DNA of 40,817 bases from the NCBI GenBank assembly GCA_016177005.1, contig JACOWC010000002.1, positions 1 through 40,817 of the forward strand, in the 5' to 3' direction. Below the pieces are notes generated by a model, which saw only the letters and a program-made list of their open reading frames with translations, was not told the origin of the DNA and made no database searches. The stretch comes from Methylocystis sp. Lineage in GTDB: Bacteria > Pseudomonadota > Alphaproteobacteria > Rhizobiales > Beijerinckiaceae. A program made the position numbers and the translations under genes. The first letter of the stretch is position 1, and every line of letters starts with the position of its first letter. Below are positions 1 to 40,817 of this stretch, one piece after another.

Positions 1-681
1 GGTGGCGCCGGTGAAGGCGCCCTTCTCATGGCCGAAGAGAATCGATTCGACGAGATTGGCCGGCAGCGCGCCGCAGTTGACGGTGACGAAGGGCTTGCCC
101 TTGCGATCCGACGCGCCCTGAATGGCGCGGGCGACGATTTCCTTGCCGACGCCGGATTCGCCTTCAAGCAGCACGGGAATGGAAGAATGCGCGGCGCGCT
201 GGCCGAGCCTGATGACGCGCGCCATGTCGTCGCTGCGCGAGACGAGGTCCTTCAACGTCAGCGCGCCTTGCGCCCGACGGCTGATGCGGCGCACCTCGTC
301 GGCGAGCGCGTCGGCGGAGAGCGCGTTCTTGATCGAAATCTGCAGGCGCTCCGCGCCGACCGGCTTGACCACGAAATCATGGGCGCCGGCGCGCATCGCC
401 GAGATGACGGCCTCGATCGACCCATGGGCCGTTTGAACGATCACCGGAGTCGCCTGTTTCATGTCCCGCATGCGGGTGAGCACGCCCATGCCGTCGAGAT
501 CGGGCATCACGAGGTCCAAAATCAACAGCGCGACGGGCTTGGCGCCATGCTGGGTCAGCCGCGCGATCGCCTGTTCGCCGCCCTCGACGGTCTCGGCATC
601 GTAACCAAATCGCCGCGTCATAGCTTCCAGGAGACGACGCTGAACCGGATCGTCGTCGGCAATGAGAATGGTTGAGGTCAT
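1..681 (-). CDS. Sigma-54-dependent response regulator, NtrC family (C-terminus beyond window)
   Basis: The minus-strand frame is open from the ATG at 681 to the window edge, so about 227 N-terminal residues are visible. The ORF track misses it because there is no stop inside the window. A receiver domain comes first: acidic pocket near residues 9-11, phospho-acceptor Asp56 in LILDLVMPDLDG, Thr in VQTAHG and Lys in VVKPVG. A linker follows, then the start of the AAA+ sigma-54 interaction domain with Walker A GESGVGKE and the sigma-54-contacting loop GAFTGA at the very edge. By family it is phosphorylated by a sensor kinase and activates sigma-54 promoters; a Fis-type DNA-binding domain is expected but lies outside. 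No kinase gene is visible, so the stimulus is unknown. It is divergent from rdgB. Confidence 0.9.
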   Translation of the reverse strand, partial: MTSTILIADDDPVQRRLLEAMTRRFGYDAETVEGGEQAIARLTQHGAKPVALLILDLVMPDLDGMGVLTRMRDMKQATPVIVQTAHGSIEAVISAMRAGAHDFVVKPVGAERLQISIKNALSADALADEVRRISRRAQGALTLKDLVSRSDDMARVIRLGQRAAHSSIPVLLEGESGVGKEIVARAIQGASDRKGKPFVTVNCGALPANLVESILFGHEKGAFTGAT

Positions 682-845
682 TTCGTCCCTTGCGTTCCGG
701 GATAATTGGGCGGCAATGCGCCGCGTCAGGCCTGGCGCCTGCCGGAACCGTCTTCTTGGCTCCACAATCCTTGCCAAGCATAGTAAAGGCGGGGTTAACC
801 GCGCCAAGAGGAAGACTTTTTAGCGCCTTCCGTCCGCTCCTCCAA

Positions 846-874
846 GACCCCAATGGGAGACCCCAATGGGAGAC
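846..874. repeat. 13-bp perfect tandem duplication upstream of rdgB
   Basis: The unit gaccccaatggga occurs twice head to tail (846-858 and 859-871), followed by a further gac. It lies in the roughly 290-bp divergent region between the response regulator and rdgB. No factor known to me recognises this unit, and it could be a simple slippage duplication. Confidence 0.8.
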
Positions 875-969
875 GGACGCTTAGGGCGCGATTCGCGACG
901 GTTTCACGGAGAAATCTGCGCTATGGCGACGCCAGCCCGCGCGCTACAAGCCGGCGCGGAGGAAAGCTG

Positions 970-1569
970 ATGGATTCGCGCAAAATCGCCGGCACGCTCG
1001 TCATTGCAACGCACAATCCGGGAAAACTGTGGGAACTCAGGCAATTGCTCGAACCGCATGGCGTCGCGGCGGTCTCGGCCGGCGAACTCGGCCTTAAGGA
1101 GCCGGAGGAGACCGAAGAGACCTTCGCCGGCAATGCGCTGTTGAAGGCCCGCGCCGCCGCCATGGCCTCGGGATTCCCCGCTTTCGCCGACGACTCGGGA
1201 CTTTGCGTCGACGCGCTCGACGGCGCGCCCGGCGTCTATTCGGCGCGCTGGGCCGGCGAGGACCGCGACTTCAAGGCCGCCTGCGCGCGGGTCGAGCGCG
1301 AGCTTGCGGCGCGCGGCGCGAAGCCCCCTTACCGCGCCCATTTTACCTGCGCGCTCGCCGTCGTCTGGCCCGATGGCCATATCGAGCGGTTCGAGGGCCG
1401 AGTCGACGGCGTTCTCGTCTTTCCGCCCAAGGGCGAGAAGGGCTTCGGCTATGATCCGATCTTCAAGCCCGATGGCCTCGACAAGACCTTCGGCGAGATG
1501 ATGTCGGCGGAAAAACACGCCAGGGGTTCTCTCTGCGCCAAAGTCTTCCTGCTCGGGCACTTGGCGTAA
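970..1569 (+). CDS. rdgB: XTP/dITP diphosphatase, RdgB/HAM1 family
   Basis: This is the house-cleaning pyrophosphatase that hydrolyses XTP, dITP and ITP to monophosphates, keeping deaminated purines out of DNA and RNA; it is cytosolic. The 199-residue protein begins MDSRK and has the family N-terminal motif VIATHNPGK, the metal site ADDSGLCVDAL, PGVYSARWAG and GFGYDPIF. I chose the ATG at 970 rather than the upstream ORF start at 853 because GGAGGAAAG precedes it and the family begins just before the ATHNPGK strand. The odd part is the C-terminus. After SAEKHA the usual LSHR substrate-contact motif is missing and the tail reads RGSLCAKVF, so it is either divergent or altered by a small indel. 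Family assignment is firm; full activity is less so. Confidence 0.92.
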   Translation: MDSRKIAGTLVIATHNPGKLWELRQLLEPHGVAAVSAGELGLKEPEETEETFAGNALLKARAAAMASGFPAFADDSGLCVDALDGAPGVYSARWAGEDRDFKAACARVERELAARGAKPPYRAHFTCALAVVWPDGHIERFEGRVDGVLVFPPKGEKGFGYDPIFKPDGLDKTFGEMMSAEKHARGSLCAKVFLLGHLA

Positions 1570-1633
1570 CGCCACGCTCCAACTACCTTCTCATTAAAAA
1601 ACGCCGCCGCAGCGGAAATTAGAGGAACGCCCC

Positions 1634-3151
1634 ATGACCAAGCACGAAACTTTCGCCGCGCTCAAACCGCCATTCAAGCCGCGCTACGGCAATTTCATCA
1701 ATGGCGAATGGGCGGACGCGAAATCCGGCCGCGTCTTTGACAATATCTCGCCGATCACCGGCGGGAAAGTCTGCGAGGTCGCGCGCTCCGACAAGGACGA
1801 CATCGAAGCCGCGCTCGACGCCGCGCACGCCGCCAAGGACGCCTGGGGCAAGACGAGCCCGGCGGAACGCGCGCTCATCCTCAATCGCATCGCCGACGTG
1901 ATGGAGGCCAATCTCGGCCTGCTCGCCACGGCCGAGACCTGGGACAATGGCAAGCCGATCCGCGAGACGATGGCCGCCGACATTCCGCTCGCGATCGACC
2001 ACTTCCGCTATTTCGCCGGCGCCATCCGCGCCCAGGAAGGCGGCGTTTCCGAAATCGACCACGACACGATCGCCTATCATTTTCACGAACCGCTCGGCGT
2101 CGTCGGCCAGATCATCCCCTGGAACTTCCCGATCCTGATGGCGACGTGGAAGCTCGCGCCGGCGCTCGCCGCCGGCAATTGCGTCGTCATCAAGCCGGCC
2201 GAACAGACGCCCGCGAGCATTCTCGTCTGGGCCGAGCTTGTCGGCGCCCTTCTTCCCAAGGGCGTGCTCAACATCGTCAACGGCTTCGGCTTAGAGGCCG
2301 GCAAGCCGCTCGCCTCGTCGAGCCGCATCGCCAAAATCGCCTTCACCGGCGAGACGACGACCGGCCGGCTGATCATGCAATACGCCAGTCAGAACCTCAT
2401 TCCGGTGACGCTGGAGCTCGGCGGCAAATCCCCCAACATCTTCTTCGAGGACGTCGCACGCGAAGACGACGACTATCTCGACAAAGCGGTCGAAGGCTTC
2501 GTGATGTTTGCGCTCAATCAGGGCGAGGTCTGCACCTGTCCGAGCCGCGCGCTCGTGCATGAAAAGATATACGACCGCTTCATGGCGCGCGCGCTGAAAC
2601 GGGTCGGCGAGATCAAGCAGGGCAATCCGCTCGATCCCGAAACGATGATCGGCGCGCAGGCCTCCTCCGAACAGCTCGAAAAAATCCTGAGCTATATCGA
2701 CATCGGCAAGCAGGAGGGCGCGAAGGTGCTCGCCGGCGGCGAGCGCAACACGCTTGCGGGCGAACTCGCCGACGGCTTCTATGTGAAGCCGACAGTGCTC
2801 CAAGGCCACAACCGCATGCGGGTGTTCCAGGAGGAGATTTTCGGCCCCGTCGTGTCGGTCACGACCTTCAAGGACGACGAGGAGGCGCTCGCCATCGCCA
2901 ATGACACGCTCTACGGCCTTGGCGCGGGCGTGTGGAGCCGCGAGGCCAACCGCTGCTATCGCTTCGGCCGCGCCATTCAGGCCGGGCGCGTCTGGGTGAA
3001 CTGCTACCACGCCTATCCGGCGCACGCCGCCTTCGGCGGCTACAAGCAGTCCGGCATCGGCCGCGAGAATCATAAGATGATGCTCGATCATTATCAGCAG
3101 ACGAAGAACATGCTGGTGAGCTACAGCGAAAATAAGCTGGGGTTCTTTTAG
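1634..3151 (+). CDS. NAD(P)-dependent aldehyde dehydrogenase, AldB/AcoD/ExaC type
   Basis: A 505-residue ALDH-superfamily enzyme that oxidises aldehydes, acetaldehyde in characterised relatives, to the acid with NAD(P)+. Visible landmarks are the cofactor-binding PWNFP and KPAEQTP, the Rossmann stretch [11 protein letters not shown], the general-base Glu in LELGGKSPN, the nucleophilic Cys in [11 protein letters not shown] and the C-terminal EEIFGPV. Length and motifs match the AcoD/ExaC branch. A DUF779 gene follows about 150 bp downstream, the recurrent partner of this branch, which supports an acetaldehyde or short-chain aldehyde role. AGAGGAA precedes the ATG. Several ALDH subfamilies share these motifs, so the substrate is inferred. 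Confidence 0.92.
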
Positions 3152-3176
3152 CCCCACCTTCGCGGTCATCGCCGCT

Positions 3177-3283
3177 GTCATTCCCGACAGGCCAAAGGCC
3201 TGATCGGGAATCTAGAGAGTTTTCGCGAATGGTGGATTTGCCCTAGATTCCCGATCGCGCGCGATGCGCGCGTCGGGAATGAC
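3177..3283. repeat. Dispersed palindromic repeat, GTCATTCCCG family, copy 1
   Basis: The element is bounded by gtcattcccgac and its inverse gtcgggaatgac. Inside are the hairpin aggccaaaggcct and a second inverted segment, gattcccgat with cgcgcgcgatgcgcgcg. A shorter relative lies at 40405-40488 in this window. It has the size and form of a REP/BIME-like element between an ALDH gene and its DUF779 partner, and may form a stable structure in their transcript. Confidence 0.8.
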
Positions 3284-3302
3284 GGGCGAGGGAGACCGCG
3301 CA

Positions 3303-3701
3303 TTGAAAGCAGAGCGACCTGCAAGAGTCCTCGCCACGCCTGCGGCGCTCGAACTGATCGAGCGGCTGCGCCGTGAACATGGCGACCTTCTCTTCCACCA
3401 GTCGGGCGGCTGCTGCGACGGCTCGGCGCCGATGTGCTATCCGCAAAGAGAGTTCCTTGTCGGCGATAGCGACGTGCTGCTGGGGGAAATCGGCGGCGCG
3501 CCTTTCTACATCGGCGCGGCGCAATTCGATTACTGGAAACATACGCAGCTTATCATTGATGTCGTTCCCGGACAGGGCGGCATGTTTTCGCTCGACAATG
3601 GCGCCGGCCTGCGATTCCTGACGCGCTCTCGGCTTTTTTCCGGCGCGGAGATGGCTTGCCTGACCTCCGCCGCGCCGGCGACCGCCGGTTCGCGCAATTG
3701 A
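3303..3701 (+). CDS. DUF779 domain protein
   Basis: A small cytosolic protein of about 132 residues whose conserved core HQSGGCCDGSAPMCYP is rich in Cys and could bind a metal. DUF779 genes repeatedly sit beside AcoD/ExaC-type aldehyde dehydrogenases, as here, but no biochemical role is established to my knowledge. The ORF track starts at an ATG at 3264. That ATG and the one at 3279 both lie inside the dispersed repeat and lack a ribosome site. I prefer TTG at 3303, preceded by AGGGAG eight bases away, and the family normally begins only a few residues before the ARVLATPAALELI helix. The start is therefore uncertain; the family call is not. Confidence 0.82.
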   Translation: MKAERPARVLATPAALELIERLRREHGDLLFHQSGGCCDGSAPMCYPQREFLVGDSDVLLGEIGGAPFYIGAAQFDYWKHTQLIIDVVPGQGGMFSLDNGAGLRFLTRSRLFSGAEMACLTSAAPATAGSRN

Positions 3702-3741
3702 CGGACGGCGCGACCTCGCCTCTGCCGACGGGACTTTGAGG

Positions 3742-3770
3742 TTGACACTGGCCGGCCGGGGCCGCATATG
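3742..3770 (+). promoter_or_regulatory. Putative sigma-70 promoter of tRNA-Tyr
   Basis: TTGACA at 3742-3747, a 17-base spacer and CATATG at 3765-3770 match the housekeeping promoter layout. The element lies about 50 bases before the tRNA 5' end. The -35 hexamer is perfect and the -10 is weak, which is common in alphaproteobacteria. Confidence 0.5.
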
Positions 3771-3821
3771 CCGCTTCGCCGGCCGCGCTCAACGCGGCCG
3801 CCGTCTCTTTGGCGAGACGAT

Positions 3822-3906
3822 GGGGGAATGTCCCGAGCGGCAAAGGGGGCGGACTGTAAATCCGCTGGCTAAGCCTTCGTAGGTTCGAGTCCTACTTCCC
3901 CCACCA
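3822..3906 (+). tRNA. tRNA-Tyr (anticodon GTA), CCA encoded
   Basis: The acceptor stem GGGGGAA pairs with TTCCCCC, followed by discriminator A and an encoded CCA. The anticodon stem-loop reads GCGGA-CTGTAAA-TCCGC, giving GTA. A long variable arm (CTGGCTAAGCCTTC region) marks it as a class II tRNA, as expected for bacterial Tyr, and the T loop is GTAGGTTCGAGTCCTAC. No integrase or duplicated 3' end was found nearby, so there is no sign that it serves as an attachment site. Confidence 0.97.
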
Positions 3907-4091
3907 TCGGCTGAGATCGCCTGTATCGAGGCGTCCGAGTTCCTCTGGGTCCGCGTTTCGAGTTTTTTGCCGCGCGCCGATTGCGGAACGCCAGCCGGCT
4001 GGCGCCTCGTTTCAATGCTCGCGCTTGCGCTGTCTTGTCCGCCGCAGCCGCCTTTGGCATGGTGCGCGGCCACGACTGGAGGGGAGCGCGC

Positions 4092-5189
4092 ATGACCGGG
4101 TTTTTCAGGACAATCGCCGCCGTGATTTTGTTTGGCGTCGGCTTCGCGAGCCAGGCCCTGGCGCATACTCCGGACATTTCGACCGGCAAAATCGTTCCCA
4201 AGGACAATCGCGTCTACGTCGTCGACGTCGGCTTTCTCGCCACCGACCTCGAACGGATGTTCCAGGATACGATGAGCGAACGCGCCGGCGTCGACCTTTC
4301 GCCTCCCGGCGCGCTTGAGGCGGAGATCGGCAAATTCGTCGAAAAACGGGTCGCGATGCGCGATGGGGCTGGCCGCGCCTGCGTCGCCAGCGTCGTGAAA
4401 TCCGGCGAAGACCCCACCAATCAGGACAGCGCGCTCATCGTCGTGCGCTTCGTTTGCGGCGCAACGGATGGCGCGCTGTTCTACGACGCGACAAAGCTCC
4501 TCGCCGCGCAAGGCGCGAAGGGAAAGCATCTGGTCACCCTCGAGGGAGGCGAAAACGCCGGCCAGACCATGCTGTACCCGGTCGATCCGCCGCTCGATCT
4601 GTCAAAGCCGATGGAAACGATGGCGCAGCTCATGTGGAAGTTTCTGGCGGCAGGCGTCGAACATATCGTCACCGGCTATGATCATCTGTGCTTCCTGTTC
4701 GCGCTCATCCTCTGGGCCACGCGCATCTGGCCGGTCGTCAAGATCGTCACCGCCTTCACCATTTCGCATTCGATCACGCTGTCGCTTGCGGCGCTCAACA
4801 TCTTTACCCTGCCCTCGACATTGGTCGAGTCGCTGATCGCCGCCTCGATCATCTTCGTCGCGGTGGAGAATTTCTTCTCGCGCGACGTCGACAACCGCTG
4901 GCGCAACACATTCTTCTTCGGCTTCATCCACGGTTTCGGCTTCGCCTCGGCGCTGACCGAGATGGGCGTGCCGCAAGGCGGCGTCGTGCCCGCGCTCGCC
5001 GCCTTCAACATCGGCGTCGAGCTTGGCCAGATCGCCATCGTCTTCGCGGTGATGCCGATCCTGTTCTTCATCGACCGGCAGACGGGCGGCAAGCGTAACG
5101 AAAAACTGGTTTATGTCGCGTCGGCGCTCATCGCGCTTGCGGGCGTTTATTGGCTCTTGGAGCGGATCGGTCTGCTGCCCGGAGGCTGA
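4092..5189 (+). CDS. HupE/UreJ-like membrane protein
   Basis: The protein has 365 residues. A Sec signal peptide (MTGFFRTIAAVILFGVGFASQALA, cleaved before HTPD) is followed by a periplasmic domain of roughly 150 residues. The C-terminal half is a set of membrane helices carrying the His-rich signatures EHIVTGYDHLCFLFAL, FTISHSITLSLA and GFIHGFGFASAL. These signatures are those of the HupE/UreJ family, whose founding members are linked to nickel supply for hydrogenase and urease. No hydrogenase, urease or cobalt gene is adjacent, so the cargo is unknown. The ATG at 4092 was chosen over 3981 because it gives a proper signal peptide and has GGAGGGGAG upstream. It is convergent with the next gene, stops two bases apart. 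Confidence 0.85.
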   Translation: MTGFFRTIAAVILFGVGFASQALAHTPDISTGKIVPKDNRVYVVDVGFLATDLERMFQDTMSERAGVDLSPPGALEAEIGKFVEKRVAMRDGAGRACVASVVKSGEDPTNQDSALIVVRFVCGATDGALFYDATKLLAAQGAKGKHLVTLEGGENAGQTMLYPVDPPLDLSKPMETMAQLMWKFLAAGVEHIVTGYDHLCFLFALILWATRIWPVVKIVTAFTISHSITLSLAALNIFTLPSTLVESLIAASIIFVAVENFFSRDVDNRWRNTFFFGFIHGFGFASALTEMGVPQGGVVPALAAFNIGVELGQIAIVFAVMPILFFIDRQTGGKRNEKLVYVASALIALAGVYWLLERIGLLPGG

Positions 5190-5191
5190 GC

Positions 5192-5974
5192 TCACGAGCA
5201 CACAATGAAGCCGGCGTCGCGCTTTTCGAGCCGAGGGCACCAGGCGCCGAGATTGACGACATAGGCGTCTCGCGCCGTACCGCTCAGCGCCTTGATCCTT
5301 GGCAGCGCCGCAGTCGCCGCTTCGAGCGTATCGAATTCGATGACGCTGCGATAGCGCCCGCGCTTCAAGCAGATATAGGCGTTGTCGAATCCTTGCGCGG
5401 TCGCCCGCTTCACCTCGGCGCGAGCGTCGTCCTCAGTGACGTCGGATCCAAAAATCACGATCCAACGCGAGTCGCCGCGCGCCGTGAGCTCCTTCGCCGA
5501 GGAGATGAGGGCGGCGTTCTGCGACAGCGCCTTAGCGGCCTGCGCCTGAAAATCAGCGGCCCGTTTCAGCGCATCGCCATTCTGCGCAAGGATGACGCGA
5601 ACGCCCTCATCCGTCATCGTAGGGCTCGCGGCCCCATTTGGTCCCGAGCGACCTTCGAACCCGCGAACAGACGCGCGCCGCCGCAGCTCGTCATTCTCCA
5701 CCACGAGGGTTTTAAGCTGCTGGTCAGACGCTGTAAGCTTCTGCGCAAGCTCGCGTTGCACGACTTGCGCTTCCTGCAGATCGCCGGCGACCGTCGCAAG
5801 AGCGGTCTTGCCTTTAAAGCCCCACAGATCGAATTCGGCGACGCCGATGCCGGTCAGGGCGTGATGCACGATCTGTGGAAAAACAAAAAGGGAAACGACG
5901 ATGAAGACGAGCGCCAGACTCTTAAGCAGCTCGAAGATCGATCTCCAAAGTTCGACAGTATCTTTTGCGGACAT
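5192..5974 (-). CDS. Membrane-anchored coiled-coil protein of unknown function
   Basis: 260 residues, family not recognised. One transmembrane segment near residues 18-40 (ALVFIVVSLFVFPQIV) is followed by a probable coiled coil (ATVAGDLQEAQVVQRELAQKL to about residue 100). After a linker, the C-terminal region of about 80 residues has alternating strands and helices (SRWIVIFGSDVTEDDARAEVKRA, then YICLKRGRYRSVIEF). That region is reminiscent of SPOR-type folds (residue spacing and secondary structure only), which bind denuded peptidoglycan. If so, it would be an inner-membrane protein with a periplasmic domain. AAGGAGCG stands upstream of the ATG. It is transcribed in the same direction as phaC, whose start lies about 2 kb further upstream. 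Confidence 0.75.
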   Translation of the reverse strand: MSAKDTVELWRSIFELLKSLALVFIVVSLFVFPQIVHHALTGIGVAEFDLWGFKGKTALATVAGDLQEAQVVQRELAQKLTASDQQLKTLVVENDELRRRASVRGFEGRSGPNGAASPTMTDEGVRVILAQNGDALKRAADFQAQAAKALSQNAALISSAKELTARGDSRWIVIFGSDVTEDDARAEVKRATAQGFDNAYICLKRGRYRSVIEFDTLEAATAALPRIKALSGTARDAYVVNLGAWCPRLEKRDAGFIVCS

Positions 5975-6045
5975 GCCGACGCTCCTTATTTAAATTCAAA
6001 TTGCTCCCCACCCCGAAGCTCATCCATTCATTCAAAGAAAACTAA

Positions 6046-8055
6046 TCAAGCCCTCACCCGCACATATTCGCCGGGCGCGTCGCAGACGATCTTGAGCTTG
6101 CCGCCGCCAGGCCGGCGCGCAGGGACTTTCCTCGGCGCCTGAGCCGTCACCCAGGCGAGCCAGTGCGGCCACCAGGAGCCCTTTGTCTCCTTCGCCTTCT
6201 TGAGCCAGTCCTCGAAGGCGCCCGTCGCGGGGCCGCCCGTCCAATACTGATATTTTTCCCTCGACGGCGGGTTGATGATCCCCGCGATATGGCCCGAGCC
6301 GCCCAGAACGAAGGTCACCTCGCCGCCGAAAAACTTCGCGCCGCGAAACACGGATTGAGCCGGCGCGATATGATCCTCCTTCGCTGCAATCTCAATGACG
6401 GGGATTTTGACCTGACGCAGATTGAGCGGCACGCCGTCGATGACCATCTCGCCGCGCGAGAGCCGATTTTCGAGATAGCAGCTGCGCAGATAAAAAGAGT
6501 GATTTGCCCGCGGGATGCGCGTCGAGTCGGAATTCCAATACAGAAGATCGAACGCCGCGGGCTCGACGCCCTTCATGTAGTTGTTGACGACATAATTCCA
6601 GATCAGTTCGTTCGGCCGCAGCATGTTGAAGGCGTTGGCCATCTTGACCCCTTCGAGATAGCCGGTGCGCGCCATGCTTTCGTCGAGCGCGGCAAGCCGC
6701 GCCTCGTCGACGAAAATCTGCAGATCGCCCGCGTCGGAAAAATCCACCTGGGTCGCAAAGAAGGTGACGCTGTCGATGCGATCGTCGCCGGTCGCGGCCA
6801 TATAGGCGAGCGTCAGCGCGAGCAGCGTGCCGCCGACGCAATAGCCTGCGGCCGTCACCTTGCGCTCGCCCGTCGCCTTCTCGATCACGTCGAGCGCGGT
6901 CAGCACGCCTTCGTGCATATAGGCCTCAAAACCCTTGGCGGCCTTGGTCTCGTCGGGATTGATCCAGGAGATGATGAAGACGGTGAAGCCCTGCTCGACC
7001 GCCCAGCGGACGAAGCTTTTCTCGGCGTTGAGATCGAGCACATAAAATTTATTGATCCAGGGCGGCGTAATCAGCAGCGGCCGCGCATAGACTTCCGCCG
7101 TGGTCGGCTCATATTGAATGAGCTCCATCACGTCATTACGCCAGATCACCTTGCCCGGCGTATTCGCCAAGTCGACGCCGAGTTCGAATTTCCAAGCCGC
7201 GCTTTGACGAATCTTCAGCACGCCGCCGCCTGCGGAGATGTCTTCGGCAAGCATCTTCAAGCCGCGAACAAGATTCTCGCCCTTGGCGTCGATTGTCGCA
7301 CGCAACAGTTCGGGGTTGGTCGGCACGAAATTCGATGGCGAAACCGCGCTCGAGATCAGCCGCGCGTAAAAGGCGGCCCTGGACTTTGTCTGCGGGTCGA
7401 GGCCCTCGGCCTTCTCGACCATGTCGCCGGCCCAGCGCGACGTGAGCAGATAGGATTGCCGCAACCAATCGAAAAACGGGTTCTCGTTCCATTCCGGCGC
7501 GGCGAATCGCTTGTCGGAGAAATCGGAAGGGACGATCGGGGCGACATCCTCCCCGCTGTAGCGGCGCATCGTCTGCCGCCAGATATCGCTGAGGCCGTCG
7601 TAAAGATCGGCCTGGGCCGCCGCAGCGCGCTCGGGCTTCGAGAGCCACCATTCAGCGACCGCGCCGAGAGTCTTTGTGGCGTCGGCGACGCTCGCGGCGA
7701 GTTCGCTGCGCGCTTCCCCGGGATTGGCGCCGCCGATCGCGGCGGCCAGCGCCTTGCGAATTTGGTCGACGAGTTCCGCCATGTTGTCGGCGATCGTTTC
7801 AAAGTCGAGACGGCCGAATGTCTCCACATTGGCGAGACTTGGCGCGCCCGCGCCATTGGGCTTCGCGGCGGGCGCCTTGCGCGCGGGCGCGCTCGATCCG
7901 GCAGGCTGCGCCGCCACAGGCTTTTTCCTACCCTTGCGCGGCGTCTTGTTCAGCGTCTTGCCTGGCGTCCCCGACTTGCCGCGCGAAGACGCCTTTTTCG
8001 CTGGCCCCGGTCGCGTTGGGCTGGCCGCGGGGTCCTGGTCCTCAGTCGCGCTCAT
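6046..8055 (-). CDS. phaC: Class I poly(3-hydroxyalkanoate) synthase
   Basis: This enzyme polymerises (R)-3-hydroxyacyl-CoA into PHA granules for carbon storage. The lipase-like box GYCVGGT places the nucleophilic Cys near residue 405. The catalytic Asp is in AAKEDHIAPAQS and the His in LGGSGHIAGIINPP. The PhaC N-terminal domain (PSDFSDKRFAAPEWNENPFFDWLRQSYLL) and conserved PPWINKFYVLDL are present, and no PhaE or PhaR subunit is needed for class I. At 669 residues it exceeds the usual 580-620 because of an N-terminal extension of about 75 residues rich in Lys, Ala and Pro. The start at 8055 keeps that extension; a downstream start would remove it, and the sequence alone does not settle the choice. 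Confidence 0.95.
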   Translation of the reverse strand: MSATEDQDPAASPTRPGPAKKASSRGKSGTPGKTLNKTPRKGRKKPVAAQPAGSSAPARKAPAAKPNGAGAPSLANVETFGRLDFETIADNMAELVDQIRKALAAAIGGANPGEARSELAASVADATKTLGAVAEWWLSKPERAAAAQADLYDGLSDIWRQTMRRYSGEDVAPIVPSDFSDKRFAAPEWNENPFFDWLRQSYLLTSRWAGDMVEKAEGLDPQTKSRAAFYARLISSAVSPSNFVPTNPELLRATIDAKGENLVRGLKMLAEDISAGGGVLKIRQSAAWKFELGVDLANTPGKVIWRNDVMELIQYEPTTAEVYARPLLITPPWINKFYVLDLNAEKSFVRWAVEQGFTVFIISWINPDETKAAKGFEAYMHEGVLTALDVIEKATGERKVTAAGYCVGGTLLALTLAYMAATGDDRIDSVTFFATQVDFSDAGDLQIFVDEARLAALDESMARTGYLEGVKMANAFNMLRPNELIWNYVVNNYMKGVEPAAFDLLYWNSDSTRIPRANHSFYLRSCYLENRLSRGEMVIDGVPLNLRQVKIPVIEIAAKEDHIAPAQSVFRGAKFFGGEVTFVLGGSGHIAGIINPPSREKYQYWTGGPATGAFEDWLKKAKETKGSWWPHWLAWVTAQAPRKVPARRPGGGKLKIVCDAPGEYVRVRA

Positions 8056-8292
8056 GCCCTTAACCCGCCTGTGTTCAAATGAGGGGCGCCGCCCCGTATC
8101 GCCGCGTCGTATTGGTCTAACAATTGCCCGCCGATGAGAAAAGCTCTACCGGTCCAACCGACAGAAGCTGCGTCTCAACGACATAAGCTCCAACTTTTAC
8201 AATGCAATATCGATCCTTCCGCGTCGAAACGCCCTTCTCGTGCGCGTAGGCGGCAAGGACGCACGCCGCCGAACAGAATTCCAGGATAAGCG

Positions 8293-9423
8293 CTATGCGG
8301 CCCCGGCGCTATCCATCACATTGAGGTTCGACGACAACGGCAGACCGTGCGCGGCGGCGACAGGCGCGGAAAATATCCGCCCGGCGGAAATTTCCAATCC
8401 CGCCCGAAGATGCGGATCGTCCTCGACGGCGCGACGCCAGCCCTTGTTGACGAGCGCCAGCACGAAAGGCAGCGTCGCGTTGTTGAGCGCGAAAGTGGAC
8501 GTGCGCGGCGTGATGCCGGGCATGTTGGTGACGCAGTAATGCACGACGCCGTCGACCACATAGACCGGGTCGGAATGGCTCGTCGGCCGCGAGGTCTCGC
8601 AGCAACCGCCCTGATCGATCGCGACATCGACGATCACGGCGCCGCGCTTCATCGTCGCCAACATGTCCCGCGTGATCAGGATCGGCGCCTTTGCGCCTGG
8701 CGCGAGCGCCGCACAGATGACGAGATCGGCGCGCTTTACCGATTCGGCGATCGCCGCGCGAGTCGAGTAGATGGTGCGGGCCGCAAAGCCGAAACGCGTC
8801 TCGAGCCGTCGAAGCGCGTCGGGATTTCGGTCGGCGACAAGCACGCTCGCGCCCATGCCGAGCGCTATCGCGGTCGCCTGCACGCCGACGCTGCCTGCGC
8901 CGAGGATGAGGACGTCAGCCGGCGGCGCGCCCGGCGCGCCGGCGAGCAGAACGCCGCGGCCGCCAGCCTGCTTCTCGAGAAAATGCGCGCCGATTTGCGG
9001 GGCGAGCCGGCCGGCGATTTCCGACATTGGCGCGAGCAGCGGCAATCCGCCGCCAGGCGCCGTGACCGTCTCATAGGCGATGCACTGCGCGCCGCTCGCC
9101 ATGAGCTTACGCGTCAGTTCAGCGTCCGCAGCCAAGTGGAAATAGGCGAAGAGCGCATGGTCCGGCCGCAGATAGGCGATTTCGCGCCGCTGCGGCTCCT
9201 TCACCTTCACGATCAGTTGCGATGCGGCGAATAGCGCTTCAGGACCGTCCACGAGATTGGCGCCCGCCATGGCGTAATCCGAGTCCGACAGCCCAGCCCC
9301 CTCGCCTGCGCCGCGCTCGATTAAGACCTCATGTCCTGCGCGGGCGAGTTCGGCGACCGAAGAGGGCGTCAAGCCGACGCGATATTCATTGTCCTTCGTT
9401 TCCCTCGGCGCGCCGACACGCAT
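8293..9423 (-). CDS. ald: Alanine dehydrogenase
   Basis: Catalyses reversible NAD-dependent deamination of L-alanine to pyruvate and ammonium. In methanotrophs and other C1 users this can serve ammonium assimilation (family knowledge). The 376-residue protein begins MRVGAPRETKDNEYRVGLTPSSV, has catalytic Lys in VKVKEPQ and His in YFHLA, and the nucleotide-binding loop ILGAGSVGVQA. It ends in the conserved HYCVTNMPGITPRTST and LSSNLNVMD region. The track's start at 9525 adds 34 residues with no family match; the ATG at 9423 has GGAG seven bases upstream and gives the standard length. It is divergent from the DUF3775 gene. Confidence 0.95.
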   Translation of the reverse strand: MRVGAPRETKDNEYRVGLTPSSVAELARAGHEVLIERGAGEGAGLSDSDYAMAGANLVDGPEALFAASQLIVKVKEPQRREIAYLRPDHALFAYFHLAADAELTRKLMASGAQCIAYETVTAPGGGLPLLAPMSEIAGRLAPQIGAHFLEKQAGGRGVLLAGAPGAPPADVLILGAGSVGVQATAIALGMGASVLVADRNPDALRRLETRFGFAARTIYSTRAAIAESVKRADLVICAALAPGAKAPILITRDMLATMKRGAVIVDVAIDQGGCCETSRPTSHSDPVYVVDGVVHYCVTNMPGITPRTSTFALNNATLPFVLALVNKGWRRAVEDDPHLRAGLEISAGRIFSAPVAAAHGLPLSSNLNVMDSAGAA

Positions 9424-9551
9424 TTTCGGCTCCAAAAAAAGACGGCGTCGACTTGGGTAAAAATCTCGCCTTGCGGGAATATATGCAGAGGGCGGCCTTT
9501 CGCCACAAGGGCGAAGGTCAAGCAAGATTGAGCCGGGCGGAAGGAAAAGCG

Positions 9552-9953
9552 ATGCTGACCATCAATACGGACAAAGTCTGTTTCGTCGTCGTCAAGGCCC
9601 GCGAACTTGAAAGCGAAGATGAAGGCGTCGAGGCCGACGCGTCGAACGCCACCGACGACGGTTTCGTCAGCGTGTTGACCGAGGACGCGTTCTCCACCAC
9701 GCGCGACGAGATTTCGTCTTTCATCGACTCCATGGATATCGACGAGCAGATCGAGCTCGTCGCGCTGATGTGGGTCGGGCGTGGCGACTTCGACGCCAGC
9801 GAATGGAACGAGGCTGTGGCGCAAGCGCGGGCGCGCCATAAAGGCCCGACCTCGGCCTATCTGCTCGGCGTTCCGCTTCTCGCCTCATTTTTAGAGGGCG
9901 GGCTGGCGGAGTTTGGCGAAAGCTGCGAGCTTTATGCGGCCGATCGGCAGTGA
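9552..9953 (+). CDS. DUF3775 domain protein
   Basis: An acidic 133-residue protein beginning MLTINTDKVCFVVVKARELE, then SNATDDGFVSVL, then a helical ISSFIDSMDIDEQIELVALMWVGRGDF. This matches my recollection of DUF3775, a small family common in alphaproteobacteria with no known function. It has no signal peptide or membrane segment, so it is probably cytosolic. The ATG at 9552 has AAGGAAAAG upstream; the track's earlier start overlaps the divergent ald gene and has no support. The smbP-like gene follows in the same direction, about 80 bases downstream. Confidence 0.75.
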   Translation: MLTINTDKVCFVVVKARELESEDEGVEADASNATDDGFVSVLTEDAFSTTRDEISSFIDSMDIDEQIELVALMWVGRGDFDASEWNEAVAQARARHKGPTSAYLLGVPLLASFLEGGLAEFGESCELYAADRQ

Positions 9954-10032
9954 GCGCCTCGGACAAGGCCTCGATATCGCAGCGAAAGCGACCATATTTA
10001 CCGGTGATGCGGCGAACGTTGAGGAGACGTCC

Positions 10033-10371
10033 ATGAATCGCAGAATTTTCGCAACGGCGCTGGCTCTATCGATCGCAGCCTTTTTCGCCCCTCGATTGGC
10101 CTACGCGGAAGATCATCTGGCCGAGGCCATTACCCACACCAAACAGGCGATCAGCGAAGGCAAGGCGGGGAAGGCCGACGCGCTGACGATGCATGCGGAA
10201 GAAGGGCTCAAGCACGCCAAGGCGGCTGAGACCGCGAAGCCGAACGAGCACACCAAGCAGGGCATTTCCCATCTTGAAATGGCGATCGACCACGGCAAGC
10301 AAAACCATGCCGACGTTGCGACCAAACACGCCGAGGAAGCGCTGACCCATCTCGAAGCCGCGAAGAAATAG
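10033..10371 (+). CDS. Small periplasmic His-rich metal-binding protein, SmbP-like
   Basis: 112 residues. A Sec signal peptide (MNRRIFATALALSIAAFFAPRLAYA) precedes an all-helical mature part containing about ten His plus many Glu and Lys. Two tandem repeats of about 34 residues are visible: AITHTKQAISEGKAGKADALTMHAEEGLKHAKAAE and GISHLEMAIDHGKQNHADVATKHAEEALTHLEAAK. SmbP of Nitrosomonas europaea is a periplasmic four-helix bundle with this composition that binds Cu, Ni and other divalent metals. The role here is probably metal buffering, relevant if the host is a copper-dependent methanotroph (inference). GAGGAGAC precedes the ATG at 10033, and a strong terminator follows. Confidence 0.85.
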   Translation: MNRRIFATALALSIAAFFAPRLAYAEDHLAEAITHTKQAISEGKAGKADALTMHAEEGLKHAKAAETAKPNEHTKQGISHLEMAIDHGKQNHADVATKHAEEALTHLEAAKK

Positions 10372-10394
10372 GCTGCGCCGGCTTTGATGAAACG

Positions 10395-10424
10395 AGAGCG
10401 GCCTTGCTGAGGCCGCTCTTTTTT
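10395..10424 (+). terminator. Rho-independent terminator after the SmbP-like gene
   Basis: A perfect nine-base-pair stem AGAGCGGCC/GGCCGCTCT with a seven-base loop is followed by a run of T. It lies 23 bases after the stop codon. Confidence 0.92.
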
Positions 10425-10514
10425 GTGCGATTGCGCGAGATCGAGCGGTCATGACAGCGGCGCGCCGATCGCCTATGGACGTCGTGGCGGACACGGCCGC
10501 CGACGGGCCTATTG

Positions 10515-11933
10515 ATGAAATTTTCCTCCCCGCTGTTGCGCGTAAAATCGATCGAATCGCTGCAAGCCGAAGCCGACCGGCCAGGCGGATTCCGTCGCGT
10601 GCTGGGCGTCTGGCAGCTCACCGGAATCGGGCTCGGCGGACTCATCGGCGTCGGCATATTCGTATTGACCGGCGTGGTCGCGGCGACTCAGGCGGGACCG
10701 GGCGTCGCCCTCTCTTTCCTGATCGCCGGCGTCGCCAGCGCCGCGGCGGCGCTCTCCTATGCCGAATTCGCCGGAATGATTCCGGTCGCCGGCAGCGCCT
10801 ACACCTACGCCTATGCGGTGCTTGGCGAGCTCGCCGCCTGGATCATCGGCTGGGACCTTCTCTTGGAATATGCGCTCGTCGTCGCCGTGGTGGCGATCGG
10901 CTGGTCGGCTTATTTGCAGGCGCTCGTCGCGCAATTCGGCCTCGCTCTCCCCGAATGGGCGAGCGGCGCGCCTGGAACAGGCGCGGGCCGCGTCGTCGAT
11001 CTCTTCGCGGCGCTCGGCGCGCTTGGGGTCGCCGGCCTGTTGATTCTGCGCGTCGAACTCGGCGCGCGCTTCAACACGGCGATGGTCGTCATCAAGATCG
11101 CCGCGGCGCTGCTGGTGATTGCAGCGGGCATCCCCTATGTGCGCATCGAGAACTGGTCGCCCTTCATGCCTTTCGGCTTTTCCGGCGTGGCGCAAGGCGC
11201 GGCGGTCGTGTTCTTCGCCGTGTTCGGCTATGACACGCTGACGACGGCGGCCGAAGAAGCGCGCGCGCCGCAACGCGACGTGCCGCGCGCGGTTCTTCTG
11301 TCGCTCGTCGTGGCGCTGACGCTCTATATCGCCATGTCGCTCGTGCTCACCGGCGTCGTGCGCTACGACACGCTCGACACGCCGGCGCCGGTCGCGACCG
11401 CTTTTGCTTCGCTCGGCCTGCCCTGGGTCGCCTTCGTCGTGTCGCTCGCGGCGGTCGCGGGCATCGCCAGCGTGATGCTCGCCTTTCTGCTCGCCTGCGC
11501 GCGCATCTGGTTCGCCATGAGCCGCGACGGCCTGCTGCCCGGCTGGTTCGCCAGGCTTCATCCGCGCTTCCACACCCCCTATCGGCCGACGCTGATCGCC
11601 GGCGCGCTGACCGCGCTGGTCGCGGCGCTCTATCCGATCAAGGAAGTGGCGGAGCTGGTGAACATCGGCACGCTCTCCGCCTTCGTCGTCATCTGTTCGG
11701 CGATCATCGTGCTGCGCCGCACGAGGCCTGACGCGCGGCGCAGCTTTCGGGCGCCTTTCGTTCCCTTCACGCCGCTCATCGGCGTCGGCTTCTCGCTATG
11801 GCTCCTGTCGCGCCTGCCGACTGTCGCCTGGGAGCGCTTCACCATCTGGATGGCGATCGGCCTCGCGATTTATTTTTCCTATGGGCGACGGCGCAGCAAG
11901 CTGGCGGGCGACAGTGGAATTGAAGCCGGTTAG
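10515..11933 (+). CDS. APC-superfamily amino acid permease
   Basis: A 472-residue inner-membrane transporter with about 12-14 hydrophobic helices. The unwound first helix GIGLGGLIGVGIFVLTG is the substrate-binding signature of amino acid/polyamine/organocation permeases. FFAVFGYDTLTTAAEEARAPQRDVPRAV is the conserved sixth-helix and loop region of the cationic amino acid transporter/YfnA branch. LACARIWFAMSRDGLLPGWFARLHPRFHTPY is the conserved loop after helix 8. The exact amino acid is not determinable. The ATG at 10515 was preferred to the TTG immediately before it. It is convergent with the Rieske gene, 32 bases apart. Confidence 0.9.
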   Translation: MKFSSPLLRVKSIESLQAEADRPGGFRRVLGVWQLTGIGLGGLIGVGIFVLTGVVAATQAGPGVALSFLIAGVASAAAALSYAEFAGMIPVAGSAYTYAYAVLGELAAWIIGWDLLLEYALVVAVVAIGWSAYLQALVAQFGLALPEWASGAPGTGAGRVVDLFAALGALGVAGLLILRVELGARFNTAMVVIKIAAALLVIAAGIPYVRIENWSPFMPFGFSGVAQGAAVVFFAVFGYDTLTTAAEEARAPQRDVPRAVLLSLVVALTLYIAMSLVLTGVVRYDTLDTPAPVATAFASLGLPWVAFVVSLAAVAGIASVMLAFLLACARIWFAMSRDGLLPGWFARLHPRFHTPYRPTLIAGALTALVAALYPIKEVAELVNIGTLSAFVVICSAIIVLRRTRPDARRSFRAPFVPFTPLIGVGFSLWLLSRLPTVAWERFTIWMAIGLAIYFSYGRRRSKLAGDSGIEAG

Positions 11934-11965
11934 CGGATGCCTTCGGCCGGACATGGACTGGGCGT

Positions 11966-12310
11966 TCAGGCAATTGCGCCGGCGCGCGCCGGCTTGAGCG
12001 GCCCGACGTCGACCTGAATCTCGTCGCCCTCCACGCGAAGCGCGTAGGGATGAAGCGCATTGCGGACGAGATGCGTCACGCATTTGCCGCTTGTGCTGTC
12101 GAACCCCCATTGATGGTGCGGACAGGTGACGGTCTGCCCGTTGAAGGCGGCGTCGCTCAACGGCATGTCCGCATGCGGGCAGCGTCCGCGATAGGCCTTG
12201 AGTTCGCCGCCCGTCGGCCAAACCAGGAGCACGCTCTTTTTGCCGGCGTGAAAGAGGCCCATGCCTCCTTCGCCCACGGCGTCGGTGTTACAAATTGTCG
12301 TGAACGCCAT
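11966..12310 (-). CDS. Rieske [2Fe-2S] ferredoxin-like protein
   Basis: A 114-residue single-domain Rieske protein. The cluster ligands are Cys and His in RGRCPHADMPL and in VTCPHHQWGFD, the CxH...CxxH arrangement. No signal peptide or other domain is present, so it is probably a soluble electron carrier like the ferredoxins of ring-hydroxylating or multicomponent oxygenases, or an orphan. No oxygenase or reductase gene is nearby. The track's ORF start at 12556 adds a low-complexity region; MAFTTICN at 12310 fits the domain and has GAAGG upstream. Confidence 0.87.
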   Translation of the reverse strand: MAFTTICNTDAVGEGGMGLFHAGKKSVLLVWPTGGELKAYRGRCPHADMPLSDAAFNGQTVTCPHHQWGFDSTSGKCVTHLVRNALHPYALRVEGDEIQVDVGPLKPARAGAIA

Positions 12311-12698
12311 CGACGTCGCCTTCAAAAAAATCAAACCCTGACAGGCGGTAGCAAGTTGCGGACCAACGAAGCTCTGCGCTGGGCGGGAGGCGCGAGAATC
12401 GAACGGACAGCGATCGCATTCGCAATTCTTTTGGAGCGGCGGCCGGAGTTGCACGACGCAGGCCTTTTCGGCCCTGCCCGCCCGCGCCTCACGACGGCGG
12501 CCGGATACGTCAATAAGCGTCGTCGGTCGCAGAGAAGCGGGCGCGCAGCCTGTCATTGGCGCAGCGTCAGCACAAATTTTGTTTGCGACCGCTTCGGGAA
12601 TTCATCGACTTCTATATTGCTTTGCAGCCTTCTACTATGGGCTCATCGCCGTCTTCTGGTTGCGACGTCGATTTCTGACGCATGAGAGGATCGGCGCT
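12311..12698. other. Divergent intergenic region between the Rieske and mgtA genes
   Basis: About 390 bases with no convincing gene. The mgtA frame stays open upstream to a TTG at 12579 but shows no MgtA homology there. An imperfect hairpin, gcaggccttttcggccctgc, lies near 12450-12475. Promoters for both genes must lie here, and I see no clear Mg2+-sensing leader. Confidence 0.5.
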
Positions 12699-15269
12699 AT
12701 GTCGAAAGGCCGACGTGACGACTCCGCCTGGTGGCTGAACGCCGTCACAGATGACGCAGCGGACACGTCGGCCGCAGCGATGGGCCTAACGAGCGTTGAA
12801 GCGCGCGCGCGTCTCGCCGAGATTGGCCCCAATTTGTTCGACGTTCGTCAACAGCAGCCATTGTTCCTGCAATTTCTTGCGCGCTTTAGGAATCCGCTCG
12901 TCATTCTGCTGCTCGTCGCCAGCGCAATTTCGGCCTTCACCGGAGAAGTCGCGAATTTTGCGATCATCTCCACGATCGTGCTGTTCAGCGTCACGCTAGA
13001 CTTTATTCAGGAGCGTCGCGCCGGCAAAGCCGCGGAGCGTTTGCGTCAATCCGTCTCGGTGCGCGCCAAGATCGTTCGCGATGGCGTGGAGGTCGCGGCG
13101 CCCGTCGCCGACGTCGTCCCGGGGGACCTCGCCCTATTGTCCGCCGGCGACATGATTCCCGCTGACGGGCTGGTTTTGGAAGCGCGCGATTTATTCGTCA
13201 AACAGGCGCTGTTGACCGGCGAGCCTTATCCTGTCGAGAAACGGCCGGGGCCGGTTACAGCCGACGCAACGGAGATCCAGGACGCCGCCAACGCCGTGTT
13301 CATGGGAACCAGCGTGATCAGCGGCAGCGCCAAGATACGCGTGGTGAAAACCGGCGCCGACACGGCGATCGGCGCCGTCGCCGATCGCGTCAGGCGTCAG
13401 CCGCCGCCCTCGGCCTTCGAGATCGGGACGCATCGCTTTGGCTTACTGATCATGCGGCTCACGATCCTTCTCGTCTTGTTCGTTCTCCTGGTCAATGCGT
13501 TGCTGCACAGGCCGTGGCTCGAGTCCTTCCTGTTTGCCGTCGCGCTCGCCGTAGGCCTCACCCCCGAGCTGTTGCCCATGGTGGTGTCCGTCACCTTGTC
13601 GCGCGGCGCGCTGCACATGGCGAAGCGGCGCGTCATCGTCAAGCGATTGTCGGCGATTCAAAATTTGGGATCGATGGACATTCTGTGCACGGACAAGACC
13701 GGCACCTTGACCGAGGCGAGGATCAGGCTGGAGCGGCATGTCGACGCGGCCGGGAGGCCAAGCGACCGCGTTCTCGAACTCGCTTATCTCAACAGTTTTT
13801 TCGAGACGGGCTTAAAGAGTCCGCTCGACGACGCGATCCTCGACCATCAAAACATCGACGTGCATGAATGGAAGAAAATCGACGAAGTTCCGTTCGATTT
13901 TGAACGGCGGCGCGTTTCCGTGCTCCTTGAAAAGGGCGACGAACGATTGCTGGTGGTCAAAGGCGCCGCCGAGGAAATCATTACGCTCTGCAAGCTCTAC
14001 CAAGATTCGCAAAATGGCGTGCAACGCGCGCTTGAACCCTCGGCGCTCGCACAGATCAGCGGCCAGCGCATCGCCCTCGAAAAGGACGGCTTTCGCCTCT
14101 TGGGAATCGCCTGGCGGCGGGTTCCGCTCGATCACCAGCATGCAGTGGTCGGCGACGAGGCGGAGCTGGCGTTCGAAGGCTTCGCCGGATTTCTTGACCC
14201 TCCCAAAACCAGCGCCGGGCCTGCGCTCGCGGCCCTCGCCGCAAGCGGCGTGACGGTAAAGATCGTGACCGGCGATAGCGAATTGGTCACGCAGCATGTC
14301 TGCGCCAGCTTGAATATCGCCGTTGAGGGCGTGCTGACCGGCAAAGAGATCAGCGAAATGGATGACTCGGCCTTACGCGTCAAAGTGGAGCGGACCAATC
14401 TCTTTTGTCGCGTCAATCCTTCGCAAAAAGATCGGATCATTCTCGCGCTGAAAGCGCGCGGTCACGTTGTCGGCTATTTGGGCGACGGCATCAACGACGC
14501 GCCGTCCATGCACTCGGCCGATGTCGGCCTATCGGTCGACTCGGCTGTCGACGTCGCCAAGGAAGCGGCCGACATGATCCTCCTCGACCAGGATCTGCAC
14601 GTCCTTCATGACGGCGTGTTGGAGGGTCGCCGCACATTCGCCAACGTCATGAAATATATCATGATGGGCACGAGCTCGAATTTCGGCAACATGTTCAGCA
14701 TGGCGGGCGCCTCGCTCCTGCTGCCGTTCTTGCCGATGCTGCCGACGCAAATTCTTCTCAACAATATCCTTTACGATATTTCCGAAGTGCCGATCCCTTT
14801 GGACGATGTCGACGTCGAAGACGTTTGCCGACCGCAAGTTCTCGACATGAGCTTTATTCGCAACTTCATGCTGGTCATCGGTCCGATCAGCTCAGCCTTC
14901 GACTTTCTGACCTTTTACGTCCTGTTGTTCGTGCTGAACGCCAATGAGAATTTGTTTCGCACCGGCTGGTTCGTTGAATCGCTATCCACTCAGGTTTTGG
15001 TGATCTTCATCATTCGCACGCGCGGAAACCCGTTTAGGAGTAGAGCAAACCCGGCGCTTGTCGCAACGTCCTGCGCAATAGCCGTCATCGGCGCAGCGCT
15101 GCCGTTTAGTCCGTTTGCGTCCTATTTCGGATTCACGCCGCCGCCGGCTAACTTTTATTTGATGCTCGCCGCGATGGTGGTCGCCTATCTTGTAATCGTC
15201 CAAGTGGCCAAGAAAGGCTTTTATCGATGGTTCAACAGGTCGCGCACGCCATTGAGGACGATGTCATAA
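12699..15269 (+). CDS. mgtA: Mg2+-importing P-type ATPase, MgtA/MgtB type
   Basis: An 856-residue P3B ATPase that imports Mg2+ at the inner membrane. Order: cytoplasmic N-terminus with WWLNAVTDDAADTSAAAMGLTSVEARARL; first membrane hairpin (LVILLLVASAISAFTG); actuator domain with the TGEPYPVEK loop; PELLPMVVSVTLSRGAL; phosphorylation site CTDKTGTLTEA; hinge GDGINDAPSMHSADVGLSVDSAVDVAKEAADMIL; then the C-terminal six helices containing LLNNILYDISEVPIPLDDVD, where MgtA has its YDIS motif. The ATG at 12699 with AGAGGA upstream was chosen over the TTG at 12579. The stop overlaps the stop region of the convergent AI-2E family gene by six bases. Confidence 0.93.
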   Translation: MSKGRRDDSAWWLNAVTDDAADTSAAAMGLTSVEARARLAEIGPNLFDVRQQQPLFLQFLARFRNPLVILLLVASAISAFTGEVANFAIISTIVLFSVTLDFIQERRAGKAAERLRQSVSVRAKIVRDGVEVAAPVADVVPGDLALLSAGDMIPADGLVLEARDLFVKQALLTGEPYPVEKRPGPVTADATEIQDAANAVFMGTSVISGSAKIRVVKTGADTAIGAVADRVRRQPPPSAFEIGTHRFGLLIMRLTILLVLFVLLVNALLHRPWLESFLFAVALAVGLTPELLPMVVSVTLSRGALHMAKRRVIVKRLSAIQNLGSMDILCTDKTGTLTEARIRLERHVDAAGRPSDRVLELAYLNSFFETGLKSPLDDAILDHQNIDVHEWKKIDEVPFDFERRRVSVLLEKGDERLLVVKGAAEEIITLCKLYQDSQNGVQRALEPSALAQISGQRIALEKDGFRLLGIAWRRVPLDHQHAVVGDEAELAFEGFAGFLDPPKTSAGPALAALAASGVTVKIVTGDSELVTQHVCASLNIAVEGVLTGKEISEMDDSALRVKVERTNLFCRVNPSQKDRIILALKARGHVVGYLGDGINDAPSMHSADVGLSVDSAVDVAKEAADMILLDQDLHVLHDGVLEGRRTFANVMKYIMMGTSSNFGNMFSMAGASLLLPFLPMLPTQILLNNILYDISEVPIPLDDVDVEDVCRPQVLDMSFIRNFMLVIGPISSAFDFLTFYVLLFVLNANENLFRTGWFVESLSTQVLVIFIIRTRGNPFRSRANPALVATSCAIAVIGAALPFSPFASYFGFTPPPANFYLMLAAMVVAYLVIVQVAKKGFYRWFNRSRTPLRTMS

Positions 15270-16421
15270 AAAATCCGAAGGGCCGGGTTGATCGAACGAA
15301 GCGCTTTGATCAGCGGCAGGGGCGGCGAGCTCTCGCCACAGGAGCATCAATGCGGCCATGATCGCCGGTCCCAGGAAAAGGCCGAGGAGCTGGAACCGTT
15401 CGACGCCGCCGAGGATGCCAAGCAGGACCCAGAGAAACGGCAGCTTGGTCGCCCCGCCAATCAGCCTGGGCCTCACAAAATGATCGGCTGCGAAGATGAC
15501 GACGAAGCCGGCCAAAGCGACGATGATCGCCGGCGCGAGCCCTCCGGCTCCCAGCAGTATCAGGACTGCGACGCCAATTGCGATGCCGGCGGCGAACGGA
15601 ATCATTGCAGCCACCGCAGTAGCCATCGCAAACAGAACCGGGTGAGGCAGATCGGCAAGGGCGTAAACCACGCCCATCAGCATGCCTTCCCCAATCGCCA
15701 CGAAGACAAGTCCGGCAATCGTTCCGTGCACGGAAGCGACCATTTGCAAGGCGACGCGTTCGCCTCTGTCGCCGAACAGCTTTCGCGAAGCGGAGCGGCA
15801 TTGCATCGATATGTGTTCGCCATGACGAAACAAGAAAAACAACGTCAGCAGGGATACGCCAAAAATGACTCCGCGATGCAGCACATTGGCGCCCACATTC
15901 GCTCCAAGCTCACGAAGCGATGATGTGTTGACCTTCGCAATAATCTCCTTGGCCCATCCGGCATGCGACAAGTTTTCGCGCCACCAGCTCGCGAGCCATT
16001 GGCCGACGTAAGGCAGGCGCGCGATGAAATCTGGCGCCGGAATTCCGGATTTTTCCGCTTCCCGACCGTAGTCGATGAGGTCGCGCAGCTCGCGGGCCAC
16101 ATCTACCGCAAGAGTCGCGACCGGCAGAAAGATCGCCAGCCCCACGAGGGCCGTAAAGACAATCGGCAGTAGATCCCTGGCCGCCCAGGGCGACGCCTGC
16201 CGCCGCGCGCGATCGTAGAGCGGCCATAGCGCCACCGCCAGCACGAGAGCCCAGGCCAATGCGCGAAGGTAATTCCCCAGCACGTAGAGGCCCAAAGCGA
16301 CGAGCGTCGCGGAAAGAAACAGCCGCGCAACGGTTTCGCGCCAGGACAGCGCTTCTAGAGCGTCCGAGCGGCGAGCGGCCTCTTCCGCCTGCGCCCCAGC
16401 CAGCTCTCGACTCCTGTCCAT
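15264..16421 (-). CDS. AI-2E/PerM-family (UPF0118) membrane protein
   Basis: 385 residues with seven or eight membrane segments. The N-terminal helices LSATLVALGLYVLGNYLRALAWALVLAVALWPLYDRA and the family C-terminal block VRPRLIGGATKLPFLWVLLGILGGVERFQLLGLFLGPAIMAALMLLWRE identify the family. Members have been linked to autoinducer-2 export and to Na+/H+ exchange, but specificity cannot be read from sequence. The central part (about residues 130-200) is the expected soluble insertion. It is convergent with mgtA with overlapping stops, so transcripts of the two genes are antisense at their ends. Confidence 0.9.
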   Translation of the reverse strand: MDRSRELAGAQAEEAARRSDALEALSWRETVARLFLSATLVALGLYVLGNYLRALAWALVLAVALWPLYDRARRQASPWAARDLLPIVFTALVGLAIFLPVATLAVDVARELRDLIDYGREAEKSGIPAPDFIARLPYVGQWLASWWRENLSHAGWAKEIIAKVNTSSLRELGANVGANVLHRGVIFGVSLLTLFFLFRHGEHISMQCRSASRKLFGDRGERVALQMVASVHGTIAGLVFVAIGEGMLMGVVYALADLPHPVLFAMATAVAAMIPFAAGIAIGVAVLILLGAGGLAPAIIVALAGFVVIFAADHFVRPRLIGGATKLPFLWVLLGILGGVERFQLLGLFLGPAIMAALMLLWRELAAPAADQSASFDQPGPSDFL

Positions 16422-16553
16422 TCGCCGCTCCCAAATTCAGCGGGCTCCGCCAACCGACGACGCAGCGACGACGCTCCTCTATCTCGTTCTGCGCCTCGCC
16501 CACCGAGATTTTTTGGATTTTTTCCCGGCTCTCCTTTGCCGTCGCCTCTCATG

Positions 16554-18557
16554 CTAAGCGTGCGGCCAGCGCCGTTCGCGGAACCATGCGCGATAGTCCG
16601 TCATCTTCGCGCGCTGCGCGGCGGGCGCGCGCCGCGCGCAGGTCGCCGCCTCGGCGCTCCCCTCGGGCGCGCCCCATCGCAGTTCGACGCAGTCGTTGGG
16701 ATTGTAGCCCATCTCAAGATCCTCGGCGCGGTCGATCACGTCTTTGAGCGAGAGCGTCCAGGCGGAGCCGTCGCTGCGCGCATAGGAGAACGTGCGGGCC
16801 GCGAGTTCGCTCGCAAGCGCGCTTTGCAATTGGGCCTTCACATTGGCCGGATTTTGGCCAAACGGCATTGCGTAGCGCTCGCTGCGCCGCGCGACGCGAT
16901 CGGGATAGCCGCGCACCACATCGATCGCGATCAGCAGGCGGAGATCGCGCGCCGGCGTCGAGAAATCCTCCCAGGGGCCGGCGGTCGCGAAGATCGCCGG
17001 ACCGTCCGGCATCGATGCTTCGCCGCGCCCCCCGTTCTGGAACTTTCGACCGTTTTCGACCGCCGTCGCGCGCGTCTTCACCTGCTCATCAAGCGCCGTA
17101 ATCGCCGCCGTCATCGCGCGCATCGGATCGAGCGGTTCAGGCGACATCACCTCATCCATGCGATCGTAGAAATCCTCGGCGCTGAGCTGGGTTTGCTCCA
17201 GCGAAAAATCGCCATACTCCGGGTTCCTGGCGATTTCAGAATTGGTGAGCGCCCGCAACGCGCCATTCTCCCGCACGACCGGCCGGAAGCGCTTGAAGCC
17301 GGGGCTGCCGAGCGTCGCTTCGTTCGCGAACAGGAAATTGCCGCGCCAGAACCGCTTGCGGGTGACCGTGCCATCCGGCTCGGCGTCGACGGCAAGAAAG
17401 ACGCCGGCCGCGTCCGCCGTCTGCGGGACGCGTTGCACGAGCATCATGACGTGCCCATAGGGATCGGCGTAGGCGGTTCCGGGACGCAGCGTCTCCTGCG
17501 TCAGTGGAATGGTATAAAAGTCGGACTTGTCGCTGTTTGCCGATGCGCGCACCGAACCGGAATGAACGACGTCGCCCACTGCCCGCAAATATCCGGCGAC
17601 ACCCGCCGGCCGCTTTGGCGCAGGCGGTTTCGCGGGAGCGATCGCCGCAGCCGGCGCCCCGGGCTGGACCTGCTGAGGCTGTGAGAACAGTTGCTGCAAG
17701 ATATTCGTTGGCGCCGCTGCGGGCGCGGGGGCCAGCGGAGCGGCGACGGACGCCGTAGCTTGCTCGGGCGGCGGCGCGGGCCGGGTCACTTCGGGGTGCA
17801 GAATATCGAACCGCTCATTGCATCGAGGCGCCGCGCCGCCGGCCCCGCGCGAGCAATTCGAATAGGCGAACGGCAGCCCCATCTTGAAAGCGAAATAGGC
17901 GCGCAGGAAGTAGACGAAATCCGCGCAGTCCGGCTTCAGCGATAGGGTGAGGCTGTCTTCGCCGGTTCCGAGATGATTGAACAGAACATTGCGCGACTGA
18001 TTGCGCAACACCTCGTGCCACGTCTTCCAAGACTGCTCCGCTTCGAGCGGCGCGTCGAACAGCTTGGCGATCCACGCCGAATATAAATTTTCGGTCGCGC
18101 GGTCCCATTTGCCGCGCAGCGCCCAGACGGCGCCTTCCTTCGCGTGTGGCGCAGACGTCTTTTGCGCGCTCACGTCGATTTCCTTCGTCATCGCGCCGCA
18201 GTCGGAGAAAATGCCGCCGCCCCCGAGCGTCGCGCGCCACGCGCCGGCGGTTGGCGACGCAACCTCGGCGAACCAGACATAGGGAGGTCCGCCGCGCTGC
18301 TGGCGCGATCTGGCGGCGACGCGTCCATCAGGCGCGATCAGCGAAAGCTCGCCGTCGACCGGCTTTTCCGCGGCGACGAGGACACGCAAGGGCGCGCCCT
18401 TCCATGGCGACGCCGGCGACGCCAACACCGCGATCTCGGCTGTTTCTTCGCAGGCGCCCGATAAAACTTGAGCTTGGGCCGCCGACAGGGAAAAGAGCAA
18501 GGGAAACAAAACGCCCGCGATAGGCAACGATGAAGCGAATCGGCGCGATGGAAACAT
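16554..18557 (-). CDS. Large exported protein of unknown function, possible Cys-His hydrolase
   Basis: 667 residues, no family confidently recognised. A Sec signal peptide (MFPSRRFASSLPIAGVLFPLLFSLSAAQA) is followed by a beta-rich domain. Next is KPDCADFVYFLRAYFAFKMGLPFAYSNC, resembling the nucleophile helix of NlpC/P60 or transglutaminase-like proteins. A Pro/Ala/Gln-rich linker follows (about residues 255-310), then YADPYGHVMMLVQRV, resembling the strand carrying the catalytic His. A Cys-His pair with an inserted linker is therefore conceivable (inference from motif shape). The C-terminus is helical and Cys-containing. The ATG at 18557 has AAGGGGATCG upstream and gives the signal peptide; the track's 865-residue ORF runs back through the riboswitch region and is not real. 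Confidence 0.8.
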   Translation of the reverse strand: MFPSRRFASSLPIAGVLFPLLFSLSAAQAQVLSGACEETAEIAVLASPASPWKGAPLRVLVAAEKPVDGELSLIAPDGRVAARSRQQRGGPPYVWFAEVASPTAGAWRATLGGGGIFSDCGAMTKEIDVSAQKTSAPHAKEGAVWALRGKWDRATENLYSAWIAKLFDAPLEAEQSWKTWHEVLRNQSRNVLFNHLGTGEDSLTLSLKPDCADFVYFLRAYFAFKMGLPFAYSNCSRGAGGAAPRCNERFDILHPEVTRPAPPPEQATASVAAPLAPAPAAAPTNILQQLFSQPQQVQPGAPAAAIAPAKPPAPKRPAGVAGYLRAVGDVVHSGSVRASANSDKSDFYTIPLTQETLRPGTAYADPYGHVMMLVQRVPQTADAAGVFLAVDAEPDGTVTRKRFWRGNFLFANEATLGSPGFKRFRPVVRENGALRALTNSEIARNPEYGDFSLEQTQLSAEDFYDRMDEVMSPEPLDPMRAMTAAITALDEQVKTRATAVENGRKFQNGGRGEASMPDGPAIFATAGPWEDFSTPARDLRLLIAIDVVRGYPDRVARRSERYAMPFGQNPANVKAQLQSALASELAARTFSYARSDGSAWTLSLKDVIDRAEDLEMGYNPNDCVELRWGAPEGSAEAATCARRAPAAQRAKMTDYRAWFRERRWPHA

Positions 18558-18811
18558 GTTCGATCCCCTTTTTGGTCGCCCTCGATTCGTTTCCCTCGTC
18601 AGAGGCCGAGCGGCAGGATATCGGCTTCGCGGACATGAGTCAGCGGAGTTGCGAAACGACTTTGTAGAGCCGCCAATCGCGACGAAATCGTGTCCCCAGT
18701 GAGGGCGTAATTTGATTCGAGCCAGCCGTTTGCGACGCGCATGTTGATCGCGCCATGGCGAGACTGTGGCGGCCCTCACGGATCGGTCGATCGCCTGCGG
18801 AGGCGCCGCGC

Positions 18812-18840
18812 TTGACTCGCGTGGCGATCGCCGGTCTACT
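18812..18840 (+). promoter_or_regulatory. Putative promoter of the riboswitch-btuB transcript
   Basis: TTGACT at 18812-18817, a 17-base spacer and TCTACT at 18835-18840. Transcription starting about seven bases later would begin just at the 5' end of the cobalamin riboswitch, which supports the assignment. Confidence 0.5.
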
Positions 18841-18845
18841 TTGCA

Positions 18846-19030
18846 GCTGACGGTTCCCAACGGGATCAAAATGGGAATGCGGTGAGCGCGCCGACTCGGC
18901 GCGCAATTCCGCGGCTGCCCCCGCAACTGTAAGCGGCGAGCCGAAGACCATTCAGCCACTGGAGCGAGACGGCTCTGGGAAGGCGGTCCAGGGCGACAAC
19001 CCGCGAGCCAGGAGACCTGCCGTCGCTTCG
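18846..19030 (+). ncRNA. Cobalamin riboswitch (B12 element)
   Basis: Conserved blocks occur in the standard order: gacggttccc, aaaatgggaatgcggtg, then the hallmark B12-box region gctgcccccgcaactgtaagcgg, then gccactgg, ctgggaaggc, and acccgcgagccaggagacctgcc. The outer helix pairs gacgg (18849-18853) with ccgtc (19020-19024). Binding of adenosylcobalamin or a related corrinoid represses the downstream gene, here a btuB-like receptor that starts about 120 bases later. The exact 5' and 3' limits are approximate. Confidence 0.95.
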
Positions 19031-19149
19031 TGGTCACGCGCGAAAGCGTCGGGCGGGGTGCACCGATGCGGCCGATGCCCCTCGCCTTCTCGGCGTACGG
19101 GCAAAGACCTTCGCAGTGACGGCCCACGTCTCGCTGCGAGTTTACGCTC

Positions 19150-21228
19150 ATGCAGATTCAAATCCCGGCGACCGCCTTGCGCGGCGCGTTTCTGCTGTCT
19201 CTATGTCATTGCGCTTTTCCCGCTCACGCCCAGCAGTCCCTGCCTGTCATCGAGGTCGGCCCGTTGAGCCCGGCGCAACCGGGTTCGCCCGCCGCCGATG
19301 TCGAGGACCAAACCGTCGTCACGCCGACGCGCGTCGAGCAGCCCGTGTCGAGCAGCGGCGCTTCAGTGAGCGTCATCCACGCGCATGACATTCAAAAGCG
19401 CGGATCGCTCGCCTTCAACGACGTGCTCCGCGGCGTTCCGGGACTGGATGTCTTTTCGACCGGCGGGCCGGGAACGCAAACCTCGGTCTTTCTGCGCGGC
19501 TCGACGCCCGGCCAGACTTTGGTGCTGATCGACGGCATTCGCATCGGCGATCCGGCCAGCACGGACGGTTCGTTCGATTTCGGCCGGCTCATTCCCACCG
19601 ACATCGAGCGCATCGAAGTGCTGCGCGGCCCGCAATCGGCGCTTTACGGCTCCGACGCGATGGGCGGCGTGATCAATATCATCACGCGCCGCGGCAAGGG
19701 CGCGCCGCAGGGCTGGGCGATGACCGAAGGCGGCTCCTATGGAACCTCGTCGTCGCATGCCTCGATCTCCGGCGCCGACGCGCATGGCGCCTATGCGCTG
19801 TCGATCTCGGGTCTCCATGCCGGCGGTTTTCCGCGCTACGGCTATCGTCAGCAGCGCCCCATCGTCATCGGCGATCAAACGACGCCGCTGCCGCCGCTGC
19901 CCGCCGACGATCCGACCAACAATGTCGGCGTCACCGGGCGCATCGGATACGACTTCACTGAAGATGCGCGGATCGAAGCGGGGCTCGCCGGTTACGACAG
20001 CGCCATCCGCTACGACAATCCATGCGCTTTCAATTCGTGGAGCGTTTTCGATCCGTTCAATCATCAGCACGCGACATTCATGCAGGGCTATGCGCGGCTC
20101 GGCGCCGACATGTTCGACAAAAGGCTCCGCAACAGGCTGACGCTCTACGCCAATCGGGGAAACCGCGACGTGTGGGCGACCGACGCCTGTTTCGACATGC
20201 TGACCTTCCTGTCGCAGAACTGCCGCTTCGGCTTTCTCGGCGGACGGCGGGGCCTCGAATATCAAAGCGATGTCGCGCTCGGCGTCCTGGGTCTCGCGAC
20301 GCTCGGCGCGCGCGTCGAAACCGAGACGGCGCAAAGCTCGCGCGAAGCCTGGATCGTCGACAGCTTCGCGCCGAATTTCGCCGAGCAGACGACATGGTCC
20401 GGCTATGCGCAGCATCAGTTCACCTTCTTCGACCGGCTCGACATTTCCTATGGCGGGCGCGTCGACGCCGTGAGCCACAACCGCACTTTCCTCACCTGGC
20501 GCACGATGGCGAATTTCCGCATCGACGAAATCGGCATGCGGCTGCGCAGCTCCGCCGCGACCGGCGCCAAAACCGCGTCGCTCTACCAGCGATTCAGCCA
20601 ATATGGCGATCCGACGCTCGCGCCGGAGCGCGTGCTCGGCTTCGACGCCGGTATCGATCAGAGCCTGTTCGGCGGGCTTGCGACGGCTTCGGTCTCCGTC
20701 TTCGCCAATCGCTACACGAATCTCGTGCAATTCGGGAAGGCCGAGAGCTGCACGGCGACGCAGATCTTCGGCTGCTATTTCAATGTCGGGCGGGCCGATA
20801 CGCGCGGCGTCGAATTCTCCGGCGAAGCGGGCCTCGTCCCCGGCGCGCTGCTGTTGCGGGGGAGCTACACTTTCCTCTCTGCGCGCAATCTCGATTTTGA
20901 TTCCGACAGCATCTACGCCGGCAGGACGCTTCTGCGCCGCCCGCGCCACAAGGGAATGTGGTCGCTCATTTACACGGGCTTGCCGGGTCTCGAACTCGAA
21001 GCGCGCGCGAATGTCGTCGGCCCCGCGCATGATGTGGATTTCATCTTCAACCGTCGCGTGATGCTCGCGCCCTATGTGCGGCTCGATCTCTTCGCCAATT
21101 ACAGGCTCACCGATTCGCTGACGCTTCACGGGCGCATCGAGAATCTCAACAATGCGCTCTACGAAGAGGTCTACAATTATTCGACGACGGCGCGCGCCTT
21201 CTATGGCGGCGTGAAATACGCCTGGTGA
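19150..21228 (+). CDS. btuB: TonB-dependent outer-membrane receptor, cobalamin type
   Basis: A 692-residue receptor that imports vitamin B12 across the outer membrane using TonB energy. After a signal peptide (cleaved near HAQQSLPV) the TonB box is probably DQTVVTPTR. The plug domain follows with FNDVLRGVPGLDV, FLRGSTPGQTLVLIDGIRI and IERIEVLRGPQSALYGSDAMGGVINIITR, then a 22-strand barrel ending in GGVKYAW with a terminal aromatic. The cobalamin riboswitch directly upstream is the main evidence for B12 as substrate. The ribosome site is weak, in line with riboswitch control of translation. The stop overlaps a possible ATG of the next frame (TGATG), suggesting coupling. Confidence 0.93.
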   Translation: MQIQIPATALRGAFLLSLCHCAFPAHAQQSLPVIEVGPLSPAQPGSPAADVEDQTVVTPTRVEQPVSSSGASVSVIHAHDIQKRGSLAFNDVLRGVPGLDVFSTGGPGTQTSVFLRGSTPGQTLVLIDGIRIGDPASTDGSFDFGRLIPTDIERIEVLRGPQSALYGSDAMGGVINIITRRGKGAPQGWAMTEGGSYGTSSSHASISGADAHGAYALSISGLHAGGFPRYGYRQQRPIVIGDQTTPLPPLPADDPTNNVGVTGRIGYDFTEDARIEAGLAGYDSAIRYDNPCAFNSWSVFDPFNHQHATFMQGYARLGADMFDKRLRNRLTLYANRGNRDVWATDACFDMLTFLSQNCRFGFLGGRRGLEYQSDVALGVLGLATLGARVETETAQSSREAWIVDSFAPNFAEQTTWSGYAQHQFTFFDRLDISYGGRVDAVSHNRTFLTWRTMANFRIDEIGMRLRSSAATGAKTASLYQRFSQYGDPTLAPERVLGFDAGIDQSLFGGLATASVSVFANRYTNLVQFGKAESCTATQIFGCYFNVGRADTRGVEFSGEAGLVPGALLLRGSYTFLSARNLDFDSDSIYAGRTLLRRPRHKGMWSLIYTGLPGLELEARANVVGPAHDVDFIFNRRVMLAPYVRLDLFANYRLTDSLTLHGRIENLNNALYEEVYNYSTTARAFYGGVKYAW

Positions 21229-21242
21229 TGAGGGAGACCGAC

Positions 21243-21663
21243 ATGCAAACGAACCCGGACGTAACGCCAAGCATGACGCCACAGCGGATCATCGAGCCCG
21301 ACGGCGCGGCGCTCGATGTCTTCTCTCTGCCGACGGATACGCCAAGTCTCGAAGAACTCATTCGCGATCTCTTCGAGAATCACTGGCGCGAGATCGTCTT
21401 CGGGCCGATCATTCAGGGCGCGGCGTGGGAAATCCACGCCGACCGCGCGCCGACGCGCATCAGGCTGCTCGACGGCTATCTCACCGTCGCCTTCGGCGTC
21501 CGTGCTGCTGCCCAATCCCTTCCTCGATCCGGCGACGGACAAGGTTCTCAAGAACCCGGATTGGTCGCGCCTCGCGCTCTGGGACAAGCTGCGGGCGCGC
21601 TGGTTCGGCCTTCGCGAACCTGATCCGATCGATCGCGCGGCGAGCCGCTTCGAACACGCCTGA
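21243..21663 (+). pseudogene. Broken gene in the B12 operon: internal deletion with frameshift
   Basis: The first 85 codons (MQTNPDVTPSMTPQR to RIRLLDGYLTVAFG) are in one frame and end around 21497. The clear continuation SVLLPNPFLDPATDKVLKNPDWSRLALWDKLRARWFG is one base out of phase from 21499 to the stop at 21663. From memory, relatives are about 190-200 residues long and carry a central His/Cys block between these two parts, so the junction looks like an out-of-frame internal deletion rather than a simple indel. The family name (DUF7676) is a recollection only. The broken frame continues to 21623 as a 126-residue protein with a nonsense tail. A sequencing or assembly error cannot be excluded. 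Confidence 0.7.
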
Positions 21664-21740
21664 GGCTTTCCAAAGTTTTCTCGCCCGCGCCGCGGGACGA
21701 AAGCCGGCTGAGGCCGGCGCTCAACCGAAAGGAGTCTGTT

Positions 21741-22295
21741 ATGACAATCATGCTTTCCCAAGTTTCGCCCGATCGCCTCTTCGCGCTTTGGGCGGCGACG
21801 CTCATAAGCGCGAGCCTTCTGTCGAGCTTCACGTTCGCCTGCGCGCTTCCGCTCGCGGGCTTCGCCGCCGTTGCGGCGCTCACCGCCGCCCGTCGCGAAG
21901 CTCTGCTGCTGACGGGCGCGATCTGGTTCGCCAATCAGGCGGTCGGCTTTCTCTTCCTGCATTATCCGACCGACGCAATGACGCTGTTTTGGGGCGGCGC
22001 TCTCGGCGTCATCGCTCTGCTGTCATGTGAAAGCGCCGGCCTGCTCGCGCGCCGCTTTCCCGGCCTCAGTGGCGGGCTCGCCGCTTTTCTCGCTTCCTTC
22101 GTCGTCTATGAGAGCCTGGTTCTGCTCATCACCGCCGCGATCGGCCCCGGCGTCGACCATTTCACCGCGCCGGTCGTCTCAAGAATCTTTTTCATCAATC
22201 TCGGCGCGTTTGTGGGGCTGTTGATGTTGAAGGCCGCAGGCGCCGCAGCGGCGAATCGCAATATCACGAAGACTTTCGCCTCGCGTCCGACCTAA
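21741..22295 (+). CDS. Polytopic membrane protein in the cobalamin operon
   Basis: 184 residues with about six hydrophobic segments and little soluble sequence. It begins MTIMLSQVSPDRLFALWAATLISASLL, with Cys in FTFACALPLAGF and LLSCESAGLL and a conserved-looking GAIWFANQAVGFLFLHYPTD. A perfect AAAGGAG lies seven bases before the ATG. It is the third frame behind the cobalamin riboswitch, so it is probably B12-regulated. Size and topology resemble ECF-transporter substrate-binding (S) components and BtuM-like solitary corrinoid transporters. No residue-level match was proven, and no BtuCDF genes are in the window. Function is inferred from context only. Confidence 0.75.
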   Translation: MTIMLSQVSPDRLFALWAATLISASLLSSFTFACALPLAGFAAVAALTAARREALLLTGAIWFANQAVGFLFLHYPTDAMTLFWGGALGVIALLSCESAGLLARRFPGLSGGLAAFLASFVVYESLVLLITAAIGPGVDHFTAPVVSRIFFINLGAFVGLLMLKAAGAAAANRNITKTFASRPT

Positions 22296-22435
22296 CCGCG
22301 CAGGAGCCGTCGACGAAGGGCAAGTCATGACCCAGAGCAGACCTACGAGTTGGACGGTGTTTTTAGCTGCGCCCTGTGGTTCAGTCACACAAGGGTGACG
22401 ATCGCACGCGTCGCGCCTCATATCGTAACGAAACA

Positions 22436-22471
22436 CTGCGGCCGATTGCTTATCTCGGCCGCAGCTTCTTT
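22436..22471. terminator. Hairpin between convergent genes, probable terminator
   Basis: A perfect ten-base-pair stem CTGCGGCCGA/TCGGCCGCAG with a nine-base loop is followed by cttcttt on the plus strand. It lies eight bases past the stop of the minus-strand gene at 22480 and downstream of the B12 operon, so it may end both transcripts. The T-tract is modest. Confidence 0.55.
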
Positions 22472-22479
22472 GCTACGCT

Positions 22480-22869
22480 CTATTCAACTATCCCCCGCGC
22501 ACGGCCGCACGACACTTTGCAGGAACAACCAGTCCCGAGCCATCCGGGCTCGTTGAGCAAGCAGGTCTTCACGGGGGTCACACAATAATACCCCTCATTC
22601 GGGACAGGCGCGGAATAGGCTGCACCGTAATAGCCGTCGTTCCCAGAGCCGTAATCGCCGCACCCCGATGGATAGGGAGCGCCGTAATAGCCGTAGCTAT
22701 GCGGGTAGCTTGTTGCCGCGTCGAGCGCCATGTCGTCGTAGCCCCATTGGTGGCGCCCCCAACCGCCGTCACAGCGGCCCCATGCGGAAACTGAGGTCGA
22801 AATTGATAGCATAGTGATCGCCATCGTGGCGGCGAGCGCCGCAGTAATTATCTTGCGTGAGTTCCTCAT
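22480..22869 (-). CDS. Small secreted Gly/Tyr-rich protein with C-terminal Cys motif
   Basis: 129 residues. The signal peptide MRNSRKIITAALAATMAITMLSISTSVSA is followed by a Gly/Tyr/Trp-rich middle (WGRCDGGWGRHQWGYDD, then YGYYGAPYPSGCGDYG). The tail, YCVTPVKTCLLNEPGWLGTGCSCKVSCGRARG, resembles the end of many short exported Rhizobiales proteins of unknown function. Several Cys may form disulfides in the periplasm. The ATG at 22869 was chosen because it gives the signal peptide and has GGGAG upstream; the track's 22923 start does not. No function is assigned. Confidence 0.75.
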   Translation of the reverse strand: MRNSRKIITAALAATMAITMLSISTSVSAWGRCDGGWGRHQWGYDDMALDAATSYPHSYGYYGAPYPSGCGDYGSGNDGYYGAAYSAPVPNEGYYCVTPVKTCLLNEPGWLGTGCSCKVSCGRARGIVE

Positions 22870-23104
22870 TGGCAGAACTCCCTCAGCGAGGCTCAGCCAG
22901 GCCCTTGTTGGACAAAACCCCAACGCCCACCCCTGTAACGCGAGCCCCGCTTTGCTTGTTCCCGCCCATGAGGGCGCGGAACGCGACGGCGGGAGGCGAG
23001 TTGGATGACAACGCTTGCGACAACCTCATTCAATAATTGGCGTGAAGCCCCAAACCGCAAGAAATGTCCACTCTTGGCGCCAATCCGCCGCCGCCCAAAA
23101 AACC

Positions 23105-23629
23105 TCACCCGCCGAGCATCCGGTCCGCGTGGCCGCTGTGCTGATCCGCGAGCCGCGCCAATGCGAACAACAGATCGCTGAGCCGATTGAGATAGGCGAG
23201 AGCGCTCTCTGGCGCCGGCGGCTCTTCGAGCGCGGCGATGCTGCGCTCAGCGCGTCGCGCCACGGCGCGCGCCATGTGGAGGCGCGCGCTCGCCTCCGCC
23301 TCGCCCGGATAGATGAAATCGCGCAAGGGGGGCAGCGCGTCGCTGGCGCGGTCGATCTCGGCTTCGAGCGCCGCAATCTCAGACTCGTCCAAAACGATAT
23401 CAATCTGCCGCGCTTCCGCGCTGACGATGGCGCTGATTTTATAAAGCGCCTTTTGTGCGCCGCACAAAAGGTCGCTCGCTTCGGGAAAAGCGACGCGCGC
23501 CAGCCCGAGGCTCGCCGACAATTCGTCGAGATCGCCGACCGCCGCGACGCGCGGATCGAACTTCGCCGCCCGCCGGCCCGAAAAGAGGCTGGTCTGGCCC
23601 CGGTCGCCTTTTTTCGTATAGAGCTTCAT
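23105..23629 (-). CDS. pduO: Cob(I)alamin adenosyltransferase, PduO type
   Basis: Transfers the adenosyl group of ATP to cob(I)alamin or cob(I)yrinate to make the coenzyme form. The 174-residue protein has the N-terminal ATP-binding signature [19 protein letters not shown], then [15 protein letters not shown]. The conserved helix [15 protein letters not shown] and the C-terminal [17 protein letters not shown] complete the family pattern. The track start at 23752 adds a tail without homology. Of the two ATGs at 23635 and 23629, the second has AGGA five bases upstream. It lies close to the riboswitch-btuB operon and is divergent from hemA. Adenosylcobalamin is also the ligand most B12 riboswitches sense, so this enzyme could influence the upstream switch. 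Confidence 0.92.
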
Positions 23630-23967
23630 CGCCATCCTATGCGCTTCCAACGCCTCGTTACCGCACGCCGGACAGGCGGTCATCCATAAAACGCATCGCT
23701 CGAAAAAGCCTCGGTAAAGATGGAAAGGCAAGCGGCGCTGCGATACGCCCACAACACGCCCAAAACACGCCCATGCCCTCGCGTGGCGCCATCAGTCCGT
23801 TTCGCTGTGGCCCGGAATTGCGAGGAAAAGAGCCGCGGGCGCGTCATTCGGCCACTCGCTTTCCGGCCACGGATCGGCTATGTAAGAAACCGTCCAAACT
23901 AGACGGCGGGCAGGACGGGGGCCATGTCGTCGGACTTCGGGGCAAGAAAAAATCAAAGGGTTGGAGC
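23630..23967. other. Divergent intergenic region between pduO and hemA, with short 11-bp repeats
   Basis: About 340 bases without a supported gene, although the hemA frame happens to be open upstream. At 23745-23773 the unit acgccc(a/c)(a)aac is repeated about 2.6 times (acgcccacaac, acgcccaaaac, acgccca). Promoters for pduO and hemA should lie here. I see no strong consensus elements. Confidence 0.6.
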
Positions 23968-25254
23968 ATGGTCTATCGGCGTTATTTCGAGGCCGCCGTC
24001 TCCCGTCTCAAGGACGAGCGCCGCTACCGCGTCTTTGCGCATCTGGAGCGCGACGTCGAAGCTTTTCCGCTGGCGAACTGGCACCGCGACGACGGCTCGG
24101 TGGAGCCCGTCACCATCTGGTGCTCCAACGACTATCTCGGCATGGGTCAGCACCCCGAGGTGATCGCCGCGATGGTCGACACGGCGGCGCGAGTCGGCGC
24201 CGGCTCGGGCGGCACGCGCAATATTTCCGGCACCAGCCACGCCATCGTCGAGCTTGAGCGTGAACTTGCCGATCTTCACGGCAAGGAGGCGGCGCTCGTC
24301 TTCACCTCCGGCTGGATTTCCAATCTCGCGGCGATCTCGACCATCGCCGATCTCTTGCCCAATTGCGTCATTCTCTCCGACGCCTCGAATCACAATTCGA
24401 TGATCGAAGGCGTGAAGCGCTCCCGCGCCGAAAAGAAAATCTTCCGCCACAATGATCTCGCCCATCTCGAAGAGCTGCTGATCGAAGCGGGCGAGCGGCC
24501 CAAGCTCGTCGTCTTCGAAAGCCTTTATTCGATGAACGGCAATATCGCGCCGGTCGCCGACATCGTCGCGCTCGCCGAGCGCTACGGCGCGATGACCTAT
24601 GTCGACGAGGTGCATGCGGTCGGCATGTATGGCGCGCGCGGCGGCGGCGTCTGCGAACGCGAAGGCGTGATGGCGCGGGTCAATGTGATCGAGGGCACGC
24701 TCGCCAAGGGCTTCGGCACGATGGGCGGCTATGTCGCGGGCGACGCGGCGGTGATCGACGCGATCCGGTCCTATGCCGCCTCCTTCATTTTCACGACGGC
24801 GCTGCCGCCGGCCGTCGCCGCCGCCGCCTGCGCCGCCGTGCGTCTGCTCAAGCGCCGGCCGGATTTGCGGGCGGCGCATCAGCGCGCCGCGCATATCACC
24901 AAGCACGCGCTCGCCGCCGCCGGCCTGCCCTTGCTTGATAACGGCTCGCATATCGTGCCGGTAATGGTGCGCGACGCCGAACTCTGCAAGGCGGCGAGCG
25001 ACCTGCTGCTTCAGCGCCACTCGATCTATATTCAGCCGATCAACTATCCGACTGTCGCCAAGGGAAGCGAGCGGCTGCGCGTCACGCCGACGCCGCGCCA
25101 CACGCAAGAGCATATCGCGGGCCTCGTCGAAGCTCTCGTCGACGTCTGGCAGACTCTCGGCATTCCTTTCGTCGAGCCGCCGTCGCATCTCCATGTCGCG
25201 GAGAAGAGCGACGAGAAGTGCAGCTATCCCGAGATCAAGCTCGCGGCGCAGTAG
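23968..25254 (+). CDS. hemA: 5-aminolevulinate synthase
   Basis: PLP enzyme that condenses glycine and succinyl-CoA to 5-aminolevulinate, the first step of tetrapyrrole (haem, B12) synthesis in alphaproteobacteria. The 428-residue protein has the N-terminal [10 protein letters not shown], the substrate loop [34 protein letters not shown] and [11 protein letters not shown]. The PLP-binding Asp and His are in [11 protein letters not shown] and the Schiff-base Lys in [13 protein letters not shown]. It is slightly longer than the usual 400-410 because of a C-terminal tail. The ATG at 23968 follows AAGGG and matches family N-termini; the 599-residue ORF in the track is an upstream read-through. 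Its presence supports an alphaproteobacterial host. Confidence 0.97.
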
Positions 25255-25287
25255 GCGGGCGCGGCGGCGACAACAAATCCTTTCGGT

Positions 25288-25701
25288 TCAGGATTTTTCC
25301 GTCGCCATAAGGTTTGCGTCTCTGGCAAGCCGCCATCGTCCGTCGGCTTCCTTACGCAGAATCGTCAGCGTATATCCGCTCCGACGCGCCGGCGCGCCGA
25401 CGTCTGACGGCGTCACCGTCATCTCGACGTAATTGCGCAGATAGGCCCAGTCGCCAAAAACCTTGAGTTCCTGGATTTCGCTGCGTCCTTCGAGCGAAAC
25501 GCTCTTCATGCCTTCCGACACGGCTGCGAAGGCCGCCTTTCCAAACGGCGTTCCGCCCGGCGTCATAAAAACCACGTCGTCAGTCATCAGATCGAGCACC
25601 GCCGGGAGGTCGCCAGCCTTGCTGCTGACCATCCATGCGTCGACCAACTCGCGAATGGCTCTTTCATCATCGGTCATCTGCAAGGGCTCCGCGTGATTCA
25701 T
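25288..25701 (-). CDS. SnoaL-like/DUF4440 protein (SgcJ/EcaC family)
   Basis: A 137-residue NTF2-fold protein. Helix DDERAIRELVDAWMVSSKAGDLPAVLDLMTDDVVFMTPGGTPFGKAAF is the standard opening of this family, followed by strands EIQELKVFGDWAYLRNYVEM and YTLTILRKEADGRWRLARDANLM. Members are often named oxidoreductases, but most lack biochemical data, and cone-shaped pockets of this fold bind many ligands. The ugd stop TGA and this ATG are separated by a single G, with GGGGAGG upstream, so the gene is cotranscribed and probably coupled to ugd. No function can be stated. Confidence 0.87.
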   Translation of the reverse strand: MNHAEPLQMTDDERAIRELVDAWMVSSKAGDLPAVLDLMTDDVVFMTPGGTPFGKAAFAAVSEGMKSVSLEGRSEIQELKVFGDWAYLRNYVEMTVTPSDVGAPARRSGYTLTILRKEADGRWRLARDANLMATEKS

Positions 25702-25702
25702 C

Positions 25703-27007
25703 TCACGTCCTCCCCACGCTCACATAGGTGAAGCCGCGCTTTCTCACATCGGCGGGGCGATAGACGTTGCGCAGATCGACGATGATCGGCTGCTTCAAGA
25801 GGCTCTTCACCCGGTCGAGATCGAGCGCGCGGAAGGCGTCCCATTCGGTGACGATGGCGAGCGCGTCGGCGTCCTCCAGCGCCGAATAGGCGTTGTCGTG
25901 GAAGGTGACTTCCGGCATCAACGGACGCGCCTGCGCCATGCTTTCGGGATCATAGGCGTGCACCTTGGCGCCGTCGCCGGCGAGAGAGGCGACGATGGCG
26001 AGCGAGGGCGCGTCGCGCATGTCGTCGGTGTTGGGCTTGAAGGCCAATCCCAAGAGCGCGATCTTCTTGCCGCGCACCGAACCGCCGAGCGCATGGATGA
26101 CCTTGCGCGCCATCGCCCGTTTGCGGGCGTCGTTGACCGCGACCACCGTTTCGACGATGCGCAGCGAAGCGCCTTCGTCCTGTCCGGTCTTGATCAGCGC
26201 CAGCGTATCCTTCGGAAAGCAAGAGCCGCCGTAGCCGGGACCGGCGTGCAGGAATTTCCCGCCGATGCGCTTGTCGAGTCCGATGCCGCGCGCGACGTCC
26301 TGCACGTCGGCGCCGACCTTCTCGCACAGATCGGCGATTTCGTTGATGAAGGTGATCTTGGTCGCGAGAAAGGCGTTGGCCGCATATTTCGTGAGTTCCG
26401 ACGTGCGGCGGCCGACGAAGACCAGCGGCGGCGCATTCAAGGACAGCGGCCGATAGATTTCCTCCATCACCTCTTTGGCGCGCGGATCTTCGATGCCGAT
26501 GACGACGCGATCGGGGCGTTTGAAATCCTCGATCGCCGCGCCCTCGCGCAGGAATTCAGGATTCGACACGACCGCAAAATCGGCGTCCGGATTGACCTCC
26601 CGGATGATGCGCTCGACCTCGTCGCCGGTGCCGACGGGAACGGTCGATTTGTTCACCACGACCGTGAATCCTTCCAGCGCGCCGGCGATGGTCTGCGCGG
26701 CGGCGTAGACGAAGGACAAATCCGCATGGCCGTCGCCGCGCCGCGACGGCGTGCCGACCGCGATGAAGACGGCGTCGGCGCCTTTCACTGAGGCGTCGAG
26801 CTCGGTGGTGAAGGAGAGTCGATTTTGTTCGACATTATTGGCGACGAGTTCGTCGAGGCCGGGCTCGTAGATCGGAATCTCGCCCGCCTTGAGACGCTCG
26901 ATCTTGCCGGCGTCAGCGTCGACGCAAATGACGTTATGGCCGAAGTCGGCGAAACAGGCGCCCGAGACGAGACCCACATAGCCCGAGCCAATCATCGTAA
27001 TGTTCAT
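25703..27007 (-). CDS. ugd: UDP-glucose 6-dehydrogenase
   Basis: Oxidises UDP-glucose twice with NAD+ to UDP-glucuronate for exopolysaccharide, LPS or capsule. The 434-residue protein opens with the Rossmann motif MIGSGYVGLVSGACFADFGHNV. It has VGTPSRRGDGHADLSFV, the catalytic Cys near residue 260 in GPGYGGSCFPKD, and the C-terminal domain LLGLAFKPNTDDMRDAPS. All key residues are present. It belongs to the UDP-glucose/GDP-mannose dehydrogenase family; the glucose form is most likely from length and motif details. It is first in a two-gene unit with the SnoaL-like gene. No glycosyltransferases are nearby. Confidence 0.95.
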   Translation of the reverse strand: MNITMIGSGYVGLVSGACFADFGHNVICVDADAGKIERLKAGEIPIYEPGLDELVANNVEQNRLSFTTELDASVKGADAVFIAVGTPSRRGDGHADLSFVYAAAQTIAGALEGFTVVVNKSTVPVGTGDEVERIIREVNPDADFAVVSNPEFLREGAAIEDFKRPDRVVIGIEDPRAKEVMEEIYRPLSLNAPPLVFVGRRTSELTKYAANAFLATKITFINEIADLCEKVGADVQDVARGIGLDKRIGGKFLHAGPGYGGSCFPKDTLALIKTGQDEGASLRIVETVVAVNDARKRAMARKVIHALGGSVRGKKIALLGLAFKPNTDDMRDAPSLAIVASLAGDGAKVHAYDPESMAQARPLMPEVTFHDNAYSALEDADALAIVTEWDAFRALDLDRVKSLLKQPIIVDLRNVYRPADVRKRGFTYVSVGRT

Positions 27008-27189
27008 TCATCGCCTCATTATTCGCCGACGCGCGATTCGTCGATCTCAACTACCTGCTCAGGAACGAGGGGCGCCGTCAGGAGAAGGCGCATGGCACAT
27101 CGCCTGAACAGCCTGCTTTCGGCCTGCGGGACCGGAAATCATCGCCCTTCGCCGGAGCGAGCCATTTCGCTCTTGGACGCCATGACGAC

Positions 27190-29481
27190 TCACCCCCCGA
27201 CGCCAAAGGCGGCGAGCGCCGCCATGTTGACGATCTCCGTGTCCGTCGCGCCGAGTTGGACGATTTGAATCGGTTTGTCGAGTCCGACGATCAGCGGACC
27301 GAGCACGGTCGCGCCGCCCAGTTCCTGTAACATTTTTGTCGAAATAGCCGCCGAATGAAACGCCGGCATGACAAGGACGTTCGCCGTATCGCTGAGGCGC
27401 GAAAACGGATAGGCGCTCATCAGCTCCCGATTGAGCGCGATGTCGGCGCCCATCTCCCCCTCATATTCGAAATCGACTCGCCGGCGGTCCAGCACCTTGA
27501 CCGCCTGATGCACGCGCGCCGTGCGTTCGCCCGGCGGGTAGCCGAACGTCGAGAACGCCAGCATGGCGACGCGCGGCTCGATGCCGATGCGACGGGCCAC
27601 GCCCGCCGCCTCGATGGCGATGTCGGCCAGCTCTTCGGCGTCCGGCATTTCAGTGATCGCCGTGTCGGCGACGACGACGACGCGGCCCGCGGCGAGGATG
27701 AGCGAAGCGCCGATGACGCGGTGCCCAGGCTTATGGTCGATGACGCGCCGCACGTCCTCGAGCGCGTGGGAGAAATTGCGCGTTACGCCCGTCACCATGG
27801 CGTCGGCGTCGCCCTGCGCCACCATGGCCGCAGCGAAGTGATTGCGGTCCTGATTGATCAGCCGCTGGCAGTCACGCATGAGAAGTCCCTTGCGCTGCAG
27901 CCGCTCGAACAGGAATTGCGCATAGACTGCGTTGCGAAGAGAGAGCTTGGCGTTGTGGATTTCAATCTCGGGCGGAAGTTCGAGTCCGGCGTTCGCCGCC
28001 GCCTCCTGAACGCGATCCTCTCGACCGACAAGCACGGCGCGTCCAAAGCCCTGGTGGACGAACGCAAGCGCGGCGCGGATCACCTGTTCTTCTTCGCCCT
28101 CGGCGAAGACGACGCGTTTCGGATCGCGTCGCACCCGTTCGTGAATGATTTGCATCAGTCCCGCGATTGGATCGCGTCGCGCCGACAGCTCGGCGCGGTA
28201 GGCCTTCATGTCGACGATCGGCCGTCGCGCGACGCCGGAGTCCATCGCCGCAAGCGCCACCGCAGGCGGGATAACCGAGATCAGGCGCGGATCGAAGGGC
28301 GCCGGAATGAGATAATCGCGCCCAAAACGCGGCCTTGCGCCGCGATAGGCGTTGGCGACTTCGTCCGGCACGTCCTCGCGCGCGAGTTCCGCGAGCGCCT
28401 GCGTGGCGGCGATTTTCATCTCCATGTTGATCGTGCGCGCGCGAACGTCGAGCGCGCCGCGAAAGATGTATGGAAAGCCGAGAACATTGTTGACTTGGTT
28501 TGGATAGTCGGAACGGCCGGTGGCGATGATCACGTCAGCGCGCGCGGCGTGCGCTTCTTCTGGCGTGATCTCCGGATCGGGATTGGCCAGGGCGAAGACG
28601 ATCGGATCGTCCGCCATGCCGAGAAGCATTTTCGGCGTCAGGGCGCCTTTGACGGACAGGCCGTAGAAGATATCCGCGCCTTCCAGAGCCTCGGCTAGCG
28701 TTCGCGCCTTGGTGTCGACGGCGTGCGCGCTCTTCCACTGATTCATGCCTTCCTGACGGCCGCGGTAGACGACGCCCTTGGTGTCGCACAGGATGACGTT
28801 GCGCGGATCGAACCCCAGCGCCTTTGCAAGATCGAGACAGGCGATGCCGGCGGCGCCGGCGCCGTTACAGACGAGCTTTGCATTGCCAATGTCGCGTCCG
28901 GTCAGCAGCAGCGCGTTGATGAGGCCGGCGGATGAGATGATCGCGGTGCCGTGCTGATCGTCATGAAACACCGGAATGTCCATGAGGTCGCGAAGCCGCT
29001 CCTCGATGACGAAACATTCGGGGGCCTTGATGTCTTCGAGATTGATTCCGCCGAACGAGGGGCCAAGATAGCGCACCGCGTTGACGAATGCATCGACGTC
29101 CTTTGCATCGATTTCGAGATCGATCGAATCGATGTCGGCGAACCGCTTGAACAGCGCGGCTTTGCCTTCCATCACCGGTTTCGCCGCCAAAGCGCCGAGA
29201 TCGCCGAGTCCGAGGATTGCGGTGCCGTTGGTGATGACGGCGACCATATTGCCGCGAGTCGTATAGTCGAAGGCCGCGGAAGGATCCTTGGCGATGGCGA
29301 GCACAGGCGCCGCCACGCCCGGCGAATAGGCGAGCGACAGATCGCGCTGAGTCGCCATCGGCTTCGAGGCGACGACAGCGAGCTTTCCCGGCCGGCCGCG
29401 CGAATGGAAGAGCAGCGCCTCCTTGTCCGAAATCGTCGCGCGCTCTCCCTCCGCCCCAGTCTCCGCCCTGTAGTCGGCCAT
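27190..29481 (-). CDS. maeB: NADP-dependent malic enzyme with phosphotransacetylase-like domain
   Basis: Decarboxylates malate to pyruvate, linking the TCA cycle with pyruvate and NADPH supply. The 763-residue protein has the malic enzyme domain in about residues 1-430: [42 protein letters not shown], the metal site [11 protein letters not shown] and [11 protein letters not shown] phosphotransacetylase-like domain follows in about 440-763 ([34 protein letters not shown]). That domain is usually regulatory (acetyl-CoA inhibition) in MaeB proteins rather than catalytic. The ATG at 29481 with GGGGCGGAG gives the normal length; the 897-residue track ORF extends into intergenic repeats. Confidence 0.95.
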
Positions 29482-29937
29482 CTCCGCCCCGTTTGTTGTT
29501 GCAACGCAGCGCAGCGACCATAACCGGAGCATGGTCGCGTCCACAAGCGCTTTGCCCGTTAGCGACGGCAGCGCCAAAGAGACGACGGCGCCAGAGAGAC
29601 GATAGCGCCAGAGAGATGATAGCGCGAAGCGTCGCGATCTCATTTGTAATGGGAGGGCGCCGGCCTGGCGCCGCCGGCTCGGCGCGCCGATGCCGATCAT
29701 CATCCTGCTGGCGCTGCGGCGGAAAAGGAAACCCCGGAGGAAAGATTTTCCGGGCCTTTGCTTTGGCGCGCGGATGAGCGGCGGCTGACAACGGCAGTTG
29801 CCGCAAGAGCGGCCAAAGCGAGCAATATGTTCTGATAGCGATAGAGGGAGACGTTTGAACAGAGTCGGACGCGTCGTCCACATGTGCGTGCACGTCCCGC
29901 GTGGCGCCTAAGCCTCAACGCCGCTACACTGGCGCGG
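29482..29937. other. Divergent intergenic region between maeB and mutS
   Basis: About 455 bases without a supported gene. Both flanking frames stay open into it, but the extra sequence has no homology to MaeB or MutS. It holds the 17-bp tandem repeat described separately and must hold the two divergent promoters, which I cannot place confidently. Confidence 0.6.
29570..29620. repeat. Three imperfect 17-bp tandem repeats
   Basis: Units agcgccaaagagacgac, ggcgccagagagacgat and agcgccagagagatgat follow one another without gaps, then a partial agcgcg. They lie about 90 bases upstream of the maeB start. Regular 17-bp spacing could reflect repeated protein-binding sites or replication slippage. 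Confidence 0.75.
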
Positions 29938-32619
29938 ATGAAATACGCAGCGCCCCCCGCCACGCCAAACCCTGACGACAAGGCGTCGGCGCGCGCGACG
30001 CCGATGATTGCGCAATATATCGAAATCAAGGCGGCCAACGCCGATTGCCTACTGTTCTATCGCATGGGCGATTTTTACGAACTGTTTTTTGAAGACGCGC
30101 AGACGGCCTCACGCGCGCTCGGCATCATGTTGACGAAGCGCGGCAAGCACCTTGGCGAAGACATTCCGATGTGCGGCGTGCCGGTCGAGCGCGCCAATGA
30201 TTATCTGCAAAAACTCATTGCGCTCGGACATCGCGTCGCTGTCTGCGAACAGACCGAAGACCCGGCCGAAGCAAAAAAACGCGGCGCGAAATCGGTCGTG
30301 CGGCGCGACGTCGTGCGGCTGGTCACGCCAGGCACGATCACCGAAGACGCATTGCTCGATCCGGCGAGACCCAATGCTTTTCTGGCGATCGCGCGCTTGC
30401 GCGGCGACGACGGGCGGTGGCGATACGGCCTTGCGAGCGTTGATATTTCTACAGGCGCGTTTACGCTCTGCGCGCGCGAAGAAAGTGCGCTTGGCGCCGA
30501 GATCGCGCGTCTCGATCCCCGCGAAATCATCGCCGCCGATGCGCTGTGCGGGAACTCTTCGCTTTCGGCGCTCTTCGAGGCGGCGGGCGTACCGGTCACG
30601 CCGATCGGTCGCGATATCGGGGACCGCGCCGACGCGGAACGGCGCCTCATGGACTTTTACGGCGTGGCGACGCTCGACGGCTTTTGCGCCTTGAGCGGCT
30701 GTGAACTCGCCGCCGCCGCCACGGCGATCCTCTATGTCGAACGCACGCAAAAAGCACAGCGCCCCGCGCTTTCGCGTCCCACGAGCCTGTGCGAACTGAC
30801 GACGCTGGACATCGACGCGGCGACGCGCGCCAATCTCGAATTGACGCGCACGCTCTCGGGCGCGCGCGAGGGGTCTCTGCTGTCCGTCGTCGATCTCACC
30901 GTCTCGCCTGCCGGCGCGAGACTTCTCACCGAGCGCCTGGCTGCGCCTTTGACGGAGGCGCGGTCGATCGCCGCGCGACTCGACGCCGTCGCCTTCTTCC
31001 TCGAATGGCGCGATCTGCGCGGCGCGCTTCGCGCGAAGCTCGCCCGCGCCCCGGATCTTTGCCGCGCTCTGTCGCGACTTTCTCTGCAGCGCGGCGGACC
31101 GCGCGATCTCGCCAGCGTCGGCGTCGCGCTTGAGACTGCGCGCGACATCGCTGTCCTTTTTGCGCAGCTTGCGCCGCCCGCGGAAATCGCGGCGGACGTT
31201 CAAACGCTTTCTCGCGCCGACGTCGCGCTCGCCGGAAACATCGCCGCAGCTTTGAGAGACCATCTGCCGCTCGATAGACGCAGCGGCGATTTCATTCGTG
31301 AGGGCCGCGACTTAGAACTCGATGAGGCGAGACGGCTTCGTGACGAAAGCCGCAAGGTGATCGCCGAACTGCAGGGGCGCTACGCGGAACTCACCGGGGC
31401 AAAGCTGAAGATCAAGCACAATAATTTTCTCGGATTCTTTCTTGAGGTTTCGCTGGCGCAGGGCGAAAAGCTCTTGCGATCGCCGTTCGACGCGACCTTC
31501 ACCCATCGCCAGACCATGGCCGACGCGATGCGCTTCTCGACGCGCGAACTCGTCGAACTCGAAGCGAAAATCGCTTCCGCGGCCGATCGCGCTCTGGCGC
31601 GCGAATTGGCGATCTTCGACGCGCTGGTCGCCGACGTTTGCGCGCGCGCTGAGGATTTGCAGCGATTGGCCGAGGCTTTCGCGCGGCTCGATTTATACGG
31701 CGCCCTTGCCGAAGTCGCCGACAAGCGCGGCTGGACGCGCCCGGCGATCGACGCTTCGCTCGATTTTCAAATCGTCGGCGGGCGCCATCCGGTCGTCGAG
31801 GCTTCGCTTCAATCGCAAGGCAAGGCCTTCGCCGCCAACGACTGCGATCTCGGCGAAGCCGAGGGCGGCCGGATCGCCGTCGTCACCGGGCCGAATATGG
31901 CGGGCAAGTCGACCTATCTGCGTCAGAACGCGCTCATTGCGCTCCTGGCGCAGACAGGCGCTTACGTGCCTGCCCAGTCCGCCCGCATCGGCGTCGTCGA
32001 CAGGCTGTTCTCTCGCGTCGGCGCCTCGGACGATCTCGCCCGCGGACGTTCGACCTTCATGGTCGAGATGGTCGAAACCGCGGCGATCCTGAACTGCGCC
32101 ACGCCGCGCTCGCTCGTCATTCTCGACGAAATCGGCCGCGGAACGGCGACGTTCGACGGGCTGTCGATCGCCTGGGCGACGATCGAGCATCTGCACGAAA
32201 TCAATCGTTCGCGCGCGATCTTCGCGACGCATTTCCACGAGCTGACGCAACTTGCAAAGAGACTGCCGCGACTCGTCAATCTGACGATGAAGGTGACGGA
32301 TCATGCCGGCGATGTGGTGTTCCTGCATGAGGTGATAAAAGGCGCCGCCGACCGCTCCTATGGCGTGCATGTCGCGCAGCTCGCCGGTCTGCCGGCGAGC
32401 GTCGTCGCCCGCGCGCACGCCATTCTCGCGGAATTGGAAGCGGCGGACCGTCGCGCGCCGGTCGAGACCTTGATCGACGATCTGCCGCTTTTTGCGCGAA
32501 TTGCCGAGTCGCCGGCGGCGAAGGACGCGCTGCGCGACGCACTCAAGGAAATCGATCCGGATCAGATGACGCCGCGCGAAGCGCTCGCGGCGCTTTATGA
32601 GTTGAAGAAGAAAGCCTGA
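29938..32619 (+). CDS. mutS: DNA mismatch repair protein MutS
   Basis: Recognises mismatches and small loops and signals through MutL. The 893-residue protein has the mismatch-binding Phe-x-Glu in [14 protein letters not shown]. The connector, lever and clamp regions follow, including [14 protein letters not shown]. The C-terminal ABC-type ATPase has Walker [27 protein letters not shown], Walker [18 protein letters not shown] and the His switch FATHFHELT. The ATG at 29938 was chosen over the GTG at 29884 because homology begins within about 20 residues of it. It is convergent with rsmD across a palindromic repeat. Confidence 0.97.
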
Positions 32620-32626
32620 GGCAGCC

Positions 32627-32698
32627 GTCATTGCGAGCGAAGCGAAGCAATCCAGGATAAGCGGTTCTGGATTGCTTCGCCTTTCGGCTCGCAATGAC
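32627..32698. repeat. Palindromic repeat, GTCATTGCGAGC family (full copy)
   Basis: gtcattgcgagc...gaagcaatccag is followed by an inverted copy, ctggattgcttcgcc...gctcgcaatgac, with a short spacer. It forms a long imperfect hairpin between convergent mutS and rsmD and could act as a two-way transcript end. A half-copy of the same family occurs at 40341-40371. Confidence 0.85.
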
Positions 32699-32702
32699 AA
32701 AC

Positions 32703-33260
32703 TCAGTCCACATAGCGCGCGAAGACGAATTGCGTATCGCCGTAGCGACGCTCGTCTGCGCGCAGCAAGGACGGCGGCAAGTCTATTTGCGTCTTTGCGC
32801 TCTCCTCGATGACGACGATCGCGCCGGGCGCAAGCCAGCCGCCGTCGACAAGCCCGGCGAGCGCCGGCGCCGCGAGGTCTTTGCCATAAGGCGGATCGAG
32901 GAAGGCGAGCGAAAATTGCTCGTCCGGCGGCGCAGCGCCGAGCTTGGTGGCGTCGCGGCGAAAGATGCGCGTGACGCCGCCCAGTCCCAGCGTTTCGATA
33001 TTGGCGCGCAAAAGAGCGCGCGCCTCGGCGCCGTCGTCGACGAAAAGCGCGCGCGCCGCGCCGCGCGACAGGGCTTCAAGGCCGAGCGCGCCGGCGCCGG
33101 CGAAGAGGTCGACGACATTCGCGTTCGACACCGGATCGTCGAAGCGATGCGCGAGAATGTCGAAGACGGATTCGCGCAACCGTTCGGACGTCGGTCGGAT
33201 GGCTTGCGAACGCGGTCCGGAAAGCGCGCGGCCGCGCAAGGCGCCGCCGACGATGCGCAT
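32703..33260 (-). CDS. rsmD: 16S rRNA (guanine(966)-N2)-methyltransferase
   Basis: SAM-dependent enzyme that methylates G966 of 16S rRNA during 30S assembly. The 185-residue protein opens with RIVGGALRGRAL and the family stretch RPTSERLRESVFDIL. The SAM motif VVDLFAGAGALGLEALSRGA and the catalytic LAFLDPPYGKD (NPPY class) follow. Length is typical. It starts three bases after the rluB stop, so the two rRNA-modification genes form an operon. Confidence 0.95.
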   Translation of the reverse strand: MRIVGGALRGRALSGPRSQAIRPTSERLRESVFDILAHRFDDPVSNANVVDLFAGAGALGLEALSRGAARALFVDDGAEARALLRANIETLGLGGVTRIFRRDATKLGAAPPDEQFSLAFLDPPYGKDLAAPALAGLVDGGWLAPGAIVVIEESAKTQIDLPPSLLRADERRYGDTQFVFARYVD

Positions 33261-33263
33261 CGC

Positions 33264-35168
33264 TTATGCGCCGCGCGGTTTGCGCGGTCCTTTCGCCGGT
33301 CCGTTGCGCGGCGCGCCTCGGCCGCCAGCGGGACCTTTGCCTCGCCCGGCTCTCGGACCGTTGCGAGGTCCCTTATGGGGTCCGCCGCTTCGCGCGGGCC
33401 GTGCGTCTCCGCCGGCGCCAGGCCGATCAAATTTACGCGCGCCCTGCGCGCGATCGCCTGCCGAAAATTTGCGCTCGCCGCTGCGGCTCGGCCGTTTGTC
33501 GACTGTCCGCGTTCGCTCCTGGCGCGTCGCGCCGGCGCCGCGCATATCTCCTCGCGCCTCGTCGCCCTCCCGACGCGGCGGGCGCTTGTCGACACGCGCG
33601 TCGTCGCGATCGGGCGTGCGATAATTTCCGTGAGCGCTAGTGCGTTCGTCTCGCCGTTTCTCGAAACTCCGCGTATTGCGCGGACGTTCATCGCGCCTTT
33701 CGGCCCCCTGCTCGCGCGGCGCGCGCATCGCCGGACGCGCCCCGCTTTGTTCGTCGAAGCGCGGCGCGCGGCGCTGTTCGGGCGCAGCGCGGTCGTCGCG
33801 TCGCCTGCCTTCCTCGCGAAGTAAACGCTCCCCGCGCGGGTTGCTTTCACGTGATGGACGTTCGGATCGCGCCTTCGGCGGTCGCGACGCGCCATCGGCG
33901 CGCATCGCCTCGAAACGTCGGGCGTTGCGCGACGGCGCCGCCTCTTGCGCCTTGCCCCGAACCGGCGTCACCCGCTCGACGGCGACGGCGCGGCCCTTGC
34001 GGTCGGCGACGGCGCCGCGCGTCACGCGCGCGCGGGGACCGGCGTCGCGCCGCTCGTCACGCTCCTTGCGCAGCGCAGAGACATGTTTGCGCGAACGCTT
34101 CTCGGCGCGCTCACGAATCTCCTGCTGCTCTTCGGGCGCCTTCTCGCGCAACGGCGCGGCAAAGTCGACGCCGGCGAGTTCGGCGAGCGATTTGCCCAAT
34201 TGCTCGCGCAGCGTTTTCAACCGCACCTCTTCGACCGCGCCTTCTTCGAGATCGCCGAGCTGAAAGGGCCCATAGGACACGCGAATGAGGCGCGTCACGT
34301 CCAGTCCGAGATGCGCCATGACCCGCTTGATCTCGCGGTTCTTGCCTTCGGTGAGGCTCATCGCGATCCAGGCGTTGGCGCCCTGCTCGCGTTCAAGCCG
34401 AGCCTCGATCGGCGCATAGTTGACGCCCTCGATCGTCACGCCATCGCGCAACGAATCGAGCCGCGCCTGATCGATTTCGCCATGCGCCCGTACGCGGTAG
34501 CGCCGCGTCCAACCGGTCGCCGGCAATTCGAGCGTGCGCGCCAGGCCGCCGTCATTGGTGAGCAGCAGCAGCCCTTCCGTATTGATGTCGAGCCTGCCAA
34601 CGCTGACGAGCCGCGGCAGATCGGGATGACGCTCCTCAAGATAGGAGAACACCGTGGCTCGGCCTTCTTCGTCGCGCGCCGTGGTGACGTAGCCGGCAGG
34701 CTTGTGGAAGAGAAAGAGCCGGGTGCGCTCGCGCGCCTGCATCGGCGCGCCGTCGATCGCGATCGTGTCGCTGTCCTGCACATTAAAGGCGGGACTGGTC
34801 AGAACGCGCCCGTTGACGGCGACGCGGCCTTCAGCGATCCAGCGCTCGGCGTCGCGGCGCGAGCACACGCCGGCGCGCGCCATGACCTTGGCGATCCGCT
34901 CGCCTTCGAAAGCTTTGTCGTGGGGCGCGGGCGCGGGTGCGGCGACGGGCTTCTCGACGGGGCGCTTTCCTCGCTCGCTATCAGCGCGGGACGAGGCGGG
35001 CTTGTCAAAGCGCGGCTTATCGAAGCGAGGTTTGTCGAAACTCGGCTTTGTTGGCCTTGCGTCTTTGCTCGCGGCGGCGGGCGGCGCGGGCGTCTCCTTG
35101 GCGCGGCGACGCAGGGGCCGATCGCCGCTGGCGGAGCCGGCGCGGGTATTGCGGTTCTTTTCAGTCAT
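33264..35168 (-). CDS. rluB: 23S rRNA pseudouridine synthase, RluB/RsuA family, with long charged tails
   Basis: Isomerises uridine to pseudouridine in rRNA, by family position U2605 of 23S. The order is: a basic, disordered N-terminus (about 75 residues) with RFDKP repeats; an S4 RNA-binding domain (IAKVMARAGVCSRRDAERWIAEGRVAVNG); and the catalytic domain with nucleophilic Asp in SVGRLDINTEGLLLLTNDG and KNREIKRVMAHLGL. The last roughly 300 residues are an Arg/Asp/Glu/Gly-rich low-complexity tail, unusually long, with KGPRNGPRAGRGKGPAGGRGAPRNG near the end. The total of 634 residues is about twice the catalytic core. The start at 35168 has no strong ribosome site. It heads the rluB-rsmD operon and is divergent from the three-Cys module. 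Confidence 0.93.
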   Translation of the reverse strand: MTEKNRNTRAGSASGDRPLRRRAKETPAPPAAASKDARPTKPSFDKPRFDKPRFDKPASSRADSERGKRPVEKPVAAPAPAPHDKAFEGERIAKVMARAGVCSRRDAERWIAEGRVAVNGRVLTSPAFNVQDSDTIAIDGAPMQARERTRLFLFHKPAGYVTTARDEEGRATVFSYLEERHPDLPRLVSVGRLDINTEGLLLLTNDGGLARTLELPATGWTRRYRVRAHGEIDQARLDSLRDGVTIEGVNYAPIEARLEREQGANAWIAMSLTEGKNREIKRVMAHLGLDVTRLIRVSYGPFQLGDLEEGAVEEVRLKTLREQLGKSLAELAGVDFAAPLREKAPEEQQEIRERAEKRSRKHVSALRKERDERRDAGPRARVTRGAVADRKGRAVAVERVTPVRGKAQEAAPSRNARRFEAMRADGASRPPKARSERPSRESNPRGERLLREEGRRRDDRAAPEQRRAPRFDEQSGARPAMRAPREQGAERRDERPRNTRSFEKRRDERTSAHGNYRTPDRDDARVDKRPPRREGDEARGDMRGAGATRQERTRTVDKRPSRSGERKFSAGDRAQGARKFDRPGAGGDARPARSGGPHKGPRNGPRAGRGKGPAGGRGAPRNGPAKGPRKPRGA

Positions 35169-35274
35169 GGGTTCTGATAGCAGGCGGGACGCAGCAGGAG
35201 GAAGTGCCTAAAATTGACTCTTGCTTAACTAGCACGCTCTAATCTATGTTCTTCATATGTTCTGGCGTTCTCAA

Positions 35275-36033
35275 ATGGCTAATGCGACTTCTATCGAGTG
35301 GACCGACGCTACTTGGAATCCCGTAACCGGCTGCACGAAGATCAGCGCGGGCTGCAACCATTGTTATGCTGAAAGGTTCTCTGAGCGTTTTCGCGGCACG
35401 CCAGGCCACCCGTTCGAGCGAGGTTTCGATCTGGTGTTGCGCCCAGAAAGGTTGAAGCAACCTCTAAATTGGCGGGATCCCAAGCTAATCTTCGTGAACT
35501 CGATGAGTGACCTGTTCCATAAGGAAATTCCTCGTCCATTCCTCGACGAGGTTTTTGCAACCATGGAAGCCGCCGACTGGCACACCTTTCAGATTTTGAC
35601 AAAGAGAAGCTCTCTTTTGCGAGACTATATAAACAGCCGCTATCCCAACCAGCCTGCGCCCGCGCACATTTGGTTGGGAGCGTCAATCGAAAATGCAAGG
35701 GCGAAATCCAGAATTCGGCATGTGCAAACGGCAAATGCGTCTATTCGTTTTTTGTCCATTGAACCGCTGATCGGGCCGCTCGGAAAAGTCGATCTTTCAG
35801 ACATCGACTGGGTTATCGTTGGTGGCGAGAGCGGCCCTAAAGCACGCCGAATGCACCCAAACTGGGTTCGTGAAGTCCGCGATCAATGTGCGGAGGCGAA
35901 CGTGTCGTTTTTCTTTAAGCAATGGGGCGGCATCAGGCCAAAATCTGGGGGGAGAACGCTTGACGGGCGCGAATGGAATCAGATGCCCCCTCTTCTGGTC
36001 GATAAGCAAATTCTCTCGGTGGCGGCTGAATAA
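35275..36033 (+). CDS. Three-Cys-motif protein, phage Gp37/Gp68 (DUF5131) family
   Basis: 252 residues. The N-terminus MANATSIEWTDATWNPVTGC leads into Cys20-x6-Cys27-x2-Cys30 (CTKISAGCNHCYAERF), the three-Cys signature of this family, thought to resemble radical-SAM cluster sites. Further family blocks are FVNSMSDLFHKEIP, WHTFQILTKRS, IWLGASIEN, FLSIEPLIGPL and VIVGGESGPKARRM. Genes of this kind occur in phages and bacterial islands beside TcmP, as here; no reaction is established to my knowledge. The ATG at 35275 matches family starts; the one at 35257 is possible. Base composition is lower in GC than neighbouring core genes. It lies 18 bases before tcmP and is probably cotranscribed. Confidence 0.9.
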   Translation: MANATSIEWTDATWNPVTGCTKISAGCNHCYAERFSERFRGTPGHPFERGFDLVLRPERLKQPLNWRDPKLIFVNSMSDLFHKEIPRPFLDEVFATMEAADWHTFQILTKRSSLLRDYINSRYPNQPAPAHIWLGASIENARAKSRIRHVQTANASIRFLSIEPLIGPLGKVDLSDIDWVIVGGESGPKARRMHPNWVREVRDQCAEANVSFFFKQWGGIRPKSGGRTLDGREWNQMPPLLVDKQILSVAAE

Positions 36034-36051
36034 ATTAGATGGCGGCGTTCG

Positions 36052-37224
36052 ATGGAAAACGTTTATGGCGGACGAGAACAAACTCGTGCCAAACATTTTA
36101 TTCTCAAAAAATATTTAGAAACTCTGACCTTCAAATTATTGCAAGGAGGCCACTCAATCTTGACCTATGTCGACGGATTTTCAGGGCCGTGGAAGCCGAA
36201 GGCGTCGGATTATTCAGATACATCGTTCATGATCGCAATTCGAATTTTGAAGAATGCGCATCGCAAATTCCGTGACGACGGCAATCCGAAGGAAGTTAGA
36301 TGCTTTTTCGTTGAAGAGAATGCGGATGCGTATGGGCAGCTGAGGGCCGCAGTTTCAGCTCACGACGACCCCAGCAACGGCTTTCATGTTAGATCATATG
36401 GGGGCACATTCGAGGAAGCCATTCCTCAGATCAAAAATTTCATAGGCGATTCGTTTGCTTTGACTTTCATCGATCCAACTGGATGGACGGGATACGACCT
36501 TAATAAGATCGCCCCCGTTTTGCGTCACCATCCGGGAGAAGTGCTTGTCAATTTCATGTACGATCATGTGAACCGGTTTATTGGGAGCGAGGATCCGAAA
36601 ATCATCTCGTCTTTCGATTCAATCCTGGGCGGACCAAATTGGAAAGACCGGCTCGACAGGAGCCTGCCCCGTGGACTCGCTGCGGAAATGCTGTTCAAGG
36701 AAAATCTCAAAAAGGCTGGGCGGTTTAAATACGTTCTGTCGACCCGAATTGATAAAGCTACAGCAAACCGACCGCATTTTGCGCTCGCATATGGCACACG
36801 AAGTCTGGCTGGCCTAAAGGCGTTTCGTCAGGTCGAATTTGAAGCCTTGCGCGCGCATGAAAAGCAGCGTCTTGAAGCAAAGCACGCCAAAAGACAGGCG
36901 AGGACAGGCCAAGGAAGCTTATTTGGCGCCGGTGAGCTTCCGGAGGCGGGCTCGATTGACGACGTCGTGACCGAGAATGTTGAAGCTGCGCGAAGATGGA
37001 TTGTCGACTATCTCCGCCGACGTGGTTCGGTAAGATTTACTGAACTCTGCGAGAACGTTCTTCTCACACACATGCTGCGAGAGACGAATGTCAAAGACAT
37101 TTGTGTGGAATTGGCGGAGAAGGGGGTGATAGCTGCATCGTGGCGCAACGAGACGCCAAGAAAGCAAAAGCCGAATGACCATCATTTGATCGCGCTTGTC
37201 GCGAACAAGCCGGTCGGCCCATGA
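36052..37224 (+). CDS. tcmP: Three-Cys-motif partner protein TcmP
   Basis: 390 residues, the recurrent partner of three-Cys-motif proteins. The opening KHFILKKYLETLTFKLL is typical. The N-terminal half looks like a SAM-dependent methyltransferase: YVDGFSGPW (Asp41) resembles motif I, CFFVEEN (Glu88-89) the ribose-binding acidic residue, and FIDPTGW (Asp141) the DPPY-like catalytic motif. The C-terminal part has a charged helix (FEALRAHEKQRLEAKHAKRQAR) and a likely winged-helix domain (RRRGSVRFTELCENVLL to GVIAASW). The substrate is unknown. One hand-counted 60-base line (36241-36300) is 28/60 G+C, against 40/60 in tadA (37381-37440). The stop overlaps the tadA start as ATGA. Confidence 0.9.
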   Translation: MENVYGGREQTRAKHFILKKYLETLTFKLLQGGHSILTYVDGFSGPWKPKASDYSDTSFMIAIRILKNAHRKFRDDGNPKEVRCFFVEENADAYGQLRAAVSAHDDPSNGFHVRSYGGTFEEAIPQIKNFIGDSFALTFIDPTGWTGYDLNKIAPVLRHHPGEVLVNFMYDHVNRFIGSEDPKIISSFDSILGGPNWKDRLDRSLPRGLAAEMLFKENLKKAGRFKYVLSTRIDKATANRPHFALAYGTRSLAGLKAFRQVEFEALRAHEKQRLEAKHAKRQARTGQGSLFGAGELPEAGSIDDVVTENVEAARRWIVDYLRRRGSVRFTELCENVLLTHMLRETNVKDICVELAEKGVIAASWRNETPRKQKPNDHHLIALVANKPVGP

Positions 37225-37661
37225 CTGATCTCTTCTGCGCCGCCTTCGATGAGGCGCGCGCCGCCGCCGCTGCAGGCGAAGTCCCGGTCGGCGCGGCGCT
37301 GGCGCGCAATGGCGCGGTCATCGCCGCCGCGGCCAACCGCACGCTGCGCGATCGCGATCCGACCGCTCATGCCGAGATGCTGGTCATTCGCGAGGCCTGC
37401 GCCGCGATCGGCTCGGAGCGTCTCGTCGACTGCGATCTCTACGTGACGCTGGAGCCCTGCGCCATGTGCGCGGCGGCGATCAGCTTTGCGCGCATCCGGC
37501 GGCTCTATTATGCGGCGAGCGATCCGAAGGGCGGCGGGGTGGAGCACGGCCCGCGGTTCTTCTCGCAGCCGACCTGCCATCATCGGCCCGAGGTCTACGG
37601 CGGCATTCGCGAGAGCGAAGCGGCGCAGCTCTTGCGCGACTTCTTTCAGGCGCGACGCTAG
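37221..37661 (+). CDS. tadA: tRNA(Arg) adenosine-34 deaminase
   Basis: Converts A34 to inosine in tRNA-Arg(ACG), an essential wobble modification in most bacteria. The 146-residue protein has the zinc and proton-shuttle site HAEM (His and Glu) and the Cys pair in LEPCAMCAAAI. GEVPVGAAL and the C-terminal PEVYGGIRESEAAQLLRDFFQARR match TadA. Its ATG overlaps the tcmP stop (ATGA), so translation is probably coupled to a gene that appears foreign. High GC returns immediately at this gene. Confidence 0.95.
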   Translation: MTDLFCAAFDEARAAAAAGEVPVGAALARNGAVIAAAANRTLRDRDPTAHAEMLVIREACAAIGSERLVDCDLYVTLEPCAMCAAAISFARIRRLYYAASDPKGGGVEHGPRFFSQPTCHHRPEVYGGIRESEAAQLLRDFFQARR

Positions 37662-37785
37662 AGCGCGGCTCGCGAAAAAGTGAAATCCGGTTTTTCGCGT
37701 AAAGCGCGCTCTGATTTAAGGGATGGAGCAGGATTCACGTTTGAAGCGGATCGCATCTGCGATCCGCTTCAAACGATCCTGCTCC
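37662..37785. repeat. Double-hairpin dispersed-type repeat between tadA and the patatin gene
   Basis: The first arm pair is gagcgcg...cgcgaaaaa with tttttcgcg...cgcgctc (37664-37712). The second is ggagcaggatt...gtttgaagcggatcgca with its inverse tgcgatccgcttcaaac...atcctgctcc (37725-37785), a hairpin of nearly 30 base pairs. The core 'aagtgaaatccggtttttcgcg' resembles repeats I recall from many Rhizobiales genomes. It overlaps the last codons of the patatin gene and probably terminates both convergent transcripts. Confidence 0.8.
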
Positions 37786-38632
37786 GAGCCTCGAGCCGCA
37801 GCGCCGCCTGCGCCAAGCCGTGGCGCAGCGTGTCGCGGCAGGCGTCGCCGGCGGCGAAAATGCGCGACGCCTTGAACAGGTCCAGCGCGAGATATTGATG
37901 CACCTCGGGCCGGATCAGCACGTCGGGCGGCCGTTCGGCGATCATGCGCGAACTGATGGCGTTCATCATGATCTGGCTGGCGACGATCATCGTCTCGAAG
38001 GCGGAAGGCGCTCCTTTGCCGGCCTCGACGCCGAAATTGCCGGAGACGTCGACGGCGATGACGATGTCGGCAAGGCCCCAGAGATGATCATAGGGCAGCG
38101 GATTGACCAGTCCGCCATCGACGAAATAGCCGTGATCGCTTTGGGCGGCGCGGACAATGCCGGGTATCGCCATTGACCCAGCAATGGCGGGACGCAGAAG
38201 GCCGGTCGCAAAAACCGCCTCGACGCGGCGGCGAAAATCGGTCGCGACAACCTGCAGCGGAATGCTCAAATCTTCGAAGCGCTCCGGCATGCCGTGCGGC
38301 CAAAAGGCCTGGAGAAAGCGCTCGCCGTCGAACAGCAGCGGATGCGCGACCCGGGAAAGAAGCCGCTTTCGTCCGCGGGCCCGCGCATGGAGCAGCCGGC
38401 GCGCGAGTCCGATGCGGTTCTTGAGAATGGCCTGGGCGTGGGCTCGTAGTTCCTCGCCTGAAAAGCCCGCCGCATAAGCGGCGCCGATGACGGCGCCGAT
38501 CGAGGCGCCGGCAATGGCGACCGGCCGCACCCCCATGTCGTCCAGCGCCTGGAGCACGCAAATATGCGCAAGTCCGCGCGCGCCGCCGCCGCCCAGCGCG
38601 AGCGCGACGGTCTTGCCGCGGTAGAGACTCAC
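37769..38632 (-). CDS. Patatin-like phospholipase
   Basis: A 287-residue serine acyl hydrolase of the RssA/NTE type. The oxyanion loop GGGGARGLAH is near residues 14-23, the nucleophile elbow GASIGA has Ser44, and the Asp of the dyad is in VDGGLVNPLP (Asp172). No signal peptide is evident, so it is probably cytosolic or membrane-associated. Starting at GTG 38632 creates a GTGA overlap with the stop of the upstream hydrolase gene, a coupling signal; the track's 322-residue start would overlap that gene by about 100 bases. The last residues (RSRIV) are encoded by the adjoining repeat. Confidence 0.9.
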   Translation of the reverse strand: MSLYRGKTVALALGGGGARGLAHICVLQALDDMGVRPVAIAGASIGAVIGAAYAAGFSGEELRAHAQAILKNRIGLARRLLHARARGRKRLLSRVAHPLLFDGERFLQAFWPHGMPERFEDLSIPLQVVATDFRRRVEAVFATGLLRPAIAGSMAIPGIVRAAQSDHGYFVDGGLVNPLPYDHLWGLADIVIAVDVSGNFGVEAGKGAPSAFETMIVASQIMMNAISSRMIAERPPDVLIRPEVHQYLALDLFKASRIFAAGDACRDTLRHGLAQAALRLEARSRIV

Positions 38633-39513
38633 AGGAATTTCTCCAGGACGGCGAGCGTCTCCGTCGGCGCTTCCTCCATCGGAAAAAGTCCAGAGTCGAC
38701 GCGCGCCTCGACCACGTCGTCGCGCCATTCGCGCCACGCGGCGACGAGCGAGGGACCTCTTCTTGGGAAGGTCGCTTCGCCGGCGATGATGAGCGTCGGC
38801 ATGGCGAGCGTCTTGCCCTCCGCTTTGTCGGCTTGGAGTTGCTCGCGATCAATGGTCGCCCCCGCGCGAAAATCTTCGCAGAAAGCGTGAATGCGCGCCG
38901 GATCGTTGAACGCCTGGCGATAGGCGGCGAGCGCGTTTGCTCCGAACGCGTCCAGCGACTTCGCCTTCGTTGCGTTCTTCAGCGCATCGTCGAGAAAGCC
39001 GGCGGGGTCCAGCCCGATCAGCGCTTCGGGCTTCGGCGCCTCGGCAGCGAGGAAGCGGGCGCGTCCGACCCGCTGCAAATCGCCATCGCCGAAATCATCG
39101 TCGAGCGGCGCAATATTGATGAGCGCGATCTTGTCCAGTCGTCCCGGTTGATCGAGCGCAAGGCGCTGGCCGACGCGCGCGCCCCTGTCGTGACCGACGA
39201 GCGCGAAGCGCACATGGCCGAGCGACTCCATCACCGCGACGACATCGGCGGCCATTTCCCGCTTCGCATAATTTTCGCCATTTTCGCTCGCCGGAGCCGC
39301 CGACCAGCCATAGCCGCGCAGATCCATCGCGACGACGGTAAAGCGTTTGGCGAGCGCCGAGGCGATCTTGCGCCAGGCGACATGGGTCTCGCCAAATCCG
39401 TGCAAGAGAATCACGGGCGGACCTTCGCCACGGACTCGGGCGAAAATTTTTCCCGCCGGCGCATCAATCCAATGCGAAGCGAAACCAGGAAAAAGATCTG
39501 CTGAATTGGACAT
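38629..39513 (-). CDS. Alpha/beta hydrolase, fluoroacetate dehalogenase-like, catalytic residues substituted
   Basis: 294 residues with the fold and nucleophile context of haloacetate dehalogenases: oxyanion HGFGETHVAW, VAMDLRGYGWS, nucleophile Asp109 in GHDRGARVGQRLALDQPGR. Two other triad positions differ. Asn133 replaces the Asp in the expected LDIxP (here LINIAP), and Leu276 replaces the catalytic His in the expected SGHF (here SGLFPMEEAP). The His-Trp pair expected of the halide pocket is also not seen. So it may be an inactive or repurposed hydrolase, and the dehalogenase name should not be taken as function. It is coupled to the downstream patatin. Confidence 0.85.
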   Translation of the reverse strand: MSNSADLFPGFASHWIDAPAGKIFARVRGEGPPVILLHGFGETHVAWRKIASALAKRFTVVAMDLRGYGWSAAPASENGENYAKREMAADVVAVMESLGHVRFALVGHDRGARVGQRLALDQPGRLDKIALINIAPLDDDFGDGDLQRVGRARFLAAEAPKPEALIGLDPAGFLDDALKNATKAKSLDAFGANALAAYRQAFNDPARIHAFCEDFRAGATIDREQLQADKAEGKTLAMPTLIIAGEATFPRRGPSLVAAWREWRDDVVEARVDSGLFPMEEAPTETLAVLEKFL

Positions 39514-39725
39514 TCGTTACAACCGTCTCCTTTACGGCGAGCGCGTCTGTGCGAACGTTATACAGTATCTCCTGAGACGCTGCCGAAATATATATCGATG
39601 AACGTCAAGCGACTATGTCACGAAGATCGCGAGTCATGTTCCCATGAAAAGCAAGCTGAAGCGCTTCAATGTTGAGGCAGGTCAAGAAAACTCTTCAAGC
39701 AAGATGCGCAACTCGGGAGAGAGAC

Positions 39726-40320
39726 ATGCCAAGCCAGATCGTCAACGAAGTTGTCGCCGCGAATAATGCCTACGCCGCTAATTTCGGAAAGAAGAGCGAA
39801 CGCGCGCTGCCGCCTGCGCGCGCGCATTCGCAATCCTGACCTGCATGGATGCGCGCCTCGATCCCGCGAAATATGCGGGCCTGTCGGAAGGCGACGCGCA
39901 TGTGATCCGCAACGCCGGCGGTCGCGCGTCGGATGACGCGATTCGCTCGCTCGTCATTTCGCACAAGCTGCTCGGCACCAAGGAGTGGTTCGTCATCCAC
40001 CACACCAATTGCGGCATGGAGCTGTTCTTCGACGAGATCATGGGCGACTTGCTGGACGACAATCTTGCGACGGCGAATTTCGACGGCAAGAATTGGTCGT
40101 ACCCGCAGCATGGCGGCGGCTGTTCGGCCGGCCACTTCATCAAATGGCACACGATCAAGAATCAGGAGGAAAGCGTCGCGCAGGATGTCGCGCGCATCCG
40201 GTCGCACCCCCTCGTGCCGAAGAACATCCCGATCTACGGCTACATCTATGATGTGAAGACCGGCAAGATCAACGAGGTCGCCGAAGCGACGAAGCGACGA
40301 AGCGCGGCAGGGCGGCCTAA
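39726..40320 (+). pseudogene. Beta-carbonic anhydrase with two frameshifts
   Basis: The ATG at 39726 (GGGAGAGAGAC upstream) encodes [20 protein letters not shown] and then runs into TGA at 39837. Removing two bases from a GC run (about 39814-39824) restores [23 protein letters not shown], after which the frame carries the zinc ligands and dyad of beta-carbonic anhydrases ([13 protein letters not shown]). Near the end, the 8-bp unit gaagcgac is duplicated (40283-40298); without it the frame ends EATKRGRAA at TAA 40318. With it, translation continues about 65 residues into repeats to 40513. The intact gene would be about 194 residues and hydrate CO2. As given it is probably non-functional, unless 39845 initiates a truncated form. 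Confidence 0.85.
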
Positions 40321-40340
40321 GCCGCATCGTCGCAAGCTTC

Positions 40341-40371
40341 GTCATTGCGAGCCGGAGGCGAAGCAATCCAG
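40341..40371. repeat. GTCATTGCGAGC-family repeat, half copy
   Basis: gtcattgcgagccggaggcgaagcaatccag matches one arm of the full palindrome at 32627-32698. The second arm is missing. It lies just after the restored carbonic anhydrase stop and directly beside a repeat of the other family. Confidence 0.8.
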
Positions 40372-40404
40372 AAGCGCCCGGCTTGATCCGTTCGCTTGGA
40401 CGAT

Positions 40405-40488
40405 GTCATTCCCGGCAGGCCGAAGGCCTGACCGGGAATCCAGAGCCGAGCCAATAACGGTGGTCTTGCTTCGCGCGTCGGGAATGAC
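40405..40488. repeat. Dispersed palindromic repeat, GTCATTCCCG family, copy 2
   Basis: Starts gtcattcccggcaggccgaaggcctgaccgggaatc and ends cgcgcgtcgggaatgac, closely similar to the longer copy at 3177-3283 but without its internal gattcccgatc segment. It contains the hairpin aggccgaaggcct. It lies between the carbonic anhydrase remnant and the rhodanese gene. Confidence 0.85.
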
Positions 40489-40515
40489 AGCCGAGCCGTT
40501 CAAATGGATTTAGTA

Positions 40516-40817
40516 TCACTCCACCGCGCCGCCGCGAGCGCGCCAGCCGCCGGCGCCCGGCGCATAGTGACGGATATCCTTTCGGCCCGCGCCTTGCGCC
40601 TGCGCCAAGGCCTTGGCCGAACGCCCGCCCGCCTGGCAAATGAGAACGACGTCGCCCTTCGGCAGCTTCGTCGGATCAAAGCTGGAAAGCGGCATGTTCT
40701 TGGCGCCCGGCACATGGCCTGCGCCATATTCATGCGGCTCGCGCACATCGACGATGGCGCAGGACTTGTCCGCGACGACGCGGCAGAAATCTTCATGCTC
40801 GATCGTCGGCGCCGCGC
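40516..40817 (-). CDS. Rhodanese-domain protein (N-terminus beyond window)
   Basis: About 99 C-terminal residues are visible; the frame stays open to the window edge, so the track's start at 40746 is not the true one. Domain landmarks are CAIVDVREPHEYGAGHVPGAKNMPL and the active-site loop VVLICQAGGRSAKAL, with the sulfur-carrying Cys present. Single rhodanese domains carry persulfide sulfur or act as sulfurtransferases. The visible part looks like a stand-alone domain, but further N-terminal domains cannot be excluded. Confidence 0.9.
   Translation of the reverse strand, partial: AAPTIEHEDFCRVVADKSCAIVDVREPHEYGAGHVPGAKNMPLSSFDPTKLPKGDVVLICQAGGRSAKALAQAQGAGRKDIRHYAPGAGGWRARGGAVE

Follow-up and report, generated by a model that had tools for sequence, protein, structure and literature searches.

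What do two adjacent genes of low G+C content do between rluB and tadA in Methylocystis sp., and when might they be expressed? We analyzed a window of 40,817 bp, the whole stretch of DNA under study, that contains these genes. They encode proteins of the DUF5131 and TcmP families; the families and their pairing are already known. In searches that covered mostly open-access papers and no preprints, we found nothing published on what DUF5131 or TcmP does, or on regulation of either one by the SOS response, beyond papers on the mycobacterial recA operon, and no report of a DUF5131 fold like that of spore photoproduct lyase (SPL). Our preferred reading, to which we give a probability of about 0.58, is that the module is a mobile, SOS-induced operon for nucleic-acid repair or processing that is under the control of LexA.

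The two-gene module and its insertion site

The two reading frames reported in an earlier note on this DNA are present in the sequence, at 35257-36033 and 36052-37224, and are flanked, as reported, by rluB (35168, minus strand) and tadA (37221, plus strand). The main features are:

35257-36033, plus strand: DUF5131 reading frame as annotated in the ORF list
35275-36033, plus strand: DUF5131 (Gp37/Gp68) protein from its probable start, 252 aa (PF07505, E=4e-98)
36052-37224, plus strand: TcmP, three-Cys-motif partner protein, 390 aa (TIGR04474, E=5e-40); its stop overlaps the tadA start
35195-37220, plus strand: inserted segment between rluB and tadA, from alignment to the empty-site intergenic regions of eight congeners (edges +/- ~10-20 bp)

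The module differs from its neighbors in base composition, in agreement with the earlier note. Its G+C content was 0.509, compared to 0.65-0.66 in the flanks, and its GC3 was 0.53-0.58, compared to 0.84 for tadA and 0.76 for rluB.

The module was acquired horizontally. We searched for tadA in 39 genomes of the genus and then used tblastn on the resulting loci. In all 28 other resolved congeners, rluB and tadA were directly adjacent, with neither DUF5131 nor TcmP between them. Homology to these empty sites ends on the left after GATAGCAGGCGGGACGC (~35194) and restarts on the right within the first tadA codons; there was no integrase or transposase inside the inserted segment. In one relative, G027, the module occupies the same rluB-tadA site, split over contigs (rluB-DUF5131 on one and TcmP-tadA on another), with ~89-90% nucleotide identity to the Methylocystis locus over the module and flanks. 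Based on the 28 empty sites and the insertion in G027, we conclude that this lineage gained the module before it and G027 diverged. The earlier note had proposed a recent transfer and had named, as the pattern that would speak against it, the same genes with matching composition in all close relatives; 28 congeners were without the module. The empty sites and the lower G+C content uphold transfer, but not its recency, and we dropped the idea of a very recent event because this sister genome carries the module at the same site.

LexA operators ahead of the gene pair

An apparent LexA operator, absent from the earlier note, is the strongest functional clue and moves the likeliest function towards DNA damage. 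The consensus of the alphaproteobacterial LexA box is GTTC-N7-GTTC.

35248-35262, plus strand: LexA/SOS box GTTC-TTCATAT-GTTC, an exact match to the alphaproteobacterial consensus
35214-35243, plus strand: probable sigma-70 promoter TTGACT-N18-TCTAAT, 10/12 consensus bases

The box overlaps the annotated start of DUF5131 at 35257 and is 12 bp upstream of the ATG at 35275. The gene probably starts at this ATG, because the family alignment begins there and 35257 falls inside the box. The promoter candidate scored above the shuffled mean of 6.8 in our own scan, but a stricter scanner found no sigma-70 site, and we therefore regard the promoter as tentative. Neither lexA nor recA was found in this genome, which is 65% complete, and we used the recA genes of relatives instead; the same box was upstream of recA in 6/8 genomes examined from the genus.

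The box might be incidental, and the pair an ordinary transferred cassette with no role in the SOS response. There were two exact matches to GTTCN7GTTC in the window, compared to 1.5 expected; the second (37042-37056, minus strand) is within the TcmP coding region and is at chance level. A lone match in 40.8 kb is uninformative, and we therefore tested the box comparatively, using the DNA ahead of DUF5131-TcmP loci in named genomes and in genomes from across the class.

The box was associated with the starts of these operons across the Alphaproteobacteria. In an unbiased count of all gapped 4-mer repeats and palindromes, GAACN7GAAC ranked highest, in 31 of 62 upstream regions, compared to six for the next unrelated repeat and a maximum of six in shuffled sequences; spacers other than N7 gave 0-1 occurrences. 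Operon starts had 30 boxes in 6,964 bp, whereas the remainder of these loci had 13 in 340,793 bp, a 113-fold difference in density (P 1e-50). The extended consensus is AT-GTTCT-N2-TTTT-GTTC-T, mostly ~27 bp ahead of the first conserved codon. An exact box heads 31 of the 59 alphaproteobacterial pairs, and clustering of the 31 DUF5131 proteins concerned at 80% identity gave 26 groups. It was found with either gene order (27/50 DUF5131-first and 4/7 TcmP-first operons) and with both types of TcmP (short, 10/24; long, 21/35). Nine of the 28 pairs in which the exact box is missing have 7/8 bases, compared to 1.8 expected. Solo DUF5131 genes, with no TcmP, had the box in 0/9 cases in the genus and class set and in 1/11 among alphaproteobacteria, that one gene being truncated at a contig end. 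The pair thus has the appropriate operator at its promoter, conserved across orthologous operons, as expected for a member of a LexA regulon, and SOS control of the pair is well supported computationally. Convergent pairs on rhizobial plasmids were without the box, and SOS control would therefore be common but not universal.

A different LexA operator precedes the pair in Actinobacteria, where LexA recognizes CGAACN4GTTCG. We found nine occurrences of GAACN4GTTC in 22,680 bp near DUF5131 or TcmP starts, compared to two in 191,339 bp elsewhere (~38-fold enrichment), and 0-1 near starts for other spacers (2, 3, and 5-8). The copy on a Rhodococcus plasmid has TCGAACAAGGGTTCGA (TCGAACN4GTTCGA) at -32. 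The computational comparison thus showed LexA operators at the operon start in two phyla, and two different operators before the same pair place it in the DNA-damage response. The position conserved across dozens of divergent loci, and the replacement of the box by the actinobacterial one in Actinobacteria, make it highly improbable that the box is incidental.

A TcmP gene is also part of the mycobacterial recA operon. In BCG, the TcmP gene BCG_2748c adjoins and follows recX (BCG_2749c); its counterpart in M. tuberculosis is Rv2735c, and we take Rv2734 to be the DUF5131 partner of Rv2735c. Rv2735c, the gene after recX, is co-transcribed with recA-recX (PMC3062782), and Rv2734, Rv2735c, recX, and recA form a cluster that responds to mitomycin C (PMC5057432). 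These papers provide the co-transcription and the induction and do not name TcmP-DUF5131 (PMC3062782, PMC5057432). The recA-recX-Rv2735c operon is similar to the loci described above in that a TcmP gene is within a DNA-damage regulon, and different in that transcription is from the recA promoters. In the sampled actinobacterial loci, no recA adjoined TcmP within the flanks. Rv2735c is reported to be frameshifted in 16/27 isolates from one high-prevalence group of M. tuberculosis lineage 4 (PMC9846648).

The gammaproteobacterial SOS box CTGTN8ACAG was in 0/19 gammaproteobacterial pairs, and GAACN7GAAC was in 3/19, not above the shuffled maximum of five. The named genomes outside the Alphaproteobacteria had no clear common box and a weak GCGA-N7-GCGA signal. 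Upstream of acidobacterial pairs (L118, L126, and L133) there is a direct repeat of the GCGAA type, with an 11-bp period as in the alphaproteobacterial LexA box, that is possibly an acidobacterial SOS box.

Predicted folds of the two proteins

Computed models showed a fold for each protein. The features used below are:

35332-35364, plus strand: Cys20-x6-Cys27-x2-Cys30 of DUF5131, candidate [4Fe-4S] ligands, from conservation
36172-36186, plus strand: motif I of TcmP, D41-G-F-S-G45, predicted SAM-binding loop, from a 30-sequence alignment
36967-37137, plus strand: winged-helix region of TcmP, residues 306-362 (PF22560 GMT-wHTH, E=0.0012, below cut-off)

The first protein belongs, as proposed, to the Gp37/Gp68 family (328 bits for PF07505, compared to a gathering score of 28.9), long annotated as "phage Gp37/Gp68" and now DUF5131. 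Its three-cysteine motif has the claimed numbering when the protein is counted from the ATG at 35275. The three cysteines were invariant in a 45-sequence alignment, and CX6CX2C was present in 198/206 DUF5131 reading frames.

The closest solved fold to DUF5131 is that of SPL. The six best PDB matches of the AF2 model (pLDDT 89) in Foldseek were all SPL (E 3e-3 to 7e-3, probability 0.99-1.0, TM ~0.5 (0.53), 12% identity). The order of strands and helices in the model is that of a radical-SAM enzyme, with a partial TIM barrel and a cluster loop after strand 1; the cysteine loop (residues 20-30) comes right after the strand at 17-19. The resemblance to radical-SAM proteins that the earlier note had suggested therefore extends to the fold but not to the cysteine spacing, the canonical CX3CX2C being absent. 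We consider DUF5131 a putative enzyme with an SPL-like radical-SAM fold. The two families have in common the barrel, the three cysteines, and an SOS operator in front, and splB of alpha- and beta-proteobacteria is an independent precedent for regulation by LexA (PMC3323433). They differ in spacing (CX3CX2C in SPL), in that DUF5131 often has a partner with a methyltransferase fold, and in sequence: there were no SPL models among Pfam and NCBIfam matches up to E=1, and a PDB sequence search with DUF5131 or TcmP gave nothing significant. No SPL was found in the Methylocystis relatives. DUF5131 also resembles the radical SAM mobile pair protein A (TIGR04471), itself from a mobile pair, which aligns to residues 21-222 (E=7e-21). 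However, the score was 75 of 355 bits, far under the curated cut-off, and the partner of that protein is a second radical-SAM protein whereas the partner here is TcmP. A solo DUF5131 gene in Mesorhizobium phage vB_MseS-P1 is annotated "spore photoproduct lyase" and has an ASCH-domain gene after it; partners of another kind may exist for solo DUF5131s.

The second protein is a TcmP with a methyltransferase-like fold, as the earlier note had recognized. Its TIGR04474 score is 138 bits (curated cut-off, 53), and the expected three-Cys neighbor, the DUF5131 gene, is 18 bp upstream. The AF2 model (pLDDT 90) has a class I, Rossmann-like fold with best matches to RlmJ (4e-6) and Trm1 (1e-5). Together with motif I, it has the motif II acid (E88) and motif IV (D141-P142-x-G144) of class I SAM-dependent methyltransferases; these residues and S58 are invariant or nearly so in 30 sequences. 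Motif IV varies across the family (DPFG, DPTG, DQYG), with DPFG and DPYG common. In several groups DQxG replaces DPxG, and methyl transfer may therefore not be general. The motif IV of Trm1 is DPxG, as in TcmP. RlmJ and Trm1 have the class I fold and SAM motifs in common with TcmP but are only 11-12% identical to it; TcmP has in addition an N-terminal helix and a C-terminal winged helix, and it travels with DUF5131. The proposed winged helix was below threshold in the Pfam match of this protein, but the domain was found in 16/31 TcmPs (best 3e-18) and fits the AF2 secondary structure.

Distribution and likely function of the pair

About one in ten of the sampled genomes has these families: DUF5131 was in 56/387 alphaproteobacterial and 30/323 gammaproteobacterial genomes, and TcmP in 44/379 actinobacterial genomes. 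DUF5131 is also in at least 161 phage records. The pairing recurs in mobile DNA, as the earlier note had stated, both on plasmids and in temperate phages. Flanking genes are unrelated from locus to locus and include a few integrases, transposases, and scattered defense genes. There was no constant third partner, and no flanking family occurred more than three times among 133 proteins. In paired loci the mean identity was 54% for DUF5131 and 22% for TcmP, and TcmPs that are only 14% identical can accompany DUF5131s that are 65-80% identical. TcmP is therefore either swapped between loci or evolving very fast.

We infer LexA repression, induction by damage, Fe-S and SAM chemistry, and repair as the steps by which the operon might act. 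LexA would normally occupy the box, covering the transcription start. DNA damage would activate RecA, LexA would be cut, and both proteins would be made. TcmP, with a class I SAM-binding fold, a winged helix, and high variability, would recognize a nucleic-acid target on which the conserved, SPL-like DUF5131, with three cysteines for an Fe-S cluster, would carry out 5'-deoxyadenosyl-radical chemistry. Most likely, a damaged or alkylated base would be repaired or processed as a result. More tentatively, DUF5131 and TcmP could be joined in a complex of two SAM-using enzymes whose radical chemistry would directly undo one class of lesion in DNA bases. The same speculative version would have the pair spreading horizontally across phyla, each copy under the LexA switch of its host, with variants of TcmP setting the lesion or sequence.

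The main rival to a repair or processing operon is an SOS-inducible system against phages or other mobile elements, because the mobility and the fast-evolving partner fit it too. Damage by an invader would trigger the pair, TcmP would recognize either a phage product or nucleic acid of foreign origin, which DUF5131 would then modify or poison. The earlier note had also considered a defense pair. Both proteins match the two components of the PADLOC phage-defense candidates PDC-M30 and PDC-M41 (1e-102, 1e-17), in whose description we found no SOS control; PDC is, however, a candidate status only, based on guilt by embedding. The pair is patchy in distribution, divergence is far more rapid in TcmP than in DUF5131, with TcmP apparently swapped between similar DUF5131s, and in the Gordonia phage Easley the pair is between the integrase and the immunity repressor. 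Some flanks are defense-like (capP, mad1/mad3, and DRT), but the matches are scattered, 18 families with one member each of the 133. In addition, the M. tuberculosis recA operon has a TcmP as its third gene and the nearest fold to DUF5131 is that of a repair enzyme, and we find a defense role doubtful. The earlier note had raised tRNA modification too. It seems to us improbable that the pair, expressed during the SOS response, modifies or repairs tRNA or rRNA, with RNA methylated or bound by TcmP and a modification added or reversed by DUF5131. The best structural matches of TcmP are RNA methyltransferases, one TcmP weakly matches PF04378 RlmJ, and the common DPFG/DPYG form of motif IV agrees with this alternative. 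However, SOS control points to DNA, winged helices are more common in DNA binding, and methyl transfer is hard to generalize to the DQxG groups.

The SOS box and the folds make a widespread pair testable as part of the DNA-damage response, and reduce an open annotation, including that of the third gene of the M. tuberculosis recA operon, to a few direct experiments. If the repair reading is true, SPL-type radical repair would extend beyond spores.

The pair seems to be often lost. There were broken copies, with TcmP in three reading frames at one locus (L001, genome G018) and DUF5131 in two in another genome (G002; L011/L017). A Pseudomonas aeruginosa plasmid (NZ_CP124633.1, L284) has two TcmP genes near genes for DUF6094 and a DEAD helicase, and the stretch between them, for which no annotation is listed, apparently closes with a DUF5131-like frame just before the second TcmP.
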